NCBI GenBank assembly: GCA_015832175.1
Contig: WJXW01000017.1
Coordinates: 372,001 to 436,000, forward strand
Direction: 5' to 3'
Source: Paraphaeosphaeria minitans
Taxonomy: Eukaryota; Ascomycota; Dothideomycetes; Pleosporales; Didymosphaeriaceae
Length of the DNA: 64,000 nt
Made by a program: the position numbers and the translations under genes. Shown here piece after piece: positions 1-64,000 of the stretch. The notes under the pieces are model-generated. The model was not told the origin of the DNA and did not search any database. It saw only the letters and a list, made by a program, of their open reading frames with translations. Position 1 is the first letter of the stretch. The number at the start of each line of letters is the position of its first letter.

Positions 1-507
1 ATCAACACGCCAACCGGCATGTCCCAGGACGATAACTCCTATGACCTGATGGTGCAGGGGTCTGCAGCCCGGTCTATCCACTATGGCCGTGGTTTCCGCA
101 ACCGATGGCCGGCAGCACGAGTCCGATACCGTTCAGATCGCGACATTCCGCTGAGCCGCGATGACACGTGTCGATGCATCTTGTTCCGCACCGAATTCGC
201 AAGGCATATCGCACCGAGTTTGGAATGGTACGATTTCATGCAAACCCGCATTCGAGATGAGAGGCGTCGAACTCGCCGCCAAGCTTTGGGGGAGACAGGA
301 CTCTTCAGCACAATACCGGACCGTATCCTCGTGGAACTGCGACAGGCTCGAGCGCTCGCTGGAATCGACGTGAGCGTATTTGACGTGGAGATCACGAGGA
401 GGATTCTAGCGGATCCGTCAGGCTGGGGAGCGGTGGGATCTGCGCTCAGGAATCGAGGATGGGTGGATGAAGTGCTCGACGACGGGGACAACTATGTGTT
501 TCATTGA
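1..507 (+). CDS. 3' end of an unrecognised protein
   Basis: The frame is open from the first base of the window, and the first internal Met is at 19, so this is probably the C-terminal part of a gene starting outside. About 168 residues are visible, rich in Arg and Asp, with a basic helical stretch near the middle (RIRDERRRTRRQ) and a Trp/Asp-rich end. I recognise no domain. A long antisense frame exists but reads as low-complexity Ser/Arg. The TGA stop is followed by ordinary intergenic sequence. It could also be a chance open frame; codon use looks similar to that of neighbouring genes. Confidence 0.4.
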   Translation: MNTPTGMSQDDNSYDLMVQGSAARSIHYGRGFRNRWPAARVRYRSDRDIPLSRDDTCRCILFRTEFARHIAPSLEWYDFMQTRIRDERRRTRRQALGETGLFSTIPDRILVELRQARALAGIDVSVFDVEITRRILADPSGWGAVGSALRNRGWVDEVLDDGDNYVFH

Positions 508-1649
508 GGAAATTCAAGTGTGGTGGAGAGGACAGATTGCTCGGTCCTGCTTCGCGACAGGACTGCCACCTGTTGTGTGTTTGGTTATCGGACTGTGTAA
601 GGCATGGTACCGGTAGGCAGGGTGGGAAAGCGCCTTCGGGATCAGATACCACAAAGGCCACTTGAGGTCTAGAGTCGGCGAGCGCGCAGTACTTGGCTTC
701 TGATGCAGCTGGTTGCGGCGCACGTTGCTTGCATGGCTTAGTTTTCTCTTTCGAACGCAAGCATCTTCAGACAGGAAATGGTATTGCACATGATGCTCGT
801 ATTGTTAGTGACGCGTGGATTGACCTAGAGCATGTCTTATAGTGGCCTGACCCGTGTAGCAACCCAGGGCGCATCTCATAGTGACCCGTAGACTAAACCA
901 GAGCACGTCTTATAGTGACCCGTAGACCAAACCATTGTGCGTCTTATAGTGACCTGACCCGTGGACCAACCCAGAGTGTATCTCATAGTGGCCCGTGGAC
1001 CAACCCAGAGTGTATCTTATAGTGGCCCGTGGACCAACCCAGAGCACGTCTTATAGTGACCCGTAGACCAGACCAGTGTGCGTCTTATAGTGACCTGACC
1101 CGTGTACCAACCCAGAACGCATCTCATAGTCACCTGTAGACTAGCCCAGAGTACGTCTCATAGTGACCCGTGGGCCAACCCAGAGCACGTGACTATTTGT
1201 CGACGTCATCGGTATAGGGTCTGCGATGGAATCCAAAATGCCACAACCCAACTAGCCAGCCTACGAGCTGCAAGCAATGACTGCTGCGGAGGGTAGATAG
1301 CAAGGAAGAACACGCAATGTCGACATGGCAGCGCTGTGCATCCTCCCCTTGACGGGGACGCGGTAGTCGCGAGCAGCTAGACCGTTTTAGTCCGGCGATG
1401 CGCCGGTTCGGTTCAAGGAAGGCAGCGGCGTTGACCCCCGGACACGATTCTTTTCGCGATCACCTCACAAAGAAACATCTCGGCCAGCGCGCCTTGGAGA
1501 CGTGTCAGCGCGAATCCGACCACATCAGCATACTCTCCCGACGGCTGCCAACCGTGCGATAGCACATTTAGGCTGATTCATGTTGATTCCGGGTGGCGCG
1601 CGGTGGTCCCCTTGCTGTGACTTATTGTGAGGAGGCTCCCAGCGCAGCC
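508..1649. other. Intergenic region upstream of SWR1
   Basis: No convincing gene. It contains the 34/39-bp minisatellite (835-1189, listed separately), and the remainder is unique sequence that should include the SWR1 promoter. I see no clear TATA box. Confidence 0.6.
835..1189. repeat. 34/39-bp minisatellite, 10 units
   Basis: There are ten head-to-tail units, each beginning tctYatagtg and continuing ccYgtRgacYaacccagag. Seven units are 34 bp. Units 1, 4 and 8 are 39 bp because of an extra CTGAC-type insertion before the cccgt. 3x39 + 7x34 equals the 355 bp of the array exactly. Units differ at several positions, so this is an old, diverged array. Confidence 0.9.
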
Positions 1650-4600
1650 ATGTTTGTGATGGCCTCTGACCCACAACCGACGCCTGACCACGACGATGTC
1701 CCCTCCGCCGCGATTCACGACGCGCTGCCAGCCGACGACGACCAGACCCTCGGAATAAAGGAAGAGAGAGAGACATCGGCACAGAATGGCGATGCCGACG
1801 GCGATGACGCGATCCGGGCGTCGCGCCCTGCGAAACGGCGGAAGCTCGAGAGCATCACACCGCGACGGTCGCTGTCACGCGCCGCCTCGCCCCCGTGGAA
1901 GTCGTTCACAGCGGACGGCCCCACGACCATTTTTGATAATGGCGTGAGGAAGTCGTCGCGCGTGAACCGTGAGGCACCCACCCCGCCCGAACCCGCCGTC
2001 AAGAAAAGCACGCGCGGTGGTGTCGCGAGGGGGATCCAGACGAATGGCACGTCCAACAACAGCAGTAAACAGAGCTCGCGCGCAGTCTCGTCCTCTGGAA
2101 TGCCTGCCAAAGCAAAGACTGCATCCTCGGCAGCGAAGAAGAAGGGTCCGGCACCGCCACTGCAGTCGCCAACGCGCAAGTCTGAGCGCAATAAGAGAGC
2201 CTCGGCCACCGCGCTCGCCACTTCTCCCGCGTCGCCAGCCGTTGCGAAAGCGTCCTCAGAAACTCTCCGGAAGCGCCCAGGACCCAAGTCCACCTTGACT
2301 GCAACCGATGACGCAGCTCACACCTTCGACCCCGCCGAAGACCCCGTTGGCCCATACGATGGAATGAATGGGAATCCGTCAGACATGTCCACACCCCGCA
2401 TTCGACTACGCTTTCGAAAACTCGACCCACCGACGCGTCATCCCCACCACCTGCCGCCTCCACGAAAACATTCGTCGTTTGCCGAATGGTTACAACAAGA
2501 TGACCCATTGGAAGGAGAGGAGGGTCACAAGATAACAGAAGAGGCGGCGAAAGAAGAAGCCGAGCGCCGACTGCGAATCGTTTATGCTGCCGAGCGGGGC
2601 GTTCTGAGTCTGGGACGTTGTAGCATATTCCAACCTGAAGCAGCGGACGAACCCCCACCGAAATATGGCCACTGGGATCACGTCGTCAACCATGCTCTTA
2701 CCTTCAACAAGCTCTTGAGGGAGGAAAATGCATCTCATCGGAAGATAGCGAAGACGCTGGCAAGAGAAGCTTATGACTATTGGAAAAACAAGTACAAGCG
2801 AAAATCGCAAGATGAAATCGATCAAGAAGAGTCGAATCGCGCCCTGCTCAGGTACAAACAGCTTGTCAAAGACGTCAAAGATACATGGGTGAATGTCAAG
2901 GTCGAAATTGACAAGGAGCGCGTGGCAAAGTGGGAAGCGGAGCAGGTACAACTTGGTCACAAGGCGATGGACGACATGTTCAATCAAGCCCAGGAGATCT
3001 TGGGTCGTAACGCCATCGATTCTGCATCATCTTTTGTGAGCGATGACCGCGACACCGAAGGCGAAGGTGGAGACTTTGGGAGCGGCACATCGCAGGTCTC
3101 AGGCGGAGAAGAAGTGGACCATCAAATGACATCCGATTCCGAAAGCGATGAGGGACATGAAGAGGATGTGGACGCCAACCTGACTGCTGAGCAACTGCGT
3201 GCCAAATATGAACAGCTGCCCGACCTCCCAGATGATGGCTCCAGTGCTGATGAACGGGAGGATGAAGAAGACGATGAGGAAGATCAAGACGAGCCCATGG
3301 ACGAGGAGAATCGAGGTACACCTGAGCCGACCCCGGACGCAGATCTCGAATTGCAAATAGCAATGGAAAACGGCGACATTTCATTGGACGATCCATTCAC
3401 GTACTCGAACGGTGTTCATAAAGAGGGCGTCGATGAAGACGAAAAGAAGCCAGATTACATTGACCCGGCTACTGTCGAGTTAGAAGCAGTAGACGAAGCC
3501 TTGCTGGATTCTGACGACGATGCGTCTGGATCTGGCAGCGAGGAATGGCCGAGTGATGAAGATGAGAATTCTGATGAGGGCGATGAAGACCAGTCAGCTC
3601 CTGGTTCAGAAGAAGAAGAGGAAGAGGAAGTAGAAGAGGGGGATGACGACGCCGGTGTGATGGGTTTCCTGACCCCGGCTGAGATTAAGAAGCTGAAAGA
3701 GTCCGCTAAGATGGTTGTGGAAGGCATCAACGGAGACGAAAAAACACCTGTCAATGGCACGCACCACGCAGATGGCACGAATGGTACACATGAGGTTCAC
3801 GAAATCGAAGAGAAGGACGTCACAGTTATCGCGGACACCAACGGCACGCTGGCAGACGTCGATACTACGGACATAGATTCGGTTTCACGCGATGTCACCT
3901 CTCAAGCTGCACCCGATTCCATGGAGATTGACACACCCGAGCCCGAGGAAGATACTGAGATTGTGCCCGAAAAGGCCATCACTATGGGTCGCTCTCGGCA
4001 TCCGTCTGAACCTCCGCGTGTCGAGATTCCATCACTTCTACGAGGTACACTCCGCGAGTACCAGCATGATGGCCTTGACTGGCTTGCCAATTTGTACGAA
4101 TCTGATACAAATGGAATCCTGGCTGATGAGATGGGCTTGGGCAAGACTATTCAAACTATCTCAGTGCTAGCATACATCGCTGTTTATCGACAGAAGTGGG
4201 GCCCACATCTAGTCGTCGTTCCCACCAGTGTCATGTTGAACTGGGAGATGGAGTTCAAGAAATTCCTGCCGGGCTTCAAGATTCTCACGTACTATGGAGA
4301 CATTGCCGAGCGAAAGAGAAAGCGTGTTGGCTGGCGAAACACAGGTCGGGACATGATCAACGTCGTCATTACCTCGTACCAGCTTATCCTCCAGGATGCT
4401 GCAGCGTTCAAGATGCGTGCGTGGCAATATCTTGTTCTGGATGAAGCCCACAACATCAAGAACTTCAAGTCTCAACGATGGCAGACCATGCTGAATCTCC
4501 GGACCGAGCGACGTTTGCTTTTAACGGGTACACCACTACAGAACAATATCGACGAGCTTTGGTCGCTACTCTACTTCCTGATGCCAGCTGGCTTCGCAGG

Positions 4601-6758
4601 CGAAGGTCGCATTGCCGGTTTAGAAGAATTCACGATGGCCCTCAAGAACCCAACTTCACAAATCCTAGACCAAGGACGGCAACAGCTGGACGCAGAAGCT
4701 CAGAAGATCGTCAAGAAACTTCATGAGGTCTTACGTCCTTATCTCCTACGCAGACTCAAGGCGGACGTTGAAAAGCAAATGCCAGGAAAGTACGAGCACG
4801 TGGTGTACTGCAAGCTGTCAAAGCGACAGCGACAATTGTATGACGGGTTTATGGGCCGCGCTTCGACCAAGGAGATACTGTCGTCCGGGAACTACATGTC
4901 AATTATCAACTGCTTAATGTCACTCCGAAAAGTCTGCAACCACCCTGACCTATTCGAGACCAGAGCCATTGTGACCTCCATGGCCATGCCAAAGTCAGTT
5001 GCTGCTCGTTTCGAGATCAAGGATCTTCTCATCCGGAAACGATTGTCCGAAGGCTTGGAAGACAAGCGAGTCAACTTGGACGCATTGAATCTTGTGTTTG
5101 CCCACCGTGAGCGCACTTCGATGCTGCAAGCCCGGAGATCGCAGCAAATCCGCGCTACTCGTCCGTTGGAAGACCTCATCGAAATCCATACACGCCGTAT
5201 CAATAAGGCTGCCGAATCGGGGCCATGTTCGATCCAGTCTACAATTGCGGACATGGCAAACAGGGAAAGAATAGCTGTCCGAGACCATCTTCGGGTATGC
5301 CTCAAGCTCACTCGTGCCCGGACACAGTTTTTGCCTATCTACGGCAAAGGTCTGATCGATCGGCTTACCCTAGATTACGAGAGCTATGCGTTTGGTGCTC
5401 GTGAACCAGATGAGCAAATCACTGGACCTCCACCGCCATCTTACAACCCGGCGTATCCTCCAGGCATGCAATATCATCAGCCAAATCCTTTTGGGCATGC
5501 ACGTGTCATTGGAATCAAAGAAGGTCGTCGTGGAAGGCTGGGCTTCCGGGAACCGCTCGGTCCTGCATTTGCTTCATTGTGGCATCAGCAAAAGATCAAT
5601 GCTTTCACCGAGATGATACCCACACTTGAGGAACGTGCCGAAGCTCTCGAGCCGCTTGTCACACGCTTCACTTGTGTCACTCCAGCTGTTGCGGCCGAGG
5701 AGTTGGCCTCTTTAACGTTGTCTACTACTGGTGTACAACTCATACGGTCATCGGAGATGGTCCGCCATCGAGACCCTTTCCACGAGTCCCGCATCCGCCA
5801 GTCTATTGCTTTCCCTGACAAACGCCTCTTGCAATATGACTGTGGTAAGCTGCAACGACTCGCAACTCTTCTTAGAGACCTTCAGGCAGGCGGTCATCGC
5901 GCACTCATCTTCACTCAGATGACCAAAGTTCTCGACATCCTCGAACAATTCCTTAACATCCATGGCCACCGCTATCTCCGCCTCGACGGTGCCACCAAGA
6001 TCGAGCAGCGACAAATTCTGACCGATCGCTTCAACAACGACCCTCGCATCCTCTGCTTCATCCTCTCCTCCCGATCTGGGGGTCTCGGCATCAATCTCAC
6101 AGGTGCAGACACTGTCATCTTCTACGACCTCGATTGGAATCCCGCGATGGACAAGCAATGCCAGGACCGCTCCCATCGTATCGGTCAAACACGTGACGTC
6201 CACATCTACAAGTTCGTCTCGGAATACACCATCGAAGCCAACATTCTACGCAAGAGCAACCAAAAGCGCCTTCTCGACGATGTCATCATCCAGAAGGGAG
6301 ATTTCACAACCGACACCTTCAATCGCGTGAGCTGGCGTGACGCCCTCGATGACGGCCTCGGCGACGAAGCCGGCGCAGCCATGGACCGTGTGCTCGGTGA
6401 AAAAGCAGGTCTCCTGGGCGACGCGCGCGTTATGGGGACTGTCGAGGACACCGAGGACATGGCTGCTGCGACGGTCGCGCAGAAGGAGATTGTCGACGAG
6501 ATCCATGATGATCAGGTGGACTTTAGCGAGAGCACAGCGGCGACGCCGGGCGGTGCGACGAGAGCGGGGAGTGAGCTAGGCGAGGACATGGCGGGAGGAA
6601 TTGATGGGGAGAGGTTGCGGCGACATGTCGATGAGTATATGTTGGCTCGGTACAGGGACGAGTACGGGAGGGAGCCGTACAAGCCGCCAACGGATCGGCA
6701 GAAGCGGAACAGGAAGGGTGGGGATGTGCATCGCACGCACAAAAAGAAGAGGTACTGA
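1650..6758 (+). CDS. SWR1: SWR1 chromatin-remodelling ATPase
   Basis: Catalytic subunit of the nuclear SWR1 complex, which exchanges H2A for H2A.Z in nucleosomes using ATP. It is a single exon of 1702 aa from the first in-frame ATG (gcagccATG); a second ATG lies three codons on. Order of parts: a basic, Ser/Pro-rich N-terminus; an HSA domain at about residues 338-411 (KYGHWDHVVNHAL), which binds actin-related proteins; a long Asp/Glu-rich stretch around 465-690, as in histone-binding regions of this family; the SNF2 ATPase lobe from about 800 with DEMGLGKT near 825 and DEAH near 931; a large insertion; and the second helicase lobe from about 1416 (ALIFTQM, then the DRSHRIGQ box). The split ATPase and HSA domain together separate SWR1/INO80-type from other SNF2 proteins, and the acidic N-terminal half favours SWR1. 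Length is close to that of other fungal orthologues. Confidence 0.96.
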   Translation: MFVMASDPQPTPDHDDVPSAAIHDALPADDDQTLGIKEERETSAQNGDADGDDAIRASRPAKRRKLESITPRRSLSRAASPPWKSFTADGPTTIFDNGVRKSSRVNREAPTPPEPAVKKSTRGGVARGIQTNGTSNNSSKQSSRAVSSSGMPAKAKTASSAAKKKGPAPPLQSPTRKSERNKRASATALATSPASPAVAKASSETLRKRPGPKSTLTATDDAAHTFDPAEDPVGPYDGMNGNPSDMSTPRIRLRFRKLDPPTRHPHHLPPPRKHSSFAEWLQQDDPLEGEEGHKITEEAAKEEAERRLRIVYAAERGVLSLGRCSIFQPEAADEPPPKYGHWDHVVNHALTFNKLLREENASHRKIAKTLAREAYDYWKNKYKRKSQDEIDQEESNRALLRYKQLVKDVKDTWVNVKVEIDKERVAKWEAEQVQLGHKAMDDMFNQAQEILGRNAIDSASSFVSDDRDTEGEGGDFGSGTSQVSGGEEVDHQMTSDSESDEGHEEDVDANLTAEQLRAKYEQLPDLPDDGSSADEREDEEDDEEDQDEPMDEENRGTPEPTPDADLELQIAMENGDISLDDPFTYSNGVHKEGVDEDEKKPDYIDPATVELEAVDEALLDSDDDASGSGSEEWPSDEDENSDEGDEDQSAPGSEEEEEEEVEEGDDDAGVMGFLTPAEIKKLKESAKMVVEGINGDEKTPVNGTHHADGTNGTHEVHEIEEKDVTVIADTNGTLADVDTTDIDSVSRDVTSQAAPDSMEIDTPEPEEDTEIVPEKAITMGRSRHPSEPPRVEIPSLLRGTLREYQHDGLDWLANLYESDTNGILADEMGLGKTIQTISVLAYIAVYRQKWGPHLVVVPTSVMLNWEMEFKKFLPGFKILTYYGDIAERKRKRVGWRNTGRDMINVVITSYQLILQDAAAFKMRAWQYLVLDEAHNIKNFKSQRWQTMLNLRTERRLLLTGTPLQNNIDELWSLLYFLMPAGFAGEGRIAGLEEFTMALKNPTSQILDQGRQQLDAEAQKIVKKLHEVLRPYLLRRLKADVEKQMPGKYEHVVYCKLSKRQRQLYDGFMGRASTKEILSSGNYMSIINCLMSLRKVCNHPDLFETRAIVTSMAMPKSVAARFEIKDLLIRKRLSEGLEDKRVNLDALNLVFAHRERTSMLQARRSQQIRATRPLEDLIEIHTRRINKAAESGPCSIQSTIADMANRERIAVRDHLRVCLKLTRARTQFLPIYGKGLIDRLTLDYESYAFGAREPDEQITGPPPPSYNPAYPPGMQYHQPNPFGHARVIGIKEGRRGRLGFREPLGPAFASLWHQQKINAFTEMIPTLEERAEALEPLVTRFTCVTPAVAAEELASLTLSTTGVQLIRSSEMVRHRDPFHESRIRQSIAFPDKRLLQYDCGKLQRLATLLRDLQAGGHRALIFTQMTKVLDILEQFLNIHGHRYLRLDGATKIEQRQILTDRFNNDPRILCFILSSRSGGLGINLTGADTVIFYDLDWNPAMDKQCQDRSHRIGQTRDVHIYKFVSEYTIEANILRKSNQKRLLDDVIIQKGDFTTDTFNRVSWRDALDDGLGDEAGAAMDRVLGEKAGLLGDARVMGTVEDTEDMAAATVAQKEIVDEIHDDQVDFSESTAATPGGATRAGSELGEDMAGGIDGERLRRHVDEYMLARYRDEYGREPYKPPTDRQKRNRKGGDVHRTHKKKRY

Positions 6759-7311
6759 GAGACCTCGTTTTTTTGTTTCCGCTGGGGGAGTGTATGAGGT
6801 AATGAGGATGGAGGCGTTTCAAGGTGTCGTCATTCGATGCATTGTATTAGTAGCGAGGTGTAGCATGGTGCATTTTGTGAGGCGCAAGGTGTCGAGGGGC
6901 AGGAAGCATAGGCCGGAACTGTATGAATAGGTGTTTGGAGGTGCATGAGGCATGGGCAGCACAAAGTCTGCATGAATGGCGTCTGTCGGCAAGGTTGTGT
7001 CTTCGAATGGAAAATCGTATGCTTTTTTTATCATGTTTTCTGCCATCATCTCTTTGCGTTCTGGAAGCACCTACTGACCAGGGCACACTAAGTCCAAAGC
7101 CTACCTAGGCTCTGGCATGTGTGTGGAGCGAGGATGAACAGAAGGTCGACTCAAACTTCCCAAAGCGGCAGTAACTATGGCATGGTAGACTAGGAATCTA
7201 ACTACCAGCGGCAACCCCAGATGCCTGCCAAAATTTGTCGACCCAAGTCTGCACCACGCCCATCGCACCACCACAACACGATAAACGCTCCCACCACCCA
7301 CACAGAACACA
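6759..7311. other. Intergenic SWR1-RRP7
   Basis: Same-strand spacer. A T-run soon after the SWR1 stop and the A/C-rich leader before the RRP7 ATG are the only features seen. Confidence 0.6.
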
Positions 7312-8389
7312 ATGGCCTCTCCGGTGCCTGTGAAAAAGCGCAAAAGCACACCCACGGCCGTCGCAGACTTCGCCATCCTCCCGCTCGCGCTGCCCACACC
7401 GCCCGGCCTGCCACCCTCGTGCGCCGACGCAAAGCACTACCTTTATGTCAAGGCGCACGCGCCCGCCATAGCCACCGAGTCCACCGCGCGGTCGCTCTTC
7501 CTCGCCAACGTGCCCATCGATGCTTCGGAGGCGAATCTGCGCGCACTCTTCGCCGAGCAGCTCGGCGGCGCGCGGGTCGAGAGCGTAGACTTCGACGCCA
7601 GCGTGCCGGCAGAGGTGGCGCACAAGCACTTCAAGCCCGCCGAGGTGAGCGGCGGAAAGAAGGACGGCCCCGAGAGCCGCGGGAAGAAGCGCAAGCGGGA
7701 GGCGGACGGCAACGGCAACGGCGGGAAGAGCGACATGGTAGCCGAGGGCGTGCTGGAGGACGACGACAGCGCGCTGCCGCGGATATGGAGCGCGCCGGTG
7801 CGGAGGAGTGGGTCCGGCGCTGTGGTGGTGTTTCTCGACAAGGCGAGCATGCGGGGCGCGTTCAAGGAGGTGCACAAGGCGATCAAGGAGGGGAAGACGA
7901 TAGCCTGGAAAGGCGGCGACGCGTCGGGCGTTGAACGTATGTCTTCCCACACACCTACGCACCGAGCGCGAAGGATATGCTCACACACGCAATCTAGGCT
8001 ACAAATCACACCTCGCCCTCCTCCACCCACCCACCACCCTCCTCTCCTCCTCCACAAACGCCTACCTCGGGCAATTCGACGCCGCCGCCGCCCAGCGCTC
8101 GCGGGCTCTCGCACACCTGCGCTCCGTCCCCGACGAGGACGGCTTCATCACCGTGACCCGCGGCGGCGGCCGCAGTCTTCCCGCCGCGCGCCTCGACATC
8201 GCGCAGCAGAAGCAGGCGGAGCACGAGGCCAGGATGAAGAAGAAGGGGGATCTGGACGGCTTCTATCGGTTCCAGAATCGCGAGAAGAGGAAGGAGCAGG
8301 AGGGCATGTTGCGGAAGCAGTTTGAGAAGGACAGGAGGAGGGTGTTGGAGATGAGGGAGAGGCGGGGAAAGGTTAGGGTGGAGACGTGA
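7312..8389 (+). CDS. RRP7: Ribosomal RNA-processing protein 7
   Basis: Nucleolar protein of the small-subunit processome needed for 18S rRNA maturation, acting with UTP22/CK2 in yeast. Two exons, 7312-7936 and 7998-8389, give 338 aa. The 61-nt intron runs gtatgt...ctag and splits a codon after its first base. The N-terminus has the family-specific segment with an RRM-like fold (YLYVKAHAP, then SLFLANVPID near residue 65). The C-terminus has the diagnostic DGFYRFQNREKRKEQ and a basic coiled coil ending in RERRGKVRVET. In the middle a Lys/Glu/Gly-rich insertion (GGKKDGPESRGKKRKRE) is longer than in yeast. The start ATG (acacaATGGCC) fits a fungal consensus. It is transcribed in the same direction as SWR1 and convergent with the next gene. 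Confidence 0.92.
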
Positions 8390-8710
8390 GGGCGAGGGCT
8401 GCGGGGAAAGTAGATGATATGATATCCTGCGAATGTATCGATGGCAGCAATGTGTCGTGTCTTGACGGTGAGCACATGAGCACGAGGTTGCACTGGAGCC
8501 TATGCGGATGGGCCGCCTCTGAGAGTCTTTGAACTTGTGGCTTCCTTGGACGGTGCTTGAAGCGCACATTTTCACACATGTAGCAGAACTTGAACCATGG
8601 AGGATGAGTAAGAGATGCAAGATGCATGTGAACCGCCACAGTGCAGGCGCACACTGATCAACTACATAGAATGCACCTTCTCGACGCTCTCCGTGAAAAA
8701 GGCTCTCGTA
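8390..8710. other. Convergent intergenic spacer
   Basis: 3' ends of RRP7 (+) and of the HET-kinase gene (-) face each other here. No gene or repeat seen. Confidence 0.6.
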
Positions 8711-11700
8711 CTAGCTCATCACATCCTCGCCCCCAGCATACCTCCTCGCACTCGGGTTCTTTCCATGCACTCCTCCATCCTGACCATACTTCCTCTTCGC
8801 ATTCGGATTCTCTCCAAATACTCCTCCATGCACAATACCAGTCCCAATCTCCCGACTCTCCCGGCCTGGGTCCTGGTCTTCATAACAACCGCGCATCAGC
8901 CCAGCGATACCACTGGCGGTGACGTTGAGCGACCCACTCGGGCCTCCAAGGCCCGCGAGCTGGAGCTGCGTTTGGCCGGCCTCCATGGAGTCGCCGATCG
9001 CGTCTCCCTCTTTGCGAACATACTGGCAGTCACGCACCAAGAGCGAAGAGAACTCTTCGACCCCTTGATGCGGCGTCGCCATCTTGCCGTAGCCCTTGGC
9101 TTTGTTCGCAGTTGGGGCGCCGTGCCCGTTGGCGTTGCGCTCGGTCACTTTTTCGGCAGCAGCCTTGGCCGTTCCGGTGCCTTCCACGTCGAAGTTGCGC
9201 TCTGTGTGCATGTGATTGTGATTGAGACGTGCGGTGGCAGGCGCAACAGAGTGCGCATCGGCACGTGTATGTACCTTCTCCCAGAACAGCGAAGAAAACG
9301 CGTTGCGGAAGGAGTCAAGTCCGCGGGGGAATGTTTCGCTGGCCTTGAGTGCGTTGCACTCCCAGTACATCTGTTCTTCGCCGAGGTGGAGGAACCTACG
9401 CGACAGGAGACGTTCCTGGAGCGACCACGCCCTCGTATCCCAAGCAAAGCCTGGCGTGAGGTACGTGCTGAGTGGAAGGACGGCAGCTTGGAGCGCTTGT
9501 TGGTCGACGCCCTTTTGTGTTGCCACGATGGTGAGCGCCGCGTTGCGATATACGTCTGCCATGGCGCGGGATTCGCGTTGCTTGTCTCCCTGGGAGTCCT
9601 GCAGAACGCAGAGATTGTCTACCCATAGGTATCGGAAGCCGATGTCTTGCGCCTTGGCGATGGCTTCGTCGATGGCTTTGGGTAGGGTGCCGCGAGGTAG
9701 ATTGCGTTGCATAGCGTCCAGACGAGCAGTTGAGAGCTGTAGCTCGTCATCTGCCCAAACGTAGCTGAGTGCTGCGTAGTCGGAACTTTCGCGATCTTCT
9801 AGGTCCACGCTACTGACAATGCGAACGGAGACGCCTGCACCATCTTCTGGTGACATGTCAATCAGACGGGTGGGTAAGGTCTTGTTGGCACCAAACCCTT
9901 GTAGGTCGTGACGACAATCAGCGTGGTCGTGTGTACACTCCTCGAGCCAGCGCTTGGCATGACGAACGGTTTCGCCTTGTCGCTTCTGTTGATCATCCAC
10001 ATCATGTGGATGAGTACATCCTTCTCGGCCATCTTCCTGGCAGAAAGATTTCACTGTTTGAAACTCTTCAGAGGGTCCAGGATACGTGACCTTGTCGTTG
10101 GGCCAACTAATACAGCAAGGTGCGGGTGTAAACACCATTGTCAGCTTAGGTGCAGTTGGTCGTGCGGCTGGTTCGGAACTGAGCATTTCCTTGATAGTAC
10201 TCGTAGCATTGGCTTCAGTTCGAGATGCTGCTTGCTCGAGAGACTGGGTCAGCAGGCCTTGCAGGGCAGGGACGTCTTGCCAGTAGTATTTGCCCTTTCG
10301 TCCGCCAAATAGTTGGCGGAAGTCAAGCCAGCGCGTATTATCTTCCTTGTAGGCAACTGTTAGCATCTCCACGAAGACGCAGCCGAGTGACCAGATGTCA
10401 GATGCGAGCTCGCGTGAGACACCCTCAGATACTTCGGGCGCGCAATATTGGCGTGTAAGTGGCATTGTGGTGCTGCTCGCAGTGATCGCACCGATCGAGC
10501 TGATGCCAAAGTCACTCAAGAATACATGTGGTACATCCTCGCCTTGCTTGACAAGGATGTTCTGAGGCTTGATGTCCATGTGCTTTACGGCTGGTCGCTG
10601 CTCATGCAGGTACCGGATTGACGAGGCAAGGCAGCCCATCATCGTGACAATGGTCTCGCTTAGCCTGTCTGGCCTGTTCTGCAGCTTCATGTCCAGCCAA
10701 GCGGCAAGTGTTGTCTCTGCTACTGGCGAGAGCAGGATCGACATCCTGTCGCCCTTTTGGACGCTGTCCACGAACCGGATAATGTGGGGATGGCGGAGTT
10801 TCTTGAGAACATCGACTTCGTTCTTCAGTTCTTCAATGGCGGAGCGTTCCCGGTTCTTGAGGGTCTTGCGGGCAAAGCGTAGGCTCGTTTCGCGATGGAC
10901 AACTTCGTCGACCGTACTAAAGCCGCCAGCGCCGAGGAGCTTTAGACTACCGAGAAGATCTTGCGTCTCGCGGGTCGTTGATCCTGCTAGAAAATGAGAC
11001 TTGCGCGTCCTCTTGGAATTCTCAATCTTCTTACCATGGGACACTGCCATTGTAGCCTTCAGGCGATCTGGCGCGGCATCTCCGTCGCTTGGAGGATCGA
11101 ACAGCGGTACCGTCTGAAGCTGAACGACGCCGGTGCTTAGCAAGGAGACATCATCTCCGGCCACAGACTGCGAGTTATCTCTCGTTGCTTCATCGTGCCA
11201 CCAATGCACAGAGCATCCATCGGTGGGTGTTGCACGTTGTGTTGTGGCGGTGGCGCAGATTGCACCCTGGGGTATCTTGCTGCACGTTGCACCGTCCAAT
11301 CCGAAGGCTGGTTTAATGTGCTGCTCATTCGTAGAGTCCTGTTGAATGTGCTGCTCGACTCCTGGTGATGAGCCTCTGCTATCGCCGTCTGCGAGCTGTG
11401 AAACCTGGAACTGGTAGAAGCCGCTCTGCGGAGGTTGTGAGCCGCTGCCGCCGTTGCCGTTGTTCTTCGATCCAGAGCCAGAGCTAGAGCCACGAGGATC
11501 ATGTTCCGGTGGGAAGAAAGGCTTGCCATTTCCGAAGCCGCCGCTATCAGGACGGTCGTCATTATCGTCATCGTCATTCATGTCATCAGAATCATTGGTG
11601 TCCTCTTCGTTCCAGTCAAGCATGCACTTGCCGTTCTTGAAGTGGTCTGCGATATGGTCGATGCGATCTTGTCGAGATACGAAGCGATGGGTGCAAAAGC

Positions 11701-13292
11701 CGCATTTTCTAGCGGCCTGTGGCAGGCTCGTGTCAGAGTGTCTGTAATGAGTCAGTCAAATTTCAATACATGTAGGTTAAATCAATGAACTTGACCACTC
11801 TGCGAATGCCTTGAAGGTGGAGAAAGCCAAGCCAAGCTGGAATTACTTACACGACAGACGACTCTTCGTGATCGGCAGAATTCAGCCCAGGGTGAATGTT
11901 CCTGAAATGCTGAGAGAAATGATATTTTCGAAAACACGGCTTTACGCGCTCGACACCCTCGCTGACACATAGGCCTGCTGAACGTTAGCATGTTGTGCAA
12001 AAGGATGTACCAAGGCTCGTCAGCTGCCTCAGGGGCATCTATGCAGAGCCGACTGTACGCGAACCGATGCCCAAGTCTATGCTATCCATCGTACTGCAGG
12101 CGCTTGCATGCGAATCCCAATCTGCAAGAATGAATAACTTACTGCACAGCCAGCTCTTCGAGGGGTAAGCTTCCTCCTCATTCCGCTTCCAATCACACTT
12201 CCTCCCATACCATCTTCCGCACTTTCGTGTGCACTGGTATATTTTGTTCGGATCTCTCTTCAACAGCTCCGGATCCTCTGTTGGGTTGCAACCTTTCTTT
12301 CCCCCTCGCAGTGTAGACTGTGAGATCGTCGTCATCGCGGCTTGCGTCTCACGGGAACATGCGACATCAGGAATCATGAGTTGCTGCGATGTAACTGCGG
12401 CCGTAATAGGAGTCAACTGTGGGAATAGTATTGGGTCCTGAGCAAATCCTGTTTGTGACTTGTACGCGGAATCCTGGCCGGTCATCCCCTGCTTCAAAGC
12501 CTGACCGAACCACTGTCTGATGGCTGCTGCTGACTCGCCAGTGAGTTGAGCAAGAGAGCCAATATGCCTGTCACTGGGAAGGGGTTAGCAGTCCATTGCA
12601 CCACCTGGGTAGAACCATGCACTAGGCAAGTCTGCTTACCTCGGGAGTACGTTGTACTTGCTGAACCAGGTTGCGCACACGTCAGCAGCTTCGTCGCTGA
12701 GACCCGTCACATCAGAACTGGCTGCTGGAGTGGGCTGGGTTTCGAGCGCCCAGTTACTCGACCCTGTCATGGAACCCGTGGTAAAGGGCGAGAACGCCTC
12801 ATGTCGCTTCGCCGCGGGGAAGTCCTGTACATCTAGCTGAAGTGGCCTCTTGTTGATTTGAGGTGTGTATAATGAATCAAAGGTCTGCGCAGGCGTTGTG
12901 GTGAACATACTGTTCCATGAGGCATCTCCGGCGGTGTTACCCAAGCCCTGAAAGGTCAGCTAGGCACCGCTATGCGATCACGAAACGTTCATAGTAAAGG
13001 TGTGGAGTGCACCCACGACCTAGTATGATACGAGATGAGAACATACAAGAGGTTCCATTCCAAACGCTGTGCTGTTCATATCGCCGACCGGCGCAAATAT
13101 TGAGTCAAATGAATGGTCAAATGTAGCCGTCGTGTCGATACCCTCGTCGCCGAAGAAGAATGCCGAAGAAGTATTACCCTCTCCAGCACCCTTCAAGTCA
13201 TCAAAGACAGGCTGCATGCCGAATCCTGTGAAGTTGATGCCAGCGCCCGCGTTGAAGTCGAAGTCGGTGTTGTTGCCGCCCTGAGAAGCCAT
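8711..13292 (-). CDS. Homeodomain-like / C2H2 / protein kinase / HET fusion
   Basis: Five exons on the minus strand: 13292-13047, 12947-12640, 12573-12143, 11974-11851 and 11741-8711. All introns have GT-AG ends and phases agree, giving 1379 aa. Parts in order: a Gly/Asp/Phe-rich N-terminus; a homeodomain-like helix region at about 165-216 ending IRQWFGQALKQG; a Cys/His-rich segment (CTRKCGRWYGRKCDWKR, then SWLCSLC and YHFSQHFRNIH) at about 285-355; a C2H2 finger with C383/C386/H399/H403; a Ser/Thr kinase at about 635-905 (GAGGFSTV glycine loop, K662, HMD with D759, DFG 780-782, APE 804-806); then a HET domain from about 1025 (YAALSYVW, LWVDNLCVLQD) to RAWSLQERLLSRR near 1140-1152. The tail has two copies of a GGV(F/H)G(E/K)NP motif. 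The zinc-finger half resembles a fungal C2H2 regulator family; HET domains mediate non-self recognition and cell death. One open frame of 3 kb links kinase and HET, so the fusion is genomic. What it does is unknown. Confidence 0.85.
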
Positions 13293-14295
13293 TGCTAGTA
13301 GGTAAGGGTTTCAGGTGCTTTGGGGATGGCGGAAGGGCGCGCCGTTAGTACAGATGGGGGTTGCAACTCGAATAGTCGAGAGGAGAATGAGCGAAGATGA
13401 GTCAAGAGCCTGAGGCCGGGCTGGCCCCGACTTTTAGATCTTACGGTGGTTGCTCGTATGGGTCGTTCGGAGTCATGAGCTAGTGCATCAGATTGCAGGT
13501 GCGAAGGGCGGTTGGCGACAAGACGGGACTAGCGCAGACTCGCGCGGAGGCTTGGAAGATGGGGGGTGCGGTGTGTGTTAACGAGGTTTGGCGGTTGGAC
13601 CGAGAGCAGTGCCGGTAATTTTACGGCTAGTGCTTACCTACGGCCTCAACGAGCTTTCAATGTGTGCGTCTCCAGGACTACAAAGACTCGTGTCCAGCTC
13701 AATACCTTATGTCTACTAGACTATCATGCTTGACAGTTTCTTGCTATTCTGTTCAGCAAGGACTGTCGGGCTCCTCAAGAAGGCCACTGGGCGATGCGAT
13801 CGATACGCACTCGCAAAGTACTGCCACATTCTGCTGATCACGTAACCCCCAGTATTACGGTACTACCTACCTGGCCAGATCACTGCTAAACCCCACACTC
13901 AAAGGGCGCTCCACTTCGCCCTTCTGTTTGAGGCGCAGGCCGCAAATGCACCGGTTTCCTCACTCATTCCCGTGGCTCAGCCACCTTGGACTCGAGAATC
14001 CAGCGTTGCTTGGCGTACCTATGCCTGATTATCCGTATCGTATCCCCAGGTCCTGCTTGCGGCCGGCCTCACATCATCCAGCATGACAGTGGGGTGAACA
14101 ATCGATAGGTATGGTCTCCTCACCATGTGCAACGGACAACCATGATAATGTGGTAATGCTCGTTAAGAAAAGGGGGTATCTATGTAGAAAAAGTGCATGT
14201 CCAGAACGGAATAGGTCCACCTTGTTCCAAGTACCCAGGAACGATGGCATGGTGGACAGGCCAAAGACACGCTTTTGATGCACCAGTACCAGGCA
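13293..14295. other. Intergenic region, promoter of the fusion gene
   Basis: About 1 kb between the start of the fusion gene and the 3' end of the Zn2Cys6 gene, both on the minus strand. No coding signal, no repeat array. It should contain the promoter of the fusion gene. Confidence 0.55.
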
Positions 14296-17112
14296 TCAGG
14301 TCGCGCCCTTGATGAACCAATCAGAACTGGCGTCCACCATATAATTGGTAATGTTGAACTCGTTGACCGGTTGTCCATCAGGCATTGCGGTCTGCATGGC
14401 GCCGTCGGACGCTACATATGTGTTCGCGCTGTCCATCGATGCAGGCAGCCTCGGCATGTTGAAGAAATCGAATACATCAAGATATTCCAACTCATTGGGG
14501 GCTGGAGTCCGAGCCGGGGTTGGCTGGTGGCTGGGATGCATCTTTGGCTGTCGCGCAATGAGAAAGTCGAGGTCGAATGCGCAGCGGCGCATGTCTGCAA
14601 GTATTCTAACGGTAGACGGGGTGATGCGCTCTCCGTTTAACCCGGCATTTTGTTGCGACTCTTGGTATTCCAGCAGCACGCGGGAAAGCAAATTGGCGTA
14701 GCGAGAGCCCACTTCCCAGTACGCACCCATTTCTCTGAGCGTCAAGACGAGCAGGTGGATGGATTCATCCACGCGGTGAGCTATCGTCGAGCCATGGACC
14801 AACAGAACACGAGCCGCAACCCACAAGGAGAAAGCGAAAGGCGGACCGAGCTTCGTCAAGAGACCATTTTCGCGAATGTATTGGCAGAGCATCACGATGC
14901 TCTCGACGCCACTTAGACATCTTTGACTTGCGCTGAAGGAAGGCGCGAATATTGGTGAGCGGTGGGTAGGGTATGCGGCAGAAGAGTGTAGGCGGATGAC
15001 GGTACTATTCAAGTTAGCACATCTCGAGGCGCGAGGCCGGAGTACGTACGTGTGGAAGGCGGCGTGCAACATGATCAAACTACTGTTAAGATCCTTGCTG
15101 GCTGCTGGTCCTGCGAAGACACGCGTTGCATTCCCATATTCAGGCGGCAAGTTGTACTTCCATTGCTCAAGCGTGCTATCCAGTGCACGATACTCGCTTT
15201 GCCATTTCTCGACATCAGTCAGAGACGTGATGTCAACCGGCTGCTTCAAAAAATCGTGAATGCGGGATAGTATCTCTAGTATCTCCACATAATAGGAAAA
15301 CGCCCCCAGATTCTCTGGTCGATTCAGTGTAAAATCCGTGCGCGTTGACGTACGAAACCAACGAGTCTCCACTGACGTGTTGCGAGTGAAGAACTCGTCC
15401 CGGCACGGAAGTTGACGATCGATTTCCTTTTCGTCAAGTGCGAATTCGAAGGCGGTTGCAACGGTCGCATATCGATCAAGAACGTAGATCATCCAAAACA
15501 ATCGCCTTCGGCTTTCCTCCATGATCCAATCCGTCGGTTCCGGGAGGACAATCGCACGCAACGTATAGATGGACGCGTATTGAGGGGCTACTTCTGGCGA
15601 AGAATTTTCGACTGATAACCCAAGGTTGACGATCGACCGTGTGATCAAAGCCAGGAGGTTCCACCCCGGAGGGCCGTTCGAGCATCCCACGACATCCAGC
15701 GCTAGTATGACGAGTGCCTGCAGTGACTTGACCGAACTATTCTGGATTCCGAACAATAGCACTTTATCTGTCGAGTTCCGGTGGTAGTGCTCTCTCTTTT
15801 CTGGGGTCAAACGAGGGTCAGTCGAAAACCTCAGGGTGGTTGCAACCATAGCATGTAGGAGGATTCGATCCGCCTCGTCCAGACTGGTGTCCCCAAAAAG
15901 AGAATTCAAGGTCGCTTGACGATGAAGAATTGGACACCAAGGGTAAATGTGCTTGAAGAATAGGTCCACTAGACCATAAAGTAAGTCGTACGGTGGAAAG
16001 TCCTGGTCGCCTCGCGCGAGTGCTCCGGCCATTGATGGGGGAGCGAAACGATCGTTGTTGAAGGCAAATGCATCTCTTTGTTGTAACCCCCCCACATTCG
16101 ACCCAGCATCCTCGGGCGAGTTATGATAGCCATTGCTGCCGACAGACGGCGCATGCCGCGCGTCGGGTACTCCACCAGAAAAACTTGACTGCAGGGGGGT
16201 TGCAGTTGCAGCAGAGAAACTACCTGGTTTCTGTATGAAAAGTGCTGTTTCAGGCCGTGGTACATGTGGCGTTTGCTGCAAAACAGTAGGGCTCCGGAAG
16301 ACCTGTCCGGCCTGCGGGGAAGACACAGCCGGCGTGGCCTGGTTGCCAGAGAGTTGGTTGATCTGATTCTGCTGTTGGTGGAGCAATGACTCCAGCTTAT
16401 CTGTTCCGAGTCAGCCTATATCCCACGTTCGCTTGATAAATGCTCCTTCTCGGTTTATCTCGAACTAAGGCTGAATTCCATGCAAAGTTTGTCCTTATCA
16501 TAACAAGAAGATAAAGGTCCTTTCCTCGATTCTTTGATGTGGGAGGAGTGTGAGTGTACGTAAATCGACTCACCAAGACGGGCCTCTAGCTCTCGGCCGT
16601 AACCTGCGCGCAAACCTGGCTTCTTTCGCGGTAGATATATGCATCCAGAGTGATTCTTGACACACCAACCACAGCTTGGTTGGCCACGGTCGCACTTGAC
16701 CTGTAACACCGTTAGCAACAATCAAGGGGTCAAAAAATAAAGTAATCGCCAACAGCTATGAAATGTTTTCGCGGCGCGTTGCTCCAGTGTGTACCTCCAA
16801 AGGCAGGGGCGTAGGAAGGTGCCCTTGCGGAGCAAGCTCCCGGGTGACACAGCGACATACAATTGCGAATTTCAACCAACTCGAAACATTGCGCATTGGT
16901 TTACTCACCTTGCGCTGCTTACATATCTCGCAGCTAACAGAAATGGGGCGTTTGCGCTTCGTTGCGCCGCTGGTTTGGATGGCTTCGTCGCCGCTGGATC
17001 CTTCTCCGCTCCAGTCCTGCTCATCGGTCGGCGAGTGCTGCGATAGCTTCGCGTGGCTCTCCGGGCTGGTATATGGGCGCGTCCCATTGCCGTTGAGCGA
17101 AGCCGTCTCCAT
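14296..17112 (-). CDS. Zn2Cys6 transcription factor
   Basis: Nuclear DNA-binding regulator of the fungal Gal4 type. Exons 17112-16909, 16700-16574, 16400-15050 and 15004-14296 give 796 aa. The zinc cluster is perfect: C61-X2-C64-X6-C71-X6-C78-X2-C81-X6-C88, split by intron 1 exactly after CKQRK. A short coiled coil follows (ELEARLDKLESLLHQQQNQ), formed across intron 2. A fungal-specific transcription factor domain covers about 250-560 (FFKHIYPWCPILHRQ). Intron 3 is only 45 nt, in frame and free of stops, but has a donor gtacgt, a GCTAAC branch point and a TAG acceptor. Removing it restores the family-like FHTTVIRLHSSAAYP. The target is unknown. It is divergent from L-rhamnonate dehydratase with a shared 673-bp promoter, so control of that gene is plausible. 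The start is the first ATG in frame. Confidence 0.88.
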
Positions 17113-17785
17113 GTTTGATAAGATATCTGTGGGACTGGATACAGGATGCAAAGATCGCTCGACAATAGCCCGAAGAAACGAGGGTGAGTTTCCCAATCGT
17201 TGTCCCCGCAAGTCGGCGCTGGCCTTACCTCGGAGGAACGGACGAATCACCACAGTGCACCGAGTCTCGGATCACGACGCCATCGCTAGGAGTGAACGAA
17301 TCGCGGGGTGCATCTTGGACTCCAATTGGAACGCAGCGGTTTGCGTCGTGAGAGCAGCAAAGCATGTGCATTGGAGATTACGTCGGTGCAACGGGATCGC
17401 ATTGCGGCGTTCCGTCCACAGAGACGCCATACCTAAAGCTATCGATACGAGGGATCCCTATACCCGTAGGTACGTAGGTACGGTAGGTACCTAGGGCAAT
17501 TCGCCAGAGCCCCGAGGCTCCTCGAACGGCAAGCCATGGGCGAGGCCCCACTTTGCTGTAGCTACCACAATAGCTTGCTCGGGGCATCATTGTCATTTCG
17601 CCTGGAGATGGCCCGAGATAGTTGTGTTTTTGAGCCTGGTTCCCCTTACATGATGGATTATTCCTTTATAAACATGGGTGACAATCGTACTCTGTTAGCC
17701 CCACGACCTCTGCCCCTCACTTGATCCTTTCGTCCAACACTGAAAGTCCCCATCGTCCCGCGCTGCCAACTTGTCACGCATCAAG
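17113..17785. promoter_or_regulatory. Divergent promoter, Zn2Cys6 factor / LRA3
   Basis: Shared 673-bp upstream region of two divergently transcribed genes. It contains a cluster of GTAGGTAC-type repeats at about 17465-17492 and several CGG/CCG triplets (for example around 17230-17245), the half-site type bound by Zn2Cys6 proteins. No functional site can be proven by reading alone. Confidence 0.45.
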
Positions 17786-19159
17786 ATGCCGTCCACGGTT
17801 GAGGGAAGCACAGCGCGAAGCTTTCCTACTATCAAGCATGTCCGCACCTTCATCACCCAAGGGCCGGGGTCTGGCGGCGACTACCACAATGTGCACGGCG
17901 GCCATTGGCTCATTGACAGCAAGATCTCTACGCCCATGTCCCAGTATGAGGAGTACAGGAAGTCGCGCACGAGCTGGGGCATCAACGTACTTGGCTCTTT
18001 TTGCGTACAGATTGAGGCGACCGATGGAACCAAGGGCTTTGCGACTGGTTTTGGAGGGCCGCCCGCATGCTGGCTGGTCGCAGAGCACTTTGAGCGGTTT
18101 CTGATCGGCCAGGGTGAGTTTGGTGAAAATTTGTGGCTATTGATCTTGTTCTAACGAATGGTAGATCCCCGAGATACAAACCACATCTTCGAGCAGATGT
18201 ACCGCGGATCCATGTTCTACGGTCGAAAGGGTCTACCCGTAGCGGTCATCTCCGTCATCGATCTCGCCATCTGGGATCTTCTAGGCAAGATCCGAAACGA
18301 GCCCGTATACAAGATGATCGGCGGCGCAACAAGAGAAAGACTGAACTTTTACTGCACTGGTCCAGAACCGCTCGCAGCCAAGGAGATGGGCTTCTGGGGT
18401 GCAAAGGTGCCCCTCCCATATGGCCCGGGAGAGGGTCCCGAGGGACTGAAGAAGAACGTGGAATTCCTCACAAAACACCGCGAGAGCGTTGGTCCCGACT
18501 TCCCCATCATGGTTGACTGCTACATGAGCCTGAACGTGCAATATACCATCGAGGTTGTGGCGGCAACTGAACACCTCAATCTGAACTGGTGGGAAGAATG
18601 TCTCTCGCCTGACGACACGGATGGTTTCGAACTGATCAAGCGTGCACACCCGCGAATGAAATTTACCACGGGCGAGCACGAGTACTCAAGGTATGGCTTC
18701 AGGAAGCTGATTGAGGGTCGCAACTTGGATATACTCCAGCCAGACGTCATGTGGGTCGGAGGCATGACTGAGCTGCTCAAGATCTCGGCAATGGCAGCCG
18801 CATACGACATCCCCGTCGTGCCGCATGCCAGCGGTCCATACTCATATCACTTCGTCGTCAGCCAGGCACATTCCCCATTCCAGGAGTATCTGGCAAACTC
18901 TCCAGACGGCAAGTCTGTCCTGCCAGTGTTCGGAGACCTGTTTCTCAACGAGCCCATTCCCACCAAAGGCTACCTCGATGTCTCTATCCTCGACAAGCCT
19001 GGGTTTGGACTTGAACTCAACCCGAACGCTCGGCTGATTGATGCTACGAACATCTTGAACCCCGCGCCGGCCAAGTCGTTGAAAGCGCCAGAGCAGGCGC
19101 CGATCAAAGCTGAAGAGGCTGAGATTAGTGGCGTGGGAGCAAGTGGGCACGCTGCATAG
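17786..19159 (+). CDS. LRA3: L-rhamnonate dehydratase
   Basis: Enolase-superfamily enzyme that dehydrates L-rhamnonate to 2-keto-3-deoxy-L-rhamnonate, the third step of the non-phosphorylating fungal rhamnose pathway. Exons 17786-18113 and 18165-19159 give 440 aa. The 51-nt intron ends ctaacgaatggtag. N-terminal signature GGDYHNVHGGHW and STPMSQYEEYRKSRTSWGINVLG match bacterial RhmD. Metal ligands appear as D227 (VDCYMS), E253 (WEECLSPDD) and E280 (TGEHEYS); the catalytic His is H333 (VPHAS). The C-terminal tail of about 25 residues is an unconserved Ala/Glu-rich extension. Substrate assignment follows from the family-wide similarity and from the RhmD-type signatures; another acid-sugar dehydratase is possible but less likely. 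Confidence 0.88.
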
Positions 19160-19700
19160 AGGAGAAATCCAACGCAGCGCAGCATCAGATTGCATTTCTT
19201 TACGTACACATTTCAGCTATACTGCATTGGCGGGTTGTTTGGGTTTCTGGCGTCGCATCTTACTTTTACTTTATCTAGATGGGTCTGGCGTACCCTGACA
19301 GAGTACACCCGCGACTCGCAGTACCTATGGGAACACAGATCCAAGCTGAATGATCTGGTAGGTAGATAGATGATATCCTCAACAATGAACAATTTGTGCA
19401 TCCATTTATTCCGAACCCTATTTTTAGCTGTCCAGCATGATTCGCAGCCGCTTGCGACGAGCCCTTTCGCTGGCTGTGCTTTGAGGCGCGGCCAGGGACC
19501 GTAAGACAGGGACAGTGGGGCAAGGCGGCGTTAGCACACCGCAGCTTGTCCTTCTAGTGTTGCCAATAAACATCAATTGAGGCTGCGACATCGTGCAAAG
19601 TCTTCACTCATCATCTCCTCCCTCATCGAAGCTACTTCAGTCGCTTTTGACGTTGCTCCTGCTGTTCTCCCGTACCCACCAAAACTACCCCGCTTGCATC
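19160..19700. other. Intergenic LRA3-UAP1
   Basis: Same-strand spacer holding the UAP1 promoter. A CCAAT sequence lies at 19563-19567, about 135 bp before the UAP1 ATG. Otherwise featureless. Confidence 0.5.
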
Positions 19701-21327
19701 ATGGACGCCATCAAGGATGCCGTTACCTCCACACTCGAGAAGCTGAACATCACCGGCGCCGGCACCCAGGGCGTTCCCGCAAAGGAACCTACCGAGGAGC
19801 AGCTTACCGAGCTCAAGTCCAAGTACGAGAAAGCAGGGCAGGAGCAGGTCTTCGCTTTCTATGACAAGCTCTCGACAGCTGAGAAGGCGGCATTGTACGG
19901 CCAGCTGCAGAACTTCGACCCTGACTACATCAACGAGATCACAGACAAGGCACTCAACCCACCCAAGGCAGAGTCCGCCGAGGACAAGCTCGAGCCGCTT
20001 CCCGAAAATGCCACATCGTCGGTCCTCGATTCGAGCGCGGAGGACCTCCAAAAATGGTACGACAGCGGCCTCGAGCTGATTGCCGAGAACAAGGTCGCGG
20101 TGGTTTTGATGGCCGGTGGCCAAGGCACACGGTTGGGCAGCTCCGAACCCAAGGGCTGCTTCAACATTGGGCTGCCCAGCAGCAAGTCGCTGTTTCAGCT
20201 GCAGGGTGAACGGATAGCCAAGGCTGAGAAGCTGGCCAAGAAGAAGCACGGCAAGGAGAGCGTCACAATCCCCTGGTATGTCATGACCAGTGGACCCACG
20301 CGTGGCCCTACACAAAAGTTTTTCAAAGAGAAGAACTACTTTGGACTGAAGAAGGAGAACGTCATCATCTTCGAGCAGGGTGTACTTCCTTGCATATCGA
20401 ACGAGGGCAAGATCCTCCTCGAGAGCAAGTCGAAGGTGAGCTCCCTGATAAACTCTATTTCTGACTTTTGCTGACCCTCCAGGTCGCTGTTGCGCCCGAT
20501 GGCAACGGTGGTCTCTACCAAGCGCTCATCAATGCTGGCGTAGTCTCAGACATGGGCAAGCGCGGCATCAAGCACATCCACGCGTACTGTGTCGACAACT
20601 GCCTCGTCAAGGTCGCCGACCCCACCTTCATTGGCTTCTCCGCGTCCCAGAAGGTCGACATCGCCACCAAGGTTGTTCGCAAGCGTGACGCGAAGGAGTC
20701 GGTTGGACTCATCCTCCAGAAGAACGGCAAACCCGACGTGGTCGAATACTCGGAGATCTCCACCGAAGATGCAGAGGCCACGGAGTCCTCTGGTCTCCTC
20801 AGGTTCCGCGCCGCGAACATCGTGAACCACTACTACTCGTACGAGTTCCTCGAGAGCATTCCCGAGTGGGCAAAGAAGCTGCCCCACCACGTCGCCCGCA
20901 AGAAGATCCCCTTTGTGAACACGGAGACGGGCGAGACGGTCAAGCCGGAGAAGCCCAACGGCATCAAGCTCGAGCAGTTCGTCTTCGACTGCTTCCCGTT
21001 CTTGTCGCTTGACAAGTTTGCCTGCATGGAGGTCAAGCGCGAGGACGAGTTCTCGCCCCTGAAGAACGCGTCCGGAGAGGACAGCCCGCAGAGCAGCAAG
21101 AAGGACATCACGGCTCAGGGTAAGAAGTGGGTTGAGGCTGCGGGTGCTACCGTCGTCAGCGAGGACGCTGAAGCAGGCGTCGAGGTGTCGCCTTTGATCT
21201 CTTACGTAAGTGGTGGTGCAGTCCAGTGCTAGACGAAGCTAACCATTTCTTGCAGGGCGGCGAGGGTCTCGAATTCGTCAAGAACACGACCATCAAGGCT
21301 CCGGCTGTTATTGAGAACGAGCCTTAG
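19701..21327 (+). CDS. UAP1: UDP-N-acetylglucosamine pyrophosphorylase
   Basis: Cytosolic enzyme making UDP-GlcNAc from UTP and GlcNAc-1-phosphate, the last step of the Leloir-type hexosamine route that feeds chitin, N-glycans and GPI anchors. Exons 19701-20435, 20483-21205 and 21256-21327 encode 509 aa; all introns are phase 0 (47 and 50 nt). The nucleotide-binding signature [17 protein letters not shown] lies near residue 137. [10 protein letters not shown] and GNGGLYQAL are conserved UTP/sugar-binding segments, and KIPFVN plus [12 protein letters not shown] are typical of the eukaryotic UAP group rather than of UGP1. Length agrees with fungal orthologues. The final exon codes for only 23 residues. 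Confidence 0.95.
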
Positions 21328-22813
21328 ATGCGGGTCGAATGTATAACCGGCGAAGTGCTGCACATGTGTGTGCCTTAACAAAAGGAGTCCCACGGTCTTA
21401 CGAAGATAACGAATTGGAAAATAAATGTACACTGAGCAGGTTTAGGATATGATGAGGTTGTTCAATTCAAGACGTTTTTTAGTACAGCAGGAGTGATGCA
21501 CTGTTGATAGCTAGCGAACAGATGATGACAAATGCGTGATTCTTGTGCAATCACGCTCGCTTTCTGGAGGCAGAAGCGCGGCCAATATGTACCTACGCGG
21601 CAGCAGGGCGCCCTCCTAAGTAGGTAGGTAGGTGGGTAGGTAGGTAGGTGGGTAGGTAGGTAGGTGGGTAGGTAGGTAGGTGGGTAGGTAGGTAGGTGCG
21701 TACAGGCAAACGTGCAGCACGCGCGGATGGAGCCGCATCGCACACTGAGCACTCTGTGGAAGCTCGGTTTTGGTGATTCGGGTGAGCATTAGCCCCCACG
21801 CGCAACACGCAATCTCCTGTCCAATCTCCCGAGGCAGAAAGCTTTCCTGGAAGTGAAGGAAAAGGAATAGAAGGCTGGCAGTGACGCTGCGAGGGCGTTT
21901 GCGGATCTGGTAGGTAGGTACTAAAAGCGCTCGAGCCAAAAGATGGCGAGTTGGGCTCGGGCAATGGCGCATTGTGTCATTTCGCGGGTTGCTACCCTAG
22001 GATGCAGAGGGCGTGCGGCGTGCGGCGTGCGGGCAGTTCAGGGCTCCATCGGCTTGCGTGCAGGCGGCTGAGGCGGACAGGCAAATTCGAAAAAGGGGGC
22101 CCGTGTCGGCAGATATGGCCATTCAGACATTCAGACAGATGTGATGGATCATCATGGCCAGCTTGTCGAGGGAGACTACTAGCACCGACGTGGCCAAGCA
22201 GGAAGCCCTCCCATGGCTTGCTTCTGGACCCTTGTAACTTGTTGCCGTGCCTCTGCGGCCTTGCGCCGTGGCGGTTATGCGACGAAAGAGCGAGCGAGTG
22301 GGCGAGTCAGCCTTGTTCGCCCAACAGCCCTGGCCTCTTCTCTTCCTTAAAACAACGCGCATCGCCCACACAAACGCGGAGGACGGACGCAGCTGAGTTG
22401 CTGAGGGAAGGACTGGAGATTCCATTGCATCGGTACGTTTGCGCCTCTCAACAGCTAGGTAATAGCCATCTAATCCCGCCGGAGACCCGCCACGTTTTTC
22501 CTCTCGGCGCCCACATTTCATCACCCCTCGAAAATTCTGCCGCTAACGCCCTCGACAGTGAAGGAACCGAGACGTGAACGGGAAGCAGTGTGTGCGCGCC
22601 CATTCACATCTTACCACTGCGACACCCACCAACACCCACCGCCCTTCCACTTACCCACGGCAATCGCGCAAGCGCCGTCCCCAACCCACACGCACCCTCA
22701 CGACCCTCCTTGTACCGCCCCGCCGCCCCTTTCCGCTTCCTACCCCGCCGCCCGCCGTGCACAGAGCAATACTCACACGCTTCACCCAGGCACACCCGGA
22801 GGAACCATCCAAC
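21328..22813. other. Intergenic UAP1-GIS2
   Basis: About 1.5 kb without a gene. It contains the GTAG minisatellite (21617-21698), a second short GGTAGGTAGGTACT copy near 21910, and a C-rich, C/A/T-biased leader just before the next ATG that probably forms its 5' UTR. Confidence 0.55.
21617..21698. repeat. 16-bp minisatellite built of GTAG
   Basis: About five copies of a 16-bp unit gtaggtaggtaggtgg. It is a tetranucleotide repeat in which every fourth repeat carries T-A to T-G change, giving a clear higher-order period. Confidence 0.9.
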
Positions 22814-23656
22814 ATGTCTTCCCTATCTCGTCGTGCGTGCTTCAAGTGCGGAAACGTGGGCCACTATGCCGGTGAGCTGCCCTTCCTGCGGTGCCGCTGC
22901 CTCGACGGACACTGTCGCAACCTTGTCGCAACACGCCCCGTTGCACGGTTCCTGCGTCGCGCAGGCACGCGCTGTGCAACACAGCTAACGGGCACACAAT
23001 ACTGACGTGGAATCACAGAGGTGTGCTCATCGTCTGAGAGGCTTTGCTACAACTGTAAGTCGTCTCCGCGCAACATGGCTCGAGCCGTCTCTGATCCAAC
23101 TACAGGCAAGCAGCCCGGCCACGAGTCCAACGGATGCCCTCACCCTCGCACCACCGAGACCAAGCAGTGCTACCACTGCCAGGGCCTCGGCCACGTTCAG
23201 GCCGATTGCCCGACGCTCCGCCTGAGCGGCGCCGGTACCAGCGGACGATGCTACTCCTGTGGCCTCGCCGGTCATCTGGCACGTAACTGCCCCAACCCGG
23301 GCGCTGGAATGGGACGCGGTGCTGGCGCCCCTCGTGGTGGTTTCGGCGGCTTCAGGGGCGGATTCGGAGGCGGCCGCCCCGCCACCTGCTACAAGTGCGG
23401 TGGGCCCAACCACTTTGCGCGCGATTGCCAGGCTCAGGCCATGAAGTGCTACGCTTGCGGCAAGCTCGGCCACATCTCCCGCGACTGCACGGCTCCCAAC
23501 GGAGGCCCCCTCAACACCGCGGGCAAGACCTGCTACCGCTGCGGCGAGACTGGCCACATCTCTCGCGACTGCACCCAGGCCGAGGTCAACGGTGACGGCG
23601 CTGCCCCAATCCCTGCTGCCGTTGCCCCTGTGGTTCCGACCCCCACCGTGGCTTAG
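22814..23656 (+). CDS. GIS2: CCHC zinc-knuckle protein (GIS2/CNBP type)
   Basis: Small cytoplasmic nucleic-acid-binding protein; yeast GIS2 and animal CNBP bind mRNA and affect translation and stress granules. Exons 22814-22871, 23019-23054 and 23106-23656 give 214 aa; exon 2 is only 36 nt. There are seven CX2CX4HX4C knuckles: CFKCGNVGHYAEVC, CYNCKQPGHESNGC, CYHCQGLGHVQADC, CYSCGLAGHLARNC, CYKCGGPNHFARDC, CYACGKLGHISRDC and CYRCGETGHISRDC. An RGG-like box (GFGGFRGGFGGG) sits between knuckles 4 and 5, as in CNBP. Both introns fall inside knuckles 1 and 2, so correct splicing is needed for these two fingers. The short C-terminus is Ala/Pro-rich. Confidence 0.93.
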
Positions 23657-24711
23657 GAAGCTTCTGACCTTGAAACTTCATGTCGAGTGCTGCTAGCAAC
23701 ATTACCATGGCAGTTGCCGCGACATTGATTCATTCGGATTCTGTATTTTGTCTCTTGCTGCCCACTTTCGTTTATTTCGCCTTTCCGGCATCATTCGACA
23801 AACTTCACGCATCACGAGTTACTGTCATCGAGAAAGGAGAAAAGTTTTCACGAATCCTACGCTGATACCCACGAACGTTATATCCCTTTACGCGGAAAAT
23901 CTATCATACCATTACTTTGGACACCAAACGGCTTGGCGACACTCGAGGGACGGCATTCTCCATCTTACCTTGTATTCCTGTCGCTATCTTGGCCGGACCC
24001 TGTTTGGGGCCTGGCAAGGGAAGAAAGACTCGGATAGATTCGAATTGTCGGGGACAACCTAGGAAGGCGGCTGTGGTGGTTTGGTAGTGGAAGTTGGAGG
24101 GATTGGGAGGGGGCTTTGGAGGACTGAGAACGGAATGGATGGGAACGTGTACGGAAGATGTAGTGTGTGGTTTTTGTCGGAGGAGAGTTGGTTGGCATTG
24201 CCCCTGCCCCTTGGTTTCTTTGTGTTTGTCTGTACCCGAACTTGTCACCTACTCTGACGAGTTGCATAGCATGGCATGTCTCATAAATCATACTTTGATC
24301 ATACTTTTGCCGTTCAGACGGGCTCAATCGACGTTGCGGCGAAGCACAGAGGGCGAAGGTGAGGACTCAACATGCTCCGATCTTCGAGCGCTATTCACGG
24401 CCACAGCTCGCGATTGCACGCGATATCCACAGGGTATCTCACAGCTGTCACTACAATCCCAGTCTGCATCTTTGTTGGTTGCGATCCTGTTCGAAAACGC
24501 TCCTTCCTTCCCACCCCAAACCACGCGACTTGGCGTGAGTCTCCTCCGCTCCTTCCCTCGCAACACTTTGGCTCAACAGGTTTCTTTGCTTCTTCGCTCG
24601 TCTGCTCTCCGCTCTTATCTTCTTCGCTTCTGCTCCCTTGCTGTGCATCGCTCCTCTCATCGCTCGTTCACCTTAACGTGTATCGTTCCACCCCATCATC
24701 CCCGCACAACA
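23657..24711. other. Intergenic GIS2-DMC1
   Basis: About 1 kb with no believable gene or repeat array. The 100 bases before DMC1 are pyrimidine-rich (cttctt/ctcct), likely its leader. Confidence 0.5.
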
Positions 24712-26105
24712 ATGGCACCATCTTCAGTTGCGAGCGATGACTCCACAAATGAGGTGAGTGCAAGGGACTTCCCCACTTTGCCACTATGGTATGAGCGATG
24801 ATTGAGCTGATGGCGTAACAGGAAGGATTCATCGTCGACATCGACGCGATCCAAGCACATGGCATTGGCGCCGTGGACATCGCGAAGCTCAAGGCCAATG
24901 GCTACTACACCATCGCGAGCGTGCATGCAGCCACGAGGAGAAGTCTGGCAAAGATCAAGGGGTTCAGTGAGATCAAGGTCGACAAGGTCAAGGATGCCCT
25001 CGGGAAGTGTCAGGTATGGAATATTACTGCGCGTCCTCGCTCCTGCAGATCAATGACTGATGAAAGAAAACAGCCCTCAGGCGGCGGCTTTCAGACTGCG
25101 CATGACCTTGGTCAGCAGCGCAAGAGGGTCCTCAAGATCTCGACCGGCAGCAAGCAGTTCGATGCCATTCTCGGCGGGTAAGTCTTTTTCGTCTTTTACG
25201 TGTATCTTGCTGATCATGGCAGTGGCTTCGCGACGATGAGCATCAGTGAAGTATTTGGCGAGTTTCGTTGCGGGAAGACTCAGCTGTCTCACACCATGTC
25301 GGTAATTGCTCAGCTTCCGAAGGACCTTGGTGGCGCTGAAGGCAAGGTCGCATTCATTGGTAGGAGTACCGATCGCAGACAACCATCGCTACGACTGACG
25401 ATAGAACACAGATACGGAGGGCACCTTCAGACCCGAGAGAATCACGCAAATTGCTGAGCGTTTTGGGGTTGACCCGGAGCAAAGTGCGTATAGCATGCCA
25501 ACTATGGTCGACGCTAATGATATACAGCCCTCGAAAACATCACCTATGCTCGTGCTGTCAACTCGGAGCATCAAATGGAGCTGCTCAATAAGGTTGCCGA
25601 GTACTTCGTCAACAACGAGTACCGCCTCCTGATAATCGACAGTATCATGGCCTTGTTTCGTGTCGACTACGTTGGCCGCGGGGAGCTCAATGAGCGCCAA
25701 CAAAAACTCAATCAGTTCCTTTCCAAATTGACCCATGTGGCTGAAGGTGAGCCATTCAGACTCAGAATTGTTTCTTGCAACAAGCACTGACATATCCAGA
25801 ATTCAATGTTGCTGTCTTCATGACGAATCAAGTACAGAGTGACCCAGGAGCCAGCGCTCTCTTCGCAGGTGCAGACGGCCGCAAACCTGTTGGTGGCCAC
25901 ATCCTTGCTCACGCTTCTACCACTCGCATCCTGCTTCGCAAGGGTCGGGGAGAAGAGCGAGTTGCGAAGATCCAAGACTCCCCAGGTAGGTTCTCACCAG
26001 TACTCTTGGGTCCTATCTACCGCTAATGATCCTGCAGATATGCCCGAGAAAGAAGCTACCTACATCATCACCAACGGTGGTATTAATGACGCCGAGAAGG
26101 CATGA
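24712..26105 (+). CDS. DMC1: Meiotic recombinase Dmc1
   Basis: RecA/Rad51-family strand-exchange ATPase that acts on meiotic double-strand breaks in the nucleus. Eight exons: 24712-24753, 24822-25013, 25074-25177, 25223-25359, 25412-25483, 25528-25746, 25800-25985 and 26038-26105, giving 339 aa, as expected for Dmc1. The N-terminal helix-hairpin-helix domain reads [23 protein letters not shown]. Walker A is GEFRCGKT, followed by QLSHTMSV; Walker B is [17 protein letters not shown]2 region is [11 protein letters not shown]...[12 protein letters not shown]. The HGIGAVDI linker, SISEVFGEF and [25 protein letters not shown] distinguish it from Rad51. Every splice junction restores family sequence, so the gene looks intact. 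Seven introns is many for this genome. Confidence 0.94.
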
Positions 26106-26359
26106 AATTTGCCACGCGCGTACGCATAAACGAAAGACATACATGGGAAGCATGAAGGGCGTGCAATATGCTACGAAGCACAAAGTGATATTGGACTGGG
26201 TCATTTGTAGGTGCCAGATTTAGCATCCTCCTAGATGTTCACAGCTGACACACGGGGATGGTGAGGTGGGTGTGCCGCAGTACAGTATATGCTACCATAA
26301 TTCATGACATTGCAACATGGAAGCATTGTTGCTCAAACGAAAGCCGCCACAACCCTCGC

Positions 26360-28828
26360 CTATGCTAGGTTCTCGATAACGACCCAAACATTGGCGTCGT
26401 TACCTGTCTCTACCGAAGTCTTTCCTCTCCGCGCACTTCTTTCGGTTTTTCTTGCGTCCTTGAATTGCCTTCTTGCATCGTTCTTCTCACGCCTCAGAGC
26501 CTTCTTCTTCTCCTGATGGCGCTTCTTGTTCTCCTTCCACTCCTTGCTCTTCTTCCTCAATCCCTTCCTCCTTAGCTCTTTCCTCACCTGTCTATGCTCA
26601 CGCTTCAGATCCCTGCGCTGGTGCTGGAATTCGCGCATGACGGCGCGCTTCGTCCGCTTCTGCTCGATCCTCTCTTCCATCGCCGCCTTGTCCTTGGCGG
26701 CTTTCTCAATCGCAGCAGCGCGCTCGCGCTCAATGTCTGCTGGGGCTTTCTTCCCCTTTGCGCGCGAAGCTTCGGCTGTGGCATTGATGTCGCGGACGCG
26801 CGCGGTGAAGTACGTGGATGCGGTGGTGTAGGCTTTCTCATCGGTCTCGTCGTCGTCGTCATCTGAGTCGCTGTCTGAGTCGCTGTCCGAGCTATCTGAT
26901 GAGAGAGACGACGCGTCGTCGTCGTCATAGCGCTGCTTTCGGGATGCCTTCTCCGCAGCGTACTTCTCGAGCTCGGCCGCGACCTGGCCGCGAGAACGCC
27001 TGTGCGGATCCCCGCGGTGCACGCCTGTCTCTTGCAAATCGCGCGTTGCAGCATCAGGCGAAGCCGACGCGCCCGCTCGCTGGGTGCTAGGTCCTGCGAC
27101 GCCGCATCCACTTCCGCCTCTATCGCCGCTGCCGCTGCCGCTGAACTGCTTCCCGATGTCGGTTCCCCAGGTCGCAGCGTCCTTTCCGAACTGCTCGCCC
27201 CAGACTTCCATCTTCTTTCCAAAGTCTCCACCCCACTTTCCGAGCTGTTGGCCCAATGCTTCCCAAGTGCGGTCGCGAGTGGCTAGTTGGCCACGATTTG
27301 AGTGGAAGCCAGGGGGTCCATGGGGTCCAAAGCCAGGAGGTCCATGGGGTCCATAGCCTGGTGGGCCGAAGGGCGTGATTCCATGGTGGGCGGGTGGGCC
27401 GTGGCCGCCTCGACCTCTAAAACCGCCGCTACCGCGTCCGCGCCAGCCTCCGAATGATGGGCGTGGACCATCGTTGCTTGCTGGATACTCTCCTGGGATG
27501 GAGTGGGGTGGATCGTCGTTATCTGCGGTAGCTGAAGCGCGGTCCCGTTCGGCGTACTCCCTTTCCAGCCGCGTCTTCTCGTTTTCAGAAGTCTGAGGTC
27601 GAGCGCTTTCGTAAGTGGTGGATGTGCTTAGGGGCGGAGACGTATTCCTGAACTTCTCGCTCATCTCGCGGAGCATGACGGCTGCAATGCTTGGCTCATG
27701 AACGGTGGTTTCCAGCGCTTCCACCCAGGGATACAAGGCCTGCGCTCTCTTCGCTGGTGTAGCCGTCGGGTCAAGAACACCTGCCACCACGCCCGCACGT
27801 TGGCCTCGCTCCTGGGGGACCAGGGCAGTGTCCAGCAGCGCGGCGAACGACCGCAGCGAGACCTCCAAGCCCCGTGGAGCGAAGAAAGCTTCGTTGGTGG
27901 CTTTCACATAGCTTCTCACAAGCTCGACGTTGGAATTTGAGTCTTGCGAAGCCGTGTGGATGAGGTCCGCCGGTGTGCATACTACCGCAGCACACAGCGC
28001 GTTCAGGCCGTCGAGAAAATCGAGAAACTCCGTGGGTCGAATTGAGTGCGCGCGCAGTGCCTTCGCATACGCTCTTAGAAACTGCGCAGGCTCCTGGGCT
28101 CTGTCGGCGTCGGCGAGCAGCGTGTCAGTGGATGCTGTGGGCCATGCTCCAGAGGCTTGTGCATCGGAGAGTGCTCTCCGCTCCGCCTTACTCTCATCGC
28201 GGCGGGCGCGGGCTTTGCCTTTACGTCCGGCGGGAGCGGCAGTGTCTCGCGGGATGGCTACACGGCGCGTGAGGCGTGGTGCGTAGCGGACGTCTGCGTC
28301 GGGCTCGTGCTTTGTGAATTGCAACGCTGCAGTGAGGAGGGCAGACTGGTCAAGATGCGGCGCCGTTCTGGCAGTCGGGCTTCCTGTCTTTCCTACGGGT
28401 ACTTGCTCACTGCCCCCGACGTGTTGAACTGGCACGTCCCGCGACCCTTCTCTGGCAAGCTCCTCGGCTGTAGCGCGATGCGCATGCACATTCGCGCCAG
28501 AGGGAATATCATACTGCGGGCTTGCTCCATCAAGGTGCAGGCCGCTCACGTTCAGATGTTCCGGTCTCAGGGGTGGGACGCCGTTCCGCGCATCGTGGAG
28601 GGCTTGATGTTGCGCTTCGTCATAGGAGGGCGGGAGGTCATCATAGTGGGGGCCGCCTGGGCTGTTCGCAGGCGTAGGGTCAAAGATATCCTCAGAATCG
28701 GAGTCGACGTTATCAGGAAAGGAGCTGGAGCGGGGCGTGAAGCCCGGGTTTGGAGTTGCTGATGAAGGTGGAGGATTATTGATGGCGAGGTTGTGGTTGG
28801 AGGGTGCTGGTGGGGGTCCGTCTGCCAT
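26360..28828 (-). CDS. Unrecognised protein with Trp-Gly 11-mer repeats
   Basis: Single exon of 822 aa from the first ATG (28828). I do not recognise the family. Visible parts: a disordered, Pro/Asn/Ser-rich start with an acidic DSDSEDIFDP and a PPxY-type motif (PPSYDEA, residues 66-72); a helical, apparently folded region around 230-370 (PAQFLRAYAKALRAHSIRPTEFLDFLDGLNAL); an RGG/Pro-Gly segment near 480-530 (GWRGRGSGGFRGRGG, then GPHGPPGF repeats); four consecutive 10-11-residue WG..(F/I)GK repeats near 540-585; an acidic Ser/Asp run; and a strongly basic coiled-coil C-terminus (RRDLKREHRQVRKELRRKG). The PPxY motif could recruit a Nedd4-type ligase (inference). It is convergent with DMC1. 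Confidence 0.8.
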   Translation of the reverse strand: MADGPPPAPSNHNLAINNPPPSSATPNPGFTPRSSSFPDNVDSDSEDIFDPTPANSPGGPHYDDLPPSYDEAQHQALHDARNGVPPLRPEHLNVSGLHLDGASPQYDIPSGANVHAHRATAEELAREGSRDVPVQHVGGSEQVPVGKTGSPTARTAPHLDQSALLTAALQFTKHEPDADVRYAPRLTRRVAIPRDTAAPAGRKGKARARRDESKAERRALSDAQASGAWPTASTDTLLADADRAQEPAQFLRAYAKALRAHSIRPTEFLDFLDGLNALCAAVVCTPADLIHTASQDSNSNVELVRSYVKATNEAFFAPRGLEVSLRSFAALLDTALVPQERGQRAGVVAGVLDPTATPAKRAQALYPWVEALETTVHEPSIAAVMLREMSEKFRNTSPPLSTSTTYESARPQTSENEKTRLEREYAERDRASATADNDDPPHSIPGEYPASNDGPRPSFGGWRGRGSGGFRGRGGHGPPAHHGITPFGPPGYGPHGPPGFGPHGPPGFHSNRGQLATRDRTWEALGQQLGKWGGDFGKKMEVWGEQFGKDAATWGTDIGKQFSGSGSGDRGGSGCGVAGPSTQRAGASASPDAATRDLQETGVHRGDPHRRSRGQVAAELEKYAAEKASRKQRYDDDDASSLSSDSSDSDSDSDSDDDDDETDEKAYTTASTYFTARVRDINATAEASRAKGKKAPADIERERAAAIEKAAKDKAAMEERIEQKRTKRAVMREFQHQRRDLKREHRQVRKELRRKGLRKKSKEWKENKKRHQEKKKALRREKNDARRQFKDARKTERSARRGKTSVETGNDANVWVVIENLA

Positions 28829-29755
28829 GTTGGATGGAGTACCTAGATACCGCAATGGTCACACTTCGCAGAGAGCTGGGATTTCTCAGATATATGAACC
28901 ATCGCACAGCAAAAGTTGTAAAACAGATGGGGAGCACTGCTAACTAAAGCTTATTATATCGACGTCGCATAGTCGCCTGATGATGAAATAGCTCTGGTTG
29001 GCGCAACGCTCCGCCTTCTTCTCGAAGCGACCATGGCAGAAGCGAATGCGATCATATGTCGTGTTAGGGCAGGGCTAGCATCCCGTATTTGCTGCTGCCT
29101 GTGTGGGCTGCCAATGAGGTAGTGTGGGCCGCCCTAGGGACCGCGCGGCCTACTGTATTGCGGGCAACTGTGCGAGGGTGGCCTCGTTGTGGAGGTGAGG
29201 CTGTGCGAAGAAGGGTACATCGCGATGCCGAAAGCTGTGCAGGTACAAGTTCATCTTCTTTTAGATGTTGTGACGGTCTTCCAGCTGTACAAGGAAATCA
29301 GTTCTGTTTCGTGACATGGAATTCCACACTTATTTAGGTAATGGGTGTTGCTGCGCGGAGTTGACTGTCGCCACTCCACGCTGATCGGCCGGTGATTGTT
29401 ACCTAGAGCTTTACAACAGTGACTTTGCACTCGTGCCTTGTCTTGTGGCATCATACCAAGGTGAGATGTCTGGAAGCTACTATGCAGATTTCGCATATCA
29501 CTGTCTGCCTTTTGTTGCATTCGTACTGATGTCGTGCCTGTAGCCAGACGGCACATCCGCGGGGAAGGTCTATTAGGTAGGTATGACATCTCCATTCAAT
29601 TTCAATAACATTTGTACAGATACGATCAAAAGCATCCGCACAAACATTCAGGATCTCTTGGCTCAAGTCCTTGCGCGATGCTAGCTGTATATACCCCCTC
29701 CTGAGGTTATAGTCGAGCAGAGTGTCTACGTGTGGCCCGCACCTAGTGCTTCCTT
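28829..29755. other. Intergenic region
   Basis: No gene recognised between the orphan gene's start and the 3' end of the P450. Several short open frames exist, none with credible protein character. Confidence 0.5.
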
Positions 29756-31645
29756 CTAGGAACTTGCGTCACGTGGAGTGAATACGAGCTGAAGAGGAGC
29801 CAAGGTCACGGTGAACGTATCCAAAGCCTCGTTCTCAAAAGCCTCGCCAGTCTCTCCCGGCGCAAAGGCGACATTAAAGTTCTGGGCAATGGCCGAAACA
29901 GAAGTGCGCAAGCTCAACTGCGCAAGGTTCTTTCCAGGGCAACTGTACGCGCCTTTTAACAGTCAGCGAGGGCTACAATATCTTTGCGGGGTAGGAAGGG
30001 CTCACCTAGTGAAAATGGTAGGTACGGTGCGTGCGCCGTCTCCATTTCGTCCCGCGCCTCGCCGAAGCGTTCTGGAACGAACTCATCGGCCCGTTGCCAC
30101 CACCGAGGGTCCCTTTGGATCAAGCTAACTGGAACAACGACGTTGGTGTTTCCTGGAATGTAGGTTTCCTCGATCTGTATTCCTTTTGCGGGTGTTACTC
30201 GCGCACCGCCGGTGAGCAGTGCAGGACGAAGCCGCAGTGTTTCGTTTATGAAGTCGTCGATATAGCTGACCGATTTGACCTGCTCGTAGGACCATTGACT
30301 GTATCCACCGGGCATCGCCTTGTCGAGAAGCTGTTGCAGCTTTCGTTGCTTCTCGGGGTGTTTAGCGAGGAAGAAGAGCACGCCGGCGAGTGTTGTGGCG
30401 GTGGTTTCGCTGCAATTCCGTTAGAGCTGGCTTTTGCGCTGCGGAACTGAACTTGCCTCCCCGCAATGATCACCACCCTGGAGTCATCTTCCAGAGCTTC
30501 TGGGCTTGGCGATGCAGATGGCTCATTCTCCTTGACTGCTTTCAGCAGCCACGACACGATATCCTGGGGGTACTTGTCGCTGTTCCAAGTCTGTAAGATA
30601 TCAGTATCGTTCTTCACTGATTACCTGGTACTTGGCGTAAGAAGCATACCTTGTGCTTCTCCCTGATTTGACCAGCACAGAATGAGAAGAACTCCGAGTA
30701 TCCAGCGGCAGCACCGGGAATCGAGCCGAGTGCATTCAGAAGCCATGGCACCGTACTCATTATCCCTAGCATTGTCATGTGGGAATGAACGCCTTGAATT
30801 GCGGGGTGCTCGATTCCAGAATTGAGGTTGTTGAAGTCCTTTCCAAACCCTACATCGCCCATAACATCAAAACTGAAAAACATGGACCACTTGGTCATGT
30901 CCATGGGCTTGATGGTACTCTTTGCCAGTTGCTCCACTAGCAGGTCTGCCTTGGCCTTGATACGAGGCTCATATGTGCCCAAAGCTAAAGCAATCAGCAC
31001 GAAACCCAGTTGAGAGGTGATCCGCCTACCTTTGATGGAGAAACCCCTATCCCATGCTCGTCGCCGAACTCGGTGTTGCTCAAAATCGCGGGTCATATGT
31101 ATCGAGCATTTCTTTGGGTCGTTTCCAGTCTGACCGTACCATGTGGACTTGCGCGTCTCCGAATTAGGTCCATAAAGAATGGGCACGGCCGCTGGTCTCA
31201 AGACACTGAGCTCTCGTGGGCCTGCGCTTCGTCAACATGGAGCTTCGCATCTGACTCTCACCTCTCACCTACCGGTCCGGACAATGTCACCATACTGTGC
31301 GTGCATTTTTGCAAGCTCCTTGTAGTACTGAACATCTTTCGCTGCCAGCGTTGCCGCATGGAACTTTGTGATTTTGGCACCAATAGGACCGGGAAACTTC
31401 CGAAGGCGATGAAAGAGCAAGCGGTAGATACCGATGCTTCCAAGAAGAGCGGTGTTGAAGCTTGTTACTAATATCGCTGTTCTAAGGAACCCAACAGTGT
31501 AGAGCAAGCCAAGAGCACCGAAGACAGATGCTGCCATGAAGTGAAACATCACCAATTCAAATTCGATTTGACAGACGACCAAATGGAAAAGCACCCCAAG
31601 CAGAGCCGCAGCTCCTGCTTCCTGAAATAGCCCGGTGGCCGCCAT
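29756..31645 (-). CDS. Cytochrome P450 monooxygenase
   Basis: Haem-thiolate oxygenase, probably in the ER membrane. Exons 31645-31273, 31221-31030, 30984-30650, 30590-30457, 30409-30006 and 29952-29756 give 544 aa. The N-terminus has several hydrophobic segments within the first 90 residues, more than the usual single anchor. Then come KFPGPIGAKITKFH, GDIVRTGPRELSVLRP, the I-helix AGSETT near 341-348, the ExxR motif ETLR at 401-404 and the haem loop FSLGAYSCPG with Cys484; the usual basic residue before the Cys is replaced by Tyr-Ser. Intron 4 (30456-30410) appears to be a GC-AG intron. Substrate unknown; the family resembles those used in fungal secondary metabolism or detoxification. It is divergent from a PTH11-like receptor, but no biosynthetic core gene is nearby. 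Confidence 0.9.
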
Positions 31646-32848
31646 TGCTTCGCGAGGATAGAGGTGTTGACGGTGGCTAGGACTCGCGTGCGGCCGAAGA
31701 GGGGTCCTCGGGACTACTTCAAGTACCTACGGTGCGGCCTCGACCTGCCAGCGCGTCCAGCATAACGTACTCTTAGCGTATGGAACTACGTTACGTACAC
31801 CATCTGATCTTTTCCTATCTCGAAGATAGTAAAAGACGTTAAAATGAACCGTGCACAGTGCGGAACAACGTCCCGTCCGTTAGGAGTACGCTACCGGTAC
31901 CGGTACGTTGGACGCGCTGGCGGCCTTTGTCGCAGACATAAATCCATATGTTAGCGCGCGGGATGCCACAACCGGTAGATACCCAACTTGGGCTTAAAAG
32001 GGCATTTCGGCTTAAGTGGACAGGTGCCGAACTGTGCCATTTCGATCAACATGCATATGCAGCCTCTAACCCTTGCGTATTTGGCCCAAACCAGTCAAAC
32101 GGCAAGGTCCAGCCATGCAGCTTCTCGGGAGTCCTTCCATTATGCGATATAATTCTCTCCGATGCATCTGCTGTTCCGCCCAACCTCTTGCTTATAACGA
32201 GCTAGCTCTTCAAGCAAATGCTCGGTTGCGAAATAGGGATCTACCTACACATTTGGCTAGTGCACACGTTCTATTAGAAGGTACTCATGTGCGCTCATCG
32301 AGGAAGCACAGTTCCATGCCGTGGGACGAAGCTTGAGCTGGGTGAACAGTCTCATTGCGTGTCAGAGCGAGTTGCCTTGGCCAAAGGAAAGCGTTGCGGA
32401 GAGTCCTGGGTTCGCTTCACCTTCGTGAATACTCGCAACGAACATCGAGTCACTGGCCAAATTGTGGGGTCGGGTCGAGTCAAGAGCGTCGCAGATACCT
32501 CCTTTCCCCACCATGCAATTTCTTCAGACAGAAGCGCACGGCATGCCTCGCACTGGGCAAGTTGATTCTGTGTCAACCCATGGTACCAAACGTGCGGAAG
32601 TGCATCCGCTTCCACTATGAGAAAAGCGCGTGGTGATTTTTGCCCGCACTGGATGAATACGTGCCCTAATAGGGGCAATGTCTTCCCGAGAGGATCACTT
32701 GCTGTGCCACTGTCACATCTTCCTACTTCGTTCGGTAGGAAACAAAGTGAAAGAGTTTTATTTAAGGTCAGCCTCTTTCTGTTAGAGTGAGCCTCTGGTG
32801 AGCCCGTTCCCAGCTTCGCTTTCAGTCTCACGGGCTTCACCTCTCACT
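31646..32848. other. Divergent intergenic region P450 / PTH11-like
   Basis: 1.2 kb with no gene recognised. Noted are a 6-bp-arm hairpin ctatct-cga-agatag (31815-31829) and the 12-bp palindrome accggtaccggt (31893-31904) on the P450 side. Possible promoter elements; no further support. Confidence 0.45.
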
Positions 32849-34101
32849 ATGGCAATGACTAGCTTGCAGCCGCTCGCTTATGCCGTAGCCTATGTTACAT
32901 TTTTTATTGGGACGACATCGATGGGTTTGCGGGCGTACTGTCGCATCAGATTCCTGAAGACGTGGGGATGGGACGACATGTGGGCATTGGCGATTCTGAT
33001 CTTCAGCATCGGCCAACAAATAATTCTGCACATGTTTTTGTATTGGGGATGTGGCCTGTAAGTCAACTTGCATTGATTGATTCAACGCGCAAACTAATGG
33101 TCAAGGCACATGGACACGCTTTCGCCCGTTCAACAATTCAACGTTGGCTTGGTAAGATACACCTCGAGCCGAGGGAGTCTCAACTAATCCGGGAACAGTG
33201 GCTCTTTATTGAGGAGTTGATGTATTACACAGTGCATTTTATCATCAAAATGTCACTGCTCACCTTCTATCTTCGACTGTCTCGCAGTCCTACCCTTCGG
33301 AAACTCATTTTCCTCGGCATGTCGTTCAACGTTGCGATATTCCTCACCAACCTGTACGCACCCAAATATCCTCGTGTGTTCAGCCAGGTAGCTAATATTG
33401 GGTAGACTGAGTGCAATCTTCCAATGCGTTCCTTTCGATGAGATACTTCACCCTGGCACGCATCCCAACGCCGTCTGCATCAACCGCCTTGCGCTACTCG
33501 TCGCGCCGTCCGTTCTCGTAAGAACATTTCCACACTTCCCACTGGTCACCGCGGACTCGCTAACGTCAAACTTTCTCAGAACATCATTGAAGATATATAC
33601 ATCCTTGTCCTCCCCATCTCGACCGTCTGGAACCTACAGATGACACTGAGACGCAGAGTTGCTGTGCTCAGCGTTATCGCCTTCGGCGCCAGCGCCGTCA
33701 TCGTTGCCTGCTTCCGTCTCATCCCACTCTTCGAGCTCTACGCATCGCCCGATGTGTCGTGGATTCTGGGCAAGATGGTCATCGTCGCAGCACTAGAGAT
33801 CCAACTCGCGATAGTGGCGTCCAATCTGCCGGCGATGAAGGCTCTGTGGTTGCACCTGACTCGCTCAAGCACGAATGGATCTGGGGAACCGAGCGGGTCC
33901 AAGGGCTACAAACTGTCATCGATGGAGCGGAAAGCGGCAGGGAGCAGGTACGGATCCAACAAGAGGGGGAGCATCACCATGCTGGAAAGAGGGATTTTGA
34001 GCACCGAATCGGAAGAGGAGTTAACTCGTATGGCGAGCAAAGTTGCAAGAGAGGATTCGAACCGAGATTCGTATAGAGAGGGGGCCGCAGGTACCGCGTA
34101 G
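32849..34101 (+). CDS. PTH11-like seven-transmembrane protein
   Basis: Putative plasma-membrane receptor of the fungal rhodopsin/PTH11-like group. Exons 32849-33057, 33106-33151, 33199-33353, 33406-33517 and 33580-34101 encode 347 aa; introns are 47-62 nt. Seven hydrophobic segments can be placed, with family marks GLRAYCRI, WGWDDMWAL after TM1, IKMSLLTFYLRLS, CVPFDEILHPG and IIEDIYILVLPISTVWNLQM. The second exon is only 46 nt. The cytoplasmic tail (about 80 residues) is Ser/Arg/Lys-rich and ends EDSNRDSYREGAAGTA; it could be phosphorylated. There is no CFEM domain. The exon 3 donor gtacgc is weak, but the join restores family sequence (FLTNLLSAIFQC). Ligand unknown. Confidence 0.85.
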
Positions 34102-34456
34102 ATGCACAAGGCCGGTTTCCTGGTATGACATGAACGATTAATAGTTCAGCACATCTTACATACGATTGCGCGCTTGTGTTGGCATTGCTATTTTGACTGT
34201 ACGAAAGAAAAGTACATTCGACCCAATGTATGCACCAACATGGATGGGGCCGCGGCTGCGCTCGGCCTCTGCCCCTCTCGTGGGTACGAGCAAGTCGGAT
34301 ATAGAAGATTGCTTTTTACAACGCCTAGAACCATTTCTTCCTTTTTTTAGTAGATTCTAAAAAACTTATACAGGACAAATTCTTTCATGATGGAGAGTCT
34401 TTGCAAGAACGTATGAAAAAAAGTAGAGAAACAAGAGTGCTGCTGCTGTAGCAGAG
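34102..34456. other. Intergenic region
   Basis: Short spacer between the receptor gene and the decayed monooxygenase. T/A-rich in its second half; no gene seen. Confidence 0.5.
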
Positions 34457-34990
34457 ACGCAGTATGTGATCAAGTTTGCCGAACTAAGCGGGGAAAGGAT
34501 ACGGATGGGCTACAGAGACGGTCTGGGTTCGATAACGAGTGGATGGTGGTCCACAGTGTGGATCTGCACAATGGGCTGCGCAAGACGGCAGAAGCGGGGC
34601 TCGAGGGGAGAGCGCCTAGGATCCCTTCAGAGATGCGGTGCAAAGTCGTTGGCAAGAGGCCGGCTCAAGCAGTGACAAAAAAAAGGTGGCATATGCCCAC
34701 TGGGAAGCCGGATCCTAGCGCTGGTAAGGTAGGTAAAGCCGTGCCTGCGGATGGGCGAGAACTCCACGCCGATGTCGTTATCGGTGCCGATGGCGTGCAT
34801 GTAATGTACCTACCTATGGGTGGTGAGCACGTCTCTCCCGTCGAGAAGCCAGACACCGTTATCACTTCACGCTGGTCCCGAATCGTCCGCGCCCGTGTCG
34901 ACGAACCCCACAGGGGGGACATCGCAGCAGCACGCGACAAGACAGCTTCGGCTTCCTCGCTTCAACAAAAAAGCCACCTCCCCCCTAGGT
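34457..34990 (+). pseudogene. Decayed FAD-dependent monooxygenase fragment
   Basis: Pieces of a salicylate-hydroxylase-like flavoprotein can be read in two frames. Frame one has QYVIKFAELSGERIRMGYRDG (start of fragment, 34460-34525). A frameshift near 34526-34540 moves to WMVVHSVDLHNGLRKTAEAG and GRELHADVVIGADGVH, the last being the conserved DG motif of class A flavin monooxygenases. There is no N-terminal GxGxxG Rossmann segment upstream and no full catalytic domain downstream, only about 170 residues of a protein normally about 400 long. An AAAAAAAA run and GTAGGTA repeat units interrupt it. I judge it a relic, not a gene. Confidence 0.6.
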
Positions 34991-36399
34991 AGCTTGCAAC
35001 CCCCCTCAGCTAAAGCAGTCGTCGACAGAATAGGCTTAAAAGGCCTACACGTCTTTCGGATCAAGATCCGAGCAGCTAGTCCTCTGCGGTACCTACCCCT
35101 GCCGCTCAGGCATGCGCGGTGTTTTTGCCGAGCCGCCGCTGGCGAAGACGCCGGCGAGTTGTCCGTGACTCAATCCAATTAGGGGGAATTATTAAATCGC
35201 ACTCATTAACTTGGCGTCTAATCATGCATAACCTATAACACATTTCAAGTGGGAGTTACTAGTAAATTTAGCAAATAACCAGTAATAAAATAGAATTTCA
35301 GCAAACAATTTATTTAATATCAGCTATGTTCAGTAAGCTACTACACATACAGTAGAAGCTGTGAAAAAATACGCTTGCAACTATGTAAGAGGAAGCTTTG
35401 TCCGCTACTTCTTCTCCTTCTGCTTCTCCTTCTCCTTCTTCTTCTCCTTCTCCTTCTCCTTCTCCTTCTCCTTCTCCTTCTCCTTCTCCTTCTCCTTCTC
35501 CTTGCGTAGGTCGGGCAACGCAAGGGCATCCCAGATATGCCTGCCTACCTCACCTCGTGTATATATATATATATATACCTACGAATTCCTTCTTGAAGAA
35601 GCGGTCCTAAAGATTTTCGGACTGATGGTCATGCTTGTATTTCATACTGTCGGTCAGTGTAGACATGGGACGAGGCCGCGCCAGCCGACTCTCTCCCCGC
35701 AGAAGACTACCCAACGCCAGAGCATGTCCGTACCTACCTACCTAGAACGGCTGCGCACGTGCAACAACGCGCGGTGCGAGTATGCTGTGATCATCATGTT
35801 TACTTTTTTTTTGGGGGGGGGGGGGGCGCGATTTTTAAGATGTTGTCGTGGATGACCTGAGGCGGTTTGTTCCCGGCGCTGGGTGGCATAGCATGCCAGA
35901 GGATATGTTCCCGTAGGTACCTACTCGTGGTGTTCGTATCCGACGAGGGGTGCGGAGAGAGCTCTGGCTTCTCCCTACGGTAGCTCGAGTTTGTATTTCC
36001 TCGAGGCTTTGTGTGCGTCGGCGAGGCAGTGGCGCTGAGGAGAGGTCTGGATCGGTAAGGGCTGTGTGTATGTATACCTATTTGAGTACACTTGGGGCAG
36101 GAATGGGTACGGCGGTAGAGGCTTCCGGATGATACAAAGCGTGTAGATACCAGAAAAGGAGTCTACATATACTCAGTTAAGTCCGGCTCTAATCACGTGC
36201 TCAATTTTCCGTGATGGCCGAAATGCGTCCGGGTTGTAAGGTAGGAAGTGGTAGTCGACTGTTTGTTGACGCGAGACTATCACCTCCGTCAAGTGAAGCA
36301 TATTCTTGCAAGTACGATATCCAAACCTATTTACACTGACATCCAGCTGACACCGTCCACGCAGATGAACAAATACTCTCAATAACCCTCCCACCCACC
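34991..36399. other. AT-rich and simple-sequence intergenic region
   Basis: No gene. 35176-35350 is clearly AT-rich compared with the rest of the window. Then come a CTTCTC tract (35408-35502), a TA run (35560-35577), a T9-G14 run (35804-35826) and several GTAGGTAC-like motifs (35731, 35915). Confidence 0.6.
35408..35502. repeat. CTTCTC polypyrimidine microsatellite
   Basis: About 95 bases of near-perfect (cttctc)n on the + strand, strictly pyrimidine. It could form a triplex or act as a slippage site. Confidence 0.9.
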
Positions 36400-37300
36400 C
36401 TACCTGCCCTCCTCGGTTACCGCAAACGCCTTCAACTCCTCCATCGTCGCCCCCTCCAACGCCCTCTTATTCGTCGCGCTCAGCACCACCCTCGGCACCT
36501 TCCTATCATCATCCCCAGTCCTCGCATTGAACGCCTCTTTCCACCGCGCCACACAGAGACACCACTTGCACCCGTCCGTCAGCCCCGCCTGCCTCAGATC
36601 ATTTCCTCGCGCGGCGGAGAAGTCGAGGAACTCGTTGGTTACGATGCCCGCTACGGAGTGGTTGCCGGCGTCGGCGCGCGGCGCTTCGCAGTAGCCTGTG
36701 CGAAGAAATCCTGTGAGGGGGGAGGTGCCGTGCAGGGCTAGGGGCCGGTCGTGGACTGCGTGGTGCGTTAGCATGGCGTAGGGGCGGTTATGGCTGCGGC
36801 GGTGCTATGCACAGGGGAGTAAGGTGGGAGGAGCATGAGGAACGGGTGTGTGTGTGTGTGTGTGCAAGGCGAGGCGTCCTGTCCACATGGGATGCCGATG
36901 CGGACGCCTGTTTTCATTTTCTTGCCGTGCCGTGTCTTGCCTTGGTTTCCGTCTCTTTGCAGGTAGACGCCCGGAGACGTAAATACAATTCCGCAGCATC
37001 CAATTGTTCCACCAACTCGGTGATGAGAACGTAAACGTCAACGTATCACGTCTGCCCACCCCCAACCCAGGCAAATCGACCGCATTCCCTCGCCAAGGCA
37101 CAGGCACAGCAACGCCTCACCGCACTGACCGCCCACCCCTCCCATCCACATCTGGAAGACGAAGTCCGCAAGGCCAACCTACCGTTCTTGTCCATGATGG
37201 TTTTCTTCTCCCTCTCCTGAACAAACTTGATCTGCACGTCGTGAACCTTTGCGTACCGTCGTTTGCCAAGGCCCGTGAGGAGGTTCCTGAGCAGGCGCAT
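36400..37300 (-). CDS. DUF2237 family protein
   Basis: Conserved protein family of unknown function found in bacteria and fungi. Exons 37300-37183 and 36755-36400 are joined across a 427-nt intron (gtaggt ... gctaacgcaccacgcag) to give 157 aa. The join makes KNVHDRPLALHGTSPLTGFLRTGYC, which fits the family (NVxGxPLxxxSxxPxTGFxRxGxC). Further family marks: DAGNHSVAGIVTNEFLDFSAARGNDL, KWCLCVARWKEAF and VVLSATNKRALEGATMEELKAFA. The first exon (RLLRNLLTGLGKRRYAKVHDVQIKFVQEREKK) is a basic helix and may be a mitochondrial or membrane-proximal extension. An alternative start 13 codons upstream exists. The long intron is unusual for this window. Confidence 0.75.
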
Positions 37301-38126
37301 GGAGATTGTGTGGAAGTGTGAGTCGTGATGCAGTGACATGGACAGAAAAGGTCTAAGCGTGGAGATGACGTGAGCGCGTAGGGCTGAAAGACGTTCTCGG
37401 AGCAACGGGTGGACAGGGGTGCTGGGTGCTGGGTGCTGGGTGCTGGGTGCTAGGCAATCGCGACGATCGGTGGAACAGACGGGGGCAAAGGGCTCGGATC
37501 CCGGTTTCGAGAGCGTCGTCAAAATCTTGGGAGCGTGGACGCGCTGTTCTTGCTGCGTCAATGGATCAATGGAACTGCCCCAAAGTGTTTCTGTGTCGCG
37601 AAACACTCTGGTGCTGCTTTCGCCCGCCAGTCCACTTTTTCGGCAGCGCTACGGCCGGGGTCCAGTCGCCAAGTCGGTTCGGCGGACGGAGAACGACTCC
37701 ATGGAACTAGTGTGTTTCCCCAACATGTCTGGTACAAACACAAACGGCACAGCATGGATGAGATCGGTTGCAGGAATAGCTTTTGAATGGTCTTTTACAC
37801 AAAACGTTGCAATTACAGTGCAACTCATTTTTTCCATCCATTATGCATCATGACCCGTTCGTAGACATTGGTAAGCTCCAGCTGAGCACCGCTAGGATAT
37901 ATATGAGGTGAGGTAAGCAGCAGAACTCCAGAACCCATATGCAACGCCCGTCCGCGGGCAGGTAGAGTATATGCAAAAAGGAGAAAGGCAGCTCATATCC
38001 CAACAATACAGATATGAAACATCCCGAAGGAAAAGTAAATCCTCCGACACCAAGTGTTTATGCAATTTGCCTCGGAGACAAGAAGAGGCCGTGATGGGTG
38101 GTATATGTCGTGATAATGATGAGTGC
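37301..38126. other. Intergenic region
   Basis: No gene. A GGGTGCT heptamer repeat (five copies) lies at about 37418-37452, in the promoter side of the DUF2237 gene. Confidence 0.5.
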
Positions 38127-40349
38127 TTAGCGGTGCGCGCCGGCACCGGCCTTGATCTCCCGCTTCATTTCTTCGAGCTTCTTGTGCATCTTGAGCAAAT
38201 CGTCACGCTGGGCCTGAGAGGGTGGAGTCGCCGACTCGGTCAGCTTCCAGTACAGAGCTTCGTACTTTTTATAGTACCGCTGAAACTTCTGGCTGAGCTC
38301 GACCGTCTGGCGGAAGCTGAGACTAGGTACCGTAGGAGACGTCTGCGAGGACGATGAGTCACCCGGCGAGATTTGCGAGCTTTGGGGATAGCGAGCTGCA
38401 CGCGCGGTATCGATGTTGTTGACTTTGCGAAGTTTTGTAGAGGGAATGGACGAGGACGAGGACCCGTCAGCCCGGCGTTTGAGCGAATTGGTGGTGGGAG
38501 GGGTATTGCCATTCACCCGACCGTGGGCATTGGCGGGCTTACCGTTTGGCGCGGAGCGTTCGACGTGAGACTTCTTGACAGCAAGAGCATGGTTGTGCAT
38601 GTCGTTGTCCAGGTCGTTGGTCTTGCGCTTCAACGAGCGATCGGAGTTGGTGGGCAAGTTCTTAGCGGGAGAGGGGGCACCGGCGAGAGCCTTGTGCACA
38701 GGATGGCTGTCCTCGAAGTCACTGGCATTGACGGGTGGGGATGCGGACAGCGGTGACGGGTTCTTGGGCTTCGTGTTGACGGGTTTCGTCGGCCTGAATG
38801 GGCGGTTCTGCTGGAGGTCGCGGGAGGCCATCTTAGGCTTGACGCGGGGAGAGGGAGCTTCGGCAGAAGGCGCCACCTTCTTCTCGCGGATCTTGTTGGC
38901 GTCGGTAGGAGCGGTGCGGTTGGAAGGTGCAGTGGTGGAGAGCTTAGGCGTAGAGGTGGCAGCCGGTGCAGGTGAGTTCTTCGCGGGCAGCGGTGAACTC
39001 TTTGCTGGCGCAGGTTCCTTCAACGGCTTCATGACTTTCTCGTTCACTGTCTTCTTTGGCCTCGCTTCAGGATCCTTCACCTTCCTCTCCACGTCCTTCT
39101 CGGCAGCTTTCCTCGCGGCGGGCTTCTTCTCGTTCAACTTGGACAACTTGTGGAGGGGAGTCGAAGCTTTCTGCGGCTTCTCAGGCGCCTTCACGCTGAG
39201 GCGTGAAAGACACTTCCCTTGCCCTCGTTCGTCACGTGGCAGGAGAATCTGCCAAAGCTTGTCCTCCTTGGACAAGCGCAGACGATCAAACGACTTGATG
39301 GCGCTGATGATGGCCTGCTCTCGGTCTTCCTGGGCTTTGTAGGGGAACTTGTAGGGATCGATCTCACGGAAGGACTTGTCAGTCAGCTGCCACTTTCCGG
39401 CATCGTCTGCTGTGTGTTTGGCGATCTTGGGCAGCAGGTCTCGAACGTTTGCTACTGATGTCCGACATGTCTGGGCCAAGTAAGACTCTTTGGCGGGCTG
39501 CATAGCAAGCAGGTGAATGATGGGGACACGGAGAGCAGCAAGAACGGCCTGGTTGGCGCCGCCAGGTTGCGAAGTGGGCGGCTTCTTGGTCATGGGCGAG
39601 GAAGGAACGCTGAGGAGCGGCGACCCGGTGCCGGAAGGAGCGAGGTGGCTCGGCACGAAGCCTTTGGAAGGAGCGCGGCGGTGCCCTGCATTGCGCATAT
39701 CGCCGACAACGGTCCTAAAAGGCAGCACTTGTCAGACTCATGTTCACCAAACCATTGTTGAGATGCAGCAGTACGACACAGCCAAGCGTCAGTGAGGGAC
39801 ACTGGGGAGGCATACTTGTTGGCTTCCTTCATCTCTTTCACAGCTGCCATGCTGTTCTTCAGCTGCTCCAATGCCGAATCGACACCGGCAGTCACATTCT
39901 CTGCCTTGTGCAGCACGAGGCTGTGCTTGATCAAGCTGGTGAACTCGAGCTCGTCGTCGCTACCAGTCCCGCCGGAGTGGTACAGTTCGTTTATGGTGGT
40001 CTCGGAGGTGCTCTGCAAAGTGAGGGTCTTGTCGCCGTACTTGAGTTGCTGTGCGTTGGTCAGCCAGGATCCTTGTCTAGAGTCGTCCACGGCCAACGCT
40101 CTAAGCCAACCCGGCAGCTAGGGAGAGGGCGTGGCGGGCGTGCAATGTGTAACGTACAGGTGTGCGTCCGAAGAGGATCTGCGGAGGTTTCCCGCTCCGC
40201 ACGCTCTCGAGGAGCTCGTCGACGATGTCCTGGGTCATGTCCACCTGCATTGCCTGGAGGGGTGTTGTTTTGGCTACCCTGGAGCCGATGTCGCCGTCCG
40301 GAGCCCCGAAGAGGGCAATGCCGCCCGAGGGGAGCAGTGAAGTCGCCAT
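38127..40349 (-). CDS. ell1: RNA polymerase II elongation factor ELL
   Basis: Nuclear elongation factor of the ELL family, which suppresses pausing of RNA polymerase II. Exons 40349-40158, 40048-39816 and 39714-38127 give 670 aa. After an N-terminal beta-rich part (FGRTPQLKYGDKTLTLQSTSE) the winged-helix-like ELL core is at about 205-290 (HLLAMQPAKESYLAQTC, WQLTDKSFREIDPYKFPY). A long Lys/Pro/Ala/Ser-rich disordered linker follows. The C-terminus (about 617-664: FQRYYKKYEALYWKLTES ... KMHKKLEEMKREI) fits an occludin-type coiled coil. For intron 1 two acceptors are possible in the same phase (40049 or 40118), adding 23 residues in the second case; I prefer the first because it gives LKYGDKTL directly after FGRTP. 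Assignment rests on the core and C-terminal region. Confidence 0.8.
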
Positions 40350-41063
40350 GATGAGGGTTTGGTTGGGAGGTGCCGACGACGACGCAACAGAAAGCGGAAC
40401 CAGGTGTGTGCTCGCACCCTGAGGAGGTCAAGGGAAACGCTGCATGGGGAGAGCACCCAGGCAACTCTGTAGCAAGTACAGCACAGCACAGCACGGTACA
40501 GCGCAGCAACAAACAAGAGGCGAGCGCCGTTTGGCGTGTGGGATGTTAGGAGGGCGGAGGAGACGAACAGAGGTCTCGCAGCTCGGAGGACCGTCAGACC
40601 AGGTCAGACTGTCATAGCGCGCAATGGTCCCGGAATCGAGGCAGGGTGGGCGCACGGGTACTAAGGTACGGTGCTGAAACGATTGGCTGTCACGGAGGGA
40701 ATGAAGGCGGCGATGTCGTTCACGCTGGACGGGACTTGGAACCTCGACAGTGTTCAGGCAGAGAGAGAGAGAGAGAGAGGAACGGCCAGGCACAGCGGGC
40801 AGACGGACAGGCAAGCAGGCAGGCAGGCAGGCAGGCAGGCAGGCGGGTGTTGGGCCAGCGTGCATGGCTGCATAGCACGGCTCTTTAGCGGTGGAGGCCC
40901 GGAGAGGGCGGTCGAGGCATAGCGACTAGACTAGGGCGATTGCGCCAATTCTAGAGGGCGAATGCAGCGCGGGCCGCGTCCAGTACCTCGTGCTACCTCG
41001 CGCTGGCTGCCCGCTGCAAGGCATTGCGCCCATTCCACGCCCCGGCTGCCCATATCCGCGGAC

Positions 41064-41154
41064 AGAGAGAGACCGAGAGAGACCGAGAGAGGCAGAGGGA
41101 GAGAGCGAGAGAGAGAGCGAGAGAGAGAGCGAGAGAGAGAGCGAGAGAGAGAGC

Positions 41155-41185
<31 letters not shown>

Positions 41186-41232
41186 CGAGAGAGAGAGAGA
41201 GCGAGAGAGAGAGCGAGAGAGAGAGAGAGCAC
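41064..41232. repeat. GA-rich microsatellite
   Basis: About 170 bases of (GA)n broken regularly by C (gagagagc), almost entirely purine on the + strand. Opposite strand reads as Leu/Ser/Arg runs, which are not genes. Confidence 0.9.
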
Positions 41233-41332
41233 AGTCACCAGTCACCGGGCGAGGCAGAGTACTGGCAATCGGGTCCTGAGTGGCGACAAGCGTGCTGAGG
41301 GTGGCGCTGGCGCAGGCGCAGAGATGGCGAGG

Positions 41333-41408
41333 CGCTGCTGCTGGTGCTGCTGGTGGTGCTGCTGCTGCTGGTGCTGCTGGTGGTGCTGCTGGTGGTGCTG
41401 CTGCTGGT
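41333..41408. repeat. GCTGGT trinucleotide-type tract
   Basis: Interrupted tgctgctgctggtgc repeat of CTG and GTG triplets, about 75 bases. Confidence 0.85.
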
Positions 41409-41618
41409 CAGCACACTCGCCCTCTCCTCTGGTGGCAGGCCTGGTCTGGCTCCGCGTTTACGGTTCACTGTTAGCAGCGGCGGAATTTGGATGCCGGGCC
41501 CTGCCTTTGAAAGTTACACCCTGGCGTGGCCCATCCGCGCCAGGATGCGCTGCGCCTGTTTCGAGAGCAATGGTTTGAGCCCCAGCAGCATCGCACCGCC
41601 CGCCGTTTGCTGGCCCGC

Positions 41619-41766
41619 AGCTTCTCGACAGCATCGTCACTCGTGTGCTGACCAGCAGCTCCTCGACAGCATCGTCACTCGTGTGCTGACCAGCAGCTCC
41701 TCGACAGCATCGTCACTCGTGTGCTGACCAGCAGCTCCTCGACAGCATCGTCACTCGTGTGCTGAC
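41619..41766. repeat. 38-bp minisatellite, about 4 copies
   Basis: Nearly identical 38-bp units starting cagcagctcctcgacagc and ending gtcactcgtgtgctgac; the first copy is partial and has one change (cttctc). Very low divergence implies recent expansion. Confidence 0.92.
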
Positions 41767-42855
41767 ATCGAGGCTGGCTGGTTGAAGTTGCTGTCATGCA
41801 CCACGGCGGACCGCTTCGCTCAATGGGGAACGCCACGCCAACGACTAGCGACTACGCCCAGCTCGAGCTAGACAGTCTCTCCCTCTCCACCTTGTCCTGT
41901 GTGCGGGACGACCAGCGACGCCCCGCAATGGTGCGGAAACACCCACCGAGCACCACCCAGCGCCAGACTCACCTCCATCTGCGCCCACCACCCGCACCGA
42001 GACAGTCGCCGGCGTCTCCAAGCACGCAGCACGCAGCACGCAGCACTCGGATGCGCCGCGGGCGACGCTACCTACCCCCACTCTCTCGCCCAACAAGCCC
42101 CGAACCGACTCCCACCCTCGTGCGAAGACGCCCGGTTTGACATGATCCTGCAGCACTCGACGAGCACCACGCGCTAGCCGACGACTAGAACAGTATGGCA
42201 GGTAGACTGTCGGCTCGACGGCCAGCAGCATTACCCGGCATCCCACTAGTTAGACATACTGCTTGTGCATGAACCACGTCCAATTGCTCTCCTGCCTTGG
42301 TAGCCATCACGAACCCAAACCGGCAGGCCCTCCAGCCCTCGTACAAGACGCTCAAGACGCTCAAGCGCCCATGACACTCAAGCCCTCAGGACGCTCAAGC
42401 CCCCATGACACCCAAGCCCTCAAGACGCTCAAGACAAACCACACTCCATGGTCTAACGCTGCATTGAGCCATGCCCGCCGAACCCAAGTCCCCTCGATAG
42501 GCTCTTTCCCCCCCTCCCAGCTTCTGGAAGCTTTCGGCACTGCAATATGTGAACCCTGCATCTCTCCCCTCGACCGCGGGGTACATGGATTGGGTTGCAG
42601 GAGACGCGCCACCGACCAGCTGCGAGGGAATGGCTGCGTCGACGTACACAATGGCAGCACGGGGTGAAGTTGTCCACCCGAGTGCGACCATGCAGGAACG
42701 GTAAGAGTGTCCTGTTTCGTGCCCGCACATGACGGCAAATGCACCATGTCGATGCCTTGATCAAGTCACGACGAAGCGTGCAGCAGTCCATAGTATCGCA
42801 TAGTATCATAACGGTATCTCTGCACCCCTGCGGATCGACCGTCGGACCCTTCCAG

Positions 42856-43036
42856 GCACACACGCTCACAGGCACACACCCTCACAGGCACACACCCTCA
42901 CAGGCACACACGCTCACAGGCACACACCCTCACAGGCACACACGCTCACAGGCACACACCCTCACAGGCACACACCCTCACAGGCACACACCCTCACAGG
43001 CACACACCCTCACAGGCACACACCCTCACAGGCACA
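42856..43036. repeat. 16-bp minisatellite, about 11 copies
   Basis: Unit cacaggcacacaccct, with g replacing c in some copies (cgct). Regular 16-bp period without spacers. Confidence 0.92.
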
Positions 43037-45012
43037 CCCTCCCCACCGTCCATAGTACTCCGCCTGCATACGACCTTTTGCAGAGCACAGCACTCGATCA
43101 GGTGCCACTTGACGCTACGCCGGCATGTCACCCTTCTCAGCCAGCACCCAGCACCCAGCCCCAAGCACAGCACAGCACCCCACCAAGCACCCAGCACCCG
43201 CACCCGCACCTCTAGCCTATATTTGGTGGTTGGTGTCTGCTTACCCAGCCAGTCCAACCACCAACCACCAACCACCAACCACACTGTCCGGCATCTGCTT
43301 ACCCAACCAGTCATGGCCTGCCAGCCACTCGTCTGCTTACCCAACCAGTTCAGCCAACGAGGCACGCCCGGGGCCCGTCACACACCCTCGCAGCCAGTGA
43401 GCCACTTGCTTTCCGTACGCCACCGCCACACCTGGCAGCCAGTGAGCCACTTGCGTTCCGCGCGCCACAGCCATACATCCTCAGCACATCTGCAGTGGAT
43501 CAACCCGCCTCAGCACCCTCGACGCCCCGTCCGTCACCCGCGCTGCCGCCGCACCGCACCGCACCGCACCGCACCGCACCGCGACTGCTCCGGCGTCGCC
43601 CGGGCCTGGTCGACGTGCCGGGCGTTGGGGTGCGCGGCGGCAGTGGCGCGCAAATCCCGCCCTCGTCCACGCTTACCTACCTATTGTGCACCTAGGTACC
43701 TTGCCTTTTGCTGCAGCGGCCAATCGCTGGAGACGTGCCGGGCCGTTGGCAGAGGTAGGTATCCACAGGTACCTAGGTAGCTACCCTTGGTTCCGTACCT
43801 TGACCTGTGGGTGGACGTGTCCAGCCTTGCGGATCTTTAGACGGTTTGTAGGTTGGAGTGTTTTGTAGACGAGAAGAGGGTTGGGTGGGTAGATGGTGCG
43901 GTGTGTTGTGGTGTGGTGTTGCTGGGCCGTGTACCTAGAGACGTCATGCTCATGTGTGGGCTAATTAGGTACGCTGACAAAAACGAATGGGGAGTAGGTA
44001 CCTATGTAAGCACGGAATCCTTGGCCTTGTGGCGTGAGCGTGAGCACGGCGCTGCCCTGCCCTGCCCTGCCCTGCGAGTTGCCCAAGCAGATGGAATTCA
44101 CATCACCCACAGTCCTGAATCTCGGTTTCCGCCCGAGTCTTCACATGTTGAGGACGTGTCGTCATCCAGAACAGTAGGTACGGCAGCTAGACTACCTGGA
44201 CACCGCCATCGCTCTGCAAGGTACCTACTGTAGCAAAAGCATATGTCCCGGGAGCACGTGGAAGACGAGAAGAAATAACAGTAGATGCACCTACAGCTCG
44301 TCCTCCTAGGTATTGCTGCCATGGCTCTGCTCGCTCTCTCCAGCCTTTTACCATCAGCGATCTTTCAGTTTTTGGGTACCCGTCGTGCGGCGAAGTAGCC
44401 TACAGGCTCGCCTGACCAGAAGCACGTGATGGATATGGCAGTTGGTCGAGAAGACGTGGAGAGGATGGGCTAGGGGAACTTTTACGAGAGGAGCAACAAG
44501 GAAATGACGATGCTATCATGGAACATGTTTGAGTGGTTTCCACCAAATGAATAAGGAGACTGGATAATAGTTAATACTAATGATGATATGCCCCAGGTCA
44601 TCAGCACCAACAAAACCAAGATCCAAATACTCGCTCCCAACGTATGGCAGGACGTTCTCCAGCTTTGGTAAATACGTCTGTTAAGACAGCATCTCCATCC
44701 CTCTGACACGTCCGGAGCGTCCGAAAGAGTTTGATGGAAATAAAACGAGTAGGCAAACCTCTACAAGTGGAGGGCAAGAAGCATAGCGACCAGAAGTCGA
44801 GTCCTAGTAGCGGCTCTTGTCTTACTTGCATGTACAAGCATCTCGAACTCCCGACACACAGAGACTCGACGAGATCTCGACCTTGTAGTATATACTTCGT
44901 CGAAGATCCTCACCTGGTGCTCCGTCTCCAAAACCCCCACAGCTGGCCCTCGAGCACCTCAATCAACATCGATCGACTTCGACCGTCCGAAGAAGAAAAA
45001 AGTCACATCACC

Positions 45013-46317
45013 ATGGCAGCAGTCCCAGAGGCACGCGGAGGCAGCCGTCCACGCCATGGCCCCAGCACTCTCGTTAGCTCCTGGGATCCGTGTATTTCAG
45101 AGCAACCCCCTCTCTTCCCGTATCCCCTTCTCTGAAACAGCGACTCGCCCAAGACATCACCTCGAACAGTGCAAGTCAGCCTCTCCGAGAAAGACGCCAT
45201 CTTCACCCAGCTAGCCCCAGCTCTTTGGTCCGTCAAGATATCTATACTCTCTCCAAGCAGATCGCCCGTGCTCCCGTCCCCAACCAAAAAGTCCTTTGAG
45301 GCGCTGGAGCCGTTTCTCGAAAAGAGGGATGGCGAACAGCGCTGCATGGAGGCCATTTCCGACTCCGAGCCCGAGGCGCCTGAGCGGAAGGTCACTTTCG
45401 CCGATGGCAGGGACAACAAGCGTGCGGTGACCGAGGAGCCCTTCGAGCAGGCCGAGGCAGCTCCCAAGGAAGAGCAACGGCAGAGCAAGAAGTCTTCTCC
45501 CTCCACCCCGCCTAGGCATATCGACATCTACAACGGAGGTAGGGGCTCGCCGCGAATCGTAAGTTTGCCCCCTAGATCTTTGAAAAGTAGCCCAGCTAAT
45601 CTTCCGCTCTTAGTACTGTTCAGCATTCGAGCCCGTCCAGGATGTTCGCAAAGCTCTTGGCCACCCGCCTGTTTCCATCGGTGGCATGGCCAAACCGGGC
45701 CACAAGGAGGCTCTCAAGGCCGTCAACGCAGCTCGCAGGAAGGAGAAGCGCAAGAAGCGCGCCATGCAGGCCGACTCCGCCCCCAAGGTGCGCTTCGCCG
45801 ACCTCCCCGACGGCAGCAAGCTCTACATCGACATGCACGTCTCTTCCGACACGCCGGCCAAGCCGGCCCTTGATAGAGTACACCTCTGGCGCCCGCGAGC
45901 CAACGCCGCTCCGCTCCTCGCTGGTGGCGACTACTTCGGCTGGCGTCAGCGCGATGGGCAGGGTCATCTGCCCATCTCGCTCGTGTGTCCGCAGGTAAGC
46001 CCTCTCCATCCCCTAAGCTATGAACTGTGCTGACAGGATCGGCGAATCAGGGCACCAAGTTCACCATCCTGGGCATGAACAAGAGCAAGGAGGATGCGGA
46101 CCGCACCTTCGAGGCGCACATCGAAAAGTACTGGAAGTCGAAGCTGCAGGAGTGGCGGAAGAAGGTGGGCAGGCTGCAGGGCGAGCTTCGCGTCGTCGTC
46201 GATCAGGCGGGCAGCAAGGTCGTTGCGTGGAACGTCGACGGGACTCCGATCATGTGGTACTTCTTCGATCTCCTGGAGGTCGACGTTGCGCACCGGGCGA
46301 AGGTGAAGTACACCTAG
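45013..46317 (+). CDS. Unrecognised conserved-looking protein
   Basis: Four exons, 45013-45089, 45141-45558, 45614-45994 and 46051-46317, give 380 aa. I do not recognise the family. The first junction (donor gtgtat, acceptor acag) is inferred because it removes an in-frame TGA and gives WDPDSPKTSPRTVQVSLSEKDAIF; the last two introns (55 and 56 nt) are clear. The N-terminal half is Ser/Pro/Glu-rich with LEPFLEKRD and SDSEPEAPERKVTFAD. The middle has a basic helix (ARRKEKRKKRAMQ). Motif KVRFADLPDGSKLYIDMHV and the C-terminal KWEW-like helix/strand region (YWKSKLQEWRKKVGRLQGEL, then MWYFFDLLEVDV) suggest a small folded domain. Possible function unknown. Confidence 0.7.
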
Positions 46318-46889
46318 GCGACGGCGTGGCTGGCTGAACGGGTGTTGGATGATATCGTGCTGCGTATGCTTTGACGGGCTTCCATCTTCTGGGTATTGAG
46401 TCTTGATCCGTATCTGTTCACAAATCCGTCAATAGTACAGCGGGCATGAACTGGAACATAGTGTTCGAACCACGACTCATACACGCATGAGACCAACTGA
46501 GAATGCGAAAAAGTCGTGTTTTGGAAGCAAAATAAGATCGGATATGTAGGAATTCCGACAGGAAAAACCCCGCTCAAATGCTCCATCCAAACTCCACCTA
46601 TGCCATACCAACGCAATGCAAGATCAGTGAGGAAAGAAAAAAGTACCCTGGACCGCTTGAGCACGCGTGTGACGTACTCGTCCCTCGTGATCTCCTGTAT
46701 GCGCGCAATGGAGATATGCGTCTCCCATCGTTATCGCAAGCTACATCCCAGGACTCATTGCCGGCCCAGAGTGTATCCAAGAAGACTCCAAGCGGAGAAG
46801 AACGTTCCATATTATAGTCTTGGTGTCTACTAATCGACAACGAAGCAATTTGAAACGAACTTTCCGTCATACAGAGAGCTTGGGGTCGC
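46318..46889. other. Convergent intergenic region
   Basis: 3' ends of the orphan (+) and the E2 gene (-) face each other. A partial A-box/B-box-like pair at about 46455-46520 (-) was examined and rejected as a tRNA. Confidence 0.5.
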
Positions 46890-47503
46890 TCAGAGACCAT
46901 CCGCATCAAGCTCTTCAGGCGTCTTGTGGCGCGCAAGAACGAGGCGCTTGAACTCATCCATGTCCTTGTCCCACAGCTCGGCAGCCTGGCCGTTGAGCGG
47001 GCTCGAGCTATCGTCCGGTTAGCGCTGCGATTGTATGCCACAGCGATATGTCAACTTACTTGTTGGGCTCTCCGAGCAGACTCTGCAGGCTGAGCAGCAC
47101 GGTGCCAATGTTGTATACTGCGCTCCACTTATCCTTGAGGATATCGAGACAGATCCTGCCGCTGAAGTCGACGTTGGGGTGGTAGATGGGCGTCTTGAAG
47201 AGCACCGTGGGCGGGGCGTAGGGGTATGTGGCGCCGAACTCCATGCTGAGCTTGAAGACGAGGTTCTCGTAGGGCGTTGACTCGGGGCCGTCAATGGTGG
47301 CAGTCCAGCGGGTCATGTTCTCGTCGTTGGGGAACGCGGTGATGCCGGGCGTGGGCTTCATCATGATGTCCATGAGCTCTTTCTGCAGGCTTTGAGGCGG
47401 GGTCAGCGTGCGTCACGACCAGAGGGAGGGCAGGGAGAGCGTACCGTTGAGCGACAGTGGCGCCGCCGCTGCCGTTAGTGCGGGCTCCGGTTGAGAGTGC
47501 CAT
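46890..47503 (-). CDS. UBC11: Ubiquitin-conjugating enzyme E2, UBC11/UBE2C type
   Basis: E2 enzyme that works with the anaphase-promoting complex on mitotic cyclins and securin (UBE2C in animals). Exons 47503-47445, 47389-47060 and 47007-46890 give 168 aa. The catalytic cysteine is C100 in HPNVDFSGRICLDIL, with the HPN tripeptide 10 residues before it. GITAFPNDENMTRWTATIDGP, TPYENLVFKLSMEF and SLLGEPNNSSPLNGQAAELW match the UBE2C group better than RAD6 or UBC4. The short Ala/Gly/Thr-rich N-terminal extension before RLQKELM is also typical of it. The C-terminus is slightly longer than in animals (KTPEELDADGL). Confidence 0.9.
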
Positions 47504-48720
47504 TGTGCTATCGTCTTGATTTTCTTGTTGTTTCGTGTGCTGAAGAATACCTTCCAAAGCTGACGCAGAACCGCCCAAATGCAGTGGTGTTCGATTGATT
47601 TGATGTAGGAGAATAAAGAAGAAGAGAAACCAAGAAGTCGCAGAAAATAGCGGAGTACAATGGTGAGGGTGAAATGGAGGTGTCAATGGAACTCGGGCAG
47701 TCAATGTCGTGCGTGCTTGTTTACTGTTCGCGCCATCACCCCGGATACCGTCTCGCTTCGGCTCGCTAGGACGGTTCGACCCCCACCCAATTGATGCGCG
47801 TCAGGTACGCGACACATGAGACATTATCGCGTCGCGCTTTGCCATCGTATGCTGCACTGTGATGGATGGCAACTGTATAGGAATCGTGCGTCTTGTGGCT
47901 GCTGGTTTTATGTAGAAGAAGAAAGAGCTAGCCGCGCGAGGCAATCTTGACCACCCTGAAGAAGCAAGCAGCCCACAGTCTCCGAGGAATCCGGCTCAAG
48001 GGCGTAAAAGGCACCTTATTTATTCACGGTGCCACTTCTCCACGAGACAGACAAATAGACATCATAGGGGCTATACAACGTACACTTCGTGCCGGTCCAT
48101 TATTCATATGCTTCAGAAGCCACGTCCAACGACACATACCCAACCCTAACGGACACGAAGAGGACCGTCCCAAAAGTCCATCGCATGACTGACAACCTTA
48201 TGGCCCGACCGAACTTTGAAAGAACAACGCAACAAGATGCAAGCCACCTTCGATCCTACATGCTTTGTGTCCGTTTGTGCGGCACGTTCGGTGTGTCTTG
48301 CAAGATTCAACGAGACCCAATCAAATACAACAAAAATTCTCTCCGAATTATTTGCACTTGACCGCTGTATAGCTAAGGGTACTTGAACCGTGGTACGGCG
48401 TTCGAATGTTGAGTTGGCTATGACTTGTTGAGGCAAACCACTCTTCGTGATTTCGAATGTGCCGAACCCATCGCATTTGTGGAGTACTAAAACTCCATCG
48501 AGCATCACGGCCTCTTCAAAACTTCTATCTACTTCCAATCCATCACCGATCGCAAGCACAACCATTGTCGATACTCGATACTCAATACCGACATCAGTTC
48601 CACTCAACCATTCACGCATATCGAACCCATCCAACCTCCCGACACATTCAGTCCGTCAAATTACCCAACACATTCATCCCATCCATTCACGCACCCATCC
48701 ATCCACTCACAACGGTCACA
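47504..48720. other. Divergent intergenic region
   Basis: About 1.2 kb between the divergent E2 gene and the next orphan gene. No gene recognised; a C/A-rich leader (cacccatccatcc) precedes the ATG at 48721. Confidence 0.5.
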
Positions 48721-49879
48721 ATGTCTCCCTTCCTTTCAGAGTCAGTTATCGACAAGATTCAGCGCCTTAGCCCTGACCTCATCACCAACATCAACAACGG
48801 CATGCGTCTCGATGAACATCCTTTCAACTTCAAGTTTCGGCTCGCCTGCCTCTCCAACAACTTTTTCAGCCACGAGCATGCATTGTGTAAACATTCCACA
48901 TAGAATTCTTTCCCTCCAGACGTTCCAGTATCTGGGGTTTTTACCTAATGTGTCTAAGTATCTGTTTGGAAAACTAGAGCATCGCAGGATAGAGATAGAA
49001 CAGGAAGTGGACATGCTGGAGTATGTGCAGAGCTATATCCGGTACAAGTGCGAAGGCATTGATGATACCTCTGACGATTGGGAAAAGGCACTGGACAACG
49101 TGGGAATCCACGGTCGGATGCGGAGCGCTCTCCTGGATCCAAAGCATGCGCAGATCCGTGGCATTCAGTCAATGTCACATTGGCTTTGCGAGATGCTGGA
49201 GACCAATTATGATGCTCTAGTCGGACTGGATGATACCATCCTGTCCAAAATCGACACCGCCTACCCCAGCCTTCGCGCTGGCAGATTCAACAGTGACTAC
49301 ACCGTTCCAGCTACGCCTGGCGACCACATCAACATATTCAAACCAGTCTCCCTCACGAGAGCGAAGCAGGTCATCGCCGAGGATGGCCCCATCGACTTGG
49401 CACCACTGCTTAGTTATCCGCCAACTGACTTCGCACATCGTGGAGGTCTTTACTTCACCCACCAAATGTGGGTGGCCGCCCACTATTCTCGCCTATTATC
49501 CGACGCCTGTCCCATATGTGATAGGCGGACCATTGAGATAGCGGTCCCTCTCGACCACCTCACTAAAGAGGACATGCTCACCTTGGATTTTAGCGACCCT
49601 TGGAAGGAGCTGATCTTCTACTCCCGACGGGACCAGACATACCCTAGGGACTTAGTTTGCTTACGCCGCGAATACAACATTATCCATGGTCCTATCGCCT
49701 ACAATGCTGATATCGCATTCGCCAAGATGAAGGATCCCAGCGCTATTCAGAAAAAGCACTTGTTGTGGGAGGAGGCTAAATTACAGACTAGAAACTATGG
49801 CAAGCAGCATGTCTGGCTGACCGAAGAACCGGTTAACAGATTGAGTGAGGTGGTGAAGGGGAAGATCTGGATAAGGTAG
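48721..49879 (+). CDS. Unrecognised protein, 5' structure uncertain
   Basis: The main exon (at least 48904-49879, about 325 codons) is a clear coding region with hydrophobic/charged periodicity: LEHRRIEIEQEVDMLEYVQSYI, then DTAYPSLRAGRF and ACPICDRRTIEIAVPLDHLT. Only one CXXC is present. I do not recognise it. Upstream, ATG 48721 opens MSPFLSESVIDKIQRLSPDL, which looks real, but joins the main frame only with a weak donor gtttcg at 48834 and acceptor catag ending at 48903 (70-nt intron), giving FNFKILSLQTFQYLG. Alternatively translation begins at ATG 48812. A frameshift or recently decayed gene is also possible. Confidence 0.55.
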
Positions 49880-50483
49880 CCTGAGCATGGCTACGCTCTT
49901 GTCGAATCTCCGTGGAACGAGTGATGCGAGGAAGCTGCTTGCTGCAGATTCATCCGAAGTGGGGCAGTACATGCGCAGAGGAACACTGGATTGGATGCAA
50001 AGAAAAACAAAGATCAGATGATGTATATCAGCATGAACTATGGGAGAAGGGCCGGGAGAGATTGTGGCCCCTGCAGATGGAAGCATGTACCTTCAATCCA
50101 TAGTTCATAATGGGATCGGATTCTCCACATGTGAGGTGCAGGTCCCGCTCAATGGCTGAATTAGAAATGTTTGGTCTGGATGAAGCCAGTGAGCTCACGT
50201 TCGAACACTTGATACTGGCATAGCGCCCTATCATTCCGTCAATTCTCTTGAACTTAGATCGATATCCACCTGTAGTCATTTCAACAGGTCTATGAGCATG
50301 TCAGCAAGTCTGAAAAGCATCGTCGGGGAGTTGCTGCAGCTTTTTAACTTTATCGAGTCTAGTGAGCTACACGCATTTGCAGATGGAGCATCTCCCCAGG
50401 ACCAACACAAAGTAGTGTTATCTCGCCTTGCCAGAACCGGGATCAGGATACACATAATATACATTCTCAAGTCCAACCATATA
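49880..50483. other. Convergent intergenic region
   Basis: Between the orphan gene and the 3' end of the Thr-tRNA synthetase gene. Nothing recognised. Confidence 0.5.
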
Positions 50484-52145
50484 CTACAAGAACCTCCCCA
50501 CCAGAGCCAGAAAGTACTTTCTCGCCTCTTCTATTGTCATTCCGACATTGATAGATCCCTTGGATTGATCTTCTTCCGTAAGCGGCCGCCCCAAAACCTC
50601 AGTGATAACCTCGCGCACGGCGCCATCGTTCGGCTGGTTCTTGATATTCAGACGCACGGTTTGAGACTTTGCTTCTTCAGCACCAACGACAATAATATGG
50701 TTATACTTCTTGTCATGGGCTTCGCGGAGTTTCTTTCCCAGCATGCGGGCGCTCGAGTCGACATCAATGGGAAGGTGAATCGCAGATAGTTGCTGTGGCG
50801 TCGGTCTGGAGTCGGCGCTTTTCTGCGTGTCATTGGGATGTGACGGGTCAGAAATACCTGCGAGCACGGATTGGACGCGAGCCGCGTATTCGAGCAATTC
50901 GGGCTTTTGGTTCAACGTCACGACCACCGCGGGTCGCGGCGAAAGCCAGAATGGGAAGCTGCCGTTGTAATGCTCGATGAGGAGGGCCATGAAACGTTCC
51001 AACGATCCGTATATGGCACGATGAACGATGACAGGCCGACGACACGATGGATCAATGTTCTTGTCACCAGCTGAGATGGCGCCTGTCTCTAGCTCCTCGG
51101 GCGAGGCTTGATATTGCAGATCAAAGCGCTGGGGAAGTTGAAAGTCGAGCTGGATAGTCGCCGTTTGGTGTTCTTTTCCAGTCGCATCTTTTAGAATGAT
51201 ATCAATCTTCGGACCGTAAAAGGCACCGTCTCCTTCATTGATAGCCCATTCTCTTCCACTGTTATTGAGAGCAGTAGTCAGCTGCTCTTCCGCTCTGTTC
51301 CACTCTTCAAGTGTCCCAATGTAGTGTTCTTTTGGTCGAGTCGAAAGCAACAACTTATAAGGACCAAGATTGAAGGTGTCGTACACCATGCCCACAAACT
51401 TCAGTGTCTGCTCGATCTCCGACAGAATCTGGTCTGGCCGACAAAATATATGCGCATCGTCCTGATGAAATCGTCGGACCCGTGTCAAGCCCGTCAGAGA
51501 CCCCGATATCTCGTTTCGATGTAACGCGCTGAAGTCGGCATACCGTACAGGCAGGTCCCTGTAGCTTTTGAGCTCGCCCTCGCCCCAGAATAGCAGACAA
51601 TGTCCTGGACAATTCATGGGCTTCAGTCCAAACTCCTCATCCTCGCCAGCCTGCGCATTCTCTGTTTGCCCTGTCGCGCCTCGTCCCTTTACACTGAACA
51701 TGTCCTCCGCATAGTTGTCCCAATGCCCCGATTTTTCCCACAAAGACTTTTTGTATATTGTAGGCGTGATGACCTCCTTGTATCCGAACTGCGGGTATTG
51801 TGCTCGGAGGAAGTCTTGCAGCTTTTGAAAAACGTAGGCGCCGTTCGGGAGGAGCAGCGGCGAGCCAGGGGACATGGGCGACGTGAGGAAGAGGTCGTGC
51901 AACTTGGCAATCACCCGGTGGTCGCCCCCAGCATCAGGTTTAGGCGGTTTGGGCGTCGTAGGGTTCAATTGAGCATTTTGCGTAGCTCGTTGCGCGTTGC
52001 GGACTACCGATTTCTGGAAAGGACCTGGAGCTGAGCACGAGCAGCTCCTGATGAAAGTAACTACATGGTTGCGAGAGAACTGTGAGCTCAATGGCCTCCG
52101 CCCAAGAGCACTTGACGCTGCTGAAAGCTGCTGTATTCGCGGCAT
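50484..52145 (-). CDS. MST1: Threonyl-tRNA synthetase, mitochondrial
   Basis: Class II synthetase charging mitochondrial tRNA(Thr). Single exon, 553 aa. The N-terminus (MPRIQQLSAASSALGRRPLSS) is rich in Arg, Ser and Ala and lacks acidic residues, a typical mitochondrial import signal. It lacks the TGS and editing domains of the cytosolic enzyme, as does yeast MST1. Core: MNCPGH at 177-182 with zinc ligand C179, motif 2 region ALHRNEISGSLTGLTRVRRFHQDDAHIFC with H232, motif 3 HRAIYGSLERFMALL, and the anticodon-binding domain near the C-terminus (IVVGAEEAKSQTVRLNIK). An insertion at 153-172 (GATGQTENAQAGEDEE) is lineage-specific. The start ATG context is atgccgcg. Confidence 0.93.
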   Translation of the reverse strand: MPRIQQLSAASSALGRRPLSSQFSRNHVVTFIRSCSCSAPGPFQKSVVRNAQRATQNAQLNPTTPKPPKPDAGGDHRVIAKLHDLFLTSPMSPGSPLLLPNGAYVFQKLQDFLRAQYPQFGYKEVITPTIYKKSLWEKSGHWDNYAEDMFSVKGRGATGQTENAQAGEDEEFGLKPMNCPGHCLLFWGEGELKSYRDLPVRYADFSALHRNEISGSLTGLTRVRRFHQDDAHIFCRPDQILSEIEQTLKFVGMVYDTFNLGPYKLLLSTRPKEHYIGTLEEWNRAEEQLTTALNNSGREWAINEGDGAFYGPKIDIILKDATGKEHQTATIQLDFQLPQRFDLQYQASPEELETGAISAGDKNIDPSCRRPVIVHRAIYGSLERFMALLIEHYNGSFPFWLSPRPAVVVTLNQKPELLEYAARVQSVLAGISDPSHPNDTQKSADSRPTPQQLSAIHLPIDVDSSARMLGKKLREAHDKKYNHIIVVGAEEAKSQTVRLNIKNQPNDGAVREVITEVLGRPLTEEDQSKGSINVGMTIEEARKYFLALVGRFL

Positions 52146-52570
52146 CGAGAAAGCTGGCGAGCTTCAGAGATGTCCTGCAACATCGAGACGCGTTGAGTTA
52201 GCGGCTTGGCATCGCTCAATCTTATCTGATCATGACGATGACGTCATCCTATGTTGAATCCACTCTTTGCGAAGCGTGTCGCGAATGCATAATTATATGT
52301 GGCGAAAAGGGAATGAGCTTGTCCTCAATACCAGAATTAAATATTACGTTGACGCGTTCCCTAAAAGACCTGCGCTGATTGGTCAACACCACGTCACACC
52401 TTGAGGAAGTGGCAACCTCGTTTCCCAGCCTCTTATGTAGAACCATTGTATTAACGACATTAAACTTTTACCACTACGCAACCTTTCAGAAAACCCTACT
52501 CAATCTCATTCCCTTTGGAGCATCTTATCCCGATCAGTTTGTGAAAGAGAAAGAGGGAGGTTGATACAGC
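52146..52570. promoter_or_regulatory. Divergent promoter, MST1 / membrane protein
   Basis: 425-bp divergent region. It contains the CRE-type octamer (52239-52246), an ACGCGT at 52352-52357 and an inverted CCAAT (ATTGG, 52378-52382). All are short, common motifs. Confidence 0.45.
52239..52246. promoter_or_regulatory. Palindromic TGACGTCA site
   Basis: Perfect ATF/CREB-type octamer, 93 bp upstream of the synthetase ATG. CREB-like bZIP binding is the family expectation; there is no direct evidence of use. Confidence 0.4.
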
Positions 52571-54346
52571 ATGGCCGCAGCGCGACCACGAAGGCACAAC
52601 GGCAGCCTTGGAGATTCCTGGGGCTCCGCCGAATACTCAGATGACAACGTTTCTATTGATTCCGCGGACTCGTTTTCAGAAACTGGCAGCCAGAGTGACT
52701 ACTTTGAAGAGCACGGGCGCGATGTTTTGGACGAAGAGGAAGACGACATGGCTACACCTATGCCGCATCCCAGGGATTCGGAAACCCGCCATGACACACC
52801 TACCAAAGGCTCACATGCTCGACTTTCACAGCGACCGCAAATGGCAAGGGGTGGCTCGAGAACTTTCCAGCAGTCAACGCCTCAGCAATCGCCCGAGCCC
52901 GCGTTCATTATGCCTTCCATCAACGCGTCAACAAACGACTTTAACACCGCGTCACCCACAGCACCCCTCCGAAATTCTCAACTCAGGAGCAGGAAACTTC
53001 AGCGAGATCCTAACTCTAGCTACGTGAGCAAAGACATGTCGCGCTTTCCTCGAGCCGACAATCGCCAGGCTGCCCCAGTTCAACAAGAGCCGGTAAATCC
53101 ATGGCAATACATGGGGCTCTTCTGGGACTACGCTTTGCGTCCTGTTCTCGGATATATCTTAGGCATCTTCAAGATGACCTTCGCTGGCTTGCAGCCTGTT
53201 ATTGGAGTGGCTGCAGGCTTCGCCATCTTAGTCCTGACCCTCCAGTTAGGCTCAATCTACCTGAAGAACTCCTTCCAGGCCACTCTTGCGCCCATGTGCT
53301 CGCTCCCTCTATCTGGCTACCTTCTGCCTTTCTGCGACACAATTCCGAATACCCACCAAGCGAACTTTGAAGAGCTCGTCAACATCCAGTCCTCTTTCGA
53401 AGATGTCCTGGAAGCAAACAAGGATTCCTACGCCCTACCAGCAAACATGAAGAAGAGCCAGGTGGCCATGCGCGACCTTCGTATACAGGTGCGCTTCTCT
53501 AACTTGCCCTCCCGAGCCGAGCTAGAGAACGAGTTCGATTCGTTCATCGAGACGGCGCGCGAGGCTTCGGACGATCTCGCAAAGTACAACGCACGCATCG
53601 GCTACGTGACGGACCAAGTCATCTCGACCAACAGGTGGACGCTGACCGTGCTCAACGGCATCGTTGCTACCGAGGCAAACAAGGGTGCCCTCTCCGAGGC
53701 CGTCAAACACATGAACATCTTCTCCGTCTTCCGCGGCCCGCCCGAAACCCTTGAGCAGCGCATCTTCGTGCAGTACCTCAACCATGTGTCTAAGCTCAAA
53801 GACGACGTCTCCAGCCTTATAATCTTCAGCGAGTCCCTCATGGCGCTGCTCAACAACCTTGATGCACGCCTCGATATCATCGCAGACATCGCCATGCGCG
53901 ACGACAACACCGTCAATCGCGACCGCGAGGAACTCCTTGCAGATCTTTGGTCCAAGCTTGGCGGAAACCGCTCCTCGAAGGCTGCCAACGCAAAGTCTTT
54001 GCAGCTCCTCCGCGATGTCCTACGCTACCGCGCCAACGCTGTGCAGCTTGTGAGCGCCACGCTGCTCAAGCTGCGGGAGATCGCTACAGGCTTGGAGAAC
54101 CTGCGCGACGGTATCGCAGCGCCGGAGGTGGTTGGGTTCCGAGAGGACTTCCCGCTGCAGTGGCATATTGACGTGGTGTCTCGTAGCGTAGAGCGCTTGC
54201 GGGATGCGCGTGGAGAGAACATGGCCATCGAGCGGGACACTATTCGGAAGGGTATGCGCGAGGGCATGGGCGAGGACAAGGTGCCGTACATTGATCGTGG
54301 CGAGATGCCGACGGTGTATGCGCACGCGAAGAATGAGAAGGCGTAG
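52571..54346 (+). CDS. Conserved membrane-anchored coiled-coil protein
   Basis: Single exon, 591 aa, no recognised family. An acidic, Ser-rich N-terminal region of about 175 residues precedes a hydrophobic block at about 180-235 (GYILGIFKMTFAGLQPVIGV, AAGFAILVLTLQLGSIYL) with two likely membrane spans or a hairpin. The rest, about 350 residues, is predicted helical with heptad-like spacing (ELENEFDSFIETAREASDDL; LKDDVSSLIIFSESLMALL; LRYRANAVQLVSATLLKLRE). It contains paired Cys in MCSLPLSGYLLPFC just after the membrane segment. The layout suits a nuclear-envelope or ER protein with a long lumenal or cytosolic coiled coil (inference). Confidence 0.85.
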   Translation: MAAARPRRHNGSLGDSWGSAEYSDDNVSIDSADSFSETGSQSDYFEEHGRDVLDEEEDDMATPMPHPRDSETRHDTPTKGSHARLSQRPQMARGGSRTFQQSTPQQSPEPAFIMPSINASTNDFNTASPTAPLRNSQLRSRKLQRDPNSSYVSKDMSRFPRADNRQAAPVQQEPVNPWQYMGLFWDYALRPVLGYILGIFKMTFAGLQPVIGVAAGFAILVLTLQLGSIYLKNSFQATLAPMCSLPLSGYLLPFCDTIPNTHQANFEELVNIQSSFEDVLEANKDSYALPANMKKSQVAMRDLRIQVRFSNLPSRAELENEFDSFIETAREASDDLAKYNARIGYVTDQVISTNRWTLTVLNGIVATEANKGALSEAVKHMNIFSVFRGPPETLEQRIFVQYLNHVSKLKDDVSSLIIFSESLMALLNNLDARLDIIADIAMRDDNTVNRDREELLADLWSKLGGNRSSKAANAKSLQLLRDVLRYRANAVQLVSATLLKLREIATGLENLRDGIAAPEVVGFREDFPLQWHIDVVSRSVERLRDARGENMAIERDTIRKGMREGMGEDKVPYIDRGEMPTVYAHAKNEKA

Positions 54347-54644
54347 GGCGCCGTTGAGAAGCGGAGGAAGGAAGACAGAGCGGTGAGCGTTGGGCATGTG
54401 GGCGTGCCGTCTCTCTGGATCTAGATTGTTGGATCATTTGTTCACCAAGGCGAACATATGGACTCTTGGACATCATCACCGCTTGGTGCATGATTGGTTA
54501 TGAACTCTGGCACGACACGACACGGGCGGGTATTTCCCATTCCATCCTCATTCGTAGCACACCTAGATACCCCTATGAAACATCACTTTCATCTCGCATG
54601 ACCATCGCTCATTTTGTTTGCTAGAGACCAAGTGATGCCCACGA
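54347..54644. other. Convergent intergenic spacer
   Basis: Just under 300 bp between two 3' ends; nothing recognised. Confidence 0.5.
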
Positions 54645-55809
54645 TCAGCACATCTGCACCTCGCAGATCGCCCTTCGTACCCCCGCCTCCAGCCCTTCAA
54701 ACTCCATCTCATATGCCACACAACCCTTCCGCCCACACTCCTGCCTGAACTCATCCACGCTTCCCCCCACTCCAAAGTAATGCCTCTTCGCCGCAACCAG
54801 CGCCTTCCCACTCTTCACGCGCCGCATAAGCGCAACCATCGCATCCGTAAACGCGACAAGACTCGTAGGCGAATAAATCGTCTCCGACGCCAGGACAAGG
54901 GTATTCATCTCCTGCGACGACGGCACAAGCGAGAGCAGCGTCTCCGTCGGCAGCCACGACCCAGACAGCAGCGTCAGCGTCAGCCCCGATTCCGTCAACC
55001 GCCTCTTGAAGGCCTCCAGCACCGTCGGCGTAAGATACAAATCCCCATTCTCCTCCTCAGCATTAGGAAACGCAACCGGACTCCCCGCCTCGCCAAAAAC
55101 CTCCCTACTCGTCGTCTCGTCCAGCGTCCCCGCCCACGTCAGCAACAGATTCGGCAGCGTGACCAACCGCAGCACATCCGCATTGTAATCCGTCAGCGTA
55201 AAATACATGCCCAGCCCTTCCCTCAACGCATACTGGAACAGCAGCAGACTGGGCACCGCGGTCCCGCAGCCCATCTCTACGACGTGGTCGACGCGCACGA
55301 GGTCGTCGAGGTCCTTGCGCGGCCCGCGGTCCATCAGGAAGCGTGCGAGGTCCAGACTGCATTCCCAGGTTTTATAGCCGCCCTCGTAGATGTTGGTGCG
55401 GACGTCGGAGTCGTCGAGGCCGGCGAGGGGGGCGGCGGAGGTGCCGTCGTCTTCGGCCATGAGCTGGAGGCGGACATCAAAGAGCTCGCGGCGGGGGAGG
55501 CGCACGGTGTGGCCGAGCGGGGAGGTTATGGTGGTGAGGGTGAAGGAGAGTTTGTCGGGCAGGGAGGAGAGCTGGACATGTTAGGTATGAGCGAATACAG
55601 TGTCTTGTGTTGTCGACTGCACATTACACTTGTATCGTGCATGGTGCAATGGCGAGGCGCATGCCTACCAATTCATCTAAGTTGTGCGTTTGAGCTGGGA
55701 CTGGCGGAGGGGCGTCCTGCGCCGCTGCAGCTGCGGGCTGGGTACTCTGGGAGACATCTTCTGTGTCGGCTTCTATATCATCGCCCGCAAAACCAAAGCT
55801 GAAAGACAT
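54645..55809 (-). CDS. HPM1: Protein-histidine N-methyltransferase
   Basis: SAM-dependent class I methyltransferase related to yeast HPM1 and METTL18, which methylates a histidine of ribosomal protein uL3. Exons 55809-55669 and 55571-54645 give 355 aa. The N-terminal SFSFGF with acidic tail is shared with this family. Family marks: EGGYKTWECSLDLARFL at 110-126, and the SAM motif EMGCGTAVPSLLL from 146. Later LASETIYSPTSLVAFTDAM and AAKRHYFGVGGSVDEF give the C-terminal half of the fold and are typical of the METTL18 group. The C-terminus ends in MC, directly before the TGA. It is transcribed away from the bHLH gene on the same strand. Confidence 0.9.
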
Positions 55810-56120
55810 GTTCACGCGATGCGCCGCGGGGTTGTCAAGAATGGTGGTGCATTTTCTACGCGGTTATCGATAAGACGGCGCGTCGTCATTCGTCGGTGCC
55901 GGCGTCGCGAAGGAGAGCCGACGACGCGTCCGGCATCTGCAGTCTATGATGCCGTGGGGCCGTGGCACGATATCAGAGGAACACCCAGCATCGACTCCTG
56001 TCCCACTGGCCCATGCTGTCGACCATGTCGACTTCCTTCAGGACAAAGACGAATGCATTTAAATCCTTCTCGAGACTTTTCATTGCTTTTCGATTGTGTA
56101 GGACTGTCCTGCTCGCCTGG

Positions 56121-56465
56121 CTATTGCTCGCTCTCGTTGCGTCTCTGCTGACTTTCGCACGCCGTGACGGTCTCTCGCGAGAGCTCCCAACCCGCCGTGT
56201 CCATGGCTTTCGCCTTGCCGGCCTCGATGAGCTTCTGGCGCTCGCTGATCTTCTCGCGCATGTGCTGCAGCGTCGCTTCCAGAACGACCGCCTCGCTCCT
56301 GCCTTGGCCCTCCATGCCGGGCACAATCGAGGCGAGCCGGTCGAAGCCGTCGCGGATGGCCTCTCGGCGCTTCTGCTCGGATCGTATGTGATTCTCTTTC
56401 TTCTGCGCTTCGGTGAGGCGGGGTCTGTCGGCAGCACCGGGGGGTGGACTCTGAGACGAGGTCAT
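56121..56465 (-). CDS. bHLH transcription factor, INO4/Yas2-like
   Basis: Short nuclear basic helix-loop-helix protein, 114 aa, one exon. The bHLH domain at about 20-78 has E-box contact residues H26, E30 and R34 (NHIRSEQKRRE), loop VPGMEGQGRSEA and helix 2 VVLEATLQHMREKI. Small size and EGFDRL/DGFDRL-GLEGQGRSE pattern resemble yeast Ino4 and Yarrowia Yas2, which pair with a partner at phospholipid or alkane genes. The last 20 residues are charged and not conserved in kind; a further 3' exon cannot be ruled out. The start ATG sits 1.05 kb from the divergent MUN-domain gene. Confidence 0.8.
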   Translation of the reverse strand: MTSSQSPPPGAADRPRLTEAQKKENHIRSEQKRREAIRDGFDRLASIVPGMEGQGRSEAVVLEATLQHMREKISERQKLIEAGKAKAMDTAGWELSRETVTACESQQRRNESEQ

Positions 56466-57515
56466 CGTGGTTGTGTATTGTAGACGAAATGTTGTGTCGG
56501 AGCGTGGAGCCGGTGTTGGTGTGTCAGTGTGTCAGGAATGAAGAAAGTAATCTGCCTCTGCGTGTCCGAGGACCCAACGTAACATGGTCTGGCGTGGCGT
56601 GTGTGCGAAGGGCGGCGTCGGCAATTGGAGAGGATATAGCTCGACTGCCCGTGAGAGCGCGCGGTGCGGTGGAGGTGGAGGCGTGGGAAGACGTCGAGGA
56701 AGGGGGCTACCCGGAGCGCTTCATGTGACGGGTCTAAAAGTCCGCTCGGCGCAACACAGGTTAGCAGCGCGGTGCGTATGCGTATGCGTATGCGTATGCG
56801 TGCTCAGCAATCACATGGACGCTCCGGACTGGGCCACACGCTCCAATCTCTCTCTCGCAGGTGGTAGAGCAGTAGCTGAGGTGCAGTGTAGGCGGTCTCG
56901 GTGCACAGGCACTTCCGCGTGTGGACATTGGCGACGGGAAGGAAGGGAAGCGTTGCGCCAGGGCCTTGGAAGCGCGACGGATCCGGTAAACTGACCTTTT
57001 ATTTTATTTACAATGGGTTCGCGCCTAGGGCGATGCGCGCAGGGCAGCTGGCACTGTTCTTAGATTAAAGTGTTTCATGAGCGGGCGTCAGCAAATGGTG
57101 GTGGGTGCATGCTCCAGGCAGGGCTGCAACCTGGCTGCCCAGCGCACAGTGCAAGCTATGTGACGCACCCGCCGTGCAAGCTCCCGCCACCAAGAGGAGC
57201 CCCCAAGCCCAAGCCCAAGCACAACCCCGAACCCAAACAAACCCCAACCCAAACCTGCCCAAGCCCGCCCAAGTCCAAGCCCACGAGTCGCTGCAGCGCA
57301 CTGGCTTGAAACCTATGCTCGTTGGCCGTACGTTTCACGCAAAGAGCAAATCAACTTCGTGCCGGTGCAGGACCGCCTGAAAGAGCACCACCACCACCAC
57401 CACCACCAACCCCCCTCCTCCCCACCCGGCAGCAATCAGCACTCGCTTGCTTGCTATGAGCCCACCCTCTCGCGCACGACACCCGCACCGCTCCTGAAGA
57501 CACCGCACGTACACA
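56466..57515. other. Divergent intergenic region with simple repeats
   Basis: No gene. It holds a GCGTAT hexamer array (about 56771-56800), CCCAAGC-like C/A repeats (about 57205-57290) and a CAC tract (57388-57410). These may be promoter/leader sequence of the two divergent genes. Confidence 0.55.
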
Positions 57516-60500
57516 ATGGACCAGGGCACCCACAGCCGCGTCAACAGCATCCAGCGGGATGAGCGTGTCTCGCGGCGGGGCTCGGGCTCCGCGCGAGCGA
57601 AGCAGCGCAACGTCTCCGCCCAGGATGCCTATCTCTACGCCTGCCGCGCTGCATACCTCGCATATCTGCTGCAACCGCGCCAGAAACGAGTCCAACATGT
57701 CGCCGCCGCCCCCCAACCCGTGCAGCGGTCGTCGACCTCTATCAACGACCTCATGAAGGACTTCTCCTTGATCCGCGACTCCAAGAGCACACGATTCCCG
57801 AAAGACTTCATGAGCGAGCTGGACAAGCGGATAACGGGCGTGCTCGTGGGCACAGAGCGCATGCCCGAGTACAAGGACGCCACCGTGAAGCGGACCTTTG
57901 CCGCCTTCCTGAACGAGTTCAAGAAGCCGCAATTTCGAAAGTCCATGGAAAAGGACCGCAGAGTCGAGGACCTGCTGCTCATCTTCTTCTCCAACGCGAC
58001 CAAAGAGCTGTCCAAGGGCAAGCCCCCGGGCGACGACAGCTGGAAACTCATGGTGGACCGCCACGTGGCACTGTTCATCCGCCTACTGAGCTCGACGCTG
58101 CGAGACCACGACTGGGCACGGGACCGCCCAGAATTGATGACCCGATTGCAAACAATGGAGAAGAAGCTCTTGATGCATGACCAAGATCTGGCTTCACAGG
58201 CCCAGCGTAATGGCGGACAAGGGAGCTCCACGATTGAGGTAGAGGTCCCACGCAGTTATGAGGTGAAGGACATGCCCTTGGTCCAGGTAGTTTCCCGCAT
58301 TTTCGCCATATCCTATCAGGATGTGCAGGACGATATCAATCGATACAAGTCGGTATGGACAGAGAAGGCGGCTCTGCAAGACCTCAAGACGTACCAAGCT
58401 CATCTTAGTCTGATGAGCAGCAAAACGTTGAATAGCGACGATTTTGATCTCGATGATGCATACCAAGCCTGGCGGCATCAAGAGGTTCAGGATCTGTCGC
58501 AAATGATACTCGCTATCGTGCAGTCGAATCCCGAACTAGCGAAGAGCACCCCTGGCGGCTCTGTGCCTCAGTTCAAACCAAACGCTCCGCACGACATTGC
58601 GTACCATGATCCTGCAAGACGTGATTCTAACGCAACCCAAAACGCATCCTCATATGTCATCGACCAGCCCGTGGATATGAGTAGCCTCAGCTTGCAAGAG
58701 AATGGCGAACACGATCTGCCCTTCACATTCATACCCTCGGACCCACGAGCATACTATCGTGCCATATTGAAGGAGGCACTCACGTATGATATAGCAGACG
58801 CACAGTTACAGCCGTCTGATGCAACGAGCGACGTTCCTTCTTTCAAACTACTGTCCAAGCAGTCTACTGAGCTACTGACTGAGATAGCATTGCGATGGCG
58901 AATTCCGCAATTTTCAAGATTGGTCCTTTTCCTCGACGTGGTCAAGGAGAAGTACGAGAACCAGGAAGTCGACCTAGACACCTTGGATGCAGCATTCAAC
59001 TACACCAAGGAACCACCACCAGCGGACAAGAAGTCACACCGTCTCAGTCAAGTACAGGTTTCCGACTCGCTATTCAACAGCTCGAGGTGGACGGTGCACG
59101 ATTACGCCCTCAAGCAAAAAATCCTAGCAGCGCTTCACGATTGTATGCTTCGCGAGTTGTACGAGACACTACTCCTCGTCTACGAGGCCAAGGCACCGCC
59201 ATTGGGGCCAATCATGTACGTGCTGACTACGCACATCTACGAAGACAATCTTTTCCAGGATAATCCGGAAGCAATGGATCAGTATACCGAGGAGCTGAAA
59301 AAAGCGCTCCGTGAGAAGGCTGCCGACAAATACCGCGACCTCCTTGCGAAACACATACCGGAAACGAAAGAAGACTGGGAGTTCTTCCATGTTATTGAGC
59401 TCGGGCGAGCTGTGGTGAAGCTCTGTGAGAAGATACAAAAACGTTACAAGAAGACTCCTCAGATTATGGGTGTCAGCCCCATGATGTGCCTAGTAGAAGA
59501 GATGTTCCCCGCATACGCAGGAGATGCGAGGGACCTAGTATCACGAATTCTGGATGTTGCCCACGAAAACGGTCAAGACGTCCCAGTAGATGACGGTTTT
59601 GAGCTGTACAAGGAGCTTGTCGAAATCAGGAGAATTCACGGCGATGCTCTCCCGAACCGTAAATTTGCTTTCCACATCGAGGGCCTGTTGCAGGAGTTTG
59701 TATGGAGATGGATTGAAAGGACTGACGCAAGCCTCATTGGCTGGGTTGAAAATGCCTTCAAAGCGGACAAGTTCCAGATCGAGTCTCCGAACCCAGTGCC
59801 GATGGATGATGAACGCCACAGCGTGTCTGTTGTTGACATATTCCGCTCTTTCAAGCAAAGCATTGATCAGATCGTCGATCTAAACTGGGACGATGACCTC
59901 CAATACGCAAAGTTCATGACCTCAATTTCCAAGTCCATAGGAATAGGCTTAGCGAGATATTGTGAGCTCCTAGAACAGAAGTTTGCCCGGGAGATGGATC
60001 GCATGACTCCTGAACAAGAAGCTGCTGCCCGCCAGACGCGACAAGAGAAGTGGCTTTCCATGGCAAAAGATCTGTACAACCAGAAAGACAAGATTGAACC
60101 GTTCAACTTCTACCCAGAGGTATGTAATCTATGCCTATGCAAACATGCGGCACTGACATTTGTAGTCTTTGATCAGGCTGAACAACGTCGAATACGCCAT
60201 GTTGCAATTGGATAAGCTGGAGAGGGATATCAACGTAGATGCATGTGCCGAAGTCATCAGTAAGCATGCCCCGCCGCCCCAGCAGCGCATCCGCAACAAC
60301 AATAACTATGTCTTCACCATCAAAATCATCGAAGCGGAAGACCTCAAGGCGTGTGACATCAACGGTCTCAGTGATCCTTATGTTGTCCTCGGCGACGAGT
60401 ACCAGAAACGTCTCGCAAAGACGCGCGTCATTTATGGTAATCTCAATCCACGCTGGGACGAGACGATTGATATCACTACCAACGGACCTCTGAACATCAT

Positions 60501-61718
60501 CGCGACAATCTGGGATTGGGACACCCTTGGTGACCACGACTGCGTTGGGCGAACATCGCTCAAGTTAGATCCCTCGCATTTCAGAGACTTTATGCCTCGC
60601 GAATATTGGCTGGACCTAGATACGCAAGGTCGTTTGCTCCTTCGGGTTAGTATGGAAGGAGAACGAGACGATATTCAGTTCTATTTTGGTAAAGCGTTCA
60701 GGACACTTAAGAGGACTGAGCGCGAGATGACGCGAACAATCACTGACAAGCTATCCGCATTCATCAACCACAGCCTGTCGCGCAGAGCGCTCAAGGCCAT
60801 GCTTAGCGGTGGTTTGTCCGTATCGTCAGTCACTAGCTTCTTCCGCACCGGAAACCGTCCTCAATCGGTCATACAAGCACCGACTCAGCAAGACGTTACC
60901 GGAGCTCTCGAGCCGCTTTTTGGCTACTTTAACGAGAATTTCGCGTTGATGAAGCAAACATTGACGGATCCGGCGATGATCATGGTCATGACAAGATTGT
61001 GGAAGGAAGTGCTGGCAACCATCGAAGCTCTGCTCGTTCCTCCGCTAAGCGACAAATTAAGTCAACAGCGGCCGCTAACGCGACAAGAGGTTGATATAGT
61101 GTTCAAGTGGCTCCAGTTGCTTTTTGATTTCTTCCATGCCGCGGACGAAGACGGCAACTCGGATGGTGTTCCCATCGATGTGCTCAAATCGCCCAAGTAC
61201 CACGAGCTACAAAACCTCAATTTCTTCTACTTCGAATCGACCGACGATCTTATCCGGACGTCAGAAGGTATGGCTGCTGCCACTCAGATTCGTCAGCAGG
61301 AACAGGCGGCGCGTATGAACAAAATGTCTGCCCCGGCAACTATGGGACATCAGTTTGGCGGTGCAGCGGGCTTGGTTGGCATGCCGTCGCGCAAGCACAA
61401 AACAATCATGCTTTCTCGCAACCTGGGTACCATGCGTCAAGCCAAAATCGAGAAGAGAAAAGAGGCACAGGCAGATCCCAGTGATGATATGATTCTGCGC
61501 ATTTTGAGAATGCGGCCAGAAGCGGAGAGGTATTTGCGTGACAGGAGTCGCCAGAAGGTAGGTGCCATAAATAATTCTGCTCTATACCCATGCTCACGAT
61601 AATACAGGAACGTCTCGCAGCGGCGCAGGCCGCCGAAATGATTGTACGACAGAGCTTGAATGCCGGCGGCGGGCGCATGACGGGTGCAGGCATGGGCATT
61701 GGAGGGCCGCGACGATAG
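57516..61718 (+). CDS. Munc13-like protein with MUN and C2 domains
   Basis: Probable exocytosis factor of the UNC13/Munc13-like group, comparable with fission yeast Ync13/Git1. Exons 57516-60119, 60166-61557 and 61608-61718 encode 1368 aa. The N-terminal 60 residues are Arg/Ser-rich. A long helical region with MHD1-type features is at about 560-760 (ILAALHDCMLRELYETLLLVYEA; FHVIELGRAVVKLCEKI). A C2 domain follows at about 916-1015 (YVFTIKIIEAEDLKACDINGL, SDPYVVL, NPRWDE) and then the MHD2 part at about 1050-1220. The C2 has Asp residues at the usual Ca-binding loop positions (CDINGLSDPY). The C-terminus is basic (KIEKRKEAQAD, then RMTGAGMGIGGPRR). No transmembrane segment. Confidence 0.9.
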
Positions 61719-62112
61719 AATCGCCGACCGACAAGGCCCTCGATATCGTTGACGTCGCCGCCCAAAGTTTCCTCTTCGTCCGAAGTGGAACGCAATGTCA
61801 CGGACTAAAGGACTGCTTTTCACACTTGTTTTATTGATATCGCAAATGATACCTCTGCATCATTGTTATGGGTTAACGGGGTATTGGGGTTTTGGTGGCT
61901 GGCGTAAATGTCTTTTAGGGCGGTGGGTAATACTAATGGTGCGCATGAGGTCGTGTTCATGATCATGGCGGACTGGTAGGATAGAGGTAGTATGATATTA
62001 CGAATCTACATCGCTATACCTGCTACCTCTTTCGCAATCCTGACAAGGACCGTTGCACAATCCAAAACAAAACGCTCCTAAACATCGGAAACCACACCAT
62101 GCCACGAACCCT
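61719..62112. other. Convergent intergenic spacer
   Basis: Between the MUN-domain gene and the aldolase gene; no gene or repeat seen. Confidence 0.55.
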
Positions 62113-63250
62113 TCACTTCACTCCGTTGACTGCTTTGTTTCCAAACACTTTATCCTCGATCTTCTTCTCCTCTTCCTCTAGCACGCCCATGACCTCGACC
62201 GTCCACTGCTGCATCTTCTCGCCTGCAGGCAAGTACGGTCTCCGCGGGTAGAACGTCTTCGGGTCATTCAGCCCGACCAGCTTTCCTGCGAAGTGCCCGG
62301 CCGCCCACTTCGTCAGCGCGAGGGACTTCTTGCACGCCCACTCCGCATTCGCAACAGCTTCTTGCAGCGCGCGGGCCTCGTCCTTTTTGCCGGACACCCA
62401 GAGATCGTAGACGCGTGCGGTGGACTTGGGGAAGACGTTGCCCATGCCCGTTACGCAGCCGACTGTCAGACTAGTCAGTCCTATCGTAGTTACTTGGAAG
62501 GGGGGATGGAATGGGGAAGGCGAGACGTACCACCGCCGCCCTCGAGCGTGGGTACCAGGAAATCCGAGGAGCCACCGTAGACGGAGAACTGCTGGGGCGA
62601 GAACTTTGACGAGAGACGGATGGCTTTGCCGACGTTCATGCATGTGAGCTTTACCGCGACGATGTTGGGGTGTGCGGCGAGGGATGTGAGATCGTCCGAG
62701 TTGAGGTCGACACCCGAGGTCACGCCCGGGAACTAGATCTCCGTCAGTGATGCATCGGAGGACGTGTGGCAGAGCAACATACGTTGTACACTACGACAGG
62801 AATCGGCGACGCATCCGCAACATCCCTATAAAATCCCAACAACGCCTCCTCGCTCACTGCCTTCGCCCAGTAACTCGGCGGAAGCAACAGCCCAAAGCTG
62901 GCCCCCGCCTCCGCCGCATCGTTCGCAAGTTCTATGCTCTCGTTCGTGCTTTGTCCGCTGATGCCAGCGACAATGGGGTACTCGGGTACGCCCAGATCCG
63001 TGACCGCTCGCCGCGCCATGCGCAGGACGTCCTGTTTCTCGGAGCGCGAGAGCAGCACGGCTTCGCCGTTTGTGCCCTGGTAGACGAGCCCGTGTTGGCC
63101 GCCGCGGACCAGGAATTGAGTATGGGTGTACATGGCGTCGAGATCGATTTCTTGGGTCTTGGTGGGCTTATAGAGGGTTATTACGGGGGTGTAGACGCCT
63201 GGGGGGAGCATTGTCTCTTTGTCGGGTATGGTGGATTTGGGGATTGGCAT
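62113..63250 (-). CDS. DapA-family class I aldolase
   Basis: Dihydrodipicolinate synthase/N-acetylneuraminate lyase-fold enzyme, Schiff-base type. Exons 63250-62783, 62732-62531 and 62462-62113 give 339 aa. Expected active-site residues are visible: GTNGEA loop near 60-65, Tyr155 (VVVYN) and Lys184 (AVKLTC). The extension beyond 290 residues is larger than in bacterial DapA. Fungal members act on 4-hydroxy-2-oxoglutarate or on 2-keto-3-deoxy sugar acids; I cannot tell which. A lysine-synthesis role is unlikely because fungi use the aminoadipate route. An LRA3-type dehydratase lies about 43 kb away but that distance gives weak support for a shared pathway. The introns are phase 0 and phase 1 and both joins restore family sequence (VYNFPGVTSG; EGGGVGCVTGMGN). 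Confidence 0.87.
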
Positions 63251-63958
63251 TGTTGCGGTTGTGGTGTGGTTTTTCTGGGAGAGGTGGTTTGGTCTTCAAC
63301 GAGATGAATGGAAGTTGCAGCTCAAGGTGATCAAGGCGAGGCAATTTTTGCTCAGGGTAGATGATGTGAAGTGTGTGATGGTTTGGAGAGAGAGGTATGA
63401 GCTTCAATGAATGGTGTAGGAGGAAACCAATATGATCGCATGACCGACTCCATATTGAATGCGTTGGCGGAACACTCATTCCGAGCTTGCACATGCCGCA
63501 TTCCGAGTCGGAAACTTGCCCTGGAGCTATCGAACGCGTCGCGCATGTCTCCGGTGCAGACTGTGGGATGAGTGGGGAAGCATGGAGAGGGGTACGGAGG
63601 GAAGACCGGACGCTATGGCTGTGCACGAGTCATGCTACCATGCCTGGTCGAATGCGCGATTCATGCACTGGGGCTCAGTCGCTGGCTGCTAGGATTGTGT
63701 AACATTCATCATTCACTGTTGTGAGCGAATCTGGCTAGCCCGGACTCTCGTATGCTCTGAGCATTCGACATATCTGTGTAAGTTCCTGCCACTGAGGCCT
63801 GTGTCTGACTTGACTTATGGTCGGAATAGATAAGCGGGTCTTATGTGGACCGTCCTGCATAGATCATTTTGCCGCAAGCGCACCCACTGCTGAACAATCA
63901 AGATGGCACCTACGGAACTCTCCGTCCTTTTCCGAAGCCAAAAACAAACCCCCTCGCC
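63251..63958. other. Intergenic region near the window edge
   Basis: Nothing recognised apart from the leader sequence before the possible start codon at 63959. Confidence 0.45.
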
Positions 63959-64000
63959 ATGAGTGCAAAGAAGGACACTTCAAATTTTTTCACCACCGAG
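63959..64000 (+). CDS. Possible 5' end of a gene cut by the window
   Basis: An ATG at 63959 opens a frame MSAKKDTSNFFTTE to the last base. A start at 63903 reads 19 codons and then stops. Only 14 residues are visible, so this is a guess. Confidence 0.25.
   Translation, partial: MSAKKDTSNFFTTE

What the first reader, a model, noticed from the sequence alone, without database searches (positions are those of the whole stretch)
8711..13292. Four-part fusion: homeodomain-like, C2H2 finger, protein kinase and HET domain
A single spliced frame (five exons, phases consistent) joins DNA-binding-type modules, a kinase with all main motifs, and a HET domain. Kinase and HET lie in the same 3-kb exon with no stop. 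HET proteins trigger non-self recognition and cell death; a kinase upstream of HET, plus a zinc-finger head, suggests a chain of recognition, phosphorylation and death output in one protein. I know of C2H2 regulators in this family and of HET proteins, but not of this full combination.
Basis: partly seen in the sequence, partly recalled or inferred. Interest (0 to 1): 0.8.

Follow-up and report, generated by a model that had tools for sequence, protein, structure and literature searches.

The report
Conserved regulator-kinase-HET fusion protein in fungi
The gene is real: it joins a gene-regulator-like head, an intact-looking protein kinase and a fungal cell-death (HET) domain in one protein, and the combination has been handed down as a unit in a large group of fungi instead of being a one-off.

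Summary
Window 13292-8711 (-) encodes one protein of 1379 aa (1362 if a likely 51-bp intron is removed); kinase (E 2.1e-43) and HET (E 2.1e-22) share one exon. It is no assembly join: 119 of 120 listed homologues carry both Pfam domains; the nearest, from Paraphaeosphaeria minitans, differs at 3 of 1362 aligned residues. The head misses Pfam cut-offs but aligns along its length with a true homeobox/C2H2 protein of the same genome. Head, kinase and HET trees recover the same fungal families: inherited as a unit. Of 24 kinase motif positions checked, 20 are invariant in 121 of 121. At the position I take for the TIR-type catalytic Glu, 91 of 121 have E, 29 D or N, including 12 of 12 Pleosporaceae. 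Same-named pairs: 3 of 5 differ by 2-5 residues. Most likely: a conserved kinase-gated HET signalling protein, not a polymorphic non-self gene; the mechanism is inferred. In 4 of 161 family proteins the linker holds a foreign domain piece. I found no paper describing this architecture.

The parts
13047..13292 (-). exon 1 (ATG at 13292), residues 1-82
   Evidence: sequence and splice sites
12640..12947 (-). exon 2
12143..12573 (-). exon 3
11851..11974 (-). exon 4
8711..11741 (-). exon 5 as one frame: last zinc finger, linker, kinase, HET, tail, stop
10984..11034 (-). probable 51-bp in-frame intron inside exon 5 (residues 606-622)
   Evidence: missing from orthologue proteins P0001-P0003, GTAAG...CAG borders; read through in other models such as P0004 and P0007
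12480..12716 (-). homeodomain-like segment, residues about 160-216 (split by the intron 12639-12574)
   Evidence: conserved in family; hhalign to L058 homeobox protein; Homeobox_KN only sub-threshold
11627..12242 (-). Cys/His zinc-finger block, residues about 296-408, across exons 3-5
   Evidence: Cys/His conservation; hhalign to L058, L054, L059
10142..10945 (-). protein kinase domain
   Evidence: PF00069 E 2.1e-43; 20 of 24 motif positions checked invariant in 121 of 121
9491..9778 (-). HET domain, Pfam-matched part
   Evidence: PF06985 E 2.1e-22
9356..9490 (-). C-terminal part of the HET region with RAWSLQERLLS and YWEC; codon of E1146 at 9415-9413
   Evidence: conserved columns
8714..9247 (-). 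C-terminal tail, variable except a short motif around RDCQYVRKEGD

Best explanation
One gene makes one signalling protein: a head derived from a homeobox plus C2H2 regulator, an intact protein kinase, and a HET (TIR-like) module. The architecture and its inheritance as a unit are shown. Inferred: the head anchors the protein to DNA, RNA or a partner; the kinase switches on when its cue arrives; phosphorylation, in the protein itself or in trans, opens or assembles the HET module, which then signals (perhaps as an NAD-linked enzyme where the catalytic-type Glu is kept, as a scaffold where it is lost) towards stress arrest or cell death. It works as a conserved pathway component and not as an allorecognition specificity gene.
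For: Kinase and HET in one frame. Both domains in 119 of 120 listed homologues; sharp family border. 20 of 24 kinase motif positions invariant in 121 of 121, among them K662, H757, D759, N764 and D780-G782. HET hallmarks W1032, D1078, C1081, W1142 and YWEC kept in 117-120 of 121. Head aligned over 238 columns to a homeobox protein of this genome, probability 96. Three domain trees each recover 6 of 7 preset family groups, and 7 of 7 once Lizonia is counted with Didymellaceae; shuffled labels average 0.02-0.03 for the preset groups. 3 of 5 same-named pairs differ by 2-5 residues, and the window from P. minitans by 3. Neighbours are an SNF2/HSA helicase frame, RRP7 and a Fungal_trans gene.
Confidence: 0.45

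Rival explanations
1. A kinase regulator in which the HET part is only an adaptor (pseudo-enzyme) that brings the kinase to other HET or TIR-like proteins; no death enzyme is inside.
For: Position 1146 is D or N in 29 of 121, with all 12 named Pleosporaceae among them, whereas 22 of 23 aligned HET proteins of this genome keep E and 1 has a gap. The HET part evolves about twice as fast as the kinase. TIRs without the Glu exist (PMC9153377, passage).
Against: E is kept in 91 of 121, the window and Delitschia included; most other HET hallmarks are kept. Which Glu is catalytic in HET is not proved.
Confidence: 0.3
2. A classical incompatibility (het) determinant: head or linker recognises a non-self partner and the HET part kills the fusion cell.
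For: [quoted passage not shown] Linker and tail are variable. 2 of 5 same-named pairs differ by 115 and 240 residues.
Against: 3 of 5 same-named pairs differ by 2-5 residues; vertical inheritance of three modules; one copy here; few HET genes are het genes (PMC10890737, passage).
Confidence: 0.1
3. Two or more genes wrongly joined by assembly or gene calling.
For: In metagenomes head pieces and kinase-HET pieces are separate predictions; 20 of 67 head-hit contig lengths equal that of a kinase(-HET) hit. P0124 of Exserohilum is annotated as head only.
Against: Last finger, kinase and HET share one open frame here; 100 of 100 family proteins with all four motifs have them in the same order (of 161); many genomes agree.
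Confidence: 0.02

Closest known systems
Fungal homeobox + C2H2 transcription factors, e.g. TmHox2 and TmHox7 of Talaromyces marneffei (PMC11508405, passage); rice-blast Hox7, a Pmk1 target (PMC9430611, passage; its C2H2 part is recalled)
   Same: Homeobox followed by C2H2 part; own-genome L058 aligns along the whole head
   Different: Head here has no Pfam-level homeobox, the N of WF-x-N is mostly R or Q, and it continues into kinase and HET
HET-domain proteins, including HET-D/E/R, HET-6, TOL, PIN-C
   Same: HET domain above Pfam cut-off with its hallmark motifs
   Different: No NACHT/WD40 found; HET lies after a kinase; inherited as a unit
Second kinase-HET frame of the same genome, L051 (G000:C6:968000-976500)
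   Same: Kinase upstream of HET in one 792-aa frame
   Different: Weaker, different kinase match (69 bits); the own-genome head search gave no match there
HET plus ankyrin subfamily of Aspergillus (PMC1325252, passage)
   Same: Another HET group described there as related by direct vertical descent
   Different: Ankyrin instead of kinase and finger head
Plant NLRs with integrated domains (recalled; no call)
   Same: Occasional foreign domain pieces carried inside a conserved signalling protein, as a comparison only
   Different: No homology; bait function untested; none in the window's own linker

Membership tests
HET domain (PF06985) | score above curated cut-off | tested here: met
   80.5 bits against 22.5
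HET domain (PF06985) | hallmark residues W1032, W1076, D1078, C1081, Q1084, R1140, W1142 | tested here: met
   same residues in 23 of 23 aligned own-genome HET proteins (23 of 76 matches used)
Protein kinase (PF00069) | score and catalytic K, HxD, DFG, APE | tested here: met
   149.1 bits; these positions 121 of 121
Homeobox (PF05920) | score above curated cut-off | tested here: not met
   12.0 bits, cut-off 24, E 0.2; best of six members E 0.044
Fungal homeobox + C2H2 regulators | same module order and alignable sequence | tested here: met
   hhalign probability 96.0, E 4.9e-9, 238 columns with L058
C2H2 zinc finger | C-x2-C-x12-H-x3-H spacing | tested here: met
   C383, C386, H399, H403 in the window; both C in 115 and H403 in 116 of 121
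C2H2 zinc finger | Pfam score above cut-off | tested here: not met
   best E 0.033 (zf-C2H2_4) and 0.35 (zf-C2H2) among six members
TIR superfamily | structural match to TIR folds | tested here: inconclusive
TIR superfamily | catalytic Glu in helix C | tested here: inconclusive
   candidate 1146: E 91, D 25, N 4, gap 1 of 121; equivalence inferred from W-x3-E spacing, recalled
Fungal NLR (HET-NACHT-repeat) | NACHT/NB-ARC domain | tested here: not met
   none at E 1 in the scans of the 1014-aa exon and three upstream frames
het allorecognition gene | divergent alleles within species | tested here: inconclusive
   same-named pairs: 3 of 5 with 2-5 differences, 2 with 115 and 240
het allorecognition gene | causes incompatibility or barrage | not testable with these tools
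   needs strains

The most novel reading that the evidence does not exclude
A conserved nuclear or chromatin-tethered guard: a regulator-derived head, a kinase and a TIR-like HET module in one vertically inherited protein, whose linker is a bay that now and then captures pieces of other proteins (ubiquitin, NACHT P-loop, ankyrin, ketoacyl synthase, patatin) as baits, like integrated decoys of plant NLRs, and whose HET part has become a pseudo-enzyme in Pleosporaceae.
Probability: 0.13. Interest if true: 0.85.

Novelty: new variant of a known kind. Interest (0 to 1): 0.6.

Why it matters
HET genes are abundant and highly variable, and what most of them do is an open question (PMC10197012, PMC10890737, passages). 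A HET module fused in cis to an intact kinase and inherited as a unit across many genera is a good entry: it can be removed, made kinase-dead or Glu-dead in one gene, and natural E and D/N versions exist for comparison.

Tried and rejected
Assembly join or chance frame: rejected. Young one-off fusion: rejected by the trees. Stand-alone close relatives of head or kinase: none convincing. Of 68 head hits, one has an organism name (P0124, Exserohilum, head only, unexplained); 20 of 67 contig lengths equal that of a kinase(-HET) hit; the others were not traced. E1093 was first taken as the TIR-type Glu; dropped because 6 of 23 own-genome HET proteins have E there, against 22 of 23 at 1146. One search was a faulty first try (minus-strand loci read in the wrong direction and dropped); one search replaces it: 25 loci given, L003 dropped for a stop, one identical copy removed, 23 used. 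The kinase-HET model showed no confident packing. No TIR match stood out in Foldseek. A foreign domain in the linker is not the rule: scans of 33 and 39 further members gave only weak extra matches (APH 0.0084 in 1; Vert_HS_TF 0.0043 in 3; Collagen 0.0027 in 1; and Pkinase_fungal, a kinase model, in 1). Selection tests on DNA were not possible. No description in print found; the library lacks most subscription papers.

Full report
What is there. On the minus strand, 13292-8711, five exons with GT-AG introns give one protein of 1379 aa. The last exon is part of one open frame of 1014 codons holding a kinase (PF00069, E 2.1e-43, 149.1 bits) and a HET domain (PF06985, E 2.1e-22, 80.5 bits, cut-off 22.5). 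One correction: orthologue proteins P0001-P0003 lack residues 606-622, framed here by GTAAG at 11034 and CAG at 10984; six exons and 1362 aa are more likely. Other models (P0004, P0007) read through.

The head. Homeobox and C2H2 models do not reach Pfam cut-offs. A profile of six family heads aligns over 238 columns with L058, a Homeobox_KN protein (E 1.2e-16) of the same genome, homeodomain first and finger block second, probability 96.0; the finger block also aligns with L054 and L059. So the head is best called a divergent homeobox/C2H2 regulator module. No second copy was found in this genome; other matches have E 2.5e-5 or worse.

Not a one-off. Of 212 homologues at E 0.001, 120 were listed; 119 carry both Pfam domains. 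The exception, P0113, differs from the HET-bearing P0102 of the same species at 2 of 1183 aligned residues and looks like a gene-model gap. A kinase-HET profile search listed 120 of 478 hits: 49 of 49 at or above 541 bits have both domains, 0 of 71 below have HET. P0230 (435 bits) lacks HET but keeps a tail motif like that of its relatives; model error or real loss is open. Of 161 family proteins (120, 41 more), 100 show both finger motifs, the kinase loop and YWEC, all in the same order; many of the others are short metagenome predictions. Named hosts are, as far as I recognise them, Pleosporales; taxonomy was looked up for four: two Pleosporales, two Dothideomycetes of uncertain order. The window differs from the P. 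minitans protein at 3 of 1362 aligned residues, so it is P. minitans or a very close relative. Orders outside Pleosporales were not searched on their own.

Inheritance. Trees of head (62 sequences), kinase and HET (63 each), built from the window and 62 named proteins (some named ones left out, e.g. P0083, P0111, P0113, P0117), recovered 6 of 7 preset family groups; the seventh, Didymellaceae, was single only after I added Lizonia to it afterwards, and then in all three trees. Shuffled labels gave 0.02-0.03 on average for the preset groups. Genus-to-family assignment is recalled. The three parts have therefore travelled together. HET evolves about twice as fast as the kinase (median distance 2.05 against 1.04; head 1.20).

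Working parts. Of 24 kinase motif positions checked, 20 are invariant in 121 of 121 (window plus 120). In the larger set of 161, the HxDxKPxN pattern is found in 159, DFG and APE in 161. Most HET hallmarks are nearly invariant. Position 1146, in W-S-L-Q-E, has the W-x3-E spacing that I recall from TIR helix C; papers state that HET and TIR share a functional Glu (PMC9815663 and PMC9153377, passages) but the passages I saw do not name the residue. It is E in 91, D in 25, N in 4, gap in 1 of 121; three unnamed members with N also have H for W1142 and L for Q1145. All 12 named Pleosporaceae have D or N, and so have 6 named members elsewhere; on the kinase tree this takes 6 changes against 15.8 for shuffled labels. 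In 23 HET proteins of this genome it is E in 22 and a gap in 1. So the HET part may have lost its enzyme role in some lineages while the protein persisted. The other candidate, E1093, is E in 117 of 121 of the family but in 6 of 23 elsewhere.

The linker. Between last finger and kinase the family is variable: 259 residues from CGFC to the glycine loop in the window, median 295, up to 826 among 113 measured. The lists give a further Pfam domain for 4 of 161, and rescans place each in the linker: ankyrin (P0014), NACHT-type NPHP3_N positions 4-53 of 164 (P0027), ketoacyl synthase C positions 80-110 of 119 (P0196) and ubiquitin positions 7-57 of 72 (P0198). P0196 and P0198 are metagenome predictions in which fragment, kinase and HET sit in one protein. 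Outside the 161, P0233 joins a patatin piece (44.8 bits) to this kinase, and P0180 a finger to a sub-threshold patatin start; P0035, within the 161, has a sub-threshold patatin piece too. Scans of 33 and 39 further members gave nothing convincing, and the window's linker has no such match. Merged gene models are possible. The captured-bait reading is speculation.

Kinase-HET in general. Of 76 HET matches in this genome, 2 lie in a frame with a kinase match: this gene and L051, whose kinase is weaker and different; a third pair lies 3.75 kb apart in separate frames. The kinase search scored 125 of 205 candidates, so this is a lower bound.

Function. Known HET genes vary strongly between strains and species (PMC10197012, PMC10890737, PMC1325252, passages). 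Here 3 of 5 same-named pairs differ by 2-5 residues, two by 115 and 240, perhaps species complexes or model errors. With vertical inheritance and a neighbourhood of an SNF2/HSA helicase frame, RRP7 and a Fungal_trans gene, this favours a fixed signalling role over allorecognition. That the kinase controls the HET part, and that the output is death, is inference.

Papers. Read: section 16 of PMC4986451. Passages only: PMC4986451 (rest), PMC10197012, PMC12881547, PMC10890737, PMC9815663, PMC11508405, PMC9430611, PMC9153377, PMC1325252. Others appeared only in search listings.

Noticed in passing
P0014, P0027, P0196, P0198 (and P0233, P0180, P0035): The linker before the kinase holds pieces of foreign domains in a few proteins: ankyrin, NACHT-type, ketoacyl synthase, ubiquitin, patatin.
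   Followed up: partly
P0044 and P0024 linkers: By eye, further finger-like stretches, an Hsp70-like start (IGIDCGTTFSGVA) in P0044 and a ketoacyl-synthase-like stretch in P0024; no Pfam match at E 0.01.
   Followed up: no
L051:3241-5616 (+), G000:C6:968000-976500: A second kinase-HET open frame of 792 aa in the same genome, with a different, weaker kinase match.
   Followed up: partly
window 1587-8389 (+) and 14296-16410 (-): Neighbours are an HSA/SNF2 helicase frame (1723 aa), RRP7 and a Fungal_trans gene.
   Followed up: partly
L022 and L023 (G000:C15:714727 and C20:102220): Two HET matches on different contigs give identical translations: a recent duplicate.
   Followed up: no
P0124 (Exserohilum turcica, 459 aa): Annotated protein with the head only; truncation, split model or loss is open.
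   Followed up: no
window 8714-9247 (-); P0230: The tail is variable except a short motif (RDCQYVRKEGD here); P0230, which lacks HET, has a similar one (RDCQWIRKQGD).
   Followed up: no
window 11034-10984 (-): If the 51-bp intron is retained it adds a basic stretch in frame between linker and kinase.
   Followed up: no
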